A stretch of DNA of 64,000 bases, taken from the NCBI RefSeq assembly GCF_022807975.1, contig NZ_CP094358.1:2790001-2854000 (forward strand), written 5' to 3'. The notes under the pieces are model-generated. The model saw only the letters and a list, made by a program, of their open reading frames with translations. It was not told where the DNA came from and ran no database searches. Shown in pieces: positions 1 to 64,000 of the stretch. Position 1 is the first letter of the stretch. Every line of letters starts with the position of its first letter. The stretch comes from Abyssalbus ytuae (lineage in GTDB: Bacteria; Bacteroidota; Bacteroidia; Flavobacteriales; Flavobacteriaceae). The translations under genes and the position numbers were made by a program.

Positions 1-67
1 TAGAAGATTCACATGAATTATAACTTAAAATTGGTTAATTTCTGCATAGAACCAAAACAGAGAATAT

Positions 68-313
68 ATGTCAAAAAACAGGCCACGCATAAAAAATGAT
101 AAACAATATGAAGCCCTGAGAGAAAAGGGCATGAGTAAACAAAAAGCTGCCAGAATTGCCAATACGGAGAACAGTGGTAAAAAAGGTGGAGAAGCTGCCA
201 GATATGAAGAACGAACGAAAGAAGAACTTTATAGACAGGCACAAAAAGTAGGTATTAAAGGTCGCTCCAAAATGTCTAAAAAAGAACTTATTTATTCTCT
301 CCGAAATAATTGA
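68..313 (+). CDS. small basic Rho-N/SAP-like protein
   Basis: An 81-aa, strongly basic, soluble protein with no signal peptide or membrane segment. The first half is rich in Lys, Arg and Ala (about residues 1-45). The last ~35 residues, ending SKMSKKELIYSLRNN, look like the short helix-extension-helix of Rho N-terminal or SAP-like nucleic-acid-binding domains. Proteins of this size and layout are common in Bacteroidota and are usually annotated as Rho termination factor N-terminal-like or DUF7218; I infer nucleic-acid binding only. The ATG at 68 is the only good start. Nothing in the neighbourhood indicates a pathway. Confidence 0.65.
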   Translation: MSKNRPRIKNDKQYEALREKGMSKQKAARIANTENSGKKGGEAARYEERTKEELYRQAQKVGIKGRSKMSKKELIYSLRNN

Positions 314-402
314 GAATTTGAATTCTAATCGCGTTTATATTTATTGTGTTTGCATCAAACCGGGTTAAAATTACTTACTAATATTATACTCTAAAATTTT
401 AT

Positions 403-597
403 ATGATGATTAGAATATTAGCTTTAATTTTAACAATAGCAGGCATGATAGGCCTTATAATGGGAGTTCTTGGTATTTTCGGAAGTACGGAAACAGGGGT
501 TAATCCGTGGCCGGTAGCAATTTTAGGCGGGGTTTTCTTTTTATCCGGGGTTTCCATGTTAAAATACAGAAAAGATTCTACGGATGTGAAAGAGTAG
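403..597 (+). CDS. small two-helix membrane protein
   Basis: A 64-aa protein made almost entirely of two hydrophobic segments (about residues 4-27 and 36-53), separated by a short Gly/Pro/Trp loop and followed by a charged tail, so probably an inner-membrane hairpin. A second ATG directly follows the first and could be the start. I do not recognise a family. It stands alone between two plus-strand genes. Confidence 0.5.
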   Translation: MMIRILALILTIAGMIGLIMGVLGIFGSTETGVNPWPVAILGGVFFLSGVSMLKYRKDSTDVKE

Positions 598-742
598 AAT
601 TTATTTTTAAATATTTGCATTTTTTCTCCTTAACACTGTTAAAGAAAACTTAACAGGTTGTTGCTAACGATTCATTTTTAATATATTTAAAACACTGATT
701 TACAGTCAGTCTTTTAAGTGTTACTAACCAAAACCATTAAAA

Positions 743-2260
743 ATGATCTTCAAATACGGCAAAACAGTCCATGCTGTTTTTGTATCAGTTTTGTTTTTAA
801 ATATGCTAACAGCTCAAAAAACAGGCATCTTCGACAATAGTCAGGATGTAGGAAACGTAAAACATCCGGGTACTTCAGTTTTTAATCAGGAAAATCAATT
901 TTACACCCTTACCGGCTCGGGTACCAATATGTGGTTTGGGGAAGATGAGTTTCATTATTTATGGAAATCTGTTCAGGGGGATTTTATTTTACGGGCACAG
1001 ATAGAATTTGTAGGTGAAGGGGCTGACCCTCACCGAAAAACAGGGTGGATAATAAGAAATAATTTCCACGGTAATTCCCCTCATGTAAATGCAAGTATTC
1101 ATGGAGATGGCTTAACATCACTTCAATTCAGAAGAACTTCCGGGGGAGAAACCGAACAGGTTATTCAATCACCGGACAAAATGCCTGATGTGGTTCAACT
1201 GGAAAGGAAGGGTAATAAATACATCATGTCTACGGCAAGATACGGAGAGCCATTGGAAAGCGTTGAAGTTGAAATGTCCCTTAGAAATGAAGTGTTTGTG
1301 GGGTTATATGTTTGTTCTCATAACCCTGATGTAGTTGAAAAAGCGATTTTTAAAAATGTAAGGATTATAAAACCCGTAAATCCTGATTTTCAACCTTATA
1401 GTGATTATATAGGAAGCCACTTGGAAATTATGAATGTGACCACGGGTGACCGGAAAATTCTGATGAGTTCCGATCACAGTATACAGGCTCCGAACTGGAC
1501 ACCCGACGGAAAGACACTGATTTATAATTCTAATGGGTTGCTCTATCAATATAATCTTGAAACAGGTAAAGTAAAAATGTTAAATACAGGCTTTGCTACT
1601 AACAATAACAACGACCATGTACTTAATGCGGATGGCAGTAAAATAGCCATAAGCCATCATAACGACGATGATAATAATATCTCATCAATTTATTATTTGC
1701 CAATTGAAGGGAGTAACAACCCTATAAAAGTAACCAAAGATGGAGTAGGCGCTTCTTATTTGCACGGGTGGTCTGCCAATGAAAAGAAAATGATTTTTAC
1801 GGCAAACCGAAATAATAAGTATGATATTTATGAAGTAGATGTGCAAACCGGAAAAGAGAAGCAGCTTACTGATACTCAAACTTTGGACGATGGATCGGAA
1901 TATTCTCCTGATAACAAGTACATATATTTTAATTCGGACAGGACAGGCACCATGCAGTTATGGCGAATGAAAGCCAATGGTAAAGAACAAACACAGCTTA
2001 CGTTTGATGAATATAATGATTGGTTTCCGCATGTGTCTCCTAACGGGAAGAGTATTGTATTTATATCATATCCGCATGACATTGATTCAGCTGATCATCC
2101 CTTTTATAAACACTGCCTGCTCAGGATCATGCCGGTAACAGGAGGGGAACCCAAAGTGATAGCTTACATTTACGGCGGACAAGGTAGTATAAATGTACCC
2201 AGTTGGTCGCCTGATAGCAAGTATATTGCCTTTGTTACAAACTCTGATAAAGCGAACTGA
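743..2260 (+). CDS. secreted TolB-like beta-propeller protein
   Basis: A 505-aa exported protein with a signal peptide (about residues 1-25, ending near LTAQ). Residues ~30-210 resemble a concanavalin-like jelly-roll domain of the DUF1349 kind. Residues ~225-500 form a TolB/PD40 beta-propeller; the blade motif recurs as WTPDGK, YSPDNK, VSPNGK and WSPDSK. In this family such propellers are protein- or carbohydrate-interaction platforms in the periplasm or outside the cell; no catalytic residues can be assigned. The VOC gene starts 21 nt downstream, so the two are probably co-transcribed. Confidence 0.75.
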   Translation: MIFKYGKTVHAVFVSVLFLNMLTAQKTGIFDNSQDVGNVKHPGTSVFNQENQFYTLTGSGTNMWFGEDEFHYLWKSVQGDFILRAQIEFVGEGADPHRKTGWIIRNNFHGNSPHVNASIHGDGLTSLQFRRTSGGETEQVIQSPDKMPDVVQLERKGNKYIMSTARYGEPLESVEVEMSLRNEVFVGLYVCSHNPDVVEKAIFKNVRIIKPVNPDFQPYSDYIGSHLEIMNVTTGDRKILMSSDHSIQAPNWTPDGKTLIYNSNGLLYQYNLETGKVKMLNTGFATNNNNDHVLNADGSKIAISHHNDDDNNISSIYYLPIEGSNNPIKVTKDGVGASYLHGWSANEKKMIFTANRNNKYDIYEVDVQTGKEKQLTDTQTLDDGSEYSPDNKYIYFNSDRTGTMQLWRMKANGKEQTQLTFDEYNDWFPHVSPNGKSIVFISYPHDIDSADHPFYKHCLLRIMPVTGGEPKVIAYIYGGQGSINVPSWSPDSKYIAFVTNSDKAN

Positions 2261-2281
2261 AAAATTTAAAAGCTACTAAAA

Positions 2282-2755
2282 ATGAAGAAAGTTATTCTTA
2301 TACTGTGTTTTATTATATCGTGTAATTATTGCATTTCTCAACCCAATTTTAATTTTAAGGAAGATCATACTGCCATTTTGGTAAAAGATGTGAATACCAG
2401 CGCCAAATTTTATGGCGAAATACTGGGGTTAAAAGAAATTTATAATGCAGGCTTAGGAGAAAAATTCCGCTGGTTTGAATTTACAAATAAAGTACAGATA
2501 CATCTTATTGAAAGTACAGATGATTTTACTCCTCATAAGGGAATTCATCTGGCTATCAATACCAACAAACTAGCTGAGTTGATAGAATATCTTCGACAAA
2601 AAAATATTCCTTTTGAAAACTGGCAGGGAGAGGGCAATACCACTAATACAAGGCCAGATGAGGTTAAACAAATTTATATCAGGGATCCAGATGGGTATTG
2701 GATTGAAATTAATGATAATAACCTTAAAAAAAATATTTTATTAAATTCTCAATAA
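2282..2755 (+). CDS. exported VOC (glyoxalase-fold) protein
   Basis: A 157-aa protein with a hydrophobic N-terminus (~residues 1-19) and one vicinal-oxygen-chelate module. The beta-alpha-beta-beta-beta pattern begins at DHTAILVKDV; further family marks are FYGEILGL, GIHLAI and the C-terminal DPDGYWIEI. Candidate metal ligands are the His after ED, the His of GIHLA and the last Glu. VOC proteins include lyases, dioxygenases and resistance proteins, so the reaction cannot be told. It follows the propeller protein by 21 nt and probably shares its transcript. Confidence 0.75.
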   Translation: MKKVILILCFIISCNYCISQPNFNFKEDHTAILVKDVNTSAKFYGEILGLKEIYNAGLGEKFRWFEFTNKVQIHLIESTDDFTPHKGIHLAINTNKLAELIEYLRQKNIPFENWQGEGNTTNTRPDEVKQIYIRDPDGYWIEINDNNLKKNILLNSQ

Positions 2756-2871
2756 GTAGAAAACTGTCATTCTTTAAAAAATATGAGGAATCCCTCTGGC
2801 AATTTTTCATAAGATCAAAAAATAGCACAAAACCGTTATACCAGAGAAGATAGGGTTTATTACCCTGTTAG

Positions 2872-3057
2872 AGAGCAATAATTCAACACAGTGAAAGGTT
2901 AGAATCTAAGCCTTATAAAAGTTCAGAAATAGAAATATCCTATTCTGTCTAGCTTGAAGAACAACCTCACCACATAGAAGTTCATTCTATACACTTAGAA
3001 GGACATATACCGAAGACTAAAGACTTAGTCAAAAAAATCAAAACTTTAGATGAGTAA
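2872..3057 (+). pseudogene. decayed coding remnant
   Basis: One plus-strand frame from 2872 to the TAA at 3055 reads like protein, especially the last 34 codons (contains HIPKTKDLVKKIKTLDE), but it is broken by a TAG at 2950. The same frame further upstream has TAG codons at 2869 and 2851. I see no start codon and no other gene in this 370-base gap. All three interrupting stops are TAG, as expected if CAG codons had mutated. The family is not recognised; this could be the tail of a lost gene or chance. Confidence 0.25.
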
Positions 3058-3123
3058 TAAGCAGTAAAGGAGAATCCGTAGCAGGATTTTCTACTCTCCC
3101 GGGACGATATGATGTTTGGAATT

Positions 3124-3363
3124 TTACTTTGTATTCTTCTTCATTTCTTCTATCAATTCTACCATTTTATACATATCCAGAAGAATTTTCTTGGCCTCTT
3201 CGATACCTAGTACATCTGTTATATTGGAGGTTTCCAGAACCGATATTTTTAAAGATTCACTTAATATTTTTTTTATATCTTCTTTTACTTTCAGAATCTC
3301 TTTGGTTTCTTCCATTTTATCTACAATCATGTAGACTTTTAAAAGATTACTATCTTTTATCAT
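3124..3363 (-). CDS. small helical protein, unknown function
   Basis: A 79-aa protein rich in Lys, Glu, Ile and Leu, without signal peptide or membrane segment; it is predicted to be mostly helical (EETKEILKVKEDIKKIL and EEAKKILLDMYKMVELIEEM). Possibly a small coiled-coil or regulatory protein. Overlapping plus-strand frames are composed of Ser/Phe runs and look like shadows. Family not recognised. Confidence 0.45.
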   Translation of the reverse strand: MIKDSNLLKVYMIVDKMEETKEILKVKEDIKKILSESLKISVLETSNITDVLGIEEAKKILLDMYKMVELIEEMKKNTK

Positions 3364-3705
3364 ATCAAGGTTTTTTATTCATAATTTATTGAACAAATTT
3401 ACAATATCTTGCCAAACACCTGAATTAAATTTTAAAAGATTACATTTAATTTCTATTTTCCTAAACATTACCAATAATTTCCTATCCCGAAGGATAGTTT
3501 TTAATTTGGAATTATATTATGCTCACACTCCCCCTAAAGAAAACGTAACATAACATGGGTTATTTGTAATATAAATTCACTTCGTAAATTCCAAAGCTAT
3601 ATTTTTAAAAAGGGAGTTCTTTATATTAAAAGAATACAGGATAAATTAAAAAAAAACGTGACTGTTTGACCGCATTACATAAAAGTAAATACCGGGATAA
3701 TTAAA
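3364..3705. other. intergenic region with an orphan plus-strand hairpin
   Basis: No supported gene. At 3482-3502 there is CTATCC-CGAA-GGATAG followed by five T on the plus strand, the form of an intrinsic terminator, although both flanking genes run on the minus strand. It might end a short antisense or small RNA, or terminate read-through from the remnant upstream. The rest is AT-rich and featureless. Confidence 0.35.
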
Positions 3706-4413
3706 TTATTTTTTTAACCGGCTTACTACTATAAAGTAGGTAATTAGTAAAGACAGGGCTCCTATAAAAATAAATATATAAGTGGTATGTTCAGATAAGA
3801 AGTCAATAATATGTTCTGCCAGATATTTATCTTCCTCTTTTTTTATAATCATAATTAAGACTGAACCTACCAAAATGACAATTATAGCCAAAAAGCCAAA
3901 TAAAGCGGAGGTCTTTTTTGAGTCACTCTGCATATCAGAGATTATTTGTTCTCTTTTTTTTTCTATCATTCTTCTTATTTCCCCTTCCACTTTTTTATCT
4001 GTTACAGTATCGGGAGTTTCATCTTGCATATGTTTCTCTACCTTATCTATTGCCCCCAGTATTTCGTTTTGTTTCAGATAAATATTTTTGAGTTCATGCA
4101 AAATTTCTTCTTTAGTTGTATTGCCACCCGGAGGATGGTTAACAATAATATATACAACGAGATCTTCTATGATTTCATTTAGCTTAATTTTTCTTGGGTC
4201 AAGTTTATTTTCCCTTGTTTTTGAATTTATGATTGTTTGAATTTCGAACATGTTGCATCCGCCCCTTTCCCCGATTTGGGTGGATAAAATTTCAACAATG
4301 TCCTTTTTGGTAATATCCAATAACTTCTCTTTATATTTTAAATAGAGATATATAGTTAAGGGAACAGAGCCAACCAGGACTATGACTCCAATTAAAGATA
4401 AAACATTGTTCAT
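3706..4413 (-). CDS. membrane-anchored protein, unknown function
   Basis: A 235-aa protein with an N-terminal membrane segment (~residues 4-24), a charged cytoplasmic or periplasmic middle (~25-165, helical, with basic runs such as MIEKKREQII) and two further membrane segments (~170-190 and ~207-228). No catalytic motif is visible and I do not recognise the family. It sits 53 nt downstream of folD on the same strand, but is not obviously related to it. Confidence 0.55.
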   Translation of the reverse strand: MNNVLSLIGVIVLVGSVPLTIYLYLKYKEKLLDITKKDIVEILSTQIGERGGCNMFEIQTIINSKTRENKLDPRKIKLNEIIEDLVVYIIVNHPPGGNTTKEEILHELKNIYLKQNEILGAIDKVEKHMQDETPDTVTDKKVEGEIRRMIEKKREQIISDMQSDSKKTSALFGFLAIIVILVGSVLIMIIKKEEDKYLAEHIIDFLSEHTTYIFIFIGALSLLITYFIVVSRLKK

Positions 4414-4466
4414 TACATATATAGTTTAACACTTGGGGATATATAAAAGCGGGGAAGCTATATATA

Positions 4467-5339
4467 TCAGTGTCTCTTTTTAGCTAATAAAGTATTCTTT
4501 AAAAGCATAGCAATTGTCATAGGTCCAACTCCTCCTGGGACAGGGGTAATATAACTTGCTTCCTTACTTACGCTGTCAAACTCAACATCGCCAACAATTT
4601 TATATCCTTTTTCTTTAGTTGAGTCTTTTACGCGAGTAATACCAACATCTATAATAACAACATCTTTTTTTACCATACTTCCGGTTAAAAACTCAGGAAT
4701 ACCTAATGCAACTATAATAATGTCTGCTTTTTTGGTTATTTCTGTAATGTTTTCAGTCCGGCTATGGACTAATGTAACTGTTGCATTTCCTGCTTTTCGT
4801 TTTTGACTCATTAAAATACTAACAGGCCTGCCAACAATGTTACTACGCCCTAAAACTACAACATTTTTTCCAGAAGTTTCTATATTATATCTTTCAATTA
4901 ATTCTAAGATACCAAATGGGGTTGCAGGTAAAAAAGTAGGGATCTCCAATGTCATTTTTCCGACATTCATAGGATGAAAGCCATCAACATCTTTGTCAGG
5001 GTTAACAGCCGTCAAAATTTTTTCTTCGTTAATGTGCTTAGGAAGAGGTAATTGTACTATAAACCCGTCAATGTCAGAATTTGTATTAAGTTTATGTATT
5101 TCATCCAGTAATTCTTCTTCTGTAGTTTCTTCAGGCAAATCAATTAAAGTCGAATCAAATCCTATTTGCTTACATGCTCTTACCTTACTTCCAACATAGG
5201 TAAGGCTGGCGCCGTCTGTGCCAACTATTACCGCAGCAAGATGGGGAACTTTTTCTCCTCTTTCTTTAATTTTTTTTACCTCCCCGGCTATTTCTTCTTT
5301 AATTTGACCCGATATTTTCTTACCGTCTAAAAGTTGCAT
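4467..5339 (-). CDS. folD: bifunctional methylenetetrahydrofolate dehydrogenase / cyclohydrolase
   Basis: FolD interconverts 5,10-methylene-, 5,10-methenyl- and 10-formyl-tetrahydrofolate in the cytoplasm, feeding purine and fMet synthesis. At 290 aa it has the normal family length. Visible signatures are [14 protein letters not shown], which holds the catalytic Tyr and Lys, VQLPLPKHI, the dinucleotide-binding [10 protein letters not shown] and the C-terminal [10 protein letters not shown]. The ATG at 5339 gives a standard MQLLDGK start. ffh lies upstream on the same strand, with a strong terminator-like hairpin between them, so folD probably has its own promoter or depends on read-through. 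Confidence 0.96.
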
Positions 5340-5377
5340 TTTGTTAATGTTAGTTGATTGTTGGTTTAATTATAAAA

Positions 5378-5409
5378 AATAAATTCCCGCTTAAGCGGGA
5401 ACTTATTTA
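5378..5409 (-). terminator. intrinsic terminator downstream of ffh
   Basis: The core TTCCCGCTTAAGCGGGAA (5384-5401) is a perfect palindrome, and flanking A/T bases extend the stem to about 14 bp with one mismatch. On the minus strand the stem is followed by a T-rich run, as expected for a terminator just after the ffh stop codon. Confidence 0.8.
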
Positions 5410-5415
5410 AGTGAT

Positions 5416-6753
5416 TTATCTCATACCTTTCATGGAATTCATCATTTGCATCATTTTTCTTCCACCACCACCCTGCATCATTTTCATCATTTTGCTCATT
5501 TGGGTAAATTGTTTTAATAACTGATTTACCTCCTGTATGGATGTTCCGCTTCCTTTGGCTATTCTTTTTTTTCTGCTGGCATTTAAAACAGAAGGTGTAG
5601 TCCTTTCTTCGGGAGTCATGGAAAAAATTATGGCTTCAATACCTTTAAAAGCATCATCATCAACATCAACATCTTTTAAAGCCTTACCTGCTCCGGGGAT
5701 CATACCAATAAGGTCTTTCATACTCCCCATTTTCTTTATTTGCTGAATCTGATTTAGAAAATCATCAAACCCGAACTGATTTTTGGCTATTTTTTTCTGT
5801 AGTTTTCTTGCTTCTTCTTCATCAAATTGTTCCTGTGCCCTTTCTACTAATGATACTACGTCTCCCATTCCCAGAATACGGTCGGCCATACGTGAGGGAT
5901 AGAAAACATCCATGGCGTCCATTTTTTCTCCTGTGCCAATAAATTTTATGGGTTTGTTTACAACCGATTTAATTGATAAAGCAGCACCACCCCGGGTATC
6001 ACCATCTAGTTTAGTAAGAATTACACCGTCAAAATTTAAAACATCATTAAAGGCCTTTGCAGTATTTACTGCATCCTGCCCGGTCATAGAATCTACTACA
6101 AATAATGTTTCGTTTGGTTTAATAGCCTTGTGTATGTTGGCAATTTCCGTCATCATTTGTTCATCTACTGCCAAACGTCCGGCGGTATCTACAATAACCA
6201 CATTATGCCCGTTTGTTTTTGCATGGGCTATAGCAGCTTTTGCAATGGCTACCGGGTTGTTATTTTCCCTGTCGGAATAAACATCTACCTCTAATTGTTC
6301 TCCTACCACATGCAACTGGTCTATAGCTGCAGGACGATAAACATCACAGGCTACTAAAAGCGGTTTTTTTGTTTTTTTATTTTTAAGGAAGCCGGCCAGT
6401 TTACCTGAAAAGGTAGTTTTACCAGAACCCTGAAGTCCGGACATTAAAATTACAGAAGGGTTTCCGGAAAGATCTATACCGGCGGCATCGCCTCCCATAA
6501 GGCTTGTGAGTTCATCTTTTACGATTTTAACCATAAGCTGGCCGGGTTGTAATGTAGTTAACACATTTTGTCCCAGTGCTTTTTCCTTAACACGGTTGGT
6601 AAACTCTTTAGCCGTTTTAAAATTAACATCGGCATCTAATAATGCTCTCCGTACTTCTTTTAAAGTTTCAGCTACGTTAATTTCTGTAATTTGTCCATGG
6701 CCCTTAAGTACATGTAAGGCCTTATCTAATTTATCACTTAAATTGTCAAACAT
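5416..6753 (-). CDS. ffh: signal recognition particle protein Ffh
   Basis: Ffh is the SRP GTPase that binds 4.5S RNA and signal sequences and delivers nascent membrane proteins to FtsY. With the ATG at 6753 the protein has 445 aa, the family length, and opens MFDNLSDKLDKALHV, the usual start of the N domain. The frame stays open to another ATG at 6804, but those 17 extra residues lack family character and I left them out. The G domain shows GLQGSGKTT (P-loop), DVYRPAAIDQL, DTAGR and TKLDGDTRGG. The C-terminal M domain is Met-rich (MQGGGGRKMMQMMN). Confidence 0.96.
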   Translation of the reverse strand: MFDNLSDKLDKALHVLKGHGQITEINVAETLKEVRRALLDADVNFKTAKEFTNRVKEKALGQNVLTTLQPGQLMVKIVKDELTSLMGGDAAGIDLSGNPSVILMSGLQGSGKTTFSGKLAGFLKNKKTKKPLLVACDVYRPAAIDQLHVVGEQLEVDVYSDRENNNPVAIAKAAIAHAKTNGHNVVIVDTAGRLAVDEQMMTEIANIHKAIKPNETLFVVDSMTGQDAVNTAKAFNDVLNFDGVILTKLDGDTRGGAALSIKSVVNKPIKFIGTGEKMDAMDVFYPSRMADRILGMGDVVSLVERAQEQFDEEEARKLQKKIAKNQFGFDDFLNQIQQIKKMGSMKDLIGMIPGAGKALKDVDVDDDAFKGIEAIIFSMTPEERTTPSVLNASRKKRIAKGSGTSIQEVNQLLKQFTQMSKMMKMMQGGGGRKMMQMMNSMKGMR

Positions 6754-6934
6754 AATATCTATCTGCTTTGAGAAATCTTCTTTTTCCTGAAAAGATGCAT
6801 GCAAATTTAAGGATTTGTATTTGAAGTTTGAAAATAGGAGGAATGAAGTTTAACAAACTTTTGTATATGTCTAAAAACTGATAAAATTTGTTCACCAGTT
6901 TTTTATAATATCATATTTCTGAAAGGCTTTACAA

Positions 6935-6962
6935 AAAAACCCGGTATTGTTACCGGGTTTTT
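6935..6962 (-). terminator. intrinsic terminator of the acidic lipoprotein gene
   Basis: AAACCCGGTA and TACCGGGTTT pair around a TTGT loop; on the minus strand the stem is followed by a run of T. It lies about 70 nt beyond the stop of the lipoprotein at 7031. The plus strand also ends in T, so it could act in both directions. Confidence 0.8.
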
Positions 6963-7030
6963 GAGCTTAGAGGCTTAAAAATTAAACCAAATAACTAAAT
7001 CACCTAAAAACTACTGTATTTTCAATAAAA

Positions 7031-8920
7031 TTATTCTGCCTTTGTAAATATTAGCTCTGTAATAACATCGTTACCATTTGTTTTGAGTGTTATACTGGTT
7101 GCCGAATATTCATGTACTTGCCATGTTCGGTTAAACTCGGTAAAAGATCCGTTAGTATCAAAACTGAGGTTAAGCATCATTTTATTATCCTCCAGTAATA
7201 CCGACCATACACCTGCAACCGTACCTGCGTTGCTTATTGCTGCTACTGTACTGTTTTCAAAATCAAATACGAATAAATAATCACTGTAATCTGAGGTTAT
7301 ATCATCATCCATCCAGTCATCCTGATAATCACTCACAAAGCTGTTAACCACCCAGTCAGATGATGCAATGTAATCTTTTAAAGCTGCCACATCATTTTGT
7401 GTATGCCCGGAGTTACTAATGTATTGAAGAGTTCCTTCGTATTGACCTGTAATTGTTCCGCCATCATAAGTGAAATTATAATTGATAGCATAGGTGCTCC
7501 CTTCTCTTGTAACTTCAACTGTACCTCCTGTGATTGTTATTCCTTCTATATCAGAAGAGGAAGTTGTGCTTTCATCAATAAAGGCACGGGTACCTACGGT
7601 AAAGGTAGATTCTGTAAGCTCCTGGCTGTATTGATAGGTTCCTGCGGCTATAATTTCTACGTCGCTTGATTTCAAATTGATAATCACACCCTGGGTTACT
7701 TCTACATAATCATCCCAATCTCCCCACGGATTTGATCTAACTTCACCATTTACCAGGTGAAGTTCGAATTTCCCCTGATTAATCGTACTCAATTGATCTC
7801 TATAATAAGCATTAGGAGTTCCGTATTTTGGCTCGGTACCGTCAATAACAAATTGGTTTTTAAGCTCTAAACCACCAGAGCAATCTTTTTTCAAGATAAT
7901 TTTATCTTCTTCGCTTTCATTGTATAATTTGATTTTGCCTTCACCAACTTCACCTACTTTCCACTGGTTAGAGAAATCCGGGATGATCTGGAAGTTTATG
8001 TTTGCTACAGGGTCGCCCTCAGTTACAGTAGTTTCCCATGTTCCTTCAATATCAGTATCGGGAAATGTAGCTACAATGGTATTATTTTCTTTAAAAACAA
8101 AATAGACATCCGGGTATTGTTCTGTTTGGTTTTGGCCATTTCTTTTAATATACTCCATTCTCCATCTACAAGTTGCTAAATATTCATTTAAGTATCCAAT
8201 ATCAAAATCATCATCGTTGTAATCATTATCATCATCTTCGTCACATTCATTTTTTGCAACCTCTAATGCTTCTTCCAGTTCTGCATTGTTATTAATTACA
8301 GTTTGTGTGCCTTCATAATCAACTAATTTGATAGGGTAATTAAAGCTTACAAATTCATTTTCTTTTAGCTCTGCAAAGAATCCGAATAAGCTTTCATCAC
8401 TTTGAAAAGTTTTGGTGTCAAGTATTTCGTTATTGGCATCATACACAGAAATGGAAACAGGGTATTCAAAATCAACACACTCTATATCTTGATCTTCACC
8501 ACATTCTTCAATGACACTTTCAAGTTGTTGTTGACTGTCTATGGTTATCTGGGTATAATCGCCCAAAATAATGTTAATAGGGAACTGAATACTCAGTTCA
8601 TCAATATCATCTTCATACTCGTCATAAATTTCTTCGATAAAATCAAGACCTTCTTCAGATTCAATAGTGATTTTAACATCATTTACAAAAACGGTTACCG
8701 GGAAAACAACGGTGGTACAACTGGCCTGGTCAATAATATTATCTTTGGAGCCATCGAGCAAAGTTGTTTTAGTTATCAGGTCTGCTATGTCGGAGGAAGC
8801 AGCAATTACTTCGGTTTCCTCTTCGTCCGGAAGTTCTGTTACTTCGTCTTGACACGAGGTTAATACTAAAAATCCTAAAAAGGATAAGACTAAAAAGTTT
8901 TTTAATAAATTTTTCATCAT
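7031..8920 (-). CDS. acidic repeat-containing surface lipoprotein
   Basis: A 629-aa lipoprotein with a signal peptide and lipobox LTSC (Cys23). Residues ~65-230 hold four imperfect copies of a unit starting with an aromatic-Pro-beta motif (VVFPVTVFV, IQFPINIIL, FEYPVSISV, FNYPIKLV), each followed by a helix such as LESVIEEC. An Asp/Asn run (~230-245) links to a C-terminal half with lipocalin-like DUF sequences containing WRMEYIKRNG and YVFDFENS-like strands. The family is not recognised. The gene is divergent from the ECF sigma gene, and its upstream region carries the same ECF-type motif as fecR, so it is likely a target of that sigma factor and possibly the ligand-binding partner of the TonB receptor. 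Confidence 0.7.
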   Translation of the reverse strand: MMKNLLKNFLVLSFLGFLVLTSCQDEVTELPDEEETEVIAASSDIADLITKTTLLDGSKDNIIDQASCTTVVFPVTVFVNDVKITIESEEGLDFIEEIYDEYEDDIDELSIQFPINIILGDYTQITIDSQQQLESVIEECGEDQDIECVDFEYPVSISVYDANNEILDTKTFQSDESLFGFFAELKENEFVSFNYPIKLVDYEGTQTVINNNAELEEALEVAKNECDEDDDNDYNDDDFDIGYLNEYLATCRWRMEYIKRNGQNQTEQYPDVYFVFKENNTIVATFPDTDIEGTWETTVTEGDPVANINFQIIPDFSNQWKVGEVGEGKIKLYNESEEDKIILKKDCSGGLELKNQFVIDGTEPKYGTPNAYYRDQLSTINQGKFELHLVNGEVRSNPWGDWDDYVEVTQGVIINLKSSDVEIIAAGTYQYSQELTESTFTVGTRAFIDESTTSSSDIEGITITGGTVEVTREGSTYAINYNFTYDGGTITGQYEGTLQYISNSGHTQNDVAALKDYIASSDWVVNSFVSDYQDDWMDDDITSDYSDYLFVFDFENSTVAAISNAGTVAGVWSVLLEDNKMMLNLSFDTNGSFTEFNRTWQVHEYSATSITLKTNGNDVITELIFTKAE

Positions 8921-8950
8921 GCGATAATTTGGTTTGACATTTTATAGTAG

Positions 8951-8974
8951 AACAGCCTTATACAAAAAAACCCT
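8951..8974 (-). promoter_or_regulatory. putative ECF sigma promoter of the lipoprotein gene
   Basis: On the minus strand this reads AGGGTTTTTT, 7 nt, GGCTGTT. The same two blocks with the same 7-nt spacing occur at 9551-9574 in front of fecR. No -7 TAnnTTTG box is needed to explain it. The element starts about 30 nt upstream of the lipoprotein start. Shared use by the sigma factor encoded at 9028 is inferred. Confidence 0.5.
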
Positions 8975-9027
8975 ACCTTCAACCTGAAATTTTTTTTATT
9001 ACCTTTAAAATCAAATCCGCCCTATCA

Positions 9028-9540
9028 ATGCAAAAAGAAAAGCAGTCTGTTTGTAATGAAATAGTTTTCAATAAATTATTTGCCGATTATAGTAATATTA
9101 TAAGGAATTATATTTATTATAAATGCGGTGATGAAGAGGAAGCCAATGATATAATCCAGGAGTCTTTTATAAAACTGTGGAACAATTGTGCTTCTGTACC
9201 ATTTGCCAAGGCAAAAGCTTTTTTATATACGGTAGCCAACAACCTTTTTTTAAATAATATAGCCCACAAGAAAGTGGTGTTAAAATATACTTTGGAAAAA
9301 CCGCAGGACAGCACTGCTGAAAGCCCTCAATTTATTTTGGAGGAAAAAGAGTATATGGAAAAACTTCAAAATGCAATAGCAAATTTAACCGAAGCGCAAC
9401 GAACAGCATTTTTATTAAATAGAATTGACGGGAAAAAATATACTGAAATTGCTGAAATTTTAGATATTTCTGTGAAAGCCGTTGAAAAAAGAATTCATGG
9501 GGCCCTGGTTAGTTTAAGAAAGGAAATTGAAAAAATTTAA
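9028..9540 (+). CDS. ECF (FecI-like) RNA polymerase sigma factor
   Basis: A 170-aa sigma-70 family factor with only regions 2 and 4, as in ECF factors. Region 2 spans ~residues 10-75 (GDEEEANDIIQESFIKLWNN, a classic region 2.2-2.3 stretch). Region 4 spans ~105-165, with TEAQRTAFLLNRIDGKKY and the helix-turn-helix EIAEILDISVKAVEKRIH. It heads a FecI-FecR-TonB-receptor set, in which a ligand signal passes from the receptor through FecR to release the sigma factor. The start ATG at 9028 opens MQKEKQ. Confidence 0.9.
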   Translation: MQKEKQSVCNEIVFNKLFADYSNIIRNYIYYKCGDEEEANDIIQESFIKLWNNCASVPFAKAKAFLYTVANNLFLNNIAHKKVVLKYTLEKPQDSTAESPQFILEEKEYMEKLQNAIANLTEAQRTAFLLNRIDGKKYTEIAEILDISVKAVEKRIHGALVSLRKEIEKI

Positions 9541-9550
9541 AATATAAAGT

Positions 9551-9574
9551 AGGGTTTTTTAATTCCCGGCTGTT
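9551..9574 (+). promoter_or_regulatory. putative ECF sigma promoter of fecR / TonB receptor
   Basis: AGGGTTTTTT, 7 nt (AATTCCC), GGCTGTT, followed by TATAG; the start codon of fecR is 22 nt further on. It matches the minus-strand copy at 8951-8974 in both blocks and in spacing. A promoter between sigma and anti-sigma genes would let the activated sigma factor boost fecR and the receptor. Confidence 0.5.
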
Positions 9575-9596
9575 ATTAATTATAGATTACGGAATC

Positions 9597-10514
9597 ATGA
9601 AAAGAGAAAATTTATTAGCAAAATGGTTAAGCGGAGATATTACTCCCGAAGAGCTTGAAGCTTTAAAAAAGCTTGAAGACCTTGAGGTGTATGAAAAAAT
9701 AGTAAAGAAAACTTCGCAATTTAAAGTACCTGCTTATAATAAAGAAGAGGAACTTAAAAATGTAATCAATAAACTAAACAGAACAGAACCTAAAGTAAAA
9801 AAACTTATTCCCTGGAAAGCTATTTCCGGTATTGCTGCTGCGTTTGTTATTTTAATAGGATCATATTTTTATCTGAACAGCTTTAGTGATACAATTATTT
9901 CAACCCAATATGCCGAGAAAAAAACGATGCAATTGCCTGATAATTCAGAAGTCACTTTAAATGTAGGCTCTGAAATATCATTCAACAAAAAACACTGGGA
10001 ACAAAAGCGGGAAGTAAAACTAGGCGGTGAAGCTTTTTTTAAAGTGGAAAAAGGCGAAAAATTTGATGTTATTACCACGGCAGGGACAATTTCGGTGGTA
10101 GGAACTCAATTTAATGTCAAAAACAGGAAAGATTTTTTTGAAGTATTATGCTATGAAGGTGCCGTGAAAGTAACTTACCAAAATACGGAAAAAATCTTAA
10201 AACGGGGTGATGCTTTTCAGGTAATAAAAGGCAAAATTACACAGGTTTTACCTTTTTCCAATTCGAAGCCCCGATGGATGGCAAACCAGAGTTTATTTAC
10301 AAAAATACCATACGGACTTGTTCTTGATGAATATCAAAGAACGTTCAATGTAAAAATAGAAACCAAAAATGTAGATATCAACTACCATTTTACAGGTGAG
10401 TTTTCTCATTCAGATAAAGAACTGGCGTTAAAGACAATAACCCGCCCGCTTAATCTGAAGTATAAATGGGTAACCTTTTCAAAAGTGATTATTTATGCAG
10501 GTGATTCTAACTAA
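9597..10514 (+). CDS. FecR-type anti-sigma / sigma regulator
   Basis: A 305-aa single-span membrane protein. Residues 1-75 are cytoplasmic and bind the sigma factor in this family; one membrane segment lies at ~80-97 (ISGIAAAFVILIGSYFYL). The periplasmic part has the FecR domain with LPDNSEVTLNVGSEISF and GTQFNVKNRKDFFEV, then a C-terminal DUF4974-like domain (LVLDEYQRTFNVKIE) that contacts the receptor's STN domain. Its last 20 nt overlap the receptor gene, indicating translational coupling. Confidence 0.88.
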   Translation: MKRENLLAKWLSGDITPEELEALKKLEDLEVYEKIVKKTSQFKVPAYNKEEELKNVINKLNRTEPKVKKLIPWKAISGIAAAFVILIGSYFYLNSFSDTIISTQYAEKKTMQLPDNSEVTLNVGSEISFNKKHWEQKREVKLGGEAFFKVEKGEKFDVITTAGTISVVGTQFNVKNRKDFFEVLCYEGAVKVTYQNTEKILKRGDAFQVIKGKITQVLPFSNSKPRWMANQSLFTKIPYGLVLDEYQRTFNVKIETKNVDINYHFTGEFSHSDKELALKTITRPLNLKYKWVTFSKVIIYAGDSN

Positions 10515-13062
10515 TAGTTTACGCCAAATAGTACTTTTATTAAGTTTTCTATTGTTTTTTACTTTTTGCGTCTCACAAGAAAATGAAAAAGAAAAAGTCA
10601 AATTAACAGATGCCCTTCAGGAAATTGAAGGGCTGTTTGATATTAAATTTTCATACATTGAAGAAAATGTAGCCGGTATTTTAATACAAAAACCTATTCT
10701 AGATGAAGAGTTACCAAATATTTTAAAGAAAATTGAAAACCAAACAATTCTCCTGTTTGAGAAATTAAATAACACATATTATTCTATTTCACAAAGAACG
10801 GCGAGTACTCTTTGCGGAATAATTGTAGATAGTGAGAGTAAAAAACCATTGTTTGGAGCCACCGTACAATCTTTAAATACAAACGATGTAACTGTATCCA
10901 ATAAACACGGAAAATTTACCCTTTACAACACCAAACCCGATCACTTTTTAAAAATACGGTCAATAGGTTATGAAACTTTTACTATCAGTGCAAATGAACT
11001 TTACAAAACACCCTGCACAATCATATACCTGAAACAAAAAACCGAAATATTGAGTGAAGTGGTTGTCCATCAATATTTAACTACAGGGTTAAATAAGCAA
11101 AAAGATGGAAACATTACTATTAATACTAAAGATTTTGGGATTCTTCCCGGACTTACGGAACCTGATGTACTTCAAACTATTCAAGCCCTGCCGGGAGTTG
11201 AAAGTGTAAATGAAACCGTTTCCAATATTAATGTAAGAGGAGGTACTCACGACCATAATCTCTTATTGTGGGACAATATTAAAATGTACCAATCCGGTCA
11301 TTTTTTTGGCCTTATCTCAGCTTTCAATCCATATCTTACTGAAAAAGTTTCAGTAATAAAAAATGGTACAAGCTCATCTTACGGCGATGGGATAAGTAGT
11401 ACTATAGATATGCAATCTTTTAACTATATTAAGGATAATTTTTATGGTGGAGCCGGGTTAAACCTCATAAGCGGCGATGTTTTTGCACATGTGCCCGTTA
11501 CAAACAATTTTGCATTGCAATTGTCAGTCAGAAGATCCATGACGGATTTTTTAAAAACCCCCACCTATAATCAGTTTTATAACAGGGTTTTTCAGGATTC
11601 TAAAATTACCAATATTCAAAATGAGGAAATAGAAGAAAATGTTAGCAGAAGCGAAGATTTCTTCTTCTATGATGCCAACTTAAAATTATTTTATGATATA
11701 AATAATAAACATTTGGTAAGAACAAATGTTATTTTTATGAACAACGCTCTGGAATATGCTGAAACATTATATAATGAATCAGGATCGGAAACTAAAATAA
11801 GTTCTTTGGACCAGAAAAATTTTGCTTTTGGAGGTACTCTTAAAAGTTTTTGGAACGATAAATTTTCTACCAGGCTTACAGCGTATTATACCAATTATGA
11901 ATTAGAAGCTATAAATTTTGCGTTGCTTACGGACCAAAGATTACTGGTAAATAACGAAATACTTGAAACAGGTGTGAAACTGAATACTAATTACAGAATA
12001 TCAGATGATGTAAACCTGTTAAACGGATATCAATTTTATGAGGTAGGCATTACCAATTTTGAAGATGTTATTAATCCGGATTTCAGAAGAAAAATAAAGA
12101 ATGTTATCAGAAATCATGCATTATTTTCAGAGGTGGAATACCAATCTCCCTCAAATGATCTCTTTGCCAGGGTTGGAATAAGATTAAATTATATTGAGAA
12201 ATTTGGCAGATTTCTTCCGGAACCCAGGGTGATTTTAAACAAAAAAATAAGTAATAACTTTCATGCAGAATTTCTCGCTGAAATGAAATGCCAGACCACC
12301 AACCAGATAATTGATTTACAACGGGATTTTCTGGGCGTAGAAAAAAGGAAATGGGTATTAGCCAACGATGCGGATTTGCCGGTTACACAAAGCAACCAGA
12401 TGTCTTTAGGGTTTAATTATAATTTAAAAGATTTTTATGTAGGTATTGAAGGGTTTTATAAAGAAGTTTATGGTGTTACCACTTCAAATCAGGGCTTTCA
12501 AAACCAGGATCAATTTCAAAGAACTTCCGGGAATTATAAGGTAAAGGGACTGGAATTCCTTATAAATAAAAAAACATCAAAATACAGTACGTGGCTTGGA
12601 TATACTTTAAGTAAAAATGATTATTCTTTTGAAGAACTAAACCCCCGGAATTTCCGTAATAATGTAGATGTACGCCATTCCTTATCGTTTGCAGGAACTT
12701 ATACATTAAACAAATTAAAAATTGCCTTAGGTATAAACTGGCGTACCGGAAAACCATATACGAAACCCGTAAAAGGAAATGAAGTAACTATTACAATTGG
12801 GGATAATATCATCAATTACGAAACTCCTAACAGTAGCACACTTCCCCCTTATTTCAGAGCTGATTTTTCTTCCTCCTATAAGTTTTCATTAGGAAGAAAG
12901 GTAACAGCCACTGCCGGTATTGCGATCCTTAATCTTCTAAACAGGAAAAATACACTGGATACCTATTACAGGTTAAAAGACTCCGAAGGAACAGAAGTAC
13001 AACAAGTAGAAAATGTGTCGTTGGGGATTACACCAAATGCCAGTTTCAGAGTGTTTTTTTAA
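10495..13062 (+). CDS. signal-transducing TonB-dependent receptor
   Basis: An 855-aa outer-membrane receptor. In order: signal peptide (~1-26), STN domain (~30-95) that signals to FecR, a carboxypeptidase-regulatory-like beta-sandwich (~102-175, CGIIVDSESKKPLFGATV), the plug (~190-310, with NVRGGTHDHNLLLWDNI) and a 22-strand barrel ending in an aromatic Phe. Transport of a large or scarce ligand driven by TonB is the family role; the ligand is unknown. No SusD gene follows, unlike glycan systems; the divergent acidic lipoprotein may take that place. The start at 10495 overlaps fecR by 20 nt. Confidence 0.9.
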   Translation: MQVILTNSLRQIVLLLSFLLFFTFCVSQENEKEKVKLTDALQEIEGLFDIKFSYIEENVAGILIQKPILDEELPNILKKIENQTILLFEKLNNTYYSISQRTASTLCGIIVDSESKKPLFGATVQSLNTNDVTVSNKHGKFTLYNTKPDHFLKIRSIGYETFTISANELYKTPCTIIYLKQKTEILSEVVVHQYLTTGLNKQKDGNITINTKDFGILPGLTEPDVLQTIQALPGVESVNETVSNINVRGGTHDHNLLLWDNIKMYQSGHFFGLISAFNPYLTEKVSVIKNGTSSSYGDGISSTIDMQSFNYIKDNFYGGAGLNLISGDVFAHVPVTNNFALQLSVRRSMTDFLKTPTYNQFYNRVFQDSKITNIQNEEIEENVSRSEDFFFYDANLKLFYDINNKHLVRTNVIFMNNALEYAETLYNESGSETKISSLDQKNFAFGGTLKSFWNDKFSTRLTAYYTNYELEAINFALLTDQRLLVNNEILETGVKLNTNYRISDDVNLLNGYQFYEVGITNFEDVINPDFRRKIKNVIRNHALFSEVEYQSPSNDLFARVGIRLNYIEKFGRFLPEPRVILNKKISNNFHAEFLAEMKCQTTNQIIDLQRDFLGVEKRKWVLANDADLPVTQSNQMSLGFNYNLKDFYVGIEGFYKEVYGVTTSNQGFQNQDQFQRTSGNYKVKGLEFLINKKTSKYSTWLGYTLSKNDYSFEELNPRNFRNNVDVRHSLSFAGTYTLNKLKIALGINWRTGKPYTKPVKGNEVTITIGDNIINYETPNSSTLPPYFRADFSSSYKFSLGRKVTATAGIAILNLLNRKNTLDTYYRLKDSEGTEVQQVENVSLGITPNASFRVFF

Positions 13063-13157
13063 AAAACTCCCCTGATAATTTAGTGTCTATCAGAGGAGCA
13101 TCAAAGAGCAATATTCAACCAATAAAATCACTCAGAAGAATTTTTGTTTTGTAAAAA

Positions 13158-13253
13158 ACCGGTTTGAATATTTTCTCAAAGGTCAAAAGAATAATACGCC
13201 AATAAATACTGAGTGCCAACCTAGAATTTACATTTATGACGTTTCAAACCGGT
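13158..13253. repeat. 96-bp element bounded by 11-bp inverted repeats
   Basis: ACCGGTTTGAA (13158-13168) is repeated inverted as TTCAAACCGGT (13243-13253), and the right arm is followed on the plus strand by a long T run. It lies between the convergent TonB-receptor and HmuY genes. It could be a large-loop terminator of the receptor operon or a small non-autonomous element. The interior has no ORF. Confidence 0.5.
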
Positions 13254-13271
13254 ATAATTTTTTTTTTGAAA

Positions 13272-13294
13272 CCTCTGCAGTATTTCTGCAGAGG
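13272..13294. terminator. hairpin between convergent operons
   Basis: CCTCTGCAG, 5-nt loop, CTGCAGAGG: a perfect 9-bp stem about 70 nt past the HmuY stop. On the minus strand it is followed by only three T, so termination of the hmuRY transcript is probable rather than certain. Confidence 0.5.
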
Positions 13295-13364
13295 CCTGCA
13301 AAATTCAAAATACTACCATCTCTTTTTACTTTCTGCAAAATAAAAGATGGGTTTTTAGAAAGGT

Positions 13365-14777
13365 TTATTGTAATAAACTGTATTCAAATTTAGAATATCC
13401 GCGCTCTCCGCTTTCATTAACCAAGGCAGTAAATCTTATTTTGTAAATATTTCCATTCGGATCCTGTAATACAAAGAAAACATCATCGAATAAGGTTACC
13501 GATGGTGTATCTCTCCAAAAACTTCCGATTGCACGGTGATCATCAGAAAAATTTTCTGTTACTACATCAGCAAAGGCAAAATCATTATAGGAAATATCTT
13601 CGGTACTTACCAAATAGGCTCTTGCTCCAGCTTTGGTATTGTTAGCTACAAAATCAGCAAACACATAAGATCCAAACCCTTCAATAGAATTTGTGAATAC
13701 AGTAAAATTAAGATCCCATTGATCTTTCATAGGCTCTATATCAACAACACTATTCTCATCAAGGCTGTAGAACGTGAAATTATAGTTATTATTTTTAGAT
13801 ATTTTCACTTCTTCATGTGTAGTATCATTTAGATCAGCATATTGCAGAATGTAATTATCGCCATCCTTTAAAATACGTATTTTTTTCCAACCTCGTTCAC
13901 CTTCAAAAATTCTTGTTCCTCCTTCTGGATTATCAGGTGGGCTAACACCAAGCTCCCCACCAAGGTTTAATAAATATACCTTATTCTCATCATCTGTTTC
14001 TGAAATTTCAGCAATGGCCGTTTGAGTGATATCACCATTCTGTGCATCAACATATTCCAAGTTGTCTGGAGTAAATGTTCCAGTCGCTACTAATGGTTGT
14101 AAATCCTCTACATCGGCTTCAGTGACGGCATCAATATCAGTAAATTCCAACTCGCCAGCAGCCATTGCTAATGAAGTATTTAAAATAACTCTAAACTGTT
14201 CTCCACTGTAAAACCCTAAATCCCAAGCATCTCTTCTGACAGCTGTTTCCGTTTGAGAACTTAAATCGATATATACCTGATTAGGCTCATTAGGCCCACC
14301 AATTTCAGGTGCTATTATCCCCCATAACGCCGGGGCATCAGTAAAACTAACAACCAATTCCGTATTACCGCTAATAACAGCATTGGTTACAGTTACAGAT
14401 TCCAACGAAAAGGTTACCGATTTGGTGGTTCCCTCAATCGGGTTTTGTAGTTTGTTAAAGGTAAAAACAGACTCACTGGTTCCCTGAGTTATATTTACGG
14501 TTACAGTACCTGTTTCCCCGGATGGAACTGTAGTAAAGTCTGTATCGTAAGTTGCATCTACCGTGGTGTAATTAATAACAGCTGTACCACTTTCGGGAGC
14601 AACCCTTGAAAACACGAGTTTTATTTCTTTGGTTTCATCTGTGGCAGAAAAACTTACCGATGGGTTTTCAAATGCTACCACAAATTCCCGGGTTCCATTA
14701 TTGTCGTCGTCGCTACTGCATGAAACAACAAAAAGCAATAGCAAAAACAGTTTAATAAATAAAAAATTATTTTTCAT
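13365..14777 (-). CDS. HmuY-family haem-binding lipoprotein with N-terminal Calx-beta-like domain
   Basis: A 470-aa lipoprotein (lipobox VVSC, Cys20). Residues ~30-150 form a Calx-beta-like immunoglobulin fold (FSRVAPESGTAVINYTTVD, then SVTVTNAVISG). Residues ~155-470 match HmuY: YIDLSSQTETAVRRDAWDLGFYS near the start, then EWDLNFTVF-like and GYSKFEYSLL at the end. HmuY proteins capture haem at the cell surface and hand it to the TonB receptor HmuR. The gene starts 10 nt after the receptor gene, so the two form an operon. The extra Calx-beta domain makes it longer than the Porphyromonas protein (~216 aa). Confidence 0.82.
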   Translation of the reverse strand: MKNNFLFIKLFLLLLFVVSCSSDDDNNGTREFVVAFENPSVSFSATDETKEIKLVFSRVAPESGTAVINYTTVDATYDTDFTTVPSGETGTVTVNITQGTSESVFTFNKLQNPIEGTTKSVTFSLESVTVTNAVISGNTELVVSFTDAPALWGIIAPEIGGPNEPNQVYIDLSSQTETAVRRDAWDLGFYSGEQFRVILNTSLAMAAGELEFTDIDAVTEADVEDLQPLVATGTFTPDNLEYVDAQNGDITQTAIAEISETDDENKVYLLNLGGELGVSPPDNPEGGTRIFEGERGWKKIRILKDGDNYILQYADLNDTTHEEVKISKNNNYNFTFYSLDENSVVDIEPMKDQWDLNFTVFTNSIEGFGSYVFADFVANNTKAGARAYLVSTEDISYNDFAFADVVTENFSDDHRAIGSFWRDTPSVTLFDDVFFVLQDPNGNIYKIRFTALVNESGERGYSKFEYSLLQ

Positions 14778-14787
14778 GATGGTTTAG

Positions 14788-16935
14788 TTAAATATTAAGA
14801 TTATATAAAAGTTTAATAAAAAAAGATCTTCCGTATCCTAACAGGAGGTCAGATGGCGAGCCACTATGAGCCCCTCCTTCTATAGCAGTGGTATTTACTC
14901 TTTTAACATCAAAAAGGTTGCGGGCACCTAAAGAGAGTTGTATTTTTTTATCCAAAAAGTTTTTCCTCACAGAAGCATCCATCCAACTGTAAGGATCCTG
15001 TTTCCCTTTTACAAGTATAGTTTCATCATTTTCATCCACCTTTTGTACAAACTGTTGAACAGGGCCATTGGCTTTAAAAAATGTAGAAAAAACCATATCC
15101 CACTTAAGGAGATAGTATGAAACATTGGCATTTAACTGCAGTGCATACAAATAGTCATCATTAAAATCACGACTGTCCAGCTTTTTGGAAGTTCCGGAAA
15201 ACGAAATTCCAACACTTCCATTTAAATTTTTGTAATGTGCAGAGTTGGTTAAAGCAATACCCCAATTCCTGTAAGTATCAATGTTATTGTATTGTTGCTG
15301 TAGGGGTTGTGTGTTTACAATGGTTACCTCAATCCGGTCATCTACATTTAAAAACCAGGCAGTTAATTTATTTGAGAGCTTAAAATCATCATTCTTACCA
15401 ATAGAAAAAGCTTTTTTAAAATGCCAGAAAGCAGAAATACCTTGTTCGGGTTTAAGGTTTTCGTTTCCTCTAAAATCGTGGTTAGCATCCACAAAATAGG
15501 TATAAAGCTCATCGTAATTAGGCATTCTGGGTGAGGATCCTAAAATAAGCCGTGTTTCAAATCCGTTATTAAAAACATATTTGCCGCTTAGCTCTATTGC
15601 CGCTTGTGTATCAAAATTAGAGGACATGAGTAGCCTTACACCCGGACGTAATGAAAACTTGTTGTTAAAATGAATTTCTGAAGATGTAAAAATATCATAG
15701 GTGCCTAGTTCCCGATCAATATTTTCGCCCCCATATGTGCCGGCTACACTTGAAGCATAACCATTTATACTGTTAATTTCGTAACCTAACTGAAAATCGA
15801 AATTTTTTTTATCTAAAAAATTACTGAAGGTTCCTTTTGAATACAAAACTTTTCTGGACTCATATTCAAATTCCTCAACATCAAACTTTTCATCAGATTT
15901 TATTCTGTAATTATAGGTTTCTACATTCCTTTTTTGTTGTTGATAAGAAAAAGAAATATCATAATTTAACTTGTTTTTAAACCTTCCGAAAAAATTAAGG
16001 TGATGATAAAAACGTTCTGAAGAAAATATTTCATCTGAAGCTGTGGGGTCTGTAGTTTGGGTTGAAGGGTTATAATTAGGCCTTACGTTGGAGTCATAAC
16101 GTTCAATAGTTTCATTAAAATATTCAAACTTATAAAATGACCGGAAATTATTGTTCGGGGCAAAATTCAGTAAAGCCTTGGAAATAAACTGTTCTTTTGG
16201 CAACCATACATAGCCCCTTAGCCCATCATTTTCAGTATGATATTTACCTTTACGGTTATCAGAAAATCCGGTAAAATCATTTCGGGTAAAAAGAACATTG
16301 CCGTATAATTTATAAGAAAGATTATGTCCAATCTTCACAGATTGGATATGTCTTCCCTCATCAAACCAACCGTATTCATCGCCTATGGTTTCTTCCTGGG
16401 TATAGGGTGTGATTTCCCATTTATATTGCGATGACTTTTTGGTAATGATATTAATTATTCCTGAAACCGCATCAGCTCCGTACTGTACGCCCATGGAACC
16501 TTCAACAATTTCAATTTGCTGTATATCATCTAAATTTATTTGGGTCAGGTCTGTATTACTTCCCAAGCCCTCGTCATTTACCAAGGGTATATTATCCACC
16601 AGTATTTTAAAATATTGCGCATCAAGCCCGAACATCTGAACACCTGACTTACCGGTGGAGGCATTAGGAATAATATTAATGTTTAATGCCTGGTTTAATA
16701 CATCTGCTAGATTATTTGCAGCCTGTTGATTTATTTTTTCTTCTGTGATAACACTCACCTCAAAAACTGATTTTTTTACCGACTGAGGACTGAACTGACC
16801 GGTAACCACCACCTCTTCCAGGTTGTTAACTTTTGTTTGGGTAGTATCCTTTACATTCTCCTCCTGCTGGCTGTAAGCGAGAGTAACACTTAGGAATAAA
16901 ACCAGATTTTTTATTGAAGAGAAACTTTTTTTCAT
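14788..16935 (-). CDS. TonB-dependent haem receptor (HmuR-like)
   Basis: A 715-aa outer-membrane receptor with a signal peptide (~1-22), a TonB-box-like LEEVVVTG, a plug (~45-160, VLNQALNINIIPNAST and GMGVQYGADAVSGIINII-type sequence) and a barrel. SSPRMPNYDELYTYF followed by NENLKPEQG sits where haem receptors have the YRAP and NPDL motifs, which fits haem transport. It is the first gene of the hmuRY pair and is divergent from the DUF6607 gene. Iron-responsive control is likely (see the region at 16987-17066). Confidence 0.85.
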   Translation of the reverse strand: MKKSFSSIKNLVLFLSVTLAYSQQEENVKDTTQTKVNNLEEVVVTGQFSPQSVKKSVFEVSVITEEKINQQAANNLADVLNQALNINIIPNASTGKSGVQMFGLDAQYFKILVDNIPLVNDEGLGSNTDLTQINLDDIQQIEIVEGSMGVQYGADAVSGIINIITKKSSQYKWEITPYTQEETIGDEYGWFDEGRHIQSVKIGHNLSYKLYGNVLFTRNDFTGFSDNRKGKYHTENDGLRGYVWLPKEQFISKALLNFAPNNNFRSFYKFEYFNETIERYDSNVRPNYNPSTQTTDPTASDEIFSSERFYHHLNFFGRFKNKLNYDISFSYQQQKRNVETYNYRIKSDEKFDVEEFEYESRKVLYSKGTFSNFLDKKNFDFQLGYEINSINGYASSVAGTYGGENIDRELGTYDIFTSSEIHFNNKFSLRPGVRLLMSSNFDTQAAIELSGKYVFNNGFETRLILGSSPRMPNYDELYTYFVDANHDFRGNENLKPEQGISAFWHFKKAFSIGKNDDFKLSNKLTAWFLNVDDRIEVTIVNTQPLQQQYNNIDTYRNWGIALTNSAHYKNLNGSVGISFSGTSKKLDSRDFNDDYLYALQLNANVSYYLLKWDMVFSTFFKANGPVQQFVQKVDENDETILVKGKQDPYSWMDASVRKNFLDKKIQLSLGARNLFDVKRVNTTAIEGGAHSGSPSDLLLGYGRSFFIKLLYNLNI

Positions 16936-16986
16936 GAGTTTAAATAGTTGTGAAAAATCATTTAAAAACTAACAAACTTTATTATT

Positions 16987-17066
16987 TTTATTTAGACTTA
17001 ATATTAATAATGTTTTGCAAATGTATATTTTATTTTTATTCAATCTAAATTAATTTAATATTTTTG
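16987..17066. promoter_or_regulatory. divergent hmuR / DUF6607 control region
   Basis: Minus-strand -7 box TACATTTG (17018-17025) for hmuR and plus-strand -7 box TATTTTTG (17059-17066) for the DUF6607 gene. Two related half-sites in opposite orientation, ATTTAGACTTAAT (from 16990) and the reverse complement ATTTAGATTGAAT (ending 17050), lie next to these boxes. The first covers the expected hmuR start site. They look like operator half-sites for an iron-responsive DtxR- or Fur-type repressor; the regulator is inferred. Confidence 0.4.
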
Positions 17067-17091
17067 TCACAGATTCGTAAAACTAAATCAA

Positions 17092-17982
17092 ATGAAAAGA
17101 CAATTTTTTATTCTGTTATTTTTGAGTTTGGCATCAATAAGTGTTACAGCTCAATCTAAAAAAAAGCTTGACAGGCAAGCTATTAAAAGTATGTGTGGCT
17201 GCTATGAAGTAACCTTTAAGTATACCGAAACTTTTGCCCCTGAAGTTGATTACGAAATGGCGCATGATTACACCTCGGGAGCACTGGAATGGGTACAACT
17301 GGTAGAAGATGAAAAAAATAAAATTTCTCTTCAGCACCTGTTAGTTATTAACGACGAAATGATTATTAAGCACTGGAGACAGGATTGGTTGTATGAAAAC
17401 ACACACTTTTACAGATTTGATGGTGGTAATAGCTGGAAATTTGAAACGAAGACTAAAGATGATGTAAAAGGGCAGTGGACACAAAATGTTTACCAGGTAG
17501 ATGACAGCCCCCGCTATACAGGTTCGGGCACATGGATTCATGCAGACGGAAAAACTTACTGGGAAAACAAGGCTGATTCTCCCTTACCAAGGCGTGAATA
17601 TACTAAGAGAAACGATTACAACGTTATGAAAAGGGGAAACAGATATGAAATCACAAACTATGGCTGGCTACATGAGCAGGACAATGACAAAATTATAAGA
17701 GAGAAAGGAAAAGAAGATGTACTTTTAGTACAGGAAAAAGGATATAACATCTATAAAAAAGTTGAGGATAGTGAATGTCAAAAGGCTCAAGACTGGTGGG
17801 TAGCTAATAAAGAAACCTGGAAAAGTGTTAGAAATAAGTGGGATGAGGTTTTAGCTAAAAATTCTGATTTAAAACTTAAAACAAAAGTGGAAAACAAACG
17901 TTTATATGAGTATCTTTTTTATACAGAAGAAGAAATTAATCCGAATTATATAAGTACATTAGTTGATAAATTTATAGAATAA
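17092..17982 (+). CDS. DUF6607 family secreted protein
   Basis: A 296-aa exported protein (signal peptide ~1-21, ending TAQS) rich in Trp and Tyr, with MCGCYEVTFKYTETFAP near the start and repeated beta strands (WRQDWLYENTHFYRFDGG, GSGTWIHADGKTYWENKAD). This matches DUF6607, which in Bacteroidota is often found beside HmuY/HmuR genes. Its role is unknown; a periplasmic or outer-membrane part in haem uptake is inferred from the divergent neighbour. The FMN-binding gene follows after about 90 nt. Confidence 0.75.
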   Translation: MKRQFFILLFLSLASISVTAQSKKKLDRQAIKSMCGCYEVTFKYTETFAPEVDYEMAHDYTSGALEWVQLVEDEKNKISLQHLLVINDEMIIKHWRQDWLYENTHFYRFDGGNSWKFETKTKDDVKGQWTQNVYQVDDSPRYTGSGTWIHADGKTYWENKADSPLPRREYTKRNDYNVMKRGNRYEITNYGWLHEQDNDKIIREKGKEDVLLVQEKGYNIYKKVEDSECQKAQDWWVANKETWKSVRNKWDEVLAKNSDLKLKTKVENKRLYEYLFYTEEEINPNYISTLVDKFIE

Positions 17983-18070
17983 GCGTCGGTTTGGTTTCCT
18001 CAAAGCCTTACGGGAAATTTTATAGATTTTCATTCTTAACTGCCGGCGCTTGATTTCAATTTTATATTTT

Positions 18071-18604
18071 ATGTTTAAAAATTTAATATATCTGGCCATT
18101 CTTTTGGGCTGCCTTTCGTTTAATACGTTTAACTGGCCAAAAATACTTAGTGAAAAAGTGAATAAGTCTATTTCATCCACTTTTGAAACAGAAGAATTCT
18201 CTTTGAACGAAGTACTGGTAAATGATCAAATCAAAACAAGTTTACCGGTCCCAATTAATAATAACAACCTTTTTATTATAAAAACAGGAGAGATAATTAT
18301 TGGTTATGCCTATGTAGGTAAAGCTCCCAGTATGAAAAAAGAGTTTGATTATATTATAATGTTTGATGAAAACCTTATTATTAAAAAAAGTAAAGTATTA
18401 ATATATCGTGAAATGCATGGAAAACAAATAGGAAGTCAACGATGGTTGAAACAATTTGCGGGAAAATCTGTAAACGATTCTTTAGAATTGGGAAAAGATA
18501 TTGCAGGAATATCAGGTGCTACTATTTCAACAACTTCTATGACCAAAGCTACCAATGAGGTACTTTATGCTATTAAAATTTTGCATAATAACGAAATACT
18601 TTGA
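18071..18604 (+). CDS. FMN-binding domain protein (RnfG/NqrC type)
   Basis: A 177-aa protein with an N-terminal membrane anchor (~1-20) and a C-terminal FMN_bind domain. The flavinylation motif appears as DIAGISGATIST, in which the Thr/Ser after SGA accepts FMN through a phosphoester bond in the family. It could pass electrons to a periplasmic acceptor. Placement beside haem-uptake genes suggests reductive haem or iron handling (inference). The ATG at 18071 (MFKNLIYLAIL) is preferred to a TTG 21 nt upstream. An inverted repeat AAGCGTCGG (17981) / CCGGCGCTT (18054) lies just in front. Confidence 0.75.
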   Translation: MFKNLIYLAILLGCLSFNTFNWPKILSEKVNKSISSTFETEEFSLNEVLVNDQIKTSLPVPINNNNLFIIKTGEIIIGYAYVGKAPSMKKEFDYIIMFDENLIIKKSKVLIYREMHGKQIGSQRWLKQFAGKSVNDSLELGKDIAGISGATISTTSMTKATNEVLYAIKILHNNEIL

Positions 18605-18640
18605 TCACTTAAAAAAGAAAGGAATATCATTGAAAAAAAA

Positions 18641-18750
18641 GGAGACAAATTCTTATAATCACATTTTATAATTCACAGAATGTATCTCGTAAATTATTAT
18701 AATTTGTTTTCACACAAATTATTTATTAATGTTTATATCAATTTGTCTCC
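18641..18750. repeat. 110-bp element bounded by 11-bp inverted repeats
   Basis: GGAGACAAATT (18641-18651) and AATTTGTCTCC (18740-18750) are perfect inverted copies. Inside is a second hairpin, ATAATTTGT / ACAAATTAT. The element sits between convergent genes (FMN-binding and argS) and has no ORF. A structured 3' RNA element or small mobile relic is possible. Confidence 0.45.
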
Positions 18751-18806
18751 CGTTCTATAAATATACGAAAAATAATTTAAAAAAAACAAATTTTTTAACA
18801 CTTAAA

Positions 18807-20591
18807 TTACATTCTTTCAGGTACTTGTATTCCTAAAAGCTTAAATGATGATGCTATGACATTGCCTACTGTTTTAGATAGCTGCACCCTGAATATTTTT
18901 TGTTTTTCATCATCAGCTCCTAAAATAGATACATTTTGATAAAATGAATTAAACTCTTTTACCAAATCATAAGTATAATTAGCTATTAGGGCCGGACTGT
19001 AACTTTGTGCCGCATTTTGAATTACCTCGGGAAAAAGCTGTATTTGTTTTATAAGTTCTTTTTCCTTTTCATGAAGCTCATAGTCATTTAAACTACTAAG
19101 GGTAGTGCCTGTATCAAGGTCTGCTTTTCTTAATATAGACTGGATCCTGGCATAGGTATATTGAATGAAAGGTCCAGTATTTCCCTGGAAATCTACCGAT
19201 TCTTCAGGGTTAAAAAGTATCCTTTTCTTCGGATCTACCTTCAGTATAAAATATTTTAAAGCTCCCAGGCCAATAATTTTGTAGAGGTCTTCTTTCTCAG
19301 TATCGGAATAGTCGTCAAGTTTTCCCAACTCTTCCGAAATTTCTTTGGCTGTAAGAGTCATTTCAACTATTAAATCATCAGCATCTACTACTGTTCCTTC
19401 CCTGCTCTTCATTTTACCACTTGGCAAATCGACCATACCATAGCTTAAATGATACAGATTTTCTGCCCAGCTGAAACCAAGTTTTTTAAGTATAAGAAAC
19501 AAAACTTTAAAATGATAATCCTGCTCATTTCCAACGGTATAAACCATTCCGTCTACGTCGGGATGATCTTTTACCCTTTGAATGGCTGTACCAATGTCTT
19601 GTGTCATATAAACGGCAGTTCCGTCGGCCCGGAGAACAATTTTCTCATCTAATCCTTCCTCTGTAAGGTCTATCCAGACACTACCATCTTCTTTTTTAAA
19701 GAAAATGCCTTTTTCCAATCCGTCCGCAACTACATCTTTCCCTAAAAGATAAGTATCACTTTCATAATAAAGAAAATCAAAATTAACTCCCAGGTTGTTA
19801 TAAGTTTCGTTAAACCCGTCATATACCCATCCGTTCATTTTTTTCCAAAGGGCTACTGTGTCAGGATCGCCTGATTCCCATTTTCTTAACATTTGTTGTG
19901 CTTCTAATAAAAGTGGAGCAGATTTTTCGGCTTCTTTTTTATCTATACCCTGTTGAATAAGGCCTTCTATTTCTTTTTTATAAGCTTTATCAAATTCAAC
20001 ATAATAATTTCCAACCAGCTTGTCTCCTTTTAAATTCCCGGAAGGCTCTTCACCCTTGCCAAATTTTTGGTAAGCCAGCATCGATTTACAAATGTGTATT
20101 CCTCTGTCATTTATAATCTGGGTTTTATAGACTTTTTTCCCCGAAGCTTTTAAAATTTCTGCCACCGAATATCCCAGCAGGTTATTTCTTATATGCCCCA
20201 GGTGCAAAGGTTTATTGGTGTTTGGTGATGAATATTCTACCATTACTGCTTTTTCTGTGGGGGCAGGCGTTACATATCCGAAATTTTCAACAGAGTTTAT
20301 TTCCTTAAAAAAATTGAGGTAGTAAGAGTCGTCTATAACAAGGTTTAAAAAACCTTTTATTACATTAAAGTTTTTTATTTCGTTTACGTTTTCTGCCAGA
20401 TAATCCCCAATTTGCTCGCCAATTACCTGTGGATTGCCCTTTACCAGTTTAAGCATAGGAAACACCACCACGGTAATGTCTCCTTCGAAATCTTTACGGG
20501 TAGGTTGAAACTCAACTGATTCTAAATCAACTTTAAATATACTGTTAACAGCCTCTTTAACCCTGAGGGTTAAAATCTCCTGAATATTCAT
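18807..20591 (-). CDS. argS: arginyl-tRNA synthetase
   Basis: A class Ia aminoacyl-tRNA synthetase charging tRNA-Arg in the cytoplasm. The length of 594 aa fits. The HIGH motif is HLGHIRNNLLG, inside NTNKPLHLGH. The KMSKS region reads GKMKSREGTVVDADDL, a frequent ArgS variant. The N-terminal Add1 domain (~5-90) and the C-terminal DALR anticodon-binding domain (~470-594) are both present. I chose the ATG at 20591 (MNIQEILTLRVKEAV) over one 24 nt upstream, because homologues start here. Confidence 0.95.
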   Translation of the reverse strand: MNIQEILTLRVKEAVNSIFKVDLESVEFQPTRKDFEGDITVVVFPMLKLVKGNPQVIGEQIGDYLAENVNEIKNFNVIKGFLNLVIDDSYYLNFFKEINSVENFGYVTPAPTEKAVMVEYSSPNTNKPLHLGHIRNNLLGYSVAEILKASGKKVYKTQIINDRGIHICKSMLAYQKFGKGEEPSGNLKGDKLVGNYYVEFDKAYKKEIEGLIQQGIDKKEAEKSAPLLLEAQQMLRKWESGDPDTVALWKKMNGWVYDGFNETYNNLGVNFDFLYYESDTYLLGKDVVADGLEKGIFFKKEDGSVWIDLTEEGLDEKIVLRADGTAVYMTQDIGTAIQRVKDHPDVDGMVYTVGNEQDYHFKVLFLILKKLGFSWAENLYHLSYGMVDLPSGKMKSREGTVVDADDLIVEMTLTAKEISEELGKLDDYSDTEKEDLYKIIGLGALKYFILKVDPKKRILFNPEESVDFQGNTGPFIQYTYARIQSILRKADLDTGTTLSSLNDYELHEKEKELIKQIQLFPEVIQNAAQSYSPALIANYTYDLVKEFNSFYQNVSILGADDEKQKIFRVQLSKTVGNVIASSFKLLGIQVPERM

Positions 20592-20722
20592 CAAGTAAAA
20601 ATTTTTAAGGTGCAAAGATAATTATTATGGTTAAAGTTTTTACGATATGAGGAATGTTAAAACCTATACTTATTTTATTTTTATATCGTACACTGCTGAA
20701 CAAAGTTTTAAATAAAAATAAT

Positions 20723-21148
20723 ATGCTGGTAAATGTTTCATATAAGAATAAAGATTTATATAAAAAGATTGATAATGAAATAGGTAAATCTTTTTCACTT
20801 AGGGAACGTATAAGAATGGGAGGTATTGGCTCTCCCAAGTTATTTATCACAGCATGTAGCCTGCAAATACACAATTTATTAATTCTTGACAATAATTTAG
20901 ATGTTTGTAATATAGAATTAAGACCTCGTGGAATAATTGTAAGGTTCAGGTCATTGCTGGAAACTTATGCATTGGTTATACCTTTTTATAAACTTTCCCT
21001 CTACAAAACCAGTGCACAAGAGTATACGGTTTATAGAGACAGTTATTTTGTAAGAATCGCAGCAAAAACAAAAGAGATACACAATTTTATGAAGAAAATT
21101 ATGGATAGAAAAAATGATGTCTCTCCTACCTACATTGAAGATTTATGA
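20723..21148 (+). CDS. conserved small protein, unknown function
   Basis: A 141-aa soluble protein from the ATG at 20723 (MLVNVSYKNKDLY); an upstream ATG at 20654 would add a hydrophobic stretch with no family character. The middle has alternating beta strands (KLFITACSLQIHNLLIL, GIIVRFRSLLETYALVIPF, DSYFVRIAA) ending in a helix (KEIHNFMKKIMDRK), a layout compatible with a pleckstrin-like (PH/bPH) fold. Function not recognised. It is convergent with cysH. Confidence 0.55.
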   Translation: MLVNVSYKNKDLYKKIDNEIGKSFSLRERIRMGGIGSPKLFITACSLQIHNLLILDNNLDVCNIELRPRGIIVRFRSLLETYALVIPFYKLSLYKTSAQEYTVYRDSYFVRIAAKTKEIHNFMKKIMDRKNDVSPTYIEDL

Positions 21149-21158
21149 TTTATAAAAA

Positions 21159-21191
21159 TACCCTGCAGGTTTTTTATTAGCCTGCAAGGTA
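21159..21191. terminator. bidirectional hairpin between convergent genes
   Basis: TACCCTGCAGG and CCTGCAAGGTA pair around a T-rich loop, between the unknown 141-aa gene (plus) and cysH (minus). It probably serves both. Confidence 0.6.
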
Positions 21192-21229
21192 TTGAGTACA
21201 TAACCCTAACTATATTTTAATATTTTATC

Positions 21230-21853
21230 TTATTTTTCAGTAGTAGCTATATGCAAGCCACATTCCCTGTTTTCCAAAACTTTAGTGGGATCAAAATATT
21301 TGAATTCATTTTCCAGTTTATGCTCATTCAGATATACATCTAATTGTGTATCGGTATAGTGATAAAAGGGACTCACTTTTAAAATACCATCAGTACCCTG
21401 CGATACAATATCCAAAGAATCCCTGAAGGCAGTTTGGCCTTTACGGAGATTGGTAAACCATACATCCGGCTTATGCTCTTTCATAGCTCTTCTGAAAGGT
21501 TCCAATTTAACCTGTTCGGTAAAAATTTCATGTAAAGGAGAGTCTACATCCGGAATACCCATAACCACATCTCTGTGTGCGGCTGTTTGTTTTGGTGCAT
21601 ATAGATGTATATTTAATTTCAGGTCATTTATCAATTTTTCAGCATGCCTGTAGGTTTGAGGAGTATTATAACCGGTATCACACCAAACCACCGGAATATT
21701 ATTATCTACTTGCGTACAGGCATAAATAATTGCTACTTCGTAGGGTCTGAAATTAGTTGTTAAAACAGGTTTCTTTGCTATACTTAAAGCCCATTTTATA
21801 ATTTCTTCGGGAGATTTTTCCTTTAACTCAATATTTATGTTTTTTAAATCCAT
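21230..21853 (-). CDS. cysH: phosphoadenylyl-/adenylyl-sulfate reductase
   Basis: CysH reduces APS or PAPS to sulfite with thioredoxin in assimilatory sulfate reduction. At 207 aa it is near the short end of the family. TTNFRPYEVAIIYACTQV and VVWCDTGYNTPQTYRHAE match the nucleotide-binding core, and the C-terminal ECGLH carries the redox-active Cys. APS-type enzymes carry extra CC...CxxC cluster ligands, which I do not see; that favours the PAPS type. An Rrf2 regulator and DUF2061 protein lie upstream on the same strand. cysD and cysN, which usually follow, are absent here. Confidence 0.88.
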   Translation of the reverse strand: MDLKNINIELKEKSPEEIIKWALSIAKKPVLTTNFRPYEVAIIYACTQVDNNIPVVWCDTGYNTPQTYRHAEKLINDLKLNIHLYAPKQTAAHRDVVMGIPDVDSPLHEIFTEQVKLEPFRRAMKEHKPDVWFTNLRKGQTAFRDSLDIVSQGTDGILKVSPFYHYTDTQLDVYLNEHKLENEFKYFDPTKVLENRECGLHIATTEK

Positions 21854-21858
21854 ATTTT

Positions 21859-22095
21859 TTACTCTTTTGTAATTTTATTCCATATCCTTTCGTGAAAGTA
21901 ATATAAAATCATCTTGGAAACAACTTCTATGCTGCCAATACCCATTGCTATTTTTATATTTCCGGTGAGTATATACGATATCATCATGGTATCTACCGTA
22001 CCTACTATTCTCCATGATATAGTTTTTAAAAGCGACACTTTATGAGTGTTTCCCTTGAGTTTACTTTTAACCGGCAGTAATGCGTCAATAATCAT
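21859..22095 (-). CDS. DUF2061 membrane protein
   Basis: A 78-aa protein with two hydrophobic helices and the DUF2061 signature SLLKTISWRIVGTVDTM and GSIEVVSKMILYYFHERIW. The family is often encoded with sulfate-assimilation genes in Bacteroidota; a role in sulfur metabolism or transport is inferred from that. It ends 5 nt before cysH, so the two are almost certainly co-transcribed. Confidence 0.85.
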   Translation of the reverse strand: MIIDALLPVKSKLKGNTHKVSLLKTISWRIVGTVDTMMISYILTGNIKIAMGIGSIEVVSKMILYYFHERIWNKITKE

Positions 22096-22190
22096 GCATA
22101 ATCTTTTTTAGAAAAGACAAATATATTAATAGTCTATAGAATAACTAGGTTTTTTGTAAAATTTTCACAATAAATATTAAAAAACATATT

Positions 22191-22607
22191 TTATGAATTA
22201 CATAAATCGGCGAGGGTTTTGTTTTCGAGAACTTTCAGGGTACTATCCCTTACTTCAATCATTACTTTACTTAGCGAACAGGTTTCTTCACTTACACAGT
22301 CATCACATTTTTCATAAAAATTTAAGCTTACACAGGGTAACATGGCAATGGGACCTTCCAATACCCGGATTAAAGATGCCACCGTAATTTTCCCTGGGTT
22401 TTTGAGAAGATAATAGCCACCTCCCTTACCTTTTTTAGAACCTAAAAAACCAGCATTTTTTAATTGTAGAAGTATTATTTCCAGAAACTTTTTGGAAATA
22501 TGTTCTTTTTCAGCTATTTCCGCTATCAGTATTGGTTTTTTGGCACTGTCTTTTTTAGCAATGTAGGTTAACGCTTTTAACCCGTATTTGGTTTTCTTGG
22601 ATAACAT
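22191..22607 (-). CDS. Rrf2-family transcriptional regulator
   Basis: A 138-aa winged-helix regulator: MLSKKTKYGLKALTYIA start, recognition region AEIAEKEHISKKFLEIIL, wing GSKKGKGGGYYL. The C-terminal Cys cluster has spacing C-x8-C-x2-C-x5-C (~residues 94-112), suited to an iron-sulfur cluster as in IscR, NsrR and CymR relatives. Control of the DUF2061-cysH pair downstream is likely from position. CtlX lies 12 nt upstream and may share the transcript. Confidence 0.85.
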   Translation of the reverse strand: MLSKKTKYGLKALTYIAKKDSAKKPILIAEIAEKEHISKKFLEIILLQLKNAGFLGSKKGKGGGYYLLKNPGKITVASLIRVLEGPIAMLPCVSLNFYEKCDDCVSEETCSLSKVMIEVRDSTLKVLENKTLADLCNS

Positions 22608-22619
22608 AATTCTAATATA

Positions 22620-23555
22620 CTATTTTTTTGGCAGAAAAACCTCGGCCATCATGCAACGTGCACTGCCCCCTCCACATGCTTCTATAGTATTTAAAGGAGA
22701 ATGGAATATTTTACAGTGTTTTTCTATTTCCCCGATCTGTTTTTCATTTAAAATATCATATGCTGAAGTGCTCATTACAAGAAACTTTTCGTTATTTTTT
22801 CCGGTTACCTGTAGCATGTTTCCGGCAAAATTATTTACCTGTTCCCGGGAGATAGCAATAATTTCCTTCCCATCTTGTTTTAGGTGATTTATTACATTTT
22901 TCCTTTCTTTTTTATCATCAATACAATCAAGGCAAATAACTGCAAAAGTTTCGGCTATACACATCATAACATTAGTATGATAAATAAGTTCCTGTTTTGA
23001 ATTTACTGTTTGGTATGCTTTAAAGAGTACAGGGGTATATTCAAAATCTTCACAAAATTCTATAAATAAATCTTCATCAGCCCTGGGCGATAAAGCACAA
23101 TAAGCTTTTCTGTATTCCCTATCCAGAACCATACTGCCTGTACCTTCCAGAAATACTTCCTCATTTTCAGCTTCAGAATAATCCACAATATTATGTATAA
23201 TAAAGCCTTTGTCTTCAACAGCATTCAATATTTCCTCTCTTCTTTCAAGCCTCCGGTTTTCAGCAAACATGGGGTAAAGGGCAATATTTCCGTTTTCATG
23301 AAAAGATATCCAGTTATTGGGAAACACAGCATCGGGTGTATCAGGTTCTTCAGTATCATTTACCACAATAACATTTATCCCGAAAAACCTCAATTCTTCC
23401 ACCAATGCATCAAACTCATCCTGAGCTTTTAGTTGTATGGTATCGGGTAACATGTTTTTAATTACTTTCTGGTAGTAATTGTTTACGGCTGTTTGTTCAT
23501 TCATCCTGAAATTGGCAGGACGAATCATTAAAATTGTATTTGTAGTTTGGTTCAT
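22620..23555 (-). CDS. ctlX: CtlX-type citrulline/arginine-modifying hydrolase
   Basis: A 311-aa guanidino-group-modifying enzyme of the arginine deiminase/amidinotransferase fold, closest to citrulline-utilisation hydrolase CtlX. Visible marks are ILMIRPANFRMNEQTAVNNYYQ-like N-terminus (first residues), PDAVFPNNWIS (substrate Asp/Asn), FLEGTGSMVLDRE (Glu), YHTNVMMCIAE (His) and the C-terminal Cys in ACGGGSARCM. It probably hydrolyses citrulline or arginine-type compounds in the cytoplasm. It is first on the strand before the Rrf2 gene. Confidence 0.85.
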   Translation of the reverse strand: MNQTTNTILMIRPANFRMNEQTAVNNYYQKVIKNMLPDTIQLKAQDEFDALVEELRFFGINVIVVNDTEEPDTPDAVFPNNWISFHENGNIALYPMFAENRRLERREEILNAVEDKGFIIHNIVDYSEAENEEVFLEGTGSMVLDREYRKAYCALSPRADEDLFIEFCEDFEYTPVLFKAYQTVNSKQELIYHTNVMMCIAETFAVICLDCIDDKKERKNVINHLKQDGKEIIAISREQVNNFAGNMLQVTGKNNEKFLVMSTSAYDILNEKQIGEIEKHCKIFHSPLNTIEACGGGSARCMMAEVFLPKK

Positions 23556-23707
23556 TTTATGAATTTGCTTTACAAAAGTACCTAATTTCCCGTCATTATG
23601 GATATATTTTATTCAGTACAAACTACTGACATATCTTAACATAAAAATTACATAAAATAAAAAGTAAAATAACCTTGGTGAATTAACTTGAAGCAATTAA
23701 ATATGCC

Positions 23708-23827
23708 ATGATCAAAAAAACAAAAAATATTTTACCTTTTTTAATAAAAACTATACGGGAAACTTTTCAGGCTGCCATATTTTTCTTTATGCCATATTTC
23801 TTAAAAAAAGGATACTTTAAACATTGA
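23708..23827 (+). CDS. 39-aa membrane peptide upstream of the GH1 gene
   Basis: A short frame, ATG at 23708 to TGA at 23825, encoding a basic N-terminus (MIKKTKN), a hydrophobic centre (FQAAIFFFMPYFL) and a basic tail (KKGYFKH). It ends 21 nt before the GH1 start and could be a leader or small membrane protein in the same transcript. No family recognised; chance cannot be excluded. Confidence 0.35.
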   Translation: MIKKTKNILPFLIKTIRETFQAAIFFFMPYFLKKGYFKH

Positions 23828-23848
23828 AAAGTTAAATCTTATTCTTAA

Positions 23849-25153
23849 ATGAACAAAGCCAACACGTTTAGGTGGGGTGTTGCAACTTCTGCTTTTCAGA
23901 TTGAGGGTGCTTATAATAAAGATGGAAAAGGTCTGTCAATTTGGGATAATTTCACAAAAAAAACGACAAGGATAAAAGACAGGTCTAACGCACACACAAC
24001 TATTGATTTTTACAACAGGTATAAGGAAGATATAAACATTGCTAAAAATATCGGATTTGAAATTTTCAGGTTTTCGGTTTCCTGGAGCAGAATTTTACCT
24101 GACGGATCCGGAAAAATAAATCAAAAAGGTATTGATTTTTACAACAATGTTATAAACTATTGTTTAGAAACAGGAATAGAGCCCTGGATTACAACCTATC
24201 ATTGGGACTTACCTTTGGAACTTGAAAAAAAAGGAGGCTGGGCAAACCGGGAAATAGTTGATTGGTATAGAAATTATGTCATTATTTTACGAAATAATTT
24301 TGCAGACCGTGTTAAGAACTGGATATTGATAAATGAAGGTATTGTATTTACCGGTGGCGGATATTTGTTAGGGTTACATGCTCCCGGTAAGCGAAGCATA
24401 AATAAATTTGTAGCAGGCATACACCATGTTTTACTTTCACAGGCTGAAGGATTGAGGGTTTTAAAGCAATTTCCCGGCCAAAACGTAGGCACTGCTATAA
24501 GTTGTACTAAAATAGATGCATATAACAATAAAAAGAGCAACATAAAAACAGCGAAACGAATAGATGCATTAATGAACCGGATTTTTATTGAACCGCATTT
24601 AGGAATGGGATATCCTATGGATACATTGCCATTGTTAAAAAGGATAAATAAATATTACAGAGCAGGGGATGAGGAAAAAATTATAGCCGATTTTGATTTT
24701 TGGGGAATACAAACCTATGCCCGGGAAGTAGTAAAAAGAGCATGGTACATTCCTTATCTGGGAGCTGTTTTGGTTAATCCGAAAAAAAGAAAGGCCATAC
24801 CCTCGGTAATGGGATGGGAAACCTATACGGAAGGAGTGGCTTATTTTATTGAACGGTTTTCAAAATACAATCCGAAAAAAACTTTATGGGTAACAGAATG
24901 CGGAATAGCACTTGACGATAATGAGAATGAAAAATTGAGAATAGATTATTATACTACGATTATCAATAATTTATATAAACTAAAAATGAAGGGAATAAAT
25001 GTGAAAGGTATTCTCATCTGGACACTGGTAGATAATTTTGAATGGGCCGAAGGATACATTCCGAAATTTGGTATTATTGGCTTTGAAAAAGAAACGTTGA
25101 AACGTATTTTTAAGAAATCTTCATTATGGTTTAAAGATATACTTTCTCCTTAA
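23849..25153 (+). CDS. glycoside hydrolase family 1 protein with altered active-site motifs
   Basis: A 434-aa GH1 (beta-glucosidase-type TIM barrel) protein: FRWGVATSAFQIEG start, FRFSVSWSRILPDG, TTYHWDLPLELEKKGGW and the C-terminal DNFEWAEGY are all typical. The acid/base motif, normally NEP, is NEG (Glu163). The nucleophile motif, normally TENG, is TECG (Glu350). Both glutamates are kept but their neighbours are not, so specificity or mechanism may differ, or it may act on an unusual glycoside or lipid. No signal peptide, hence cytoplasmic. Confidence 0.85.
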   Translation: MNKANTFRWGVATSAFQIEGAYNKDGKGLSIWDNFTKKTTRIKDRSNAHTTIDFYNRYKEDINIAKNIGFEIFRFSVSWSRILPDGSGKINQKGIDFYNNVINYCLETGIEPWITTYHWDLPLELEKKGGWANREIVDWYRNYVIILRNNFADRVKNWILINEGIVFTGGGYLLGLHAPGKRSINKFVAGIHHVLLSQAEGLRVLKQFPGQNVGTAISCTKIDAYNNKKSNIKTAKRIDALMNRIFIEPHLGMGYPMDTLPLLKRINKYYRAGDEEKIIADFDFWGIQTYAREVVKRAWYIPYLGAVLVNPKKRKAIPSVMGWETYTEGVAYFIERFSKYNPKKTLWVTECGIALDDNENEKLRIDYYTTIINNLYKLKMKGINVKGILIWTLVDNFEWAEGYIPKFGIIGFEKETLKRIFKKSSLWFKDILSP

Positions 25154-25320
25154 AAAGTATACTGAAAATTCAAAAATAAGAGTGTCCGGCCCCTGTTTTT
25201 ACGGGGATTTTTCCTGATTTTAACATACATTTTGTCGAGAATCTCATATTTATGTTGTTAAATCCACTTTTTTCTTTATTTTTATCACCGCAACAAATCG
25301 TACCATAAAAATAATGAGCA

Positions 25321-25752
25321 ATGAAACTAATACCTATTAAAACTTTCATCCTACTTATTATGGGAAGCGTCTTATTAAGCTTCACCATGAATCCCTTTGA
25401 AAAAGAAGCTGATTTCGTTGGAGAATACGATATCCAAATGTACCCTATAGAAGATGGTATTAAAAGGGAAGTAGTATTATCATCAAATTCGGAAGGATAT
25501 CAAAAAACATATTTAGACGGATGTCCACAATCTGAAATAAAATTTAAATGGTTGCTATCAGCAAATAAATTGACTTTCTATGAGGCAACAACCCGAGCAC
25601 GTACCTCATGTGATGGAGAATTTCCTGAATGGAATAAAGACAATTTTGATGCATTAGATCCTTTTAATTTTAAAATAATGGGAGAAGATATTTTGTTACT
25701 TACCAGTGAGTATGACACAGAATACAGTGAAACATGGAGAAAAATAAAATAA
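25321..25752 (+). CDS. secreted small protein, unknown function
   Basis: A 143-aa protein with a signal peptide (~1-24) and a mature part rich in Glu, Asp and Tyr. It has two Cys (YLDGCPQSE and RTSCDGEF) that could form a disulfide, and a C-terminal EYSETWRKIK. The layout suggests a small beta-barrel lipocalin-like protein, but I do not recognise the family. Confidence 0.55.
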   Translation: MKLIPIKTFILLIMGSVLLSFTMNPFEKEADFVGEYDIQMYPIEDGIKREVVLSSNSEGYQKTYLDGCPQSEIKFKWLLSANKLTFYEATTRARTSCDGEFPEWNKDNFDALDPFNFKIMGEDILLLTSEYDTEYSETWRKIK

Positions 25753-25794
25753 TCTTTTAAACCTGAAATGATTTGATAAAAAATTTACTCAATA

Positions 25795-25827
25795 TAAAAA
25801 AAGCCTCAAATTTTGAGGCTTTTTTTA
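25795..25827. terminator. bidirectional intrinsic terminator
   Basis: AAGCCTC / GAGGCTT stem around AAAATTTT, flanked by A-run and T-run, between the convergent 143-aa gene and the Crp/Fnr gene. It fits a terminator in both directions. Confidence 0.85.
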
Positions 25828-25850
25828 TTTCTGTATCTTCCGATCTTTAT

Positions 25851-26483
25851 TTACAAATCAATAACGGTAATATTATTTCTATTAAGTTTTATCTTACCTA
25901 TATTTTCAAGTTTTTTAAGCAGGCGTGATACTACTACCCGTGATGTATGTAAGTCGTGAGCTATTTCCTGGTGAGTACTGTGTATTTCGTCATTACCAAT
26001 TACTTTGGCTTTGTCCTGAAGGTATTTTAAAATACGGTCATCCATTTTTAAAAAAGCAATCGTATCAACTGCCTCAAGTAATTCTGTCATTCGGGCATGA
26101 TAGCTTCTTAAAATAAAGTTTTGCCAGGTTTTATATTTTCCCATCCACTCTTCCATTTTTTGTACAGGCACCATTATAAGCTTGGCGTCAGTTTCGGCCA
26201 CTGCCCTTATCTGACTTTTGGCTAAACCTATACAGCATGAAAATGTCATGGCACAGGTATCACCTCTTTCTATATAATATAAAAGAAGTTCATCCCCGTT
26301 TTCATCTTCTCTTAAAATCTTTACCGAACCACTAATTAATAAGGGCATTGATTTTATATATTCTCCTATTTCTATAAGCTTATAACCTGCAGGAACTTCT
26401 TTAAATACCCCTACCTGATTAATTTCTTCAATCAGTTCTTCTTCAAATAGAAAACCGTAGTTGTGCCTTAACTCTTCAATCAT
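25851..26483 (-). CDS. Crp/Fnr-family regulator with a Cys77 / Cys83-Cys84 sensor
   Basis: A 210-aa regulator: cyclic-nucleotide-binding-like beta-roll (~residues 20-115), long dimer helix (~118-150) and C-terminal HTH (~155-200, STHQEIAHDLHTSRVVVSRL). The beta-roll carries DTCAMTFSCCIG, with Cys77, Cys83 and Cys84. This lacks the four N-terminal Cys of FNR and the cAMP pocket of CRP, which suggests thiol, metal or sulfane-sulfur sensing. The recognition helix has RVVVSR where FNR has ExxSR, so its operator should differ from TTGAT. It is a candidate reader of the GTAAC-N4-GTTAC palindromes at 41-50 kb (inference). No such site lies in its own promoter. Confidence 0.85.
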   Translation of the reverse strand: MIEELRHNYGFLFEEELIEEINQVGVFKEVPAGYKLIEIGEYIKSMPLLISGSVKILREDENGDELLLYYIERGDTCAMTFSCCIGLAKSQIRAVAETDAKLIMVPVQKMEEWMGKYKTWQNFILRSYHARMTELLEAVDTIAFLKMDDRILKYLQDKAKVIGNDEIHSTHQEIAHDLHTSRVVVSRLLKKLENIGKIKLNRNNITVIDL

Positions 26484-26555
26484 CTAAAACGAAAATTAGA
26501 ATGGCTAATATACAATTTCTGAAATTTTAAATAAAAATATAAATCCAATGTATAA

Positions 26556-26588
26556 AAAAAGAAGGGTATTATTTAACCCTTCTTTATC
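26556..26588 (-). terminator. intrinsic terminator of the 43-aa gene
   Basis: GAAGGGT / ACCCTTC stem with an AT loop; on the minus strand it is followed by seven T. It lies between the 43-aa gene and the Crp/Fnr promoter and separates the two. Confidence 0.75.
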
Positions 26589-26702
26589 TTATTTATGTTA
26601 TTTTTTTTAAGGTGGTTTTGAGGAAAATAAATGCCTACTCAAAAAATATTTTGAATTAAAAAACCCTTTTTTAATGTAAGCAAAAAGTAAAAGTGTTACA
26701 TA

Positions 26703-26834
26703 TTAAAAAACATTAAATAGTGAAAGAACAATAGATAATACTGCAGCTCCTAACACTACTAAAAGGAAAAACACAGTTACTTTTAAGATAAATAATAAAA
26801 TCGGGGAATCATGAGTTGTTGATGAATGTCCCAT
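26703..26834 (-). CDS. 43-aa single-span membrane protein
   Basis: A small frame encoding MGHSSTTHDSPILLF, then one strong membrane helix (~residues 14-40, ending SLFNVF). The His-rich head followed by a single span resembles accessory peptides of respiratory or metal-handling complexes, but no family is recognised. Its own terminator at 26556-26588 supports expression as a separate unit. It lies immediately upstream of the Crp/Fnr gene on the same strand. Confidence 0.5.
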   Translation of the reverse strand: MGHSSTTHDSPILLFILKVTVFFLLVVLGAAVLSIVLSLFNVF

Positions 26835-26967
26835 AATAAATAAAAACTTTAAAAAATTAATAAACTATTTTTAAAGATGAGGAGCATTATACAGGTACAA
26901 ATTTCGTAATATTTATTCTTTTTTCAAAAAAAAGTAGATGAGTTGTATTCCTAATTCGCTTACTAAC

Positions 26968-28053
26968 TTAAATAGTAATACGTTTACCTCCTTGTCTGGC
27001 AGATTCAAATATGGCATCTACAACTTTTATATCTTTTAACCCTTCTTCTCCCGCCACCAAAGGAGGTTTGCCGTTTATAATTGCAAGGGCATCATCATCC
27101 ATTTGCCGGGCCTGTTGATTTCCTTTAAAAGCTTCCAGTTTTTTTCCGTCACTGGTTATACCGGCTACACCCCGGTACGACTGAAATGGTTGCAATTTGT
27201 ACCCTCCGTTGTCAGCATTCACTTGAAGAGTGTTTATATTAGCAGCAAATGTAGTTTTACATTCTGCAGTAATACCGTCAGGAAATTCCAGGTTAAACAA
27301 AGTGGTTTCATCGGTAGCTATCACATCGGGCCTGGAGTTTTCAATTACCGCACTTACCGATAGGGGCTCCAGCCCTGTAGCGTACCTTACTCCGTTTAAC
27401 GGGTAAACCCCCATGTCAAACATAGCGCCTCCCCCTAACTCTTTATTAATTTTCCAATGGGTAGGATCGTTTGCTCCATGATAAAAACCTGCCTCGGCAT
27501 ACAATGTTTTTATATTGCCATACGGTTTTTGTTTGGCCCAACTTATTATTTTTTGAGTCACCGGTTCATGTTGCATCCGGTAACCAATGGTAAGCTGTAC
27601 ATTATTTTTTTTGCACGCTTCTATAATTTCCCTGCATTCCTGTGCATTAACAGCCATAGGTTTTTCGCACCATACATGTTTCCCGGCATTAGCTGCTATC
27701 ACTGAATATTTTTTATGAAGTGCGTTGGGCAAAACAATATAAATAACATCTATCTCATCATTATCGGCCACCTTGTGCATATTTTCATAATTGTATACGT
27801 TATGATCTTTAATGCCATACTTTGCCTGCCAAACAGGTATTTTTTCAGGAGATCCGGTTACAATGCCCCTGAGTTCGCAATGCTCCGTAAGCTGCAGGGC
27901 AGGGGCTAACAAATCGGTGCTATAGTAGCCTAGACCTACCAGGGCTACACCTAATTTTTCCTTTTTCCGGGGAATTAAAAATGAGGGATAGGGCATGGCA
28001 CTTGCAGCTACAATTAATCCTGATTTTTTTATAAAAACTCTTCTGTTTTCCAT
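26968..28053 (-). CDS. Gfo/Idh/MocA-family oxidoreductase, Tat-exported
   Basis: A 361-aa NAD(P)-dependent oxidoreductase. The N-terminus RRVFIKKSG followed by an apolar stretch is a twin-arginine signal. The Rossmann fold begins at LGVALVGLGYYS, and the family motif CEKPMAVNAQEC carries the catalytic Lys. The C-terminal domain (~165-361) shows GGGAMFDMGVYPLNGVRY. Substrates in this family are sugars or cyclitols. It is divergent from a PmoA-like protein and a cupin, which together look like a sugar- or polyol-processing group. Confidence 0.88.
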   Translation of the reverse strand: MENRRVFIKKSGLIVAASAMPYPSFLIPRKKEKLGVALVGLGYYSTDLLAPALQLTEHCELRGIVTGSPEKIPVWQAKYGIKDHNVYNYENMHKVADNDEIDVIYIVLPNALHKKYSVIAANAGKHVWCEKPMAVNAQECREIIEACKKNNVQLTIGYRMQHEPVTQKIISWAKQKPYGNIKTLYAEAGFYHGANDPTHWKINKELGGGAMFDMGVYPLNGVRYATGLEPLSVSAVIENSRPDVIATDETTLFNLEFPDGITAECKTTFAANINTLQVNADNGGYKLQPFQSYRGVAGITSDGKKLEAFKGNQQARQMDDDALAIINGKPPLVAGEEGLKDIKVVDAIFESARQGGKRITI

Positions 28054-28221
28054 TTTAAGAGGTTCATTTGGTTGAGTTACAATTACATAAAGATACTATT
28101 GAAAACTTTTTCTTTAGTAGATCACGATATTTTTTAACAAAATCTTATAACCATAATTTAAATATGGTACAATGCGGGTTTAATATATATTACTATCTTT
28201 AATTAAGCATATTAACTTACC

Positions 28222-29184
28222 ATGAAAAAAACCGTACCCATTGTATATATTTTAACCATATGCATGTTCCATACACTGTTCGCACAATCCAAATATAATT
28301 ATGATATAGAGAAGACAGAAGGAAAACTGGTTATAAGTATTAATGAACAACCTCTGCTTGCATATCAATATGAAACTGTTTATCCGCCCAAAGAGGTAGA
28401 TTCTGTATATAAAAGAAGTGGTTTTATACATCCGCTCCGTACATTAAACGGGCATGTATTAACCACTATTCAACCGGAAGACCACTATCATCATTATGGT
28501 ATATGGAACCCCTGGACCCATGTTGTCTTTGAAGGCGACACCCTTGATTTCTGGAACCTTAACAAAAAAGAAGGTACGGTACGCTTTGCCGAATTCGGTA
28601 ATATCATTAACGATAAGTCATCGGCTCAGTTTAATGTGCTTCATGAACATGTAGTTTTGAAGGCCGGAAAAGAAAAAGTAGCATTATATGAAGTGCAATC
28701 TATAAAACTATACCAACCGGATGAAGATTATTACCTGGCAGATTTCACTATTGAATATCGTTGTGCCACTCAAAGTCCTTTTAAAATATTACCATACCGC
28801 TACGGAGGTTTTGGCTGGAGGGCAACCCAGGAATGGCATAAAGGAAATAGTGAAATAATAACATCAGAAGGAAAAACACGATTAGATGCCGACGGTACCA
28901 CTGCCCGTTGGTGCATGGTGCAGGGAGAATTGGGTGATGATTACGGAGGAGTCATTATAATGTCGTTTCCAAAAAACTACAACTATCCCGAGCCTCTAAG
29001 GATCTGGCCTGTAAATTATGAAGACCGTGGCGATGTTTTTGTAAATTTTTCGCCTACAAAAAATACCGAATGGACAATGCTGCCCGGTAAAGTATATACT
29101 TTAAAATACCGACTGGCAGTTTTTAATGGTAAAATGTCTGCAGAAACTGCAGAAAAGTTATGGAGCCAATTTACTAACCGTTAA
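28222..29184 (+). CDS. DUF6807 / PmoA-like secreted protein
   Basis: A 320-aa exported protein (signal peptide ~1-22, ending LFAQS). DHYHHYGIWNPWTHV, PYRYGGFGWRATQEW and NYPEPLRIWP are marks of the DUF6807 (PmoA-like) family, which is common beside Gfo/Idh oxidoreductases. The His-rich HYHHYG suggests a metal or sugar site. A plus-strand -7-like box TATCTTTA lies at 28193-28200. The cupin gene follows after 39 nt and is probably co-transcribed. Confidence 0.8.
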   Translation: MKKTVPIVYILTICMFHTLFAQSKYNYDIEKTEGKLVISINEQPLLAYQYETVYPPKEVDSVYKRSGFIHPLRTLNGHVLTTIQPEDHYHHYGIWNPWTHVVFEGDTLDFWNLNKKEGTVRFAEFGNIINDKSSAQFNVLHEHVVLKAGKEKVALYEVQSIKLYQPDEDYYLADFTIEYRCATQSPFKILPYRYGGFGWRATQEWHKGNSEIITSEGKTRLDADGTTARWCMVQGELGDDYGGVIIMSFPKNYNYPEPLRIWPVNYEDRGDVFVNFSPTKNTEWTMLPGKVYTLKYRLAVFNGKMSAETAEKLWSQFTNR

Positions 29185-29223
29185 GTTAATTCAGATGAAA
29201 CGAATATTCAGAAATTTAAACCT

Positions 29224-29964
29224 ATGAAAACCTCTCTACTTATTTTAATCAACCTGGTTGTATTCATTTCCTATTCTCAAAACAGGGTGCTTTCAGGAGT
29301 GTATACTTTTAAGGATATTACAGGTACTGAGGTTTTAATGGAAGGAGAAACCACTCATTTTTCTCCTATGGTTTTTAAGGTGGAGACCTTAAAAAACGAA
29401 GACGATGAAAAATTGATACACCACGATAACCGGGAGCAAATTATTATTATTAAAGAAGGGAAAGTTCAGGTAAAGCTGGAGGAAGAAATTAAAACTGTGG
29501 GTGCCAACAGTGTTATATTTATTCACCCGGACGATAATTGCCTTATAAAAAGTGAAACACCTCAATTGGTATACTATACTATGCTATATCAATCAAAAAA
29601 ACCGGTTGATTTAGAGCGGGGTACTGCTGCCGGCGGCTCTTTTATAGTTGATTTTGACAAGTTGGAATACAACCAACACGATAAAGGAGGGATACGAAAT
29701 TATTTTCATACCAAAACTGCCATGTGCCCTTATTACGAAATGCACGTAACCAATTTAAATGCCGGTATAAAAAGCCATGAACCCCATACCCATCATGCGG
29801 CAGAAATAGTGATTATGCTAGACGGAACTACAGAGATGGAGATAGGGGATAAAATTTTTAAAGGCAATAAAGGAGATGTTTATTTCCTGGCTTCAAATGT
29901 TCCCCATGCTATTAAGAATACCGGAAATGAGCAATGTATGTATGTTGCTTTTCAGTGGGATTAA
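29224..29964 (+). CDS. secreted two-cupin protein
   Basis: A 246-aa exported protein (signal peptide ~1-18) with two cupin barrels. The first (~50-125) has a poor metal motif. The second (~165-246) keeps the full ligand set: HEPHTHHAAEIVIML then VPHAIKNTG (three His and one Glu). The layout is that of bicupins such as ureidoglycine aminohydrolase or sugar isomerases; the periplasmic location makes the latter type more plausible. Its partner is the PmoA-like gene. Confidence 0.75.
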   Translation: MKTSLLILINLVVFISYSQNRVLSGVYTFKDITGTEVLMEGETTHFSPMVFKVETLKNEDDEKLIHHDNREQIIIIKEGKVQVKLEEEIKTVGANSVIFIHPDDNCLIKSETPQLVYYTMLYQSKKPVDLERGTAAGGSFIVDFDKLEYNQHDKGGIRNYFHTKTAMCPYYEMHVTNLNAGIKSHEPHTHHAAEIVIMLDGTTEMEIGDKIFKGNKGDVYFLASNVPHAIKNTGNEQCMYVAFQWD

Positions 29965-29980
29965 GGGAGGAATTTAACAA

Positions 29981-31216
29981 CTACTCAAACTTAATAGACC
30001 TGGCGGGGGAAATTTTGGTTATAATGTAAGAAGGCAGTAACAGCATAAGTAAACATAAAATAAGTACCCCTATGTTTAAAATAATAATATGAAGAGGATT
30101 AATATATACCGGAGCTTCGGTTACATAATAAGTAGCCGGGTCTAATTTTATAAATCCGAAATATTTCTGGGCAAGCAACAACCCCAATCCTATTAAATTA
30201 CCCCATAAAATCCCCACTCCTATTAAATAAGCCGCATTGTATAAAAATACTTTTCTAATGCTCCAATTATTGCTTCCAAGGGCTTTGAGTATACCTATCA
30301 TCTGGGTGCGCTCAAGAATGAGTACCAACAGTGCGGTAATCATATTAATGCCCCCTACAATAATCATAATTCCTATAATAACGGCAATGTTAAAATCAAA
30401 TAGTTTCAGCCATTCAAAAACCACATAGTATTTATCTGCTATGGTTTTAGAGTCGAGGGTAGAAAGGGTTTTGCCATACACCTGGTTTCCTATGTTTTCA
30501 ATATCATCAAAATCATCAATAAATATTTCAAAGGTTCCTACCTGGTCTTCCTTCCATTTGTTCATACGCTGAATATGGCGTAAATCCACCAAAACATAGG
30601 TTGCATCAAATTCCTGGTAACCGCTGTTGTAAATTCCGGTTATCTTAAACTTAATCTGATTAGGAATTTCACTGCCGTCATCTTTCAGAAAAAAAGCCCA
30701 GAACTCATCACCTGTTTTAAGTTTCAGGCGGTTGGCCAGGTATTCCGAAATAAGAGCTTCTTCATTACGTTTACTACTATAATCCGGTAATTTTCCGTCT
30801 ACCAGGTATTCCTTAAAATATTTCCAGTCATAATCTTTGCCCACTCCTTTGGCAATAATTCCCTCAAAGGTTTCTTCCGTTCTTATCACTCCACCTTTAG
30901 AAGCCACTGCCTGAATGTGCGATATTCCTTTTACCCCGGGAAAATCGGGATAAAAGTCCTGGTTAAGAGAAATAGGATTAACCGATACTTCGGAGGTATT
31001 ATTATCATAATTGGATATTTGTATGTGGCCGTTAAAAGCAGCTACCTTTTCTCTTATTTTTCTCTGAAGGCCCACACCTGTAGCCAGGGCGATCATCATC
31101 ATAATAAGCCCTAACGCTATAGCTGCAATAGCTATTTTTATAATTGGAGCCGAAATACTACTTTTATGCTCTTTACCTGTTATAAGTCGCCTGGCGATGA
31201 AAAATTCTAAATTCAA
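29981..31216 (-). CDS. LolC/LolE-type ABC transporter permease
   Basis: A 411-aa FtsX-family permease: one N-terminal helix (~22-48), a large periplasmic domain (~50-265) and three C-terminal helices (~270-400). The start LEFFIARRLITG and the end LLPSYIITKISPARSIKFE are typical of Bacteroidota lipoprotein-releasing permeases. It would take outer-membrane lipoproteins from the inner membrane with LolD, which is not in this window. The start appears to be TTG at 31216; no in-frame ATG lies between it and the upstream TAA at 31253. The NamZ-like gene begins 3 nt away on the other strand. Confidence 0.85.
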   Translation of the reverse strand: MNLEFFIARRLITGKEHKSSISAPIIKIAIAAIALGLIMMMIALATGVGLQRKIREKVAAFNGHIQISNYDNNTSEVSVNPISLNQDFYPDFPGVKGISHIQAVASKGGVIRTEETFEGIIAKGVGKDYDWKYFKEYLVDGKLPDYSSKRNEEALISEYLANRLKLKTGDEFWAFFLKDDGSEIPNQIKFKITGIYNSGYQEFDATYVLVDLRHIQRMNKWKEDQVGTFEIFIDDFDDIENIGNQVYGKTLSTLDSKTIADKYYVVFEWLKLFDFNIAVIIGIMIIVGGINMITALLVLILERTQMIGILKALGSNNWSIRKVFLYNAAYLIGVGILWGNLIGLGLLLAQKYFGFIKLDPATYYVTEAPVYINPLHIIILNIGVLILCLLMLLLPSYIITKISPARSIKFE

Positions 31217-31219
31217 ACT

Positions 31220-32527
31220 ATGATAAAGTTTATGAGCTTCAAAAATACATTTTTATTATCGTTTTTTATGGTTATTTCTTGTGTTGGAAAAAATATGCCA
31301 CACAAAAACAACAGTAAAAATATGCAGGTGGGCGACAGTATAAGGGTAAAAGAAAACGATTCTGTAGTTAAACCGGTAGTGGTGGGAGCCAACCGGACGG
31401 CTGCCTACCTTACCTTGCTTAAAGACAAAAAGGTGGGTATTGTAGCGAACCAGACTTCCATAATTTTTAACAATGATTTTTACAGGCAGATAGATTCTTC
31501 TCAAAACCAACCGGGGAACCCGGACAAAAATTATGTGCATATTGTTGACTCTTTACTGAGCCATGGTATTGACATACAAAAAGTATTTGCCCCGGAACAC
31601 GGCTTTAGGGGAAATGCCGATGCAGGCGAGGAAGTAGCCGACGGAAAAGATAAAAAAACGGGATTGCCGGTTATTTCACTTTACGGTAAGAATAAAAAAC
31701 CGGCTAACGAACAACTCAGCGGGCTCGATGTGGTGGTGTTTGATATACAGGATGTAGGGGTGAGGTTTTACACCTACATATCTACCTTGCATTATGTAAT
31801 GGAAGCCTGTGCAGAGAACAATATTCCGGTTTTGGTTTTTGACCGCCCCAACCCCAACGGAAATTATATTGACGGCCCCACCATGGAAAAAGAACACCGC
31901 AGTTTTTTAGGAATGCACACCATACCATTAGTTCACGGGATGACTATTGGCGAATATGCACGTATGATAAATGGTGAAAAGTGGTTAAAGGACAGCCTGC
32001 AATGTGTATTGAATGTTATTATCATGGATAATTACCATCATAACCTTTCTTACAGTTTGCCGGTAAGGCCATCTCCCAATTTGCCTAATGACCAGGCAAT
32101 AAACCTGTATCCCGGGTTAGGCTTGTTTGAAGGAACCAATATTAATGCAGGCAGGGGAACGGAATTTCAGTTTCAAAGGTACGGCGCTCCGTTTTTAAAT
32201 AAGGAAGTATTTAAGTTTACGTATACTCCGGTTTCTAATTTCGGGGCTAAAAGCCCGAAGCATAAAGACAAATTATGTTACGGGGAAGATTTAAGAAATG
32301 TAACCCCTCCGCAGAAAGTATCGTTGGAATGGATAATAAAGGCTTATAAAAACTGTGCTGATAAATCCTTATTCTTTAATACAGACTCTTTTACCAAGCA
32401 TGCAGGAACCGAAAAATTGCAAAGGCAAATAGAACAAGGGCTTACCGAAGAGGAAATAAGGGCGACCTGGCAGCAAGATATTGAAAACTTTAAGGCCACC
32501 AGGGAAAAGTATTTGCTTTATAACTGA
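31220..32527 (+). CDS. NamZ-like (DUF1343) exo-beta-N-acetylmuramidase
   Basis: A 435-aa lipoprotein (lipobox VISC) of the DUF1343 family, whose characterised member NamZ removes terminal MurNAc from peptidoglycan fragments. FAPEHGFRGNADAGE, GLPVISLYG, VFDIQDVGVRFYTY, VFDRPNPNG and EGTNINAGRGTEFQFQRYG are conserved blocks. A second ATG at 31232 is an equally good start. Cell-wall recycling in the periplasm is the probable role. The promoter must overlap the first codons of the divergent LolE-like gene. Confidence 0.82.
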   Translation: MIKFMSFKNTFLLSFFMVISCVGKNMPHKNNSKNMQVGDSIRVKENDSVVKPVVVGANRTAAYLTLLKDKKVGIVANQTSIIFNNDFYRQIDSSQNQPGNPDKNYVHIVDSLLSHGIDIQKVFAPEHGFRGNADAGEEVADGKDKKTGLPVISLYGKNKKPANEQLSGLDVVVFDIQDVGVRFYTYISTLHYVMEACAENNIPVLVFDRPNPNGNYIDGPTMEKEHRSFLGMHTIPLVHGMTIGEYARMINGEKWLKDSLQCVLNVIIMDNYHHNLSYSLPVRPSPNLPNDQAINLYPGLGLFEGTNINAGRGTEFQFQRYGAPFLNKEVFKFTYTPVSNFGAKSPKHKDKLCYGEDLRNVTPPQKVSLEWIIKAYKNCADKSLFFNTDSFTKHAGTEKLQRQIEQGLTEEEIRATWQQDIENFKATREKYLLYN

Positions 32528-33306
32528 TCCGCCGGGGCTTTTTCTCCCACCGGGGGCCTGTATTTTCCAAACGGCAATTTTAAAAGGAAAGCTATTCTGG
32601 TATTTTCCTTTTCGTCCGGATACGTATCTACCCCATACACTATTTTGTTATTGTCCAGTTTGGCAAACGTACCAAAAAGCCGGTCCCATATGGAAAAAAT
32701 GTTTCCGTAATTGGTATCGGTATAAGGCATTACATAATGATGATGTACTTTGTGCATATCGGGCGACACTATTATCCAGCTCATAATATCATCTACCTTT
32801 TTAGGCAAAGAAATATTGGCGTGGTTAAACTGCGAGAATACTACCGACATTGATTGATATAACATAATAACACCTATGGGCAACCCCAGTATAAAGGTAC
32901 CCAGTACCGTAAAGAAAAACCTGACTACACTCTCCCCCGGATGGTGCCTGTTGGCGGTGGTGGTATCTACATTGTTATCCGTATGATGGATTAAATGGAA
33001 CATCCATAAAAATTTTAATCTGTGCTGTATCCAGTGGGCAAACCAGGCAGCAATTAAATCCAGCAGGGCCACCCCCAAAACTACATATAGCCAGAGGGGC
33101 ATTTCCGGCAGCCATTGCAGGAGGCCAAAATTGTTTTTAATCACCCAGTCGCTGGTTTTTAACAATAAAACAGCCATCACCAGGTTTACCATCACGGTAG
33201 TTAAGGTAAAGAATATGTTGGGCCAGGCATGGCTAAACTTTTTGTACTTAAACTTAAACAACGGCACCGCATACTCTATCAGCCAGAAAAAAGTAATACC
33301 CCCCAC
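32518..33306 (-). CDS. sterol desaturase / fatty acid hydroxylase family protein, 5' end interrupted
   Basis: A 262-aa membrane protein with four to five helices and the diiron His clusters HWIQHRLKFLWMFHLIHH, NRHHPGE and HKVHHHY. Family members hydroxylate or desaturate lipids and sterols. Translation as given starts at a GTG (33306). The same frame continues upstream through family-like residues to an ATG at 33366, but codon 9 of that longer form is TAA (33340-33342). Either the protein is N-terminally shortened or the gene is a recent pseudogene. The His core is intact. The last 10 nt overlap the convergent NamZ-like gene. Confidence 0.7.
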   Translation of the reverse strand: MGGITFFWLIEYAVPLFKFKYKKFSHAWPNIFFTLTTVMVNLVMAVLLLKTSDWVIKNNFGLLQWLPEMPLWLYVVLGVALLDLIAAWFAHWIQHRLKFLWMFHLIHHTDNNVDTTTANRHHPGESVVRFFFTVLGTFILGLPIGVIMLYQSMSVVFSQFNHANISLPKKVDDIMSWIIVSPDMHKVHHHYVMPYTDTNYGNIFSIWDRLFGTFAKLDNNKIVYGVDTYPDEKENTRIAFLLKLPFGKYRPPVGEKAPADQL

Positions 33307-33366
33307 CAGGATGATGCTACGGTGTAAAGAAGGTATATTTTAAAAATAATTTATTACCCGTTCCAT
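33307..33366 (-). other. probable original 5' end of the desaturase gene, with nonsense codon
   Basis: Twenty codons in frame with the desaturase: ATG at 33366, MERVINYF, TAA at 33340-33342, then NIPSLHRSIIL leading into the GTG used above. The ATG lies 24 nt after the YkgJ stop codon, a normal operon distance. This supports it as the ancestral start. Confidence 0.6.
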
Positions 33367-33390
33367 GAATACAATATAATATTTTTTACC

Positions 33391-33903
33391 CTATTTAGGA
33401 ATTCTCTTTTTCATTTCCTCCACTATATTGTAGGCGGCAGGGCATATGGAGGTGTTTTTTAAAGTGAGATTTGTAATCTGGTGAAACTTTTTCCTGTCAG
33501 TATGCGGGTACTCCCTGCAAGCCTTGGGCCGCACCTCGTATATTAAACAATAATGGTCGTGCCCCAAAAAAGGACAGGGCACATTTTGCAGCACATAATC
33601 ATTGTCTTCATCTATGCGCAGATACTGTTCAATAAACTGCTGCGGTTTTAATTTAAGGTGTTTGGATATTCTTTCAATATCGGCATTGGTAAAAAGCGGG
33701 CCGGTGGTTTTACAGCAATTGGCACATTGCAGGCAATCGGTACGGGAAAATTCTTCGTCGTGCAATTGCTGCATCACATAATCCAGGTTTTTGGGAGGCT
33801 TACTTTTAAGTTTTTTAAAGTATTTCCTGTTCTCGTTATGCTTATCTTTGGCCAGCTGCGGAAGCTGTTTTAAGAAACTGTTCATTTTGTCGGATTCATT
33901 CAA
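33391..33903 (-). CDS. YkgJ-family cysteine cluster protein
   Basis: A 170-aa cytoplasmic protein with the YkgJ zinc/iron-chelating Cys pattern: DCLQCANCCKTTG, PCPFLGHDHYCLIYEVRP, ACREYP and CPAAYN. Members are thought to bind metal or iron-sulfur clusters; the exact activity is unknown. It heads the strand before the desaturase gene and is divergent from the methyltransferase gene, 62 nt away. Confidence 0.88.
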   Translation of the reverse strand: MNESDKMNSFLKQLPQLAKDKHNENRKYFKKLKSKPPKNLDYVMQQLHDEEFSRTDCLQCANCCKTTGPLFTNADIERISKHLKLKPQQFIEQYLRIDEDNDYVLQNVPCPFLGHDHYCLIYEVRPKACREYPHTDRKKFHQITNLTLKNTSICPAAYNIVEEMKKRIPK

Positions 33904-33965
33904 TCTTTTGGTATTTAACAGTACAAAAATAATTTAATCCGGCATTAAAACTATGTGGTAAAGAG

Positions 33966-34682
33966 ATGAAAGACCTTTTTGGAAAAGCAATTTTAGATTA
34001 TCAGCAGGGTAATTATACGGAAGATATTATTACTGAAACTTCAATTTCTGAAGAAGATGTACTCCCGTTGCCGTACCTGTTCCGGGGGTATGATGAAATG
34101 CCTGCCCTCGAAAAAAAGGCATTGGATATGGCGCGCGGGACCGTGCTGGATGTAGGTTGCGGGGCAGGGAGCCACTCCCTTTACCTGCAGGAGGAAAAGA
34201 AACTGAAGGTTACCTCTGTCGATATTTCGGAAGGCGCTGTTAAAACCTGTAAACTAAGAGGTTTAAAGGATGCCCGGGTGGCCGATGTAATGTTAATGGA
34301 AAATGAAAAGTTTGATACGATTCTTTTGTTGATGAACGGCGCCGGTATGTGCGGAAAGCTGAAAAATATTTCGGGTTTTCTACGGCAGTTAAAAGCGTTG
34401 CTCAATCCCGGCGGACAAATACTGGTAGACTCCTCCGATATTATTTATATGTTTGATGAAGATGAGGATGGCGGACGGTGGATTCCCACCGATAACGAAT
34501 ACTACGGAGAAGTGGAGTTTAAAATATCGTATAAAGGGGAAGAGGAAAAACCTTTTGACTGGCTTTATATTGATTATAATACCTTACAAAATGCCGCCCA
34601 TGCCGGTAATATGAACTGCGAACTGGTACTGGAGGGAGAACATTATGATTACCTGGCAAAGCTGGAGCCGGAAAGTATTTAA
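33966..34682 (+). CDS. class I SAM-dependent methyltransferase
   Basis: A 238-aa cytoplasmic methyltransferase with motif I VLDVGCGAGSHSLYLQ (~residues 56-71), an acidic end to strand 2 (TSVDISEGAV) and motif IV-like LLLMNGAGMCG. The fold is clear; the substrate is not. It lies at the edge of a repeat-rich accessory region. Confidence 0.85.
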   Translation: MKDLFGKAILDYQQGNYTEDIITETSISEEDVLPLPYLFRGYDEMPALEKKALDMARGTVLDVGCGAGSHSLYLQEEKKLKVTSVDISEGAVKTCKLRGLKDARVADVMLMENEKFDTILLLMNGAGMCGKLKNISGFLRQLKALLNPGGQILVDSSDIIYMFDEDEDGGRWIPTDNEYYGEVEFKISYKGEEEKPFDWLYIDYNTLQNAAHAGNMNCELVLEGEHYDYLAKLEPESI

Positions 34683-34810
34683 CATACAGTTTTTCCGGTT
34701 TTTTAATGCAGAAGTATAAAGAAGACGGATGACGGATATGATCAGTTGGCAGTATTGAGTAAAATTGAGGCAAGAAACAAGATAAATTTCCGGATGGCGG
34801 ACAGGAAAAT

Positions 34811-34925
34811 GGTGAACTATGGTGAACTAAGGTGAACTATATATGAAGTATATATGAAGTATATATGAAGTATCTATGAAGTATCTATGAAGTATCTATG
34901 AAGTATCTATGGAGTATCTATGGAG
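34811..34925. repeat. tandem minisatellite, 10-bp then 11-bp units
   Basis: Three copies of a 10-bp unit GGTGAACTAT (34811-34840; the middle copy ends AA) run straight into eight copies of an 11-bp unit (34838-34925): TATATATGAAG three times, TATCTATGAAG three times, TATCTATGGAG twice. Unit length is not a multiple of three and no frame stays open, so it is non-coding. The ordered variants suggest growth by local duplication. Confidence 0.9.
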
Positions 34926-34933
34926 TTGTGTCG

Positions 34934-35030
34934 TCCTAAAATAACTATACAGGTTACTGAATAAATCCTGATATAATTATACAACTCTTTTTCTTAATCC
35001 TAAAATGGCTGTACAGCCATTTTAGGATTA
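34934..35030. mobile_element. MITE-like element with related inverted ends
   Basis: Left end TCCTAAAATAACTATACAG (34934-34952) matches, in inverted orientation, the right end CTGTACAGCCATTTTAGGA at 17 of 19 positions or better, allowing for AA/GG and A/G changes. The right end is itself one half of a 36-bp perfect palindrome (34995-35030, centre CTGTACAG). There is no transposase inside the ~100 bp. It may be a non-autonomous relic of an insertion sequence. Confidence 0.45.
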
Positions 35031-35118
35031 TTATAATTTTTATAGTCCTTCCAGACTGTTTCTATACGCTCGGCCCTGCTTAAGGTGCTGCTATTTCTGG
35101 AAAATGTTCGGTGTCCTT

Positions 35119-35289
35119 CATTTTAAATTTTCCTTTTTGGATGGCTTTCGGGAAATCCCCGAAGCTCATTTTTCTTTTTGGATGGCTTTCAAAAAACTTT
35201 AGAAGCCCATTTTATTATTTAAATGGCTTTCAAAAAAATTTAGAACCTCATTTTATTGTTTAAATGACTTTCAAAAAACTTTAGAAGCG
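35119..35289. repeat. four imperfect ~41-bp direct repeats
   Basis: Copies begin at 35119, 35167, 35208 and 35249 (spacing 48, 41, 41). They share CATTTT, AAATGGCTTTCAAAAA and CTTTAGAAGC. There is no continuous frame across them. The first copy is the most divergent. They lie just upstream of the MNT-HEPN gene. Confidence 0.8.
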
Positions 35290-35292
35290 TGC

Positions 35293-35322
35293 TTGTCATT
35301 CTTTTGCAAGCAGGAATGACAA
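35293..35322. repeat. short inverted repeat TTGTCATTC / GAATGACAA
   Basis: Perfect 9-bp arms around a 12-nt loop, directly after the 41-bp repeats and about 100 nt before the MNT-HEPN start. It could be an extragenic palindrome of the kind scattered in Bacteroidota genomes. Confidence 0.5.
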
Positions 35323-35421
35323 TGAATACACAAATCCACCACTTTTTACCCCCTTAACCCAATGCGGGCAGGTATATTTTTTTTATCTTTCCACCCTTAA
35401 AAAGAACCAATCATAACACAG

Positions 35422-36294
35422 GTGAAAGAACAACTCTCTCATTTACCCCCACATAAACAAAAGGAACTGCAGGCGCTGGTAGAAGTGCTCCAAAAAGCCA
35501 TACACAAGGTAGATATGATCTGGCTCTTTGGCAGCTATGCCACCGGCAAATGGGTAGAGGAAACCACTTTTGAAGACGGTACCCGCTTTGAGTACCGCAG
35601 TGATTATGATATTTTGGTGATACTGCCTTATAACGATATAAAAACACATTTTAAGGTAGAGCGGCTTATTGACAAACTGGAAAAAACAGGACTACTCAAT
35701 ACCCGGGTAAGTATTATTTACCACACCCTGAAGGAGGTTAACCAAGCTTTAAGCTATGGCAGCTACTTTTTTGGCGATATAGTTAAAGAGGGCATACTGT
35801 TGGTTAAGAACAGCAAAAAGGAACTGGCAAAACCCAAACCCTTAACGGGTGCCGAGAAACAACAAAAGGCACAGGAACATTTTGACCAGTGGTTTACGAG
35901 TGCTAATGTGTTTTATAAGCACTTTAGATATGGTCTAAATGATGGAGATTTAAAAGAAGCAGCCTTTCAACTCCACCAGGCTACGGAGCGTTATTTTCAT
36001 ACTACGTTGTTGGTGTTTACCGATTATAAGGCCAAGCAACACGATATAGATCTGCTAAGAAATGACGTAATCCGTTTAGACGAGCGTTTTGCTACCGTGT
36101 TCCCCCAAAACACCAAAGAGGAGCGTGATCGTTTTGACCTGCTTAAGCGTGCCTATATTGATGCCCGCTACCGTATGAAAATCTACAACATTACCCGCGA
36201 AGAGCTGGAATACCTTGGTGAGCGGGTTACCCTTTTAAAGAAATTAACCGAAGAAGTATGCCGGGAAAAAATAAGCAGTTTTTTGACAGAGTAG
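35422..36294 (+). CDS. nucleotidyltransferase-HEPN fusion protein
   Basis: A 290-aa protein joining an N-terminal minimal nucleotidyltransferase (GSYATGKW at ~37-44 and the metal pair SDYD at 60-63) to a C-terminal HEPN domain (~150-285; helical, FQLHQATERYFHTTLLVF). Separate MNT and HEPN proteins act as antitoxin and RNase toxin; fusions of this size are frequent in Bacteroidetes and are suspected defence or stress proteins. The start is a GTG; no better ATG exists. It stands in an accessory, repeat-rich region next to AIPR. Confidence 0.85.
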   Translation: MKEQLSHLPPHKQKELQALVEVLQKAIHKVDMIWLFGSYATGKWVEETTFEDGTRFEYRSDYDILVILPYNDIKTHFKVERLIDKLEKTGLLNTRVSIIYHTLKEVNQALSYGSYFFGDIVKEGILLVKNSKKELAKPKPLTGAEKQQKAQEHFDQWFTSANVFYKHFRYGLNDGDLKEAAFQLHQATERYFHTTLLVFTDYKAKQHDIDLLRNDVIRLDERFATVFPQNTKEERDRFDLLKRAYIDARYRMKIYNITREELEYLGERVTLLKKLTEEVCREKISSFLTE

Positions 36295-36504
36295 GGGTTT
36301 AGTAGGTAGTATTCAGTAGGTAGTGATCAGTGTTGAGTTGTGTACGTCTTGCTCCCCGAAGTCTCCTGACTTCCGGGAAAAATAACAAAATTATATTGCA
36401 CAGAGACGGGAAACTATGCTTAGCAACTCTTTTGAGCCTATAAATACATTTTGTATTAAAATTAGTGGCGCTTGTACAAGGGGTATCAGTATTAGTTACT
36501 GTGC

Positions 36505-38184
36505 TTATTTTAATCTACGAGTACTGTCACTTTGTTTGAACACATATTTATCATCCGCATCTAGCCCAGAATCATCAATTTTTTTAATACACTTTCTAAA
36601 AATATCCTTTGCTTTTTCGTCATCAATTAGTGTGTTATATATTTTTTCACAGACTCTATCAAGTCTCTTACTATTTAAGTGTGGTAATTTTGAATTTATT
36701 GATAAGTCCTTATACAACATTATTATGTGGTACTTTGCTTTTCGATATTTTTTTTCGAAAACTCCTTGGCGAAAAAAACTATCAAGTTTGTAGAAAGCAA
36801 ATGAGGATAGGTAGTATGGAAAAAATTTATGACCTCTAACAAAAATTCTGTCCCCATGGTTCTTCATAATAGTACCATAATATCCAGAAACTATATGAGG
36901 GAGATCAAGGAACATTGCTGCAAATGTTTTTATTTGTTGGGGTATAGAGACTATTTTCGTTTTATAAATTGTATTATTAGTACTATATTGATTTGTTCGT
37001 CTCTCGTAATATAGCTTTGTGGGCACATCAAAAGTTTTATAATATTCTTCAAGTCCTTTCTGAAATTGAGAAAGCGCTTCAAGTTGTTCAGGTTTTATTG
37101 CAGTTTGATTATTTGTTGCAACAGTTATTTCATTTTTCACATCTTCATCTTGGGTAACGATAAGTCTAAGTGGAATATTTAAGCTGTTGATACCATCTCG
37201 ATCTTTGTTTTCAAAAAGGACATGGCTCGTTTGACAACCATTAACAATTTGGTAATCAGTAATTGTGAACTTGTTTCCCGCAGTTTGAAGGTTTGATGAA
37301 ACTATTGTAACCCCATTATTCAATACTGTAAATAAATCAAATTTCTTTTCACCTAATGTTCCATTTATTGAGTCATTCACAGGATTATTACCAAGATAGT
37401 CTCTAACATTATCATAGAATATGTTTTTAATAGTACCATTTTCATTAATTATAACATCCTTGAACTCAACAAATGGGAGTATGCCAAAATATGCTTCACT
37501 AACACCTCTAATCTCCGATAATGTTACCTTTTCTTTAAAAATAAAATTCGCTTTACTTAAATCTTTAGTTTTTCGATATAGGTCTTGAATGTCTGTAGCT
37601 GAAATAGGATAAAATTCAATTTTATTAAAGTAGTTAAGGCTTTGCAATTCCGATTTTCCGTTTTGAATTACGGCATTTATAGTCTTTTCATTATTAAAAC
37701 TTCCTGTGGTTACATAAAAAATTTTCAATGTGGGTTTGCCCTTGGTCATTTGGGGGAAGTAATTAAATATTTCCTGAGAAATTTCATGTTGGTTTGTTAT
37801 TTCTGGAGTAGTTAGTATTGCCGGATTATCAGAAAAAAAGTTCTTGATTGAAAAAAGGAAGTTACCTATCTCTTTACTGGAAAATGATGATGATGTCTTT
37901 GATTGAATGATAACAAATTCAACTTCAATAAATTTATTTAGTTCTACTAAATCGGAAACTTCATCTTTATCTGTTATTAACTTTCCGTTGACGATTATAG
38001 CAATTCCATCTATTCCTTGAGCACTATCCCCTGTTGATACAGAATCAATGTCAAAGCTTGCGTGGTAATTATTATATACTATTGTATAGTTAGAAAATTT
38101 CTCAAAATCTAAATCGTCTCCTTTTGAATCAAGTTCATTAATATTCAAAAAATCAACAACAAAGCTTTTTGTAATTTTATCCAT
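36505..38184 (-). CDS. AIPR-family (abortive infection phage resistance) protein
   Basis: A 559-aa protein matching the AIPR family by LFTVLNNGVTIVSSN and TDYQIVNGCQTSHVLFENK. The N-terminal ~100 residues carry GIDGIAI (Asp59) and VEFVIIQSK (Gln94, Lys96), spaced like a PD-(D/E)XK nuclease site, so nuclease activity is plausible. AIPR proteins are linked to phage defence; the mode of action here is unknown. I chose the ATG at 38184 (MDKITKS) over one 18 nt upstream. No methylase or partner gene is adjacent, so it may act alone or with the MNT-HEPN protein, which is convergent with it. Confidence 0.82.
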   Translation of the reverse strand: MDKITKSFVVDFLNINELDSKGDDLDFEKFSNYTIVYNNYHASFDIDSVSTGDSAQGIDGIAIIVNGKLITDKDEVSDLVELNKFIEVEFVIIQSKTSSSFSSKEIGNFLFSIKNFFSDNPAILTTPEITNQHEISQEIFNYFPQMTKGKPTLKIFYVTTGSFNNEKTINAVIQNGKSELQSLNYFNKIEFYPISATDIQDLYRKTKDLSKANFIFKEKVTLSEIRGVSEAYFGILPFVEFKDVIINENGTIKNIFYDNVRDYLGNNPVNDSINGTLGEKKFDLFTVLNNGVTIVSSNLQTAGNKFTITDYQIVNGCQTSHVLFENKDRDGINSLNIPLRLIVTQDEDVKNEITVATNNQTAIKPEQLEALSQFQKGLEEYYKTFDVPTKLYYERRTNQYSTNNTIYKTKIVSIPQQIKTFAAMFLDLPHIVSGYYGTIMKNHGDRIFVRGHKFFPYYLSSFAFYKLDSFFRQGVFEKKYRKAKYHIIMLYKDLSINSKLPHLNSKRLDRVCEKIYNTLIDDEKAKDIFRKCIKKIDDSGLDADDKYVFKQSDSTRRLK

Positions 38185-38202
38185 AATATGAAGTTTTATC
38201 AT

Positions 38203-38557
38203 TTTTTAGTGGTGCAACTAAATTGTCTATATACATATTTATCCTTATTAATACACCAAAAAAGTTGGGATATCCTTAAGTATATATTTTTAAGAATTGA
38301 GGTGGGGAGTAGCCAATATAGGTTATTTCCTACTTAAAAACAAAATAAAATTTTAACATTTTTATGTGTTACTACTTTACGATATTAGAAGTTTTGTTTA
38401 GTAGCCCAGCCTCCTGTATGATATGGTAAACCGGTCAACTTATGTGGGGGGTGTACAGCCCCTAATACTATTTGTTTTCTAAAAAATTATGCATGCATTC
38501 GTGGCATAACATACTTTTGGTTTATTATAAACCTATGGGTGTTTAATTTATAGCGGG
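38203..38557. other. intergenic region without recognised gene
   Basis: AT-rich DNA between AIPR and a hydrolase gene. It contains a GC-rich patch near 38441-38460 (GGGG...CCCC around TGTACAG) that could form a hairpin. I see no ORF, promoter box or repeat that I can support. Confidence 0.4.
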
Positions 38558-39955
38558 TTAGTTTACTTGATTTAAAATCCAGGTAGTTATTTCTGTTAAC
38601 AGATCTGGCGACACGGTCTGTTCAATAGTTGCATATTCTGAGGGTAATCCTGTTTCACTTTCTTGAAATAAATGATTTAAGTTTGGAAATACTTTTGTAG
38701 TCACTTTTTTATTGCCACCTTTTTTCAAAGCGTCGCTAATTGCTGTTAAATTTTCTTTTGGCGGCACTTGTAAATCTTTTTCTCCACTCACCGCCAAAAC
38801 CGGACATTTTACTTTTTCCAATACTTTTCCCGGATTAAATTTTATAAAATACTGCAGCCAGGGGGTTGAAAGTTGGTTTACCTGCATTAAAATAAATTCC
38901 TTTTTTGTGAATCCGTTTGGAATTTGGGCGTTTGTATCACTTTTAAGCGTTTCGTCTATTAAATTACTTAAATCTGTTTTTAATTTTTGATTGTCATTTG
39001 ATTTGTCAATTATTTCAAAAAGTTTCGCATTTGTTTCCAGTGATTTTTTTATATCGTTTTGAGCAATGCCTTTTGCTTTTGAAATTAATTCCTGCTGAAG
39101 TAATAACACTTTATCTCCTTTGATTCCTGTACCTGCTAATAATACAATAAAACTAATATCTTTTGATTTTGAAGCAACTATTGAGGCAATTATGCCACCT
39201 TCACTATGCCCGATTAAACCAATTTTCTTTTTATTAATTTCTTTTCGTGTTTTTAAATAGGTAATAGCACTTTCTGCATCTGTTGCAAAGTTGGCAGTAG
39301 TTGCATTTTTAAAATCGCCTGTTGATTGTCCGACGCCCCTGTCGTCATATCTTAAAACCCCTATTTCGTTTTTAGTTAAATAATCTGAAATTACTAAAAA
39401 TGGTTTATGCCCAAACAACTCTTCATCTCTGTTTTGAGGGCCACTTCCCGAAATTAAAATTACCACCGGAAAATTTCCTTCTTTTTTTGGAAGTGTCAAT
39501 GTACCTGAGAGTGAAATATTATCCTTTAAATTTTGAAAAGTTATATCTTCAGAATAATAGGGGTAAGGTTTTGTGGGTTCCTGGGGCCGATTTAAAACTT
39601 CTTTTTCAATAGCCTTTTGTGATAAATTCATTGGAAATTCCTGCCCTGCTTGTTTAAAAGTGCCAATAATTTCATCTTCCTTTAATTCTCCGGTATATTC
39701 AATTTTTGCATTGGTAATTTGAAAAGTTACTTTATTGTTTTCAAAAATGGTGTTTGTTACCGGAATACCTTTTGCTCCCTGGTCCGGACTGTCCATGGTT
39801 GAGTTATAACCATTATCTGTTTTAGTGACATTGAATACAAGTCTTAATTGTATTCCCTGAACTTTTAACAGACCCTGCCATTGTCCTGTAATATCTTGAC
39901 CAAACAAGGAGAAAGAAAAAATGGTCATTAAAATTATTAATACTTTTTTTTTCAT
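38558..39955 (-). CDS. secreted alpha/beta hydrolase
   Basis: A 465-aa exported hydrolase (signal peptide ~1-19, ending LFGQD). Residues ~20-125 are a beta-rich N-terminal domain found in this group; the alpha/beta core follows. The nucleophile elbow is IGHSEGGI, the oxyanion region VILISGSGPQNRDE, the acid VSGEKDLQVPP and the His NLNHLFQ. It is probably an esterase or peptidase-like enzyme in the periplasm. The DUF5808 gene lies 4 nt upstream on the same strand, implying an operon. Confidence 0.85.
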   Translation of the reverse strand: MKKKVLIILMTIFSFSLFGQDITGQWQGLLKVQGIQLRLVFNVTKTDNGYNSTMDSPDQGAKGIPVTNTIFENNKVTFQITNAKIEYTGELKEDEIIGTFKQAGQEFPMNLSQKAIEKEVLNRPQEPTKPYPYYSEDITFQNLKDNISLSGTLTLPKKEGNFPVVILISGSGPQNRDEELFGHKPFLVISDYLTKNEIGVLRYDDRGVGQSTGDFKNATTANFATDAESAITYLKTRKEINKKKIGLIGHSEGGIIASIVASKSKDISFIVLLAGTGIKGDKVLLLQQELISKAKGIAQNDIKKSLETNAKLFEIIDKSNDNQKLKTDLSNLIDETLKSDTNAQIPNGFTKKEFILMQVNQLSTPWLQYFIKFNPGKVLEKVKCPVLAVSGEKDLQVPPKENLTAISDALKKGGNKKVTTKVFPNLNHLFQESETGLPSEYATIEQTVSPDLLTEITTWILNQVN

Positions 39956-39959
39956 TTTA

Positions 39960-40193
39960 TTAAAGTGTTTTTATAAATCCTGATATTATAATAATTGCAA
40001 TAACTAATGCTATTAATACAATAACAGAGGTTGAATTTGCAAAGTTTACCGTCCATCCCAGATATTTATTTCGTTTGGGAGGAAATATTCTTTTATCAGC
40101 TTTATTGTAATAAAAAATTCCAAATTTCCAATTATCAGGATCTTTATGCCACTGTTCAAGTAATTCATTTGAAGGTTTTGTTTCTTTTTTCAT
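39960..40193 (-). CDS. DUF5808 membrane protein
   Basis: A 77-aa protein with HKDPDNWKFGIFYYNKADKR and PKRNKYLGWTVNFANS, the DUF5808 signature, then one C-terminal membrane helix (~52-73). Function unknown. It heads the transcript with the hydrolase gene. Confidence 0.8.
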   Translation of the reverse strand: MKKETKPSNELLEQWHKDPDNWKFGIFYYNKADKRIFPPKRNKYLGWTVNFANSTSVIVLIALVIAIIIISGFIKTL

Positions 40194-40392
40194 TGGTTAA
40201 TAAAATATTTAAGAGTTATTTTTTTAAAATTTATTTCTTTGTTTACAGGGATAAGGGATATATAATCTGGTGTTTTTAACATTAGGTGGCTTGTACGGCG
40301 GTTACTGTTATGAACATTAGTTTTTTTAAGATTAATATTAATTTGCACGGCTATTTCGTTTAATATGGTATAACTGAAAGTCCACAATAACT

Positions 40393-40848
40393 ATGGAAAC
40401 ATATAAGAAAATAAACAAACCTTCAAAGGATGAGCAAAAATTAGCAACAGAATCCTATGATGCTTTAGCTTCTGCAATTGAAAGGTTAAAGATAGAAAAT
40501 CCTAAAATTGAGATTGAAGAAACTCAGCAAAGAATTAAAATTCCATTGAGTGCTCTAAAATTTTTAGGAGAAATATTGAAAGCTATGAGTCAGGGTAAAC
40601 CATTTTCTCTCGTTCCGGTTGCTACAGAAGTCACAACTCAAAAGGCGGCTGAAATTTTAGGTTGCTCAAGACCTCATTTAGTTAAGTTATTAGAGGATGG
40701 AGAAATTGATTATACTAAAGTTGGTAAGCATAGACGGGTTAGGTTTGAAGATGTTATGAAGTATAAAAGAAAAATGAAAAAGAACCAGAAACAACATATT
40801 ATTAATATTATGAAGTCTGATGAAGAATTAGGTTTATATGATTCATAG
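40393..40848 (+). CDS. HTH antitoxin of a PIN-type toxin-antitoxin pair
   Basis: A 151-aa protein with an N-terminal helical region (~1-80) and a MerR/excisionase-type HTH (~85-130: TTQKAAEILGCSRPHLVKLL then GEIDYTKVGKHRRVRFEDV). This layout is that of the DNA-binding antitoxin paired with a PIN-domain ribonuclease. The toxin start codon overlaps its last 11 nt, but the toxin is truncated (next feature), leaving the antitoxin alone. Confidence 0.8.
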   Translation: METYKKINKPSKDEQKLATESYDALASAIERLKIENPKIEIEETQQRIKIPLSALKFLGEILKAMSQGKPFSLVPVATEVTTQKAAEILGCSRPHLVKLLEDGEIDYTKVGKHRRVRFEDVMKYKRKMKKNQKQHIINIMKSDEELGLYDS

Positions 40849-40933
40849 TGTCAGATTTAAATGTGTTTTAGATACAAACGTTATTTATCCGATTGAAATA
40901 AGGGATTCCCATATTTACGAGTTACGATTGTAG
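40838..40933 (+). pseudogene. truncated PIN-domain toxin
   Basis: The frame starts at an ATG overlapping the antitoxin stop and encodes MIHSVRFKCVLDTNVIYPIE, which is the first strand of a PIN domain with its first catalytic Asp (LDTNVIYP). After about 23 codons the similarity ends, and a stop follows at 40931. The other three acidic residues and the rest of the ~130-residue fold are missing, so the toxin is dead. Confidence 0.75.
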
Positions 40934-41135
40934 AATTGAAGTTTCGTACTTTGTAAATAAGCAGTGTTCAGAATGTACTGATGACTGGTGTTATGTTAAT
41001 GGTTGATTGTAATTTGTATTTTGAAATTTGAGTTTTGCGTCTTGTTTTTCTTCGTATTTAGTCCTTCTAACTTTATAAATCTTACTTTATAAAACCTAAA
41101 TCCTCCCCTGTATTTTGTAACTTGTGTGTCCTTAT
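40934..41135. other. junction region after the truncated toxin
   Basis: AT-rich, no ORF. A half-site GTAAC at 41117-41121 (with TTGT then GTGTC) sits about 19 bp upstream of the first palindrome of the sulfur island and may be a weak secondary copy. The toxin's deletion breakpoint lies near 40907. Confidence 0.35.
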
Positions 41136-41179
41136 GTAACCTTTGTTACTGCATACCTTTTTAAACAAAACTACTTTTG
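41136..41179 (+). promoter_or_regulatory. activator palindrome plus -7 box, TSUP gene
   Basis: GTAAC-CTTT-GTTAC at 41136-41149 and TACTTTTG (a perfect TAnnTTTG box) at 41172-41179. Centres are 33 bp apart. The expected transcript start is near 41183, 19 nt before the ATG at 41202. Confidence 0.75.
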
Positions 41180-41201
41180 GCAAAAAAATAAAGAAAAAGG
41201 A

Positions 41202-42005
41202 ATGGATATAATGCAAATATTGGGTTATTTAGGTGCGCTTTTAATAGGTGTGGTGTTAGGATTAATTGGCGGCGGCGGCTCTATTTTAACCGTACCTGTT
41301 TTGGTTTACCTCTTGTTTATTAACCCGGTAACTGCAACCGCTTATTCCCTGTTTGTAGTGGGAGTATCGTCGCTGGTAGGGGCATTGCAAAACATTAAGA
41401 AAAAGCTGGTAGACTTTAAAACTGCCATCGTGTTTGCCATTCCTGCCTTTATAGCCGTATATACTACCAGGAAATACCTGGTACCGGCTATACCCGACGA
41501 AATTTTTACCATCGGTAGCTTTCTTGTTACAAAAGATATTGCCATTATGGTGTTTTTTGCCATTATTATGCTGCTGGCATCCATCTCTATGATAAGAGGA
41601 AAATGCGCCCACTGTAATGATGAAAATGCCAAAGTGGTGTATAACTACCCTCTTATAATTATTGAAGGACTGGTAGTAGGTGTACTCACCGGAATTGTGG
41701 GTGCAGGTGGCGGTTTCCTTATTATTCCCGCCCTGGTAATAATGGCCAAACTACCCATGAAAAAGGCGGTAGCCACCTCATTGCTTATTATAGCTATCAA
41801 ATCATTAATAGGCTTTATAGGCGATGTGGAAAATTTAGATATAGACTGGAGCTTCCTGTTAAAATTTACTGCGTTGTCGGTAATCGGGATTTTTGTGGGT
41901 ATCTACCTTAATAAATTCATTAAAGGCGAAAAACTTAAAAAAGCTTTCGGCTGGTTTGTCCTTATCATGGGCATATATATTATCCTTAAAGAAACTGTTT
42001 TGTAA
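41202..42005 (+). CDS. TSUP (TauE/SafE) sulfite/sulfur-compound exporter
   Basis: A 267-aa, 7-8-helix inner-membrane protein with the TSUP repeats GVVLGLIGGGGSILTVPVL and TGIVGAGGGFLIIPALV. A loop CxxC pair, Cys135 and Cys138 (KCAHCND), could bind metal or sulfane sulfur. The family exports sulfite, sulfoacetate or related anions. The start at 41202 is set by the promoter at 41172-41179; an upstream ATG at 41124 lies before the predicted transcript start. It opens the sulfide island and probably disposes of the sulfite made by the CstB-like enzymes. Confidence 0.88.
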   Translation: MDIMQILGYLGALLIGVVLGLIGGGGSILTVPVLVYLLFINPVTATAYSLFVVGVSSLVGALQNIKKKLVDFKTAIVFAIPAFIAVYTTRKYLVPAIPDEIFTIGSFLVTKDIAIMVFFAIIMLLASISMIRGKCAHCNDENAKVVYNYPLIIIEGLVVGVLTGIVGAGGGFLIIPALVIMAKLPMKKAVATSLLIIAIKSLIGFIGDVENLDIDWSFLLKFTALSVIGIFVGIYLNKFIKGEKLKKAFGWFVLIMGIYIILKETVL

Positions 42006-42067
42006 CATGTGTTACAAAGTGATGTAACTTAAGTCACTGTTAAGGAGGTTGATTTCCAATATTTTTA
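42002..42067 (+). promoter_or_regulatory. double activator palindrome plus -7 box, first CstB-like gene
   Basis: A perfect TGTAACATGTGTTACA (42001-42016) overlaps the TSUP stop codon. A degenerate copy GTAAC-TTAA-GTCAC (42024-42037) lies 22 bp downstream, two helical turns. The -7-like box TATTTTTA (42060-42067) is 33 bp, centre to centre, from the second copy. The gene starts at 42094. Confidence 0.7.
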
Positions 42068-42093
42068 AACTGTAATCAAAAAAACTATAACAA

Positions 42094-43509
42094 ATGAAAG
42101 TAGAACAAATTTATACAGGTTGTTTGGCCCATGCAGCTTATTATATTGAAAGTAACGGAGAAGCGGCGGTTTTTGATCCGCTAAGAGAAGTACACCCTTA
42201 TATAGAAAGGGCAAAAAAAGACAATGCAAAAATTAAATACGTTTTTGAAACTCATTTTCATGCCGATTTTGTAAGCGGGCACCTGGATCTTCAGAAAAAA
42301 GAAGGTTCTACCATTGTATTCGGTCCCGGGGCAAAACCAAATTATGAAGCTGTTATTGCAGAAGATAACCAGGTTTTTGAAGTTGGTGATTATAAAGTGA
42401 AAGTAATCCATACACCCGGACATACTATGGAAAGTACCACCTACCTGCTTATTGATGATAAAGGAAAGGAACACGGCATTATTACCGGTGATACCTTATT
42501 TATAGGTGATGTGGGAAGGCCCGATTTGGCCCAGCATGTGGTTTCGGAGTTGACTGAAGAGAAACTGGCAAGCCATTTATATGATTCGCTGCGGAATAAA
42601 ATAATGCCTTTGAGTGATGATTTGATTATTTATCCTAACCACGGAGCCGGTTCGGCCTGCGGTAAAAAAATGAGCGATGAAACTACCGATACCCTCGGGC
42701 ATCAGAAAAAAGTAAATTATGCCTTAAGGGCAGATATGACCAGGGAAGAGTTTATTAAAGAACTGCTTACCGGGTTAACTACCCCTCCGGGATACTTTCC
42801 TCAAAATGTGTTGATGAACATAAAAGGATATGAAAGCCTTGATACGGTAATGGAAAGAGGAGAAAAACCATTATCAGCAGAAGCTTTTGAAGCCGCTGCC
42901 AATGAAACCAGGGCTTTATTGCTGGATACGAGGGAAGATAAAGATTTTGCCAAAGGGTTTATTCCCAACAGTATAAACATTGCCCTTGATGGTAATTTTG
43001 CACAATGGGTAGGCGAAATGATACCCGGTGTGGAACAGGAAATTTTGCTCATAACCTATCCCGGTGATGAGGAAGAAGCCATTACCCGTTTGTCCAGGGT
43101 GGGGTATGACCATGCCATAGGTTACCTGAAAGGAGGTTTTGAAAGCTGGAAAAAAGCAGGTAAGCAAATTGACAAGGTAAACCGTATATCGGTTGAAGAT
43201 TTTGAAAAAGCTTATAAAGCAGAGAAACCTTTGGTTATTGACGTAAGAAAGAAGAGTGAATTTGATTCGCAGCATGTTATAGGCGCTGTAAATGTTCCTT
43301 TAAATGAAATAAACAGTCATTTGTCGCAATTTCCCAAAAACAAACCTTTTGTGTTGCATTGTGAAGGGGGCTACCGTAGTATGATAGCCGCATCTATACT
43401 TAAGCAACGCGGATGGGATGATTTTGTAGATATAGACGGGGGCATAGAAGGAATATTGGAAACTACTGTACCGGTTACCGAATATTCCGAGCCTGCTACC
43501 ATGCTGTAG
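42094..43509 (+). CDS. persulfide dioxygenase-rhodanese fusion (CstB-like), copy 1
   Basis: A 471-aa three-domain protein. Residues ~1-230 are an ETHE1/CstB-type metallo-beta-lactamase fold with THFHADFVSGH (His54, His56, Asp58), HTPGHTMEST and GDTLFIGDVGRPDL; this oxidises persulfides to sulfite. Residues ~265-355 are a first rhodanese with no active-site Cys (YPGDEE instead). Residues ~365-465 are a second rhodanese with Cys423 in HCEGGYRS. CstB-type enzymes turn low-molecular-weight persulfide and sulfite into thiosulfate. A terminator follows, so it is a single-gene unit. Confidence 0.9.
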   Translation: MKVEQIYTGCLAHAAYYIESNGEAAVFDPLREVHPYIERAKKDNAKIKYVFETHFHADFVSGHLDLQKKEGSTIVFGPGAKPNYEAVIAEDNQVFEVGDYKVKVIHTPGHTMESTTYLLIDDKGKEHGIITGDTLFIGDVGRPDLAQHVVSELTEEKLASHLYDSLRNKIMPLSDDLIIYPNHGAGSACGKKMSDETTDTLGHQKKVNYALRADMTREEFIKELLTGLTTPPGYFPQNVLMNIKGYESLDTVMERGEKPLSAEAFEAAANETRALLLDTREDKDFAKGFIPNSINIALDGNFAQWVGEMIPGVEQEILLITYPGDEEEAITRLSRVGYDHAIGYLKGGFESWKKAGKQIDKVNRISVEDFEKAYKAEKPLVIDVRKKSEFDSQHVIGAVNVPLNEINSHLSQFPKNKPFVLHCEGGYRSMIAASILKQRGWDDFVDIDGGIEGILETTVPVTEYSEPATML

Positions 43510-43531
43510 TAAGTTAGTTTTTTTAACAGGA

Positions 43532-43560
43532 AGAGCCTTGTGGTTTGCAAGGCTTTTTTT
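43532..43560 (+). terminator. intrinsic terminator after CstB-like copy 1
   Basis: AGCCTTG / CAAGGCT stem followed by seven T. It lies 25 nt past the stop codon. Confidence 0.85.
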
Positions 43561-43579
43561 AGTATATTTCCCCTTTAAT

Positions 43580-43623
43580 GTAACTATTGTTACTGTCGTG
43601 TTTGAGTGCGATTATTAATTTTA
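43580..43623 (+). promoter_or_regulatory. activator palindrome plus -7 box, second CstB-like gene
   Basis: GTAAC-TATT-GTTAC at 43580-43593 and TAATTTTA at 43616-43623, centres 33 bp apart. The gene starts at 43669. Confidence 0.7.
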
Positions 43624-43668
43624 TACCCTGATTAACTGGAGATTAAAAAATAAAAAAGTCTGTAAAAA

Positions 43669-45081
43669 ATGAAGATAGAACAAATATATACGGGATGTTT
43701 GGCCCAGGGAGCTTATTATATAGAGAGTAAGGGAGAAGTAGCCATTGTAGATCCGCTTAGGGAAGTGAAACCCTATATTGAAAAAGCCGAAAGTGAAGGA
43801 GCCAAAATAAAATACATTTTTGAAACGCATTTTCATGCCGATTTTGTGAGCGGCCATGTTACCTTATCAAAAGGAACAGGTGCTCCTATTGTATACGGCC
43901 CTATGGCCAATCCTTCTTTTGAAGCCATTATTGCCAAAGACGGGCAGGAGTTTAAGGTGGGAGATGTAACTATTGTTGCCGTGCATACACCGGGGCATAC
44001 TATGGAGAGTACTACCTATCTTTTAAAAGATGAAAACGGTAAAGATCATGCTATTTTTAGTGGAGACACCTTGTTTTTAGGAGATGTTGGTCGTCCTGAC
44101 CTGGCACAAAAAGCGGCAGATATGACCCAGGAGCAACTGGCAGCTACACTTTATGACAGCTTAAGAAAAAAAATTATGCCACTGAGTGATGAGGTTGTGG
44201 TATATCCGGCTCACGGTGCCGGTTCGGCCTGCGGTAAAAATATGATGAAAGAAACCGTAGACACCCTTGGCAACCAGAAGAAAATGAATTATGCCCTACG
44301 GGCCGATATGACAAAAGAAGAATTTGTAAAAGAAGTAACCGACGGGTTAATGCCACCCCCTCAGTATTTCCCCCTTAATGTGAAAATGAACAAAGAAGGG
44401 TATGAAGATATTGATGTGGTTTTAGAAAGAGGTACGCGGGCACTGTCTCCGCAGGAATTTGAGGTTGCTGCTAACGAAACCGGAGCTATAGTTCTTGATG
44501 TGAGAAACCAGGACGATTTTTCGAAAGGTCACATACCAAGATCCATTTTTATTGGTTTAGATGGAGAGTTCGCTCCCTGGGTTGGGGCTTTAATTGCCGA
44601 TGTACAGCAACCCATTTTGTTAGTAGCACCTCAGAATAGGATAGAGGAAGCCGTAACCCGGTTGTCCCGTGTTGGTTTTGACAATACCCTGGGATATCTT
44701 GAAGATGGTTTTGAAGCCTGGAAAAAAGAAGGATATGAGTATGATACGGTTGCTTCGGTGTCGGTTATAGAACTGGAAAGAAAGTTGAAAGACGAGAAGC
44801 TGGAAATATTTGACGTAAGGCGTGAATCGGAATATATTTCCGAACATGTAATAGATGCCAATCACACTCCCCTTGATTATTTGAACAATCATTTGGCCGA
44901 GTTTCCTGATAAAGGTATTTTCTATGTACATTGCGAAGGAGGTTATCGCTCTATGATAGCCGCATCCATACTAAAAAGCAGAGGTATTCATAATTTAATT
45001 GATGTAGCGGGAGGTTTTACCGCCATTAAAGAAATAGGAGGAATACCACTTACCGAATATGTGTGTCCATCCACATTATAA
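43669..45081 (+). CDS. persulfide dioxygenase-rhodanese fusion (CstB-like), copy 2
   Basis: A 470-aa paralogue of the preceding gene, colinear along its whole length and clearly a tandem duplicate. Same metal motif THFHADFVSGH, same GDTLFLGDVGRPDL, first rhodanese again without Cys (APQNRIEE), second with Cys422 (HCEGGYRS). Differences are spread throughout, so the duplication is not recent. It has its own palindrome and -7 box and its own terminator. Retention of both copies suggests different substrates or dosage. Confidence 0.9.
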   Translation: MKIEQIYTGCLAQGAYYIESKGEVAIVDPLREVKPYIEKAESEGAKIKYIFETHFHADFVSGHVTLSKGTGAPIVYGPMANPSFEAIIAKDGQEFKVGDVTIVAVHTPGHTMESTTYLLKDENGKDHAIFSGDTLFLGDVGRPDLAQKAADMTQEQLAATLYDSLRKKIMPLSDEVVVYPAHGAGSACGKNMMKETVDTLGNQKKMNYALRADMTKEEFVKEVTDGLMPPPQYFPLNVKMNKEGYEDIDVVLERGTRALSPQEFEVAANETGAIVLDVRNQDDFSKGHIPRSIFIGLDGEFAPWVGALIADVQQPILLVAPQNRIEEAVTRLSRVGFDNTLGYLEDGFEAWKKEGYEYDTVASVSVIELERKLKDEKLEIFDVRRESEYISEHVIDANHTPLDYLNNHLAEFPDKGIFYVHCEGGYRSMIAASILKSRGIHNLIDVAGGFTAIKEIGGIPLTEYVCPSTL

Positions 45082-45120
45082 TAATGTAGTTTTTTATTTA
45101 AATAAGTTTAGTTAGTTTTT

Positions 45121-45165
45121 GAAAAAAGGAGTAGGCCGGAATGGTTCAGTCTATTCCTTTTTTTG
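45121..45165 (+). terminator. intrinsic terminator after CstB-like copy 2
   Basis: A 12-bp stem AAAAAGGAGTAG / CTATTCCTTTTT with one G-U pair and extra T, between copy 2 and the rhodanese gene. Confidence 0.8.
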
Positions 45166-45181
45166 TAAAGAATGAAGAGTT

Positions 45182-45526
45182 ATGTCATTTTTAGAATTAT
45201 TTTTTGGGATTAAACCCGCCACAGATTATAAAATAGATGTATTGAGTGTTGCTGAATACACCAAGAAGATTAGTGAAAAAAATGTTCAGTTGGTAGATGT
45301 CAGGACTGCCCGGGAATATACATCCGGTCATATTAAAAATGCGGTCAATATAGATTATTATTCTTCTGATTTTTTGAAAAAAACAGAGGCTACTTTTAAA
45401 AAGGATCTCCCCCTGTATATTTATTGCCGTAGCGGAGCCAGAAGTATGCAGGCAGCAAGAAAGCTTGCAGCAATGGGGTTTGCCGAAATATACGATTTAA
45501 AAGGAGGTATCCTGGCCTGGAAATAA
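45182..45526 (+). CDS. single-domain rhodanese
   Basis: A 114-aa rhodanese with the active loop YCRSGARS (Cys82), preceded by LVDVRTAREYTSGHI and followed by DLKGGILAWK. It would carry sulfane sulfur as a Cys-persulfide between enzymes such as SQR and the CstB-like proteins. It is the only member of the island without its own palindrome; it sits 17 nt after a terminator and may rely on read-through or a cryptic promoter. Confidence 0.92.
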   Translation: MSFLELFFGIKPATDYKIDVLSVAEYTKKISEKNVQLVDVRTAREYTSGHIKNAVNIDYYSSDFLKKTEATFKKDLPLYIYCRSGARSMQAARKLAAMGFAEIYDLKGGILAWK

Positions 45527-45570
45527 AATATGAGTAAGCTGGTTCAATATCTGAAATCTGGCTATTTCTG

Positions 45571-45600
45571 AAAACCTGCACTATGCAGGTTTTCTTTTTT
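45571..45600 (+). terminator. intrinsic terminator after the rhodanese gene
   Basis: AAAACCTGCA / TGCAGGTTTT perfect stem with a 3-nt loop and a T-rich tail. It ends 1 nt before the next palindrome. Confidence 0.9.
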
Positions 45601-45601
45601 A

Positions 45602-45647
45602 CAGTAACATATGTTACTGAATAGATAAAAACTATGGATTACTTTTA
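45602..45647 (+). promoter_or_regulatory. activator palindrome plus -7 box, peroxiredoxin gene
   Basis: CAGTAACATATGTTACTG (45602-45619) is an 18-bp perfect palindrome. TACTTTTA at 45640-45647 is the -7-like box; centres are 33 bp apart. It falls inside an apparent upstream start (45634), which shows that the real start is 45673. Confidence 0.75.
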
Positions 45648-45672
45648 TCCTATAAATAAAATTTTTAGAAAC

Positions 45673-46332
45673 ATGGATAATATAGAAGTAAAATCTTTTA
45701 TGCCAAGAATCGGAGACCAGGCTCCGGATTTTGAAGCAGTAACTACGAAGGGTAAAATTAAATTTTCTGAATTTGCAAAAGATAAATGGGTGGTTATGTT
45801 CTCTCACCCGGCTGATTTTACCCCGGTTTGTACTACCGAAATGAGCGGTTTTGCAAACAGAAAAAGTGAATTTGACGCATTAAATACTGAGCTTATAGGG
45901 TTAAGTATAGATAGTATACATGCACATTTAGGCTGGGTAAATAATGTAAAAGAAAATACAGGAGTGTATTTTGATTTTCCCATTATAGCCGATTTGGATA
46001 TGAAAGTGTCTAAATTATATGGAATGCTTCAGCCAAACGAAAGTGAAACTGCCGCAGTGCGCGCTGTTTTCTTTATTGACCCTTCCAAAAAAATACGTCT
46101 TATAATGTACTATCCGCTTAACGTAGGAAGAAATATGGACGAAATTCTCAGGGCTCTTGAAGCGTTACAAACTTCGGATAAGTATAAAGTGGCCATGCCT
46201 TTAGATTGGAAAAAAGGTGATAAAGTAATAGTTCCGCCACCAAAAACCCTTGAAGAAATGGAAGCAAGGCTGAAAGATGACACTTTGGAAAAGGTAGACT
46301 GGTATCTGGCAAAGAAGGAAATTGCAGGTTAA
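45673..46332 (+). CDS. 1-Cys peroxiredoxin (Prx6 type)
   Basis: A 219-aa thiol peroxidase with the peroxidatic Cys53 in DFTPVCTTE, HPADFTPVC context, and the long Prx6 C-terminus (PLDWKKGDKVIVPPP). No resolving Cys is seen. It removes peroxides, and in a sulfide island may deal with persulfides or peroxide formed during sulfide oxidation (inference). I chose the ATG at 45673 because the predicted promoter covers an ATG 39 nt upstream. A terminator follows directly. Confidence 0.9.
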   Translation: MDNIEVKSFMPRIGDQAPDFEAVTTKGKIKFSEFAKDKWVVMFSHPADFTPVCTTEMSGFANRKSEFDALNTELIGLSIDSIHAHLGWVNNVKENTGVYFDFPIIADLDMKVSKLYGMLQPNESETAAVRAVFFIDPSKKIRLIMYYPLNVGRNMDEILRALEALQTSDKYKVAMPLDWKKGDKVIVPPPKTLEEMEARLKDDTLEKVDWYLAKKEIAG

Positions 46333-46350
46333 ATTGGTTTTTATTACACG

Positions 46351-46390
46351 AAAAAGAGAGAATATTTAAAAAAAATATTCTCTCTTTTTT
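46351..46390 (+). terminator. intrinsic terminator after the peroxiredoxin gene
   Basis: Stem AAAGAGAGAATATT / AATATTCTCTCTTT with an A-rich loop and six T. It abuts the next palindrome. Confidence 0.9.
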
Positions 46391-46391
46391 A

Positions 46392-46435
46392 GTAACATAT
46401 GTTACTGTGGTTTAGGTAAAACGTATCTAATTTTA
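46392..46435 (+). promoter_or_regulatory. activator palindrome plus -7 box, SQR gene
   Basis: GTAACATATGTTAC at 46392-46405, the same core as in front of the peroxiredoxin gene. TAATTTTA at 46428-46435; centres 33 bp apart. The ATG is at 46461. Confidence 0.75.
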
Positions 46436-46460
46436 CAGTACTTCATTAAAACCAATAAAA

Positions 46461-47723
46461 ATGAAATCACATTATCAAATATTAATAATAGGAGGGGGAA
46501 CAGGAGGTATAATGACTGCTGCCCAACTATTAAGAAAGAAACCGTCCCTGGATGTGGGATTAATAGAACCTGGCGACACTCATTATTATCAGCCTGCATG
46601 GACACTGGTAGGAGCAGGGACTTATGATTTTGAAAAAACAGCAAAACCAATGGCCGAGGTAATGCCTCCCGGTGTTAAATGGATAAAAGATTATGCCACC
46701 GGCTTTGATGCTAAAAACAATACCGTAAAAACTAAATCTTCGGGAGATCTGACTTATGACTACCTTGTGGTGTCACCAGGTCTGGTAATGGCTCCCGAAC
46801 TAATAGAAGGTTTGCCCGAAGCCATGGACAAAGGAGTGGTTTGCAGTAATTACACAAACCCTAAGCATACCTGGGAAGTTCTTAAAAACTTTAAAGGCGG
46901 GAATGCGGTATTTACCCAACCCACTACTCCTATTAAATGTGGAGGAGCTCCTCAGAAAATTATGTATCTGGCAGCCGATTATTTCAGAAAACACGGACTG
47001 GAAGATAAAACCAACGTGGTATTTGCCACACCGGGAACAGTAATATTCGGGGTTAAGAAAATTAAAAAAACCTTAACCAAAGTGCTTGACAGATATGGCA
47101 TACATTTTAAACCTTATTATGCTCCGTTTAAAATTGATGCAGATAAAAAAATAGTTTATTTCAGGAACATAGCCGACGGTGAAAGTGAATGTGTTGTTAC
47201 TGAAGATAACGACCTGGGAGAAAAAATGAGTGGAGAAGCTATTATAGAAATGCCGTTTGACATGCTTCATCTTGCTCCGCCTCAGGCACCGCCCAAGTTT
47301 GTAAGAGACTCTGACCTGATTAATGAAACCGGATGGATGGATGTGGATATTCATTCCCTTCAGCATAATAAATACCCTAATATATTTGGTATAGGCGATG
47401 TAGCATCTTTACCTACGGCAAAAACCGGGGCAGCTATCAGAAAACAAGTGCCTATTGTAATTGACAATATTTTTAAGTTAATGCAAAATCAGGAAGCAAG
47501 TAACAAGTCTTATAATGGGTATTCATCCTGTCCTTTGATTACCGGATATGGAAAAATGGTGTTGGCTGAATTTGACTACGACAATAATTTTACTCCTGAC
47601 CCGAAATTAAAAAGAATGTTGATTATGGATTCGTCCAAAGAACATTGGAGGTTATGGATATTAAAGAAATATGTACTTCCGTATTTGTACTGGAAGAAAA
47701 TGCTCAAAGGTCAAAATGTGTAA
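46461..47723 (+). CDS. sqr: sulfide:quinone oxidoreductase
   Basis: A 420-aa FAD-dependent, membrane-associated disulfide oxidoreductase that oxidises sulfide and passes electrons to quinone. FAD-binding IIGGGTGGIMTA is at the N-terminus, then PIKCGGAPQKIMYLAADY (Cys160), Cys128 in VVCSNY, and a Cys357 in SSCPLITGYGKM. GIGDVASLPTAKTG is the second FAD contact. The Cys set and KCGGAPQKIMYL are those of SQR-type enzymes (the eukaryote-like SQRDL group) rather than ordinary NADH dehydrogenases. It is the entry step of the island. Confidence 0.9.
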   Translation: MKSHYQILIIGGGTGGIMTAAQLLRKKPSLDVGLIEPGDTHYYQPAWTLVGAGTYDFEKTAKPMAEVMPPGVKWIKDYATGFDAKNNTVKTKSSGDLTYDYLVVSPGLVMAPELIEGLPEAMDKGVVCSNYTNPKHTWEVLKNFKGGNAVFTQPTTPIKCGGAPQKIMYLAADYFRKHGLEDKTNVVFATPGTVIFGVKKIKKTLTKVLDRYGIHFKPYYAPFKIDADKKIVYFRNIADGESECVVTEDNDLGEKMSGEAIIEMPFDMLHLAPPQAPPKFVRDSDLINETGWMDVDIHSLQHNKYPNIFGIGDVASLPTAKTGAAIRKQVPIVIDNIFKLMQNQEASNKSYNGYSSCPLITGYGKMVLAEFDYDNNFTPDPKLKRMLIMDSSKEHWRLWILKKYVLPYLYWKKMLKGQNV

Positions 47724-47763
47724 AAGTTGTTTTTTAGATTTTTGATTGATTAGGTTGTTTTTG

Positions 47764-47799
47764 GGGAGCGAGGTTTACCAACTTCGCTTCCTTGTTTTT
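47764..47799 (+). terminator. intrinsic terminator after sqr
   Basis: A 12-bp stem GGGAGCGAGGTT / AACTTCGCTTCC with two G-U pairs, loop TACC, and a T-rich tail. Confidence 0.85.
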
Positions 47800-47850
47800 A
47801 TATAATGAGATTTTTATTGTATATCGCTTAATAAAAAAATGATTATAACG

Positions 47851-47858
47851 TATTTTTG
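47851..47858 (+). promoter_or_regulatory. -7 box of cydAB
   Basis: TATTTTTG fits TAnnTTTG and lies 18 nt before the cydA ATG. The palindrome seen before the other genes is absent at the matching position (47815-47828), so cydAB is probably controlled differently. Confidence 0.5.
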
Positions 47859-47876
47859 TAGTAAAGAAGAATCAGA

Positions 47877-49256
47877 ATGGATGTAGAAATTCTAGCCCGT
47901 ATTCAGTTTGCCTTCACAGTAGCCTTTCATTACATATATCCTCCTTTAAGTATTGGACTCGGCTTAATTATGGTAATCTTTGAAAGTATTTATATTAAGA
48001 CCGGAAATAAGGAGTATGAAACGCTTGCCCGTTTCTGGACCAAAATTTTTGCCCTTACCTTTGGAATAGGGGTTGTAACCGGTATAGTAATGGAGTTTGA
48101 GTTTGGTACCAACTGGGCCACTTATTCGCGCTATGTGGGCGATGTATTTGGAAGTGCCCTGGCTGCCGAAGGTATATTTGCCTTTGCTTTGGAAAGCGGC
48201 TTCCTGGGAGTTCTCCTCTTTGGCTGGAACAGGGTAAAACCGTGGGTACATCTGGTATCTACCATAGGGGTATTTTTCGGATCAATGTTTTCTGCTGTCT
48301 GGATAGTGGTTGCCAATAGCTGGCAGCAAACCCCGGCAGGGTATCATATAGTAGGCGAGGGCCTGAATGCGAGAGCGGAGATCACAGACTTCTGGGCGAT
48401 GGTATTTAACCCTTCCAGTGTAGACAGGCTTACGCATGTATGGTTGGGGGCATTTTTGGCGGGAGCGTTTGTAGTACTGAGTGTTCACGCGTATTATCTT
48501 TTAAAAAACAGGTATGTGGAGATATCGAAAAAAGCTTTTAAAATTGCTTTGATCGTGGCCACTGTATTTTCCCTGGGGCAATTAGCCACAGGTCATAAAT
48601 CGGCAGATGGGGTTGCTAAAAACCAGCCCGCGAAATTAGCAGCGCTGGAAGGTCATTTTGAAGAATCGGCCCCGGCAGATATGTATATTTTAGGATGGGT
48701 GAATAAAGAAAAACAGGAAGTTTCAGGAATAAAAATACCCGGCGGACTTTCTTTTCTCTTAGATTATGATTTTGATACTCCCGTTACGGGATTGAATGCT
48801 TTTCCTGAAGACGAAAGACCCTCACAGATTAATGCAATATTTCAGTTTTATCATATAATGATTGCCATAGGTATATTTTTAATTATTATATCCTTATATG
48901 GAAATTTTATGTGGTGGAGAGGAAAATTATTTGATAAAAGATGGCTGTTATGGACTTTTGTTTTTGTGGCTATATTACCTCAAATAGCCAACCAGGTGGG
49001 TTGGTTTGCGGCCGAAATGGGCAGGCAGCCCTGGGTAGTCTACGGACTTTTACGAACATCTGATGCTTTTTCACAGGCAGTAAGGGCAAACCAGGTGCTT
49101 TTTTCGCTCATTTTGTTTTTTATTGTTTACGCCCTGTTGTTTGTGTTGTTCGTATACCTGCTCAACAAAAAAATTAAGCACGGCCCGTATGATGAAAAAG
49201 ATGATGATGACAGACCTCTTACAAAAGAAATAACAGGTGTTATAACCGGAAACTAA
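47877..49256 (+). CDS. cydA: cytochrome bd oxidase subunit I
   Basis: A 459-aa subunit with about nine helices that holds haems b558, b595 and d and reduces O2 with quinol. The b595 ligand His18 lies in FHYIYPPLSIGLG, and GRQPWVVYGLLRTSDA is the CydA motif near haem b558/d. At 459 aa it is shorter than E. coli CydA, in keeping with a short Q-loop. cydB follows 5 nt later. The bd oxidases are known to resist sulfide inhibition, which fits the setting next to sqr. Confidence 0.95.
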   Translation: MDVEILARIQFAFTVAFHYIYPPLSIGLGLIMVIFESIYIKTGNKEYETLARFWTKIFALTFGIGVVTGIVMEFEFGTNWATYSRYVGDVFGSALAAEGIFAFALESGFLGVLLFGWNRVKPWVHLVSTIGVFFGSMFSAVWIVVANSWQQTPAGYHIVGEGLNARAEITDFWAMVFNPSSVDRLTHVWLGAFLAGAFVVLSVHAYYLLKNRYVEISKKAFKIALIVATVFSLGQLATGHKSADGVAKNQPAKLAALEGHFEESAPADMYILGWVNKEKQEVSGIKIPGGLSFLLDYDFDTPVTGLNAFPEDERPSQINAIFQFYHIMIAIGIFLIIISLYGNFMWWRGKLFDKRWLLWTFVFVAILPQIANQVGWFAAEMGRQPWVVYGLLRTSDAFSQAVRANQVLFSLILFFIVYALLFVLFVYLLNKKIKHGPYDEKDDDDRPLTKEITGVITGN

Positions 49257-49261
49257 AATTT

Positions 49262-50299
49262 ATGGAAACGTTTTTAGGATTAGATTATCCCACTTTATGG
49301 TTTTTAGTAGTTGGAGCCTTATTTTCAGGTTATGCAATTTTAGACGGTTTCGACTTTGGAGCCGGTGCATGGCATTTATTCTTGAAAAAAGAAAAAAGCC
49401 GCAGAATAGCTTTGAATGCCGTAGGTCCGGTTTGGGATGGAAATGAAGTATGGCTGGTGATAGGAGGAGGTGCGCTTTTTGCAGGTTTTCCGGTAATGTA
49501 TGCAGCTATGTTTTCCTCTATGTATATTCCTTTTATGCTGTTTTTAATGTTTATAATTTTTAGAGCTATTTCCATAGAATTCAGAGGAAAAGAAAAAATG
49601 AAATGGTGGAAAAAAACCTGGGATATTGGTTATAGTATATCCAGTATTATGCTGGCTTTTTTACTGGGAGTTGTTTTAGGCAATGTGTTGCAGGGATTAG
49701 CCATTGGAGAAAATTATGTTTATAAAGGGGGAGGATTCTTTGAGTTTCTTAATATGTATGCTATAATGACCGGGGTTACCACCCTTTCCCTGTTTATGTC
49801 GCATGGGGCTATTTATTTATTGCTTAAAACCGAAGGCCGGTTGTATGCAAAGCTTACAATTTTGCTAAAAAAAGGCATGATATTTTTTATGGTAAGTTTT
49901 GGTATCACAACCTTATATACATTATTGTACATCCCTCATTTATCGGATGCATTTAAAAACAATCCGTCTTTATTTATAGTGCCCATGATGGCATTTTTAA
50001 GTATAGCCAATGTGCCGAGATTAGCTAATAAGAGAAAGTTTAAAATGGCATTTTTGTTTTCTTCAGTAACTATTAGCTTATTGTTGGTACTGGTAGCTAT
50101 AGAATTGTATCCGGTGTTGTTGTTTTCAACTTTAGGAGAACAATTTAATATTGATATATACAATGCAGCCGCATCGGATAAGTCTTTAGGTATAATGTTA
50201 ACCTTTGTGGCTATCGGCACCCCGCTAGTGTTAGGATATACTTTTTTTGTATACAGAACCTTCCGGGGTAAAGTAAAATTGGATGAACATAGTTATTAA
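49262..50299 (+). CDS. cydB: cytochrome bd oxidase subunit II
   Basis: A 345-aa, eight-helix membrane subunit that forms the heterodimer with CydA. LDGFDFGAGAWHLFL, GPVWDGNEVWLVIGGGALFAGFP-type sequence (near residues 55-80) and FRGKEKMKWW are characteristic. It starts 5 nt after cydA. No small cydX frame follows. Confidence 0.94.
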   Translation: METFLGLDYPTLWFLVVGALFSGYAILDGFDFGAGAWHLFLKKEKSRRIALNAVGPVWDGNEVWLVIGGGALFAGFPVMYAAMFSSMYIPFMLFLMFIIFRAISIEFRGKEKMKWWKKTWDIGYSISSIMLAFLLGVVLGNVLQGLAIGENYVYKGGGFFEFLNMYAIMTGVTTLSLFMSHGAIYLLLKTEGRLYAKLTILLKKGMIFFMVSFGITTLYTLLYIPHLSDAFKNNPSLFIVPMMAFLSIANVPRLANKRKFKMAFLFSSVTISLLLVLVAIELYPVLLFSTLGEQFNIDIYNAAASDKSLGIMLTFVAIGTPLVLGYTFFVYRTFRGKVKLDEHSY

Positions 50300-50325
50300 T
50301 AATAAAGGGGCTAAAGGGGGCTTGT

Positions 50326-50369
50326 GTAACCAATGTTACAAAAAGCTTGTTTTTAGTTTTCTTTTTTTG
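50326..50369 (+). promoter_or_regulatory. activator palindrome plus -7-like box, YeeE / porin operon
   Basis: TGTAAC-CAAT-GTTACA (50325-50340) and TTTTTTTG at 50362-50369. The centres are again 33 bp apart; the box keeps TTTG but has TT for TA. The first gene starts at 50384. Confidence 0.65.
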
Positions 50370-50383
50370 CAAAAATTTTATTT

Positions 50384-50944
50384 ATGGAATCGATTTTAGA
50401 TCTATGGCCCTGGTATATTTCAGGACCGCTTATTGCATTAATAATGCTATTCCTTTTATTTATAGGAAAAAGCTTTGGTGTATCAGCAAACTTAAGAACC
50501 TTTTGCACTATGTGCGGGGCCGGAAAAAAGTATGACTTTTTTAAATTTGACTGGAAAGCACAAAGCTGGAATTTAGTTTTTCTTGTGGGTACTATTGTGG
50601 GTGGTTTTCTCGCTTCCCATTATTTGTCTCCCGAAAACAACGCCGCGGACATTTCACAAAAAACTGTTCAACATCTCGAAACTATCGGTTTTGACAGTGC
50701 CGGAAAATCGTATTTACCTACGGAGCTTTTTAGCAATGAAGCTTTTACTGATGGCAAAACTCTGCTTTTACTTATTTTAGGAGGCTTTTTAGTTGGGTTT
50801 GGTGCCCGTTATGCAGGAGGTTGTACCTCGGGACACGCCATTTCAGGATTGAGCAATTTACAACTACCATCGTTAATTGCAGTGATAGGATTTTTTATTG
50901 GGGGATTAATAATGGTTCATTTTATTTTCCCATTTATATTTTAA
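50384..50944 (+). CDS. YeeE/YedE family half-transporter, N-terminal type
   Basis: A 186-aa inner-membrane protein with about five helices. Conserved Cys are Cys41 and Cys44 (TFCTMCGAGK) and Cys147 in GARYAGGCTSGHAI, the YeeE/YedE signature used for thiosulfate uptake by Cys-S-S relay in TsuA. It probably moves thiosulfate or other sulfane-sulfur compounds. It is the first gene of a three-gene unit; the second half-transporter is at 52324 and a porin lies between. Confidence 0.85.
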   Translation: MESILDLWPWYISGPLIALIMLFLLFIGKSFGVSANLRTFCTMCGAGKKYDFFKFDWKAQSWNLVFLVGTIVGGFLASHYLSPENNAADISQKTVQHLETIGFDSAGKSYLPTELFSNEAFTDGKTLLLLILGGFLVGFGARYAGGCTSGHAISGLSNLQLPSLIAVIGFFIGGLIMVHFIFPFIF

Positions 50945-50948
50945 ATAA

Positions 50949-52319
50949 TTGAGAGGTTACATTTTATTGTTTTTTTGTTCCATACTTTTTTTTGACAGTA
51001 TAGCCCAGACCTCTTCTCATGACACATTAAACAGTGCACAAACATTTAAGGAAATTTTCAGTAAAGGTGAAATAAAAGGGTATATGCGTAACTATTTTTT
51101 AAATACCATAAATGAAGGCGTTTTAAAAGATTATTATGCAAATGCCACAGGTGGCGCATTGTCGTATAAAACAATGCCTTATAAAGGCTTTGAAGCAGGA
51201 GTTAAAGGTAGTGTTACTTTTCATACTTTTTCATCTGATTTAAATGAAGAAGATGCAGTGACCGGAAAAACTTCAAAATGGGAGCCGGAGTTATATGATG
51301 TTTTAAATAGAGATAAATATAACGATCTGGACAGGTTGGAAGAGCTATATATTAAATACTATTTTAAAGGGTCGTATGTTTCCTTGGGTAAAATACCTGT
51401 ACAGGACACTCCTTTACTTAATAAAAGTGATGGCAGAATGATGCCTTTTTCTTTTGAAGGAATTTGGGGCCGTTTTAATATAAATAAAACTCAGCGTTTA
51501 AATATAAGCTGGTTATACAAAGTATCTCCCCGCTCTACTACCGAATGGTTTAAACTAAAAGAAGCATTGGGGATTTTTTCCAACGGATATCAACCCGATG
51601 GCGAACCTGCAGATTATCAGGGAAGATTAAATTCTAAAGGTATTGCTATTATTACGTATGAAACTAAATTCAATAATTTATATTTTGGTTTATTTAACTG
51701 GTATATTGATAAAGTAATTAATACGACCTGGTTTGAAACCGTTTATAATTTGAGCAGGGAAGTAAGTGTGGGTTTGCAGTATACCTGTCAGTTGCCCGAT
51801 AATTATCAAAGTAAATTAAGTTTCCGGGAAAGATATGTACAACCCGGGGAAAACGGACAGGTTTTAAGTTCAAAAATTTCCTATAAAAAAGATAATTTAA
51901 ATATAAAAGTAGCTTACACCCATGCTTTTAACTCCGGCAGATTTCTTTTTCCGCGTGAATTAGGACGAGACAGGTTTTACACCTCTATTTCGAGGTCAAG
52001 GCTCGAAGGGTTTGGAAGCACACAAGTAGTAACACTCTCCGGTAGTTATGATTTTAATTTAAAAGGTTTCAAAGCAGGTGTAGAATACACAAGGTTATTT
52101 AACCCGGAAATCAACAATTTTCAATTTAATAAGTATAATCTGGATGAATACCATCAGTTTAATGTGCGTTTACATTATCAACCCAATGGTTTTTTTGAAG
52201 GATTAAAGTTTGATGTATTATATGTTTTTAAAGAAAATATTAATAATACATCTCCCGATGTAATTTTTAATAAAAGTAATTATCATCAAATAAATTTTGT
52301 AACGAATTTTAATTTTTAG
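50949..52319 (+). CDS. OprD-like outer-membrane porin
   Basis: A 456-aa exported beta-barrel protein (signal peptide ~1-20, ending SIAQT). GEIKGYMRNYFLNT at the start, repeated aromatic strands, and an C-terminal FVTNFNF fit an OprD/substrate-specific porin. The start is TTG at 50949, right after an in-frame TAA, 4 nt past the YeeE stop. Location between the two YeeE halves suggests it lets sulfite, thiosulfate or a related anion cross the outer membrane. Confidence 0.75.
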   Translation: MRGYILLFFCSILFFDSIAQTSSHDTLNSAQTFKEIFSKGEIKGYMRNYFLNTINEGVLKDYYANATGGALSYKTMPYKGFEAGVKGSVTFHTFSSDLNEEDAVTGKTSKWEPELYDVLNRDKYNDLDRLEELYIKYYFKGSYVSLGKIPVQDTPLLNKSDGRMMPFSFEGIWGRFNINKTQRLNISWLYKVSPRSTTEWFKLKEALGIFSNGYQPDGEPADYQGRLNSKGIAIITYETKFNNLYFGLFNWYIDKVINTTWFETVYNLSREVSVGLQYTCQLPDNYQSKLSFRERYVQPGENGQVLSSKISYKKDNLNIKVAYTHAFNSGRFLFPRELGRDRFYTSISRSRLEGFGSTQVVTLSGSYDFNLKGFKAGVEYTRLFNPEINNFQFNKYNLDEYHQFNVRLHYQPNGFFEGLKFDVLYVFKENINNTSPDVIFNKSNYHQINFVTNFNF

Positions 52320-52323
52320 AAAT

Positions 52324-52737
52324 ATGAAAGGCATTATATATTTAGTAGTAGGTATTTTATTTGGTACTATTATGTTTAAATCTGAAGCGGCTTCATGGTT
52401 CAGGATTTACGAAATGTTTCAATTTGATTCATTTCATATGTATGGAATCATAGGTTCTGCCCTTGTAGTAGGAATAATAGGGGTTCAAATTATAAAAAGA
52501 TTTAAGCTGAAATCTTTTAACGGAGAAGAAATTGTGATACCTCCAAAAGATAAAAGTATTAGCAGATATTTATTCGGTGGGATAATTTTCGGATTTGGAT
52601 GGGCACTGGCGGGAGCTTGCCCCGGCCCGATGTTTACTCTGCTGGGAGCCGGATATTTTCCAATTATAATAGTAATAATATCAGCAATTTTCGGAACATT
52701 CATGTATGGTGTTCTTCGGGATAAATTACCACATTAA
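52324..52737 (+). CDS. YeeE/YedE family half-transporter, C-terminal type
   Basis: A 137-aa, four-helix inner-membrane protein with the second YeeE signature GWALAGACPGPMF (Cys99). Together with the 186-aa protein it would make a full YeeE/YedE pair. It begins 4 nt after the porin stop and is co-transcribed. Confidence 0.85.
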   Translation: MKGIIYLVVGILFGTIMFKSEAASWFRIYEMFQFDSFHMYGIIGSALVVGIIGVQIIKRFKLKSFNGEEIVIPPKDKSISRYLFGGIIFGFGWALAGACPGPMFTLLGAGYFPIIIVIISAIFGTFMYGVLRDKLPH

Positions 52738-53259
52738 GATAAGGAGGTCTAAAAAGAATATATTTAACGATTTGCCATATTGAGCGACAACCTGTGGGAC
52801 AGACAGGCAGTCTAATACACTTAAAATGACAGAAAAAATTACTTTTTAGACCTCTTTTATTTTTTCTTATTCAAAAACCTTCCTCTTAAAAGCCAGGCAA
52901 ATAAAGATTATTACTGTTTTTTCCAAATTGTTTAGGCTATATTTCCTTTATCATTTTTCTGCATATCAAACTTCATAATCCTTATTTTCATAATGATTTA
53001 GTTATAAAATTATAATGATAAGATAATTAAAAGAAGGAGAGGGGTTAGAATTTCTTTGATTTAATTTACCGAAGGATAAAATTTTGTTGTTTATATGAAT
53101 AAAGGCTTTTTTTACAGTTACTTATGTTTTTTTACTTAACGGAATGCTACTGAAATAACTTATAAAAAAGGAGATGGCTAAACACCTTTACACATAAGTT
53201 GCTCGAAAAAAATGAGAAGATAATTTATCATTAATTTAACAAAACTCACAGAATGTATC
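52738..53259. other. intergenic region with a 111-bp inverted-repeat element
   Basis: GAGGTCTAAAAAG (52744-52756) and CTTTTTAGACCTC (52842-52854) are perfect inverted copies, the second followed by T-rich DNA. Inside is an inner CCTGT / ACAGG hairpin and ATATTGAGCG...AAAATGACA, which resembles extragenic repeats common in Flavobacteria. It is a probable terminator-like structure for the YeeE operon. The remaining 400 bases are AT-rich; I see no gene. Confidence 0.45.
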
Positions 53260-54351
53260 ATGAAAAAAAGCGTTTTAACCCTAACCGTAATAATAATTTT
53301 CTTGTGTGTGACAACAGGCAATGCACAAAAAAATAAATCACCAAAAATAGTGCTTATAACAATGGATGGTTTTCGTTGGCAGGAATTTTACACAGGGGCA
53401 GATCCTTTATTAATAACCAATAAAGAATTTGTAGAAGATACTACGTTCTTAAAAACCCGGTTTTGGAGAGATAATGAAAAAGAAAGAAGAGAAGCACTGA
53501 TGCCGTTTTTGTGGAAAGAAGCTATACACAGAGGACAGTTTCATGGCAACAGGAAGGAAAACAGCAGGGTGAATTTAACCAACAATATGTGGTTTTCATA
53601 TCCCGGATATAACGAAATATTATCGGGAAAAGCTGATGATAAAAGAATAAACAGTAATGATAAAATTGATAATCCTAATGTGACGGTGCTGGAAATAATT
53701 AACAATAAACCGGCTTATAAAGGCAAAGTAGCTGCATTTGGCAGTTGGGATGTTTTTCCGTACATAATAAATGAAAACCGTTCTGGTGTGCCTGTTAATG
53801 CAGGATTTGAAACGGCTACCGGTGATTTATCCGAAAGAGAAGAATTTTTAAATGAATTGCAGGAACAAATACCAAGCCCATGGGGGAGTGTGAGGTTAGA
53901 TGCCTTTACACACCATTATGCACTGGAATACATAAAAAAAAATCATCCGGAAGTTGTATATATAGCTTATGGCGAAACGGATGATTTTGCTCACGACGGT
54001 GATTACCAGGCCTATTTAAAATCGGCTCATACTACTGACTCAATGATAAAGGAACTGTGGGAGTTTACTCAAAACGATGATTTTTATAAGGATAATACTA
54101 TTTTTTTAATCTCAACAGACCATGGACGTGGAACTGAACCCTTAGAGACATGGAAACACCACGGGACAAAAATTAAAAATGCCGGAGAGGTATGGTTTAT
54201 CACCTTCGGGCATAACATAAAGGTGAAGGGAGAAGTAAAAGATGATGAACAATTATATAGTAATCAGTTTGCGCCAACCATTTTACAATTACTTGGTATG
54301 AAAGTGGATAAATCTATGATAGAAGGAAGGCCGCTTAATATATATGAATAA
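53260..54351 (+). CDS. secreted alkaline phosphatase superfamily protein
   Basis: A 363-aa exported enzyme (signal peptide ~1-23, ending NAQK). Metal-site residues: LITMDGFRW (Asp), SYPGYNEILSG (nucleophile region, Ser or Tyr context), YGETDDFAHDGD (Asp, His), STDHGRG (Asp, His) and KHHGT (His). This is the phosphodiesterase / phosphoglycerate-mutase-like branch of the superfamily; the substrate could be a nucleotide, phosphonate or sulfate ester. A good terminator follows. It is not linked to the sulfur island by the palindrome. Confidence 0.82.
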   Translation: MKKSVLTLTVIIIFLCVTTGNAQKNKSPKIVLITMDGFRWQEFYTGADPLLITNKEFVEDTTFLKTRFWRDNEKERREALMPFLWKEAIHRGQFHGNRKENSRVNLTNNMWFSYPGYNEILSGKADDKRINSNDKIDNPNVTVLEIINNKPAYKGKVAAFGSWDVFPYIINENRSGVPVNAGFETATGDLSEREEFLNELQEQIPSPWGSVRLDAFTHHYALEYIKKNHPEVVYIAYGETDDFAHDGDYQAYLKSAHTTDSMIKELWEFTQNDDFYKDNTIFLISTDHGRGTEPLETWKHHGTKIKNAGEVWFITFGHNIKVKGEVKDDEQLYSNQFAPTILQLLGMKVDKSMIEGRPLNIYE

Positions 54352-54394
54352 TATAAATTTCCATTTATAGTTTTATTTGAATTAGCTAAAGAAG

Positions 54395-54425
54395 AGACCG
54401 CTTAATAGTTTTAGGCGGTCTTTTT
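54395..54425 (+). terminator. intrinsic terminator after the phosphatase-like gene
   Basis: AGACCGC / GCGGTCT stem with a loop of 13 nt and five T. Confidence 0.8.
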
Positions 54426-54519
54426 AATGTTACAAAAAAGGGTAGTGTTCATAAACTATGTCATTTTTAATAATTGCCTCAAATAGTAAAAGGTTTGGTA
54501 ACTTTTGTCTATGGACCGC

Positions 54520-54683
54520 TCCCTGCAGCTCTGCGAGACGGTTTTGTCATGTGTTTTTTTGTTCCTGCAGCCTGCGAGACGGTTTTGTCACGTGTTTTTT
54601 TGTTCCTGCAGCCTGCGAGGCGGTTTTGTCAGGTGTAGATTTGTTCCTGCAGCCTGCGAGACGGTTTCGACAGTTAAAGAGAC
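54520..54683. repeat. four tandem 41-bp repeats
   Basis: The segment CTGCGAG occurs at 54531, 54572, 54613 and 54654, an exact 41-bp period. Units share TTCCTGCAGCCTGCGAGACGG and GTTTTGTCA (the first motif spans the PstI-like CTGCAG). GC content is much higher than the surroundings. Frames crossing it are artefacts of repeating. Confidence 0.9.
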
Positions 54684-54707
54684 GGTTTAAAAAATCATGT
54701 TAATTAA

Positions 54708-54737
54708 AAAAGAGGCTGCTTTTAAGGCAGCCTCTTT
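54708..54737 (-). terminator. intrinsic terminator of the minus-strand porin operon
   Basis: AAAGAGGCTGC / GCAGCCTCTTT stem with T on both sides; it lies 67 nt past the stop of the last operon gene at 54804. Confidence 0.85.
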
Positions 54738-54803
54738 GAATTAAAGATAACCATTAGAATTATTTACACAAATTTAACCTTACACGCTGCATTTGCCAAT
54801 CCA

Positions 54804-56030
54804 TTAAAATACAAGTTGGAAAACAATTTCCGCTACAGACAAGGCGGGGCCTTGTGCATAGTCTGTATTTGTATAGGCAGCCTGCAATTTTAAATTGTTA
54901 TTGTCAAAGTACTTAGTTAAACCAATGGTATAACTATTGGCATCCGGTAAGAGAGATTCGCTGTAGTCTTCAAACTCAGGAGTAGTATTTTCATACCTGA
55001 AATCAAAGCTAAACCCGGAGCGGGTTACATAGCCGGCCTGAAGGCTGTAACTATCTCCCAGGTACAAATATTCACTTATTTGTTGAGGTGCCAGTACTTG
55101 TGTAGCTTCAGCATCTAAAAACGGAGTTCCCAGGTTGGTTGCACTGCTGTTGGCATATTCTGCTAAAAATGAGAAACCGTTATATTTAAATAGTAGATCA
55201 GTAAAAAATTGAGAATAATCGGGTAGATTATTTTCTCCGTTACTTTTGTAGAAAAGAAAATCGCCATGTCCTTCGCCCTTGGCATTGCTCACACCGCCGT
55301 TTTTGCTTACTGCTGCTCCCACCAGAATTTTCGGGGTTTCTTCATGAGCCAGGTCGGCCGTGTATAAATCATTTCCGTTAGTAAAATATCCCAGCGGATA
55401 AAGGTCCAGTCGGGCTCCTATTTTTACACCTCCCAGGTCAGAATCCCTGGAGTCGGTACCAAATGAATTTCTTCCGTCACCCGAGGTTAAGGCAATACTT
55501 GGTGCGATACCAAAATTGGTTCCGAATTTTGTTTCTATAAATACCCCGAATTCACGGCCGGTGTTACTGTACAACTGGCTTAGCATACTACGGTCTGTAA
55601 ACTGTAATTTATCTTCCCTGTAAATCATTTCGCGGTTATTGAGGAAGCTTTGTTTTTGTCCTCCGTAAATGGTTAACCACGAATAAGGATGATAGGCAAT
55701 CCAGGCATCTAAAAGAGGCTGGGCAAGGCTAAAATCGGTTTGCACCAAAAAGCTTACTTTTTCATTTACCGCTTTACCGCTTAAGGTGAAGTAAGTACGC
55801 TTGGCATTGAATTCATATTCTTCATCACTTCCTTCTAATTTTTCGTAGTTTACGGAAGGTTGAATAAATCCGCCTATATTAAACTGATAGGCTCCTTCAT
55901 TGAAGGAAAAATTTAATCCTTCTCCCAGTTTAAAATCGGCATTGTTTTTTTTGTTATTTTCTTGTGCATGTAAGATACTTATGCTGAAAAATATGATAAG
56001 GCATAATAACTTTTTCATAATTGATTTCAT
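54804..56030 (-). CDS. OprO/OprP-like outer-membrane porin, copy 1
   Basis: A 408-aa exported barrel (signal peptide ~1-22, ending LHAQE). EGLNFSFNEGAYQFNIGGFIQPSVNY-type sequence at the start of the barrel (residues ~35-60), VSFLVQTDFSLAQPLLDAWI and IYREDKLQFTDRSMLSQLYSNTGREFG match the phosphate-selective-porin family. C-terminal VFQLVF ends in Phe. It is the last gene of the operon, with a second family member at 57576. Confidence 0.85.
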   Translation of the reverse strand: MKSIMKKLLCLIIFFSISILHAQENNKKNNADFKLGEGLNFSFNEGAYQFNIGGFIQPSVNYEKLEGSDEEYEFNAKRTYFTLSGKAVNEKVSFLVQTDFSLAQPLLDAWIAYHPYSWLTIYGGQKQSFLNNREMIYREDKLQFTDRSMLSQLYSNTGREFGVFIETKFGTNFGIAPSIALTSGDGRNSFGTDSRDSDLGGVKIGARLDLYPLGYFTNGNDLYTADLAHEETPKILVGAAVSKNGGVSNAKGEGHGDFLFYKSNGENNLPDYSQFFTDLLFKYNGFSFLAEYANSSATNLGTPFLDAEATQVLAPQQISEYLYLGDSYSLQAGYVTRSGFSFDFRYENTTPEFEDYSESLLPDANSYTIGLTKYFDNNNLKLQAAYTNTDYAQGPALSVAEIVFQLVF

Positions 56031-56031
56031 A

Positions 56032-57573
56032 TTAATTCTTTTTAGATAATCTGTATATGGGTAATTCTTTATTTAATCCGGTTTCCAATACTCCAAAACT
56101 CACAAAACTGTTTGTGGCTTCAGGTTCCAGAATTTCGGTGAGCAAGGGGGCATTTTTTTGATTTGTAGGTATGATAAAAGTCCCTTTTGGAAATTTTATG
56201 GTTTTCTCAATGAACTCGGTTTTTACACTTTGCCTGATCATTTTTTCGTAGGGTTCATCTTTATTATCAAATTCAGTCACTAAATAACCTTTAACCGTAT
56301 ATTCGGTATCTTCTTCAAGTGTATTGGTTTTTATGCCTAATACATTTAATTTTTTAATTAATTCGCTACACTCTTTATCAATTAAATAAGCTTGCGGTAT
56401 CTCTCTTACCAGTTTAGGTTCCGATTGTAAAGCATCCCTTACCGTAATTTCCAAATCCATTAAATCGTAAGTGTCTAAATCAATCACCTGAATGGTGTCT
56501 TTATAAACTTTTCGCTTACTTTTCACTACACTTTTTGTTGCACAGTTTTGGGCTTTTACTATTTCATTTTTAATTTGATCACTATTATCATAGGCTGTCT
56601 TTAAATAAGAAGCGGCTATTGAAAATGTAGTGGCAATTCGCCTTTTAAATGATGTTCTGCCCAGGTGTACACCCCTTACTTCAATTAAAGAAGAGATGGT
56701 GTTGGTAAGCGCATACGAGGTAGCACTTGAACGGGCATGAATAGACCCCAGGGTAAAATGTGTTTCGCCCGAGTAAGTGGCGGTAGCCATATAATCGTGG
56801 TAGCGTAAGCTGTTTTTATCCAGTTCTTTTCTTGCATTTTCCACAAAAAGGGAGTCTGTTGCCTTTCTCATATTTTCAGGAATATTCAAATTGCCGCTAT
56901 ACAAAAACATAATATCGTAAAGAGCGGCAACCCCGAAACTTCCCATTTTAGCAAAATCTCTTCTGTAAGGATTAAACTCATGAAAGTCGACTCCCACTTG
57001 AGGGTTGAAGTCTGAAAATGCCTGTTTAAGGACAATACTTTCCGGAGCCATAAGTTTTGTCTGGTCACGGTTAAGGTCCAATCCGTTGGCAGCATAACGA
57101 CTTTGTTTAAGATAGCCGTCAATATTGGCCATTGGCACCACTTTCAGGTCAATTTTATCCAGCAAATAAGTATAGGAAGAATTGTTTAAAAGTGTATGAA
57201 GTAAATAAAGGAGACCTTCCGTACTTGCAGGTTCATTACCATGTAGGCCTCCCTGCATCCATACTTTAATTTTTTCATTGTCAGAGCCGGAATTTGTTAG
57301 CCTTATTAAGGGTATGTTGTATCCTTTTTGTGTTTCACCAATGTATTCTATGGTTACATAACCGGGATGTGAAGCTTTTAAGCTGTTCAGGAAGGAAGTC
57401 AATTCATCATAATCTGTATAACCTCTCTTTTTTTGAAGTGCCGGGGTAACGTTTTCAATACTGTCGGCATCAGGAAAATATCGTTCAGTAATTTTTTTAG
57501 ACTGAGGATTGAGTTGAGCTGTCACATACATGACACTTAACAAACCGATAATTATAAAGGTGCTTTTTTTCAT
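56032..57573 (-). CDS. secreted M14 zinc carboxypeptidase
   Basis: A 513-aa exported peptidase (signal peptide ~1-20, ending VTAQL). The zinc motif HxxE is QGGLHGNEPAS (~residues 109-119), the third ligand is VDFHEF, the Arg/Asn substrate contact is LDLNRDQ, and the catalytic Glu lies in SLIEVRGVHLG. It removes C-terminal residues from peptides outside the cytoplasm. The start ATG at 57573 (MKKSTFIIIG) is preferred to one 39 nt upstream. It lies between two porin genes with gaps of 1-2 nt. Confidence 0.88.
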   Translation of the reverse strand: MKKSTFIIIGLLSVMYVTAQLNPQSKKITERYFPDADSIENVTPALQKKRGYTDYDELTSFLNSLKASHPGYVTIEYIGETQKGYNIPLIRLTNSGSDNEKIKVWMQGGLHGNEPASTEGLLYLLHTLLNNSSYTYLLDKIDLKVVPMANIDGYLKQSRYAANGLDLNRDQTKLMAPESIVLKQAFSDFNPQVGVDFHEFNPYRRDFAKMGSFGVAALYDIMFLYSGNLNIPENMRKATDSLFVENARKELDKNSLRYHDYMATATYSGETHFTLGSIHARSSATSYALTNTISSLIEVRGVHLGRTSFKRRIATTFSIAASYLKTAYDNSDQIKNEIVKAQNCATKSVVKSKRKVYKDTIQVIDLDTYDLMDLEITVRDALQSEPKLVREIPQAYLIDKECSELIKKLNVLGIKTNTLEEDTEYTVKGYLVTEFDNKDEPYEKMIRQSVKTEFIEKTIKFPKGTFIIPTNQKNAPLLTEILEPEATNSFVSFGVLETGLNKELPIYRLSKKN

Positions 57574-57575
57574 CT

Positions 57576-58877
57576 TTAAAAAGAAAAGGTTAACATTAAT
57601 CTTGCAATCCATTCGTTGCCATCTATAGGGTTACCTCCGTTATCATTTATAGAGTCGCCGTCTACATAGGTAAATGAAGTTTGTATTTTGGCTCCGTAAT
57701 TACGTGCCAGGTACTTGCTTAAACCTATTGTATAGTAATTGGGGCGGCTGTAAAATGTATCATTGTTTAAAAACGAATTGGTGTCGGCTTTTAAATGAGT
57801 ATATCTTGCATCTACAGAATAACCGCTTTTAAAAAGGTAGCCTAACTGAAGGTTGTACCCTTCTCCCAGCATCATACGCCCTTTTACATAATTTTCCACA
57901 TCTTGTTCACCATCCACCTCAAAAGAAGTGGAAATAGAGCCACTGTTAAGTATGCGTTTTGTAATATCGGAGGGTACGGTAGCTGAGGTTTTTACATATT
58001 CGCCTAAAGCGGAAAAACCATTGTATTTAAACAAAAAGTCAATGCCGTATTTAGTGTAATCGGGTAGTGATTCTTCGTCATTATCATTCAGGTAAATGAT
58101 GTCGCCACTTCCTCTACCTCTTCGGCTGCTCATCCCGTTGTTGTGGCTGTAATTTACTCCTATAGCTAATTTTGGGGATCGTTCCCGCATTACATCAGCC
58201 TGCCTGAATTGCCCGAAGTTGGTGAAAAGACCAAAGGGTAAAAAGTCAATTCTTCCTCCTACTTTTAACCCGCCGTGGTCTTTTCCAAAAACATTTCCTC
58301 CGTCTCCGTTAGTAAGAACAAAGTAAGGTCTTAAATAACTGCCTCCTCCGGACCTGAAGTTACCCTGTAAAAACAATCCGAATTCCCTGATAGATGCAAA
58401 AGCTGAAGTAAGTCTGCTTCGTTCTACCAATTGAAGGGTATTGGAAGACATGAATAATTCACGATTGTCGGTGTAGGTAGATCGCTGCCCGAACGAAACT
58501 TTAATACGGTTGGTGAGTTCATAAGAAATATAGGCATCCATGAGGTAATTGGTGTCTCCGTCATCAGCTTCTGATGCGCCACTTAAATCCACCTGAAAAC
58601 GGTAACTAAACCTCTTATTGGCCGATTCACCATCAAATCTTAGCCTGGCACGCCGCATCCTGAATCTGTTTGCAGCATCCAGATCATCTGCATCAGTATA
58701 GTGTTTTGTTTCAAAATAAGGTTGTATAAATCCACTTATTTTCAGTTCTTTTCCATCGGTAGTACTAAATTGTAAGCCTTCACCAAACTGATAGGAGTTT
58801 AGCCGGACATTCTGGCTATGAGACCTGGAAAAGATAAGTAACAGGCAAGCCCATAAAAATATTTTATAGAATTTCAT
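57576..58877 (-). CDS. OprO/OprP-like outer-membrane porin, copy 2
   Basis: A 433-aa exported barrel (signal peptide ~1-19, ending SHSQN) with QPYFETKHYTDADDLDAANR-like start, RFRMRRARLRFDG, YRFQVDLSG and SFGQRSTYTDNRELFM-type marks. It is paralogous to the porin at 54804. The ATG at 58877 (MKFYKIFLW) is preferred to an upstream one at 58904 that would overlap iadA. A Phe end (LTFSF) fits an outer-membrane protein. Short peptides may be its cargo. Confidence 0.85.
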   Translation of the reverse strand: MKFYKIFLWACLLLIFSRSHSQNVRLNSYQFGEGLQFSTTDGKELKISGFIQPYFETKHYTDADDLDAANRFRMRRARLRFDGESANKRFSYRFQVDLSGASEADDGDTNYLMDAYISYELTNRIKVSFGQRSTYTDNRELFMSSNTLQLVERSRLTSAFASIREFGLFLQGNFRSGGGSYLRPYFVLTNGDGGNVFGKDHGGLKVGGRIDFLPFGLFTNFGQFRQADVMRERSPKLAIGVNYSHNNGMSSRRGRGSGDIIYLNDNDEESLPDYTKYGIDFLFKYNGFSALGEYVKTSATVPSDITKRILNSGSISTSFEVDGEQDVENYVKGRMMLGEGYNLQLGYLFKSGYSVDARYTHLKADTNSFLNNDTFYSRPNYYTIGLSKYLARNYGAKIQTSFTYVDGDSINDNGGNPIDGNEWIARLMLTFSF

Positions 58878-58893
58878 ATTTATATTATTATAA

Positions 58894-60039
58894 CTACGAT
58901 TCAAAATTTCCTTTTACTATAATTTTGGTATCCTCCATCATATGTTGTCCACGGGCAAACACATCCAGAAGGTTAAAATCTTTATCAAAGGCACATATAT
59001 CCGCATCGCACCCCACTTCCAGTTTCCCTTTATATGCCAGTCCCAGGTTTTTTGCAGGGTTTGCGGTAATAAGCCTGAAAGCATCTTCTATAGGTACTCC
59101 GCCTTTTTGTATTAAATTAATTACTTCTTCCAGGTTTTTATCTATAGGAGCTTTTTTGGTGCGGGTAAGGTTTCCTTTTTCATCCGGAGCTGATAGTCCC
59201 GCATGGCCATCGGAGCTGAAGGTCATATTATGAATGGAAACTCCTTGTTCCAGTGCGTATAATACAGATTTGTATGGGTCGGTATACTTTGAAGCCCCGG
59301 TGGTAATATCAACAATCCCCCCAAGTTTCGCAAATTCAATAGCCTGGTCAAAAAGCTCTTTGGTTCTTCCAACATGAGTTGGTGAAATGTGCTCAACAGG
59401 GAACTGGTATTTTTTTACAAGTTCAAAAAGCACATCCATTTTACTGTCAAGGTTTCCTAAATGAATGTGAAGAATTCCTTTTTTATTACCTATACAACCG
59501 CCCACCCTTACATCTCTCAGTTTTCTAACCAGTTCGGTAGCCGTAGGATAAGAAGAACGAACATCGCTGATAGCAATTTTACAACCAACGACTTTATCAA
59601 TAAAAATCATATCTGCCTGGATACTATCGGTGATAGTTACAGTATCAATACCATAGTAGCCGCAAAGCATAAAAGCTGACACCCCTTCCTGTTCTAACGA
59701 TTTAACTTTACCGTATAGCGTTCTTATATTTCGGGCAGTACCGTCAGTTCCCAACAATCCTACTACAGTAGTGGTACCACAGGAAATTAATTCACCAAGC
59801 GTTACTTCCGGGGTCATAGATGAAAAGCCGTTTTTTCCTCCGGCGCCTATAATGTGTATATGCTGATCAATAATTCCGGGCGTAATAATTTTTCCTTTAG
59901 CATCCCATACACGGGCATGGTTTGTAAAGGCATTCAGGTTGGGAGAAATTGCAGCAATTTTTTCTCCGGAAATAAGAATATCCTGTTTTCCCAGGTATTC
60001 CGGAGAATATAATTCTGCATTTTTTATTAGTGTTAACAT
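58894..60039 (-). CDS. iadA: isoaspartyl dipeptidase (beta-aspartyl peptidase)
   Basis: A 381-aa M38 amidohydrolase that splits isoAsp-X dipeptides. Binuclear zinc ligands: DQHIHIIG (His60, His62), the carboxylated Lys154 in GCKIAISDVRSS, HIHLG (His193), HISPTHVGR (His217/222) and Asp in SSDGHAG. GFSSMTPEVTLG and GTDGTARNIRTL are close to E. coli IadA. Cytoplasmic. In an operon with a DcuC-type carrier and a secreted carboxypeptidase it suggests use of isoaspartyl or beta-aspartyl peptides. Confidence 0.92.
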   Translation of the reverse strand: MLTLIKNAELYSPEYLGKQDILISGEKIAAISPNLNAFTNHARVWDAKGKIITPGIIDQHIHIIGAGGKNGFSSMTPEVTLGELISCGTTTVVGLLGTDGTARNIRTLYGKVKSLEQEGVSAFMLCGYYGIDTVTITDSIQADMIFIDKVVGCKIAISDVRSSYPTATELVRKLRDVRVGGCIGNKKGILHIHLGNLDSKMDVLFELVKKYQFPVEHISPTHVGRTKELFDQAIEFAKLGGIVDITTGASKYTDPYKSVLYALEQGVSIHNMTFSSDGHAGLSAPDEKGNLTRTKKAPIDKNLEEVINLIQKGGVPIEDAFRLITANPAKNLGLAYKGKLEVGCDADICAFDKDFNLLDVFARGQHMMEDTKIIVKGNFES

Positions 60040-60044
60040 ATAAT

Positions 60045-61403
60045 TTATATAAAATGATAACAGAGCATAATAATTAAGGCTACTGTTAAGGGGATTAAAT
60101 TTCTTTTTACTATATCAAGAGTTGAAACTTTAGCAATTTCTGAGACTGCAATAATTATTCCTGCTACCGGTGACACGGTTCTTCCCATTGAAGCCGATAA
60201 TTGCATTGGTAAAATAAGTGATGTACTTGTTGCACCTAATTTTGCAGCAATTTTTGGTACCAGCGGTCCGAAAGCAAAGAAGGAGGCGTTACCACTCCCC
60301 ATGAGCATGGAAGCAAGAAAAATCATTACTGTCATAACGATGCTAATACCAACGGCACCAAACCCGATGTTTTGGGAAACTTCAATTAAACCGTCAATAA
60401 ATCCTAAGCTGATAAGGCCTTTGGCAAAAATGTCGGCAGCAATAATAAGCGTTACCACACTTTTAAATATATTACCCATTCCTCCCCAGAAAATTTTGAG
60501 AGAATCGAATACAGTTTTTATGTTTCGGGTTCTCACTAATTCAAAAAATAATGCTATAAATAAACTTATAAACATCGCCGTAGTTGTATCCAATGAAACA
60601 GGCGATTTGAAGAAATTAAAAAGTTCAGAAAAAATAATTAATAGTAAGATGGGGAGGATGGGAATAACAGCATAAACCAGGGGAACACGTATTGGCTCTT
60701 CCTTGATTTCTTTTTTATGTATATGTTCATTATTCTTTTTATCATAATACCGGTTAACAAAATAATATGTAATCATCATAGAAATACTTAATGGCAATAC
60801 CAGTGGTATTTGATGATTTAAAAAGAATGATATGGTGTCCATTTCTACAATACTGGTAGCACTGGCTGTAATGGCCGATGCCGGTCCCATTCCAAAGGCA
60901 GTACTTGCAGTAATAACTGAGGCGGCAGATATTTTACTTACACCTAAGTTAGTTAAGATAGGATACAAAGAAGCCATTAAAAGTAAGCCTAATCCTGCAG
61001 CAGAGGGAATTGCTACAAATAAAACCTGCCCCATGGGAATTACTAATGATGCAGCAATATAGGGGTAGGATTTAAAGAGTTTTAGGGGTTTCATAGCTAC
61101 ATGTACCAGGGCATTAGAGGCACCTATTTTATCAATGTATGCTACAAAACCACCTATTGACATAATCATGAGGCCAACTCCTGCATTGGTTTTGGCAAAA
61201 GATTCTTTGATATATTTGAACAGATCAAAACCGGTAAATCCTGTAGGTTCCTCCAACACCGGCATTTTGTGTTTTATTAATAATGCAATGAGCAGCATTA
61301 ATAAACCGGAAATAAGTAACACGGCGTGTGGATGATACTTTTTAAGAAGTAACCAGGCTGTGACAACTATAAATAAGAGTGGTATGACAGGAGTTATACT
61401 CAT
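60045..61403 (-). CDS. DcuC-like C4-dicarboxylate/peptide carrier
   Basis: A 452-aa inner-membrane protein with about 11-12 helices. GVGLMIMSIGGFVAYIDKIG, AAGLGLLLMASLYPILTNLG, GMGPASAITASATS and GSGNASFFAFGPLVPKIA are marks of the C4-dicarboxylate anaerobic carrier family. It may move aspartate, succinate or an acidic dipeptide; coupling to iadA (6 nt gap) favours an isoaspartyl substrate (inference). Confidence 0.85.
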   Translation of the reverse strand: MSITPVIPLLFIVVTAWLLLKKYHPHAVLLISGLLMLLIALLIKHKMPVLEEPTGFTGFDLFKYIKESFAKTNAGVGLMIMSIGGFVAYIDKIGASNALVHVAMKPLKLFKSYPYIAASLVIPMGQVLFVAIPSAAGLGLLLMASLYPILTNLGVSKISAASVITASTAFGMGPASAITASATSIVEMDTISFFLNHQIPLVLPLSISMMITYYFVNRYYDKKNNEHIHKKEIKEEPIRVPLVYAVIPILPILLLIIFSELFNFFKSPVSLDTTTAMFISLFIALFFELVRTRNIKTVFDSLKIFWGGMGNIFKSVVTLIIAADIFAKGLISLGFIDGLIEVSQNIGFGAVGISIVMTVMIFLASMLMGSGNASFFAFGPLVPKIAAKLGATSTSLILPMQLSASMGRTVSPVAGIIIAVSEIAKVSTLDIVKRNLIPLTVALIIMLCYHFI

Positions 61404-61417
61404 TTATTCGTTAAATT

Positions 61418-62434
61418 TTAGAATGATGAACCATCAATTTTAGTTCCGGGTGAAAAAAGTGCCCCATTTGCTTCTGTAATACCGGAGTGAGGTACAAATT
61501 CACCTGTTAAATCAGGGTTTCTGGTATATGATTGATCATCATCATCTCCAAGTGGCACAGTTAAAGTTAGCACTACATTTCCGTCCGGGTCGGTAACAGT
61601 AACTGTATCATTTGAATTACTCATGTTTATTTGCCCTCCTGAAGCTGTTTGTACAATGGCACCGCCAAAGTCTCCGGTTGGGGTTCCGCTACCAAACACT
61701 ACTATTACTCCGTTAACTGGCACGATGGTGCCGGATGGGAATTCGTGTCGTGGTACGTCGTCGTTAAGAGCACTTGTATCGTATATTTTATATCCGCTTA
61801 AATCCAGTTCAGGCCCTGAATTGAAAAACTCAATAAATTCATCTCCATTGGCGTCTCGGGTTCCGTCACCATTGGCATCTCCGGGTAAATCACCAGGTGG
61901 ATCGTATAGAACTTCGTTAATTAAAAATCCAAGATACGGACACCCGTTATTATTAATTTCACCAGGAGTTTCGGGACATTCGTCATCGGCATCCAATACT
62001 CCGTCATTGTCAGTATCAGAATCATCATCCAAAAGGGAGATTGTAAGCTGATGATTACCGAGCAAAAGTATATTTCCGGTATTTCCGATACTAATTTCGA
62101 TAGTTTCTACTCCTTCAACTTCATTATCCTGAATTGAAGTAAGGGTCACCTCACCTGAACTGGCTCCGCTGTTAATTACTATTTGAGGTGAGGACAAGGT
62201 GTAATCGGTATCTAACGTGGCAGAACCACCAATAGTAAGGGGGATGGTGGTTTGTGAACCGGCCGGTGTGTTTAATGTAACCGACAATGTAATATTGCCG
62301 TTTGCTTCACTTAAATCTGTTTCGGATGTAGTAATATCAACCAAGGCCGGAGCCACATCATCGGTTGTACAAGAAAACAGGGGAATTAAAAGTAAAGCAA
62401 CGACAAATTTATTAAAATAGGAACAGGTACTCAT
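61418..62434 (-). CDS. lipoprotein with Calx-beta, thrombospondin-3 and lamin-tail domains
   Basis: A 338-aa lipoprotein (lipobox LFSC, Cys22). Residues ~30-140 are a Calx-beta-like repeat, ~140-165 a calcium-binding type-3 thrombospondin motif (DTDNDGVLDADDECPETPG), and ~175-320 a lamin-tail domain (NEVLYDPPGD, ANGDEFIEFFNSG, GYKIYDTS). Such proteins bind ligands or surfaces outside the cell. It is the promoter-proximal gene of the operon down to 54804, 14 nt before the carrier gene. Confidence 0.8.
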   Translation of the reverse strand: MSTCSYFNKFVVALLLIPLFSCTTDDVAPALVDITTSETDLSEANGNITLSVTLNTPAGSQTTIPLTIGGSATLDTDYTLSSPQIVINSGASSGEVTLTSIQDNEVEGVETIEISIGNTGNILLLGNHQLTISLLDDDSDTDNDGVLDADDECPETPGEINNNGCPYLGFLINEVLYDPPGDLPGDANGDGTRDANGDEFIEFFNSGPELDLSGYKIYDTSALNDDVPRHEFPSGTIVPVNGVIVVFGSGTPTGDFGGAIVQTASGGQINMSNSNDTVTVTDPDGNVVLTLTVPLGDDDDQSYTRNPDLTGEFVPHSGITEANGALFSPGTKIDGSSF

Positions 62435-62817
62435 TTTGTTATGATATTTAAATGTTGTTGTTTTAGTTTATTTAATGAAGAGGGTATAAATTGGCTTATT
62501 GTATTTATAACTTCTTCTTTTCTTAAAGTTATTTTTTAATTATTTTCTTTATAATAACTTTTTTTATATCTCCTGGCATGCTGTAAAAAGAGCATCCATT
62601 TTTTTAGTTGTATTATTTTTTGAGTTTTAGTTGGCTAGTGTTGTAAACTCATGTAAAACCTTTATGGTGTTATAATTAATCAAAGGTTTTTTAAGATTAA
62701 ACACTTTGGGTTTGATTTTTAAGGGTTAATCAAAAATATAGCAAACTTTAAGGACAGAAAGATACCAGTTGTTAAAAAAAGTTAATACCAATTTTAGTAT
62801 AGAGGGAAAATAGAAGT
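62435..62817. promoter_or_regulatory. control region upstream of the porin / iadA operon
   Basis: No ORF. Inverted repeats AAAGTTATT (62525-62533) / AATAACTTT (62553-62561) and AAAACCTTT (62655-62663) / AAAGGTTTT (62682-62690). A minus-strand -7 box TATTTTTG covers 62731-62738. The repeats are candidate operators or a long-loop terminator of the MocR gene. Confidence 0.4.
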
Positions 62818-64000
62818 TTAGATTAATTCTCCCATTTTTTTTATTTTTCGTTTCATAACAACCGGTCTAACAGAAGAATAACCTAAAATAAGGCCCTGTT
62901 TTTTTGGTGTGCCTATATAACATTTACTTAAAGAAAAAGTTGTTACATTGTGTTCGGTAAGCTGTTTTATTACTTCACTTTCTTTTTCGGTAGTAGTAGC
63001 CGAGTTAAAATATGCCAATAAGTGAAAACTTGAAAAAGGTTTAGGTTGAATATGCATGGTGCGGCTTACTTTTTCAAATTCGGAAATAAATATATCATGC
63101 CTTTCTTTGGCAACCTCAATACCGTTTTTGATATGTTGGTATAAATAGTTTTTCTCAATAAACTGATTCATTACAATTTGAATTGAGGGTGATACAAAAC
63201 GATGGGAGTGTTCCTGAAGAGCTTCAACCACGCGTATTAAATATTGTGGTACTATCATATAACCTAGACGGATAGAAGGATGAAGCAAACGGTTGAATGT
63301 ACCCATGTAAATGGTGCGGTCTTCAGTATCTAAACTGTAAATGGTAGGAATATTATTGTCAAAATTGGCAATTTCATTTTCGTAATCATTTTCAATTATT
63401 AATGCTTTGTTATCTGATGCCCACTGCAAGATTTCCAGCCTTCTTTTAAGGCTCATTCTTATTCCCAACGGATAATGATTGGAAGGGGTGGTATGGATAA
63501 GTTTAGGCTTTTTATGGGAAATTAAATTCATTTCATCAATGCTGATTCCCTCATTATCCAGATCAACCGGAATCAGGTTTGCTTCCGAACTTTTAAATAC
63601 AGAATGTACGTTAGGAAAAATAGGGTTTTCTAACACTACAGAATCTCCTTTATCAATTAGAGTATTCGCGATGAGGTATAGAGATTGTAAAGATCCCGAA
63701 ACAATTACAATTTGATCGGCATTACATTTAATATTCCGGCTTATATTAAGGTAATTGCAAATACTTTTTTTAAGTTCGGTAAGCCCTGTGGAGTGTGAAT
63801 AAGAAAGCCCTGATGATTTTACATGTCGCCAGTAGGTATTTAATAGTTTTTTCCATTGATTCACCGGGAAAACATCCAGTGGGGGTAAACCTGGTCTGAA
63901 GGCCAGATTATCATTAGGTAACCTGTTAATAAGAGAAATATTTTTTAAATAAGACTGGCCTTTATGGGAAATTTCCGGATATATGCCAGCATCAATAAGT
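62818..64000 (-). CDS. MocR/PdxR-type regulator, aminotransferase part (5' end beyond window)
   Basis: The frame is open from the stop at 62818 to the window edge; the first readable part includes LAFRPGLPPLDVFPVNQW, the standard linker of MocR proteins. The rest is an aspartate-aminotransferase-like fold: GLSYSHSTGLTELKKSICNYL, YNPIFPN-like LENPIFPN, HTTPSNHYPLGIRMS and the PLP region YMGTFNRLLHPSIRLGYM. The N-terminal winged-helix part would lie beyond 64000. A GTG at 63864 is inside the gene, not its start. MocR proteins use PLP and an amino compound as effector; control of the neighbouring operon is inferred. Confidence 0.88.
   Translation of the reverse strand, partial: LIDAGIYPEISHKGQSYLKNISLINRLPNDNLAFRPGLPPLDVFPVNQWKKLLNTYWRHVKSSGLSYSHSTGLTELKKSICNYLNISRNIKCNADQIVIVSGSLQSLYLIANTLIDKGDSVVLENPIFPNVHSVFKSSEANLIPVDLDNEGISIDEMNLISHKKPKLIHTTPSNHYPLGIRMSLKRRLEILQWASDNKALIIENDYENEIANFDNNIPTIYSLDTEDRTIYMGTFNRLLHPSIRLGYMIVPQYLIRVVEALQEHSHRFVSPSIQIVMNQFIEKNYLYQHIKNGIEVAKERHDIFISEFEKVSRTMHIQPKPFSSFHLLAYFNSATTTEKESEVIKQLTEHNVTTFSLSKCYIGTPKKQGLILGYSSVRPVVMKRKIKKMGELI

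Follow-up and report, generated by a model that had tools for sequence, protein, structure and literature searches.

The window, by which we mean the whole 64-kb stretch of DNA analysed, contains a sulfide island with genes for a TauE/SafE-family permease and a two-part YeeE/YedE transporter, two persulfide dioxygenase-like genes, a rhodanese, a peroxiredoxin, a putative sulfide:quinone oxidoreductase (SQR) and cydAB (Table 1). The SQR-like flavoprotein scores 234.6 bits against the NCBIfam SQR type III model, under the cut-off of 525. The mechanical ORF starts of TauE and the peroxiredoxin lie upstream of the -7 boxes of these genes; compatible starts in the same frame are ATG 41202 or 41211 for TauE and ATG 45673 for the peroxiredoxin. 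A gene for a Crp/Fnr-family protein, here called the 25851 protein, lies 15 kb from the island.

Table 1. Genes, palindromes and -7 boxes of the island, with the candidate regulator gene (positions in the window; box scores refer to the fixed positions of TAnnTTTG).
Feature	Position	Strand	Basis
Candidate regulator of the sites (Crp/Fnr family), with C77/C83/C84 and recognition helix SRVVVSRLL	25851..26483	-	Pfam
Palindrome GTAACCTTTGTTAC, TauE promoter	41136..41149	+	motif search + box scan
-7 box TACTTTTG at gap 22, TauE promoter	41172..41179	+	6/6 fixed positions
TauE/SafE-family permease	41202..42005	+	Pfam PF01925; start re-assigned from 41124
Exact palindrome, no box at gap 22	42002..42015	+	motif search + box scan
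Phased, degenerate copy of the palindrome, GTAACTTAAGTCAC, promoter of persulfide dioxygenase 1	42024..42037	+	motif search + box scan
-7 box TATTTTTA, persulfide dioxygenase 1 promoter	42060..42067	+	5/6 fixed positions
MBL-fold + two rhodanese domains, persulfide dioxygenase-like	42094..43509	+	Pfam; function predicted
Palindrome GTAACTATTGTTAC, dioxygenase 2 promoter	43580..43593	+	motif search + box scan
-7 box TAATTTTA, dioxygenase 2 promoter	43616..43623	+	5/6 fixed positions
MBL-fold + two rhodanese domains, persulfide dioxygenase-like (second gene)	43669..45081	+	Pfam; function predicted
Single-domain rhodanese	45182..45526	+	Pfam
Palindrome GTAACATATGTTAC, peroxiredoxin promoter	45604..45617	+	motif search + box scan
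-7 box TACTTTTA, peroxiredoxin promoter	45640..45647	+	5/6 fixed positions
1-Cys-type peroxiredoxin	45673..46332	+	Pfam, NCBIfam PRK13189 above cut-off; start re-assigned from 45634
Palindrome GTAACATATGTTAC, SQR promoter	46392..46405	+	motif search + box scan
-7 box TAATTTTA, SQR promoter	46428..46435	+	5/6 fixed positions
Sulfide:quinone oxidoreductase-like flavoprotein (SQR)	46461..47723	+	Pfam Pyr_redox_2
cydAB, cytochrome bd	47877..50299	+	Pfam
Palindrome GTAACCAATGTTAC, YeeE promoter	50326..50339	+	motif search + box scan
-7 box TTTTTTTG, YeeE promoter	50362..50369	+	5/6 fixed positions
YeeE/YedE (TsuA-like) sulfur transporter, part 1	50384..50944	+	Pfam Sulf_transp
YeeE/YedE part 2 (DUF6691)	52324..52737	+	Pfam

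The six exact copies of GTAAC-N4-GTTAC in Table 1 are the only ones found in the window; copies with one mismatch are the degenerate site at 42024 and another at 43966, within a coding region. These six copies, of 13 in the whole 4.37-Mb genome, fall within 9.2 kb, where 0.027 would be expected from the genome's own density (P ~6e-13, calculated after the cluster had already been pointed out). At all six promoters the -7 box begins 22 nt past the palindrome, i.e. 33 bp from centre to centre. The perfect copy at 42002 agrees with only two of the six box positions at this gap; thus, the degenerate copy at 42024 is the phased one, and the exact copy is possibly an auxiliary site. Both this arrangement and the six promoter palindromes are as the first-pass annotation had reported. 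No exact palindrome lies directly upstream of cydAB in this genome. If transcription initiates 7 nt after the box centre, the starts would fall near 41182, 42070, 43626, 45650, 46438 and 50372, the leaders of the window promoters are 12-43 nt long, and the sites take the class II position that had been proposed for them, as predicted from the box. Both the logo of the aligned promoters and the box scan agree with TAnnTTTG, the -7 consensus of Bacteroidota sigma-ABfr (PMC7366714), and the logo contains no TTTG at the -33 position, in accord with the original description; according to that paper, F. johnsoniae likewise yielded no identifiable -33 TTTG.

In 80 related loci (1.56 Mb) the palindrome occurs 167 times, compared to at most seven copies for each of the 59 other half-site orderings and at most four for GTAAC and GTTAC separated by any other spacer (0-12). 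A box with at least five of the six positions is found at gap 22, on either strand, for 142 of the 167 palindromes (162 if at least four positions are required), against a background of 1.1% of positions. Among gaps of 18-26, the best is 22 alone in 134 palindromes and 22 tied in five more, 21 in 13, 23 in two and 25 in one, while 12 have no box. The distance of exactly 33 bp originally claimed is therefore valid for all six window promoters, and in the relatives a minority of sites have a gap shorter by one base. The T run in the box hides this gap-21 minority. In a group of more distant homologues, the PDO and YeeE promoters retain variants such as GTGAC-N4-GTCAC with a box at gap 22, and gap 21 is the best fit in 4 of 28 matches.

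Over 149 genomes, full sites (palindrome plus box) number 305, against 9 for the reversed pattern. Counts of the bare palindrome do not exceed those of the reversed pattern in many genomes, and it was therefore dropped as a genome-wide marker. A search of the window's own genome with up to three mismatches gave 326 matches against 437 for the reversed control; its listing left out some exact sites, and our counts are not based on it. Three more full sites lie in this genome outside the window, at genome positions 1952741, 3859759 and 4183585, so that the earlier statement that there are no further full copies, made for the window, is right there and could not be extended to the genome: the regulon extends beyond the island. 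Other predicted targets in this genome include a cytochrome c peroxidase-like protein and a cytochrome c/Tll0287 protein.

The 25851 protein belongs to the Crp/Fnr superfamily (Pfam PF00027, 35.0 against a cut-off of 27.5; PF13545, 35.6 against 27); its AlphaFold model has a pLDDT of 89, with 3dv8, CAP, as the best Foldseek match. Residues S181, R182, V183, V184, S186, R187 and C77 are kept in all 93 rows of the alignment, which counts the window's own gene twice, and C83 and C84 in 91 of them. The three cysteines are the only ones in the protein and are placed where CRP binds cAMP, which suggests sulfur sensing. An orthologue lies within the island in 63 of 80 PDO loci. From the side of the regulator, 18 of 20 close homologues (63-73% identity) and all 15 of the more distant homologues sampled (46-51%) adjoin island genes, linkage being defined as a TauE, PDO or YeeE homologue of at least 50% identity within ~8 kb. 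Among the 149 genomes, at least one full site is present in 80 of the 85 with a close orthologue (mean 3.21), the remaining five having no full exact site, versus 2 of the 31 with a weak homologue or none (mean 0.06). Because of this linkage and co-occurrence, the protein suggested as regulator by the first-pass annotation is probably the reader of the sites. It carries paired cysteines, and in flavobacteria its gene is usually a neighbour of sulfide-handling genes. No clear site indicative of autoregulation is found upstream of 26483 in this genome; in some relatives a site precedes the regulator gene.

We consider it highly likely that the 25851 protein acts at all six sites as a class II activator, in the following way. 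A dimer would read GTAAC-N4-GTTAC via a recognition helix (S-R-V-V-x-S-R) close to that of NtcA. Its binding, centred ~40 bp upstream of the start, would take the place of the -33 contact and recruit RNA polymerase with the Bacteroidota primary sigma factor to the -7 box 22 nt downstream, a spacing of 21 nt serving in the minority of relatives' sites. The inducer is probably sulfide, persulfide or polysulfide, acting through C77/C83/C84 in the loop that corresponds to the cAMP-binding loop of CRP. The genes switched on would be those for SQR (sulfide oxidation), the MBL-rhodanese proteins (persulfide oxidation), peroxiredoxin and thioredoxin, together with transport of sulfur compounds by TauE, YeeE and, in relatives, SulP. 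Direct binding, activation, the inducer and cysteine sensing are what we infer here from sequence. It is tempting to go further and propose a sulfur-sensing Crp/Fnr branch widespread in Bacteroidota. Its members would detect sulfide or sulfane sulfur through a C-x5-CC loop that stands in for the cAMP site, and would work as class II activators that substitute, across a near-rigid gap of 22 nt, for the sigma factor's -33 contact. This would be the first sulfur-responsive activator of the phylum, and we regard the chances of this broader view as evenly balanced.

It is possible, though less likely, that the regulator and sites are as described and that the signal is redox, oxygen, NO or a small molecule, with the cysteines playing a structural role. 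The cytochrome-related targets listed above would fit such a signal, and C77 is conserved also in relatives unlinked to sulfur genes. However, reduced sulfur is what the targets in the island deal with, and presence of the CC pair goes with linkage to sulfur genes, which is found in 38 of 41 loci with the pair versus 6 of 19 without it (Fisher P 2e-6, with a looser linkage rule applied outside the family). Some sulfur-linked homologues, L198, L210 and L242 among them, lack the pair. That the sites serve repression is unlikely: although the sign cannot be set from sequence alone, and NtcA, according to excerpts of PMC3898017, also represses from some positions, one dominant gap between site and box and a logo without the -33 TTTG fit contact-dependent class II activation, which we favour because the site covers the -33 region where no -33 box is present.

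More unlikely still is an NO/HcpR-type regulon, in which the reader would be a different Crp/Fnr protein of the genome, especially the HcpR2-like L014 (G000:C1:742959-743672). Its helix, TRPTLNLIL, contains the R-P pair, with Pro at the specificity position, which Rodionov et al. tie to GTAACnnnnGTTAC, and the sites match this published HcpR2 motif exactly (PMC1274295, in excerpts). Nevertheless, in a comparison limited to the first 60 genomes of the set of 149, the 31 with an orthologue of the 25851 protein and without an L014 homologue have a mean of 2.74 full sites, whereas the two with an L014 homologue and no or a weak 25851 orthologue have a mean of 0.00; moreover, L014 has matches in one of the 80 island loci (25-29% identity), and a PF03063 search of the genome found no hybrid cluster protein gene. 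L014 was rejected as the regulator because full sites follow the 25851 orthologue, and an HcpR/hcp regulon because PF03063 has no match; these two proteins are the candidates compared individually, in a genome with 15 other cNMP proteins. Finally, although box-like octamers are common in AT-rich promoters, a chance origin of palindromes and boxes is vanishingly improbable, as the first-pass annotation held for the phase, given the motif specificity, the phasing, the excess over the reversed pattern, the co-occurrence and the cluster P value.

There is a growing view that heterotrophs with SQR and PDO, including Bacteroidota, act as a sink for marine sulfide (PMC12345210, in excerpts). In the open-licence literature searched, we found no regulator of SQR/PDO genes in Bacteroidota and no description of this sulfur regulon. 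For flavobacterial sulfide genes there are now a candidate regulator, precise rules for the promoters and a list of predicted targets, and single mutants can be used in Bacteroidota to test both the sensing of sulfide and class II activation.

Against the NCBIfam model of CRP the 25851 protein scores 58.5 (cut-off 266), and Met79 aligns with CRP Glu72, a residue that contacts cAMP, so that this contact is not preserved. Against FNR it scores 17.1 (cut-off 228), and it has no counterpart of the N-terminal cysteine cluster of this [4Fe-4S] protein, its cysteines being those at 77, 83 and 84. The closest published motif, according to excerpts of PMC1274295, is that of HcpR2, a Crp/Fnr regulon of anaerobes including Bacteroides, whose predicted consensus, GTAACnnnnGTTAC, is identical to ours; together with the similar NtcA promoter layout, this overturns the claim that the motif is new. 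However, HcpR2 regulates hcp, whereas the targets here are sulfur genes, and its second specificity position (CRP 181) is occupied by Pro, where the 25851 protein has Val183, invariant in the 93 rows (the equivalence is taken from the alignment). The canonical promoter of cyanobacterial NtcA, as excerpted from PMC3898017, carries GTAN8TAC at about -41.5, and in examples the -10 box follows after 22 nt; GTAN8TAC is contained in our site, at a class II position predicted from the box, and the recognition helices are similar (STRVTVTRLL in NtcA, TSRVVVSRLL here). In contrast, NtcA controls nitrogen genes, responds to 2-oxoglutarate and uses a TAN3T box, and the 25851 protein scores 43.5 against the NtcA equivalog cut-off of 244.95. 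HcpR, PgRsp and CrpPg of Porphyromonas gingivalis are likewise Bacteroidota Crp/Fnr proteins, but with heme/NO, heme/redox or no known ligand, and the excerpts of PMC12750200 and PMC12040651 give no sulfur regulon for them. In target genes the resemblance is to known bacterial sulfide/sulfane-sulfur regulators, namely BigR, YgaV/SqrR, Hyphomicrobium SoxR and sHdrR, CstR and FisR, whose targets are genes for SQR, persulfide dioxygenase or rhodanese, or thiosulfate genes. These known regulators belong to the ArsR, CsoR or sigma-54 families, those of the ArsR type being repressors, whereas the regulator proposed here is a member of the Crp/Fnr family.

An exact search of the window recovered the six copies of the palindrome GTAAC-N4-GTTAC where the first-pass annotation had placed them and, as it had also stated, no further ones; the whole genome contains 13. 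The 33 bp that it had claimed between the centres of the palindrome and of the -7-type box (TAnnTTTG, six fixed positions), i.e. a gap of 22 nt from the end of the palindrome to the box, were found at all six promoters; in the pair at 42002/42024, the mismatch-bearing copy is the phased one. The mechanical ORF starts of TauE and peroxiredoxin lie too far upstream and were re-assigned by reading the sequence; with the re-assigned starts, the leaders measure about 12-43 nt, the TauE value being computed from 41203, which is the base after the A of its ATG.

The arrangement recurs in relatives. Named genomes were scanned with the second dioxygenase, and the top-ranking 80 among 587 confirmed loci (L031-L110; 1.56 Mb), whose named genera appear to be Flavobacteriaceae, contain 167 palindromes, compared with at most 7 occurrences of each of 59 permuted half-site controls and at most 4 for each of the other spacers from 0 to 12 in the same DNA. 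A box with at least 5 of 6 positions stands at gap 22, on either strand, in 142/167 (at least 4/6 in 162, fewer in 5). When gaps of 18-26 were compared, 22 was best alone at 134 sites and tied at 5, followed by 21 (13/167, a real minority among these loci), 23 (2) and 25 (1), with no 5/6 box at 12. The phasing is therefore strong without being absolute, as a gap other than 22 fits best at some sites. For alignment, 108 of the 167 sites had an assigned downstream gene on the + strand, and 94 remained once those at least 70% alike were removed; the palindrome columns are invariant because the sites were chosen by them, whereas the columns of the box played no part in that choice and show T at +29.5 (87%), A at +30.5 (85%), T at +33.5 (100%), T at +34.5 (99%) and G at +36.5 (63%). 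No -33 TTTG is apparent at the expected place in the alignment of these sites. Most PDO2, SQR and YeeE sites of the relatives have 51-66 nt between palindrome centre and gene start.

Features of the window and of related loci, with the 60/167 palindromes of the relatives assigned to genes outside the query set (classes named from one Pfam-scanned representative each, the cytochrome via this genome's copy)
Feature	Position	Palindromes (relatives)	Remark
TauE re-assigned start	41202/41211		from sequence
Peroxiredoxin re-assigned start	45673		from sequence
456-aa ORF	window 50949-52319 (+)		TTG start
Second Crp/Fnr paralogue	L070:11929-12543		
Second Crp/Fnr paralogue	L110:12375-12983		
SulP permease		10	
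YgaP-like membrane protein		9	
Outer-membrane efflux protein		8	
Fatty-acid-hydroxylase family		6	
Cytochrome c/Tll0287		5	
DUF983-like		5	
DUF2202		3	
SoxA/TsdA-type cytochrome c		3	
Molybdopterin sulfite-oxidase-like		2	
Short or single genes		9	some probably mis-oriented

Outside the island, exact full sites (palindrome, 22 nt, box) of this genome precede a cytochrome c/Tll0287 gene, a gene presumably for a di-heme cytochrome c peroxidase-like protein (named from its sequence) and a putative thioredoxin gene. One-mismatch sites precede genes for a putative DUF983-like protein (a Pfam scan of its relative gave no match) and a putative thioredoxin-like protein, and at an outer-membrane efflux protein gene the box stands one base farther from the palindrome. 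According to BLASTP, three of the relatives' gene classes recur at this genome's sites, namely cytochrome c (at most 45% identity over 325 residues), DUF983-like (at most 48%) and efflux protein (at most 58%). Neither the thioredoxins nor the peroxidase-like protein matched any of the 167 genes downstream of the relatives' palindromes. The 456-aa ORF, with a signal-like N-terminus and beta-barrel-like by eye, has no Pfam or NCBIfam match; it separates two YeeE halves that are adjacent in relatives, and its weak homologues (28-29%) in L035, L045 and L047 have the opposite orientation.

The genome has 17 cNMP-domain matches, and orthologues of the Crp/Fnr-family protein encoded at 25851 lie within the island at 63/80 dioxygenase loci. 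Reverse sampling, which started from regulators in one-per-genus family genomes to remove the bias of a dioxygenase-based start, found a TauE, PDO or YeeE homologue of at least 50% identity near 18/20 close homologues (63-73% identity; the unlinked ones are L177, with only a 48% peroxiredoxin match, and L182, with none) and 15/15 more distant ones (46-51%). Four distant homologues without the cysteine pair C83/C84 (L206-L209) lie near no such homologue; L210, also without it, lies near TauE (47%), PDO (63%) and YeeE (45%). Of full exact sites, here counted with TAnnTTT, the 85 genomes with a close orthologue (E < 1e-73) contain 273, the 33 whose orthologue is more distant contain 30, and the 31 with a weak homologue or none contain 2; the reversed pattern occurs 9 times over all 149. 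At least one full site occurs in 100 of 149 genomes (the per-group counts are from hand-entered tables, whose total of 100 matches a direct tally).

In the 15 more distant loci (L191-L205) the half-site drifts, and the PDO site is often GTGAC-N4-GTCAC although the recognition helix is unchanged, so one position of the half-site apparently tolerates change. At gap 22, the highest-scoring PDO or YeeE promoter reaches 14-16/16 in 11/15 loci, compared with a maximum of 13/16 when the bases of these stretches were shuffled 100 times; L193, L204 and L205 score 13 and L202 scores 12. A relaxed scan found at least one site-plus-box in every locus, with gaps of 22 in 23 cases, 21 in 4 (L193, L202 twice, L204) and 24 in 1; before TauE and the regulator gene a phased site is mostly absent in these loci.

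The AlphaFold model of the protein has the Crp fold (mean pLDDT 89), and its Foldseek matches include 3dv8, CAP and NtcA. Its sole cysteines, C77, C83 and C84, lie in a lower-confidence loop (residues 71-90) that falls, in the alignment, on the loop where CRP binds cAMP, Met occupying the position of Glu72; C77 is present in all 93 aligned rows above 200 bits and C83/C84 in 91. Among 20 homologues outside the family, judged by a looser identity rule (cydAB/peroxiredoxin accepted for L234), an island gene is nearby in 6/7 with the pair and 4/13 without. Pooled with the family sample, sulfur linkage is 38/41 with the pair versus 6/19 without (Fisher P 2e-6). Because L198, L210 and L242 are linked without the pair and L228 is unlinked with it, this association is a lead and not proof. 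A sister branch with C77 but without the pair (loop resembling GESCIMSFLGG; mostly L238-L247) is spread across Bacteroidota, mostly away from sulfur genes, yet some members, L239 and L246 for example, are flanked by palindrome-like sites with boxes. The paralogue in L070 and L110, about 40% identical and in the same island, stands upstream of a YeeE pair led by the palindrome. The nearest solved relative, 3dv8 of Eubacterium rectale, has two loop cysteines in common (DMCLLSASC), so sulfur-linked Crp/Fnr proteins may extend beyond Bacteroidota. Direct binding, the sign of the regulation, the inducer and the cysteine chemistry are predictions from sequence.

No description of the sulfur regulon, its regulator or its phasing was found in the open-licence literature searched. 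The palindrome itself is not undescribed, because it is the same motif as the predicted HcpR2 consensus of PMC1274295. NtcA, according to PMC3898017, reads GTAN8TAC at -41.5, and the recognition helix of the 25851 regulator resembles that of NtcA closely in the alignment. At least one defining feature of each of HcpR2, NtcA, CRP and FNR is absent from this regulator, which would represent a variant within Crp/Fnr apart from all four, probably working in the manner of NtcA or of CRP as a class II activator.
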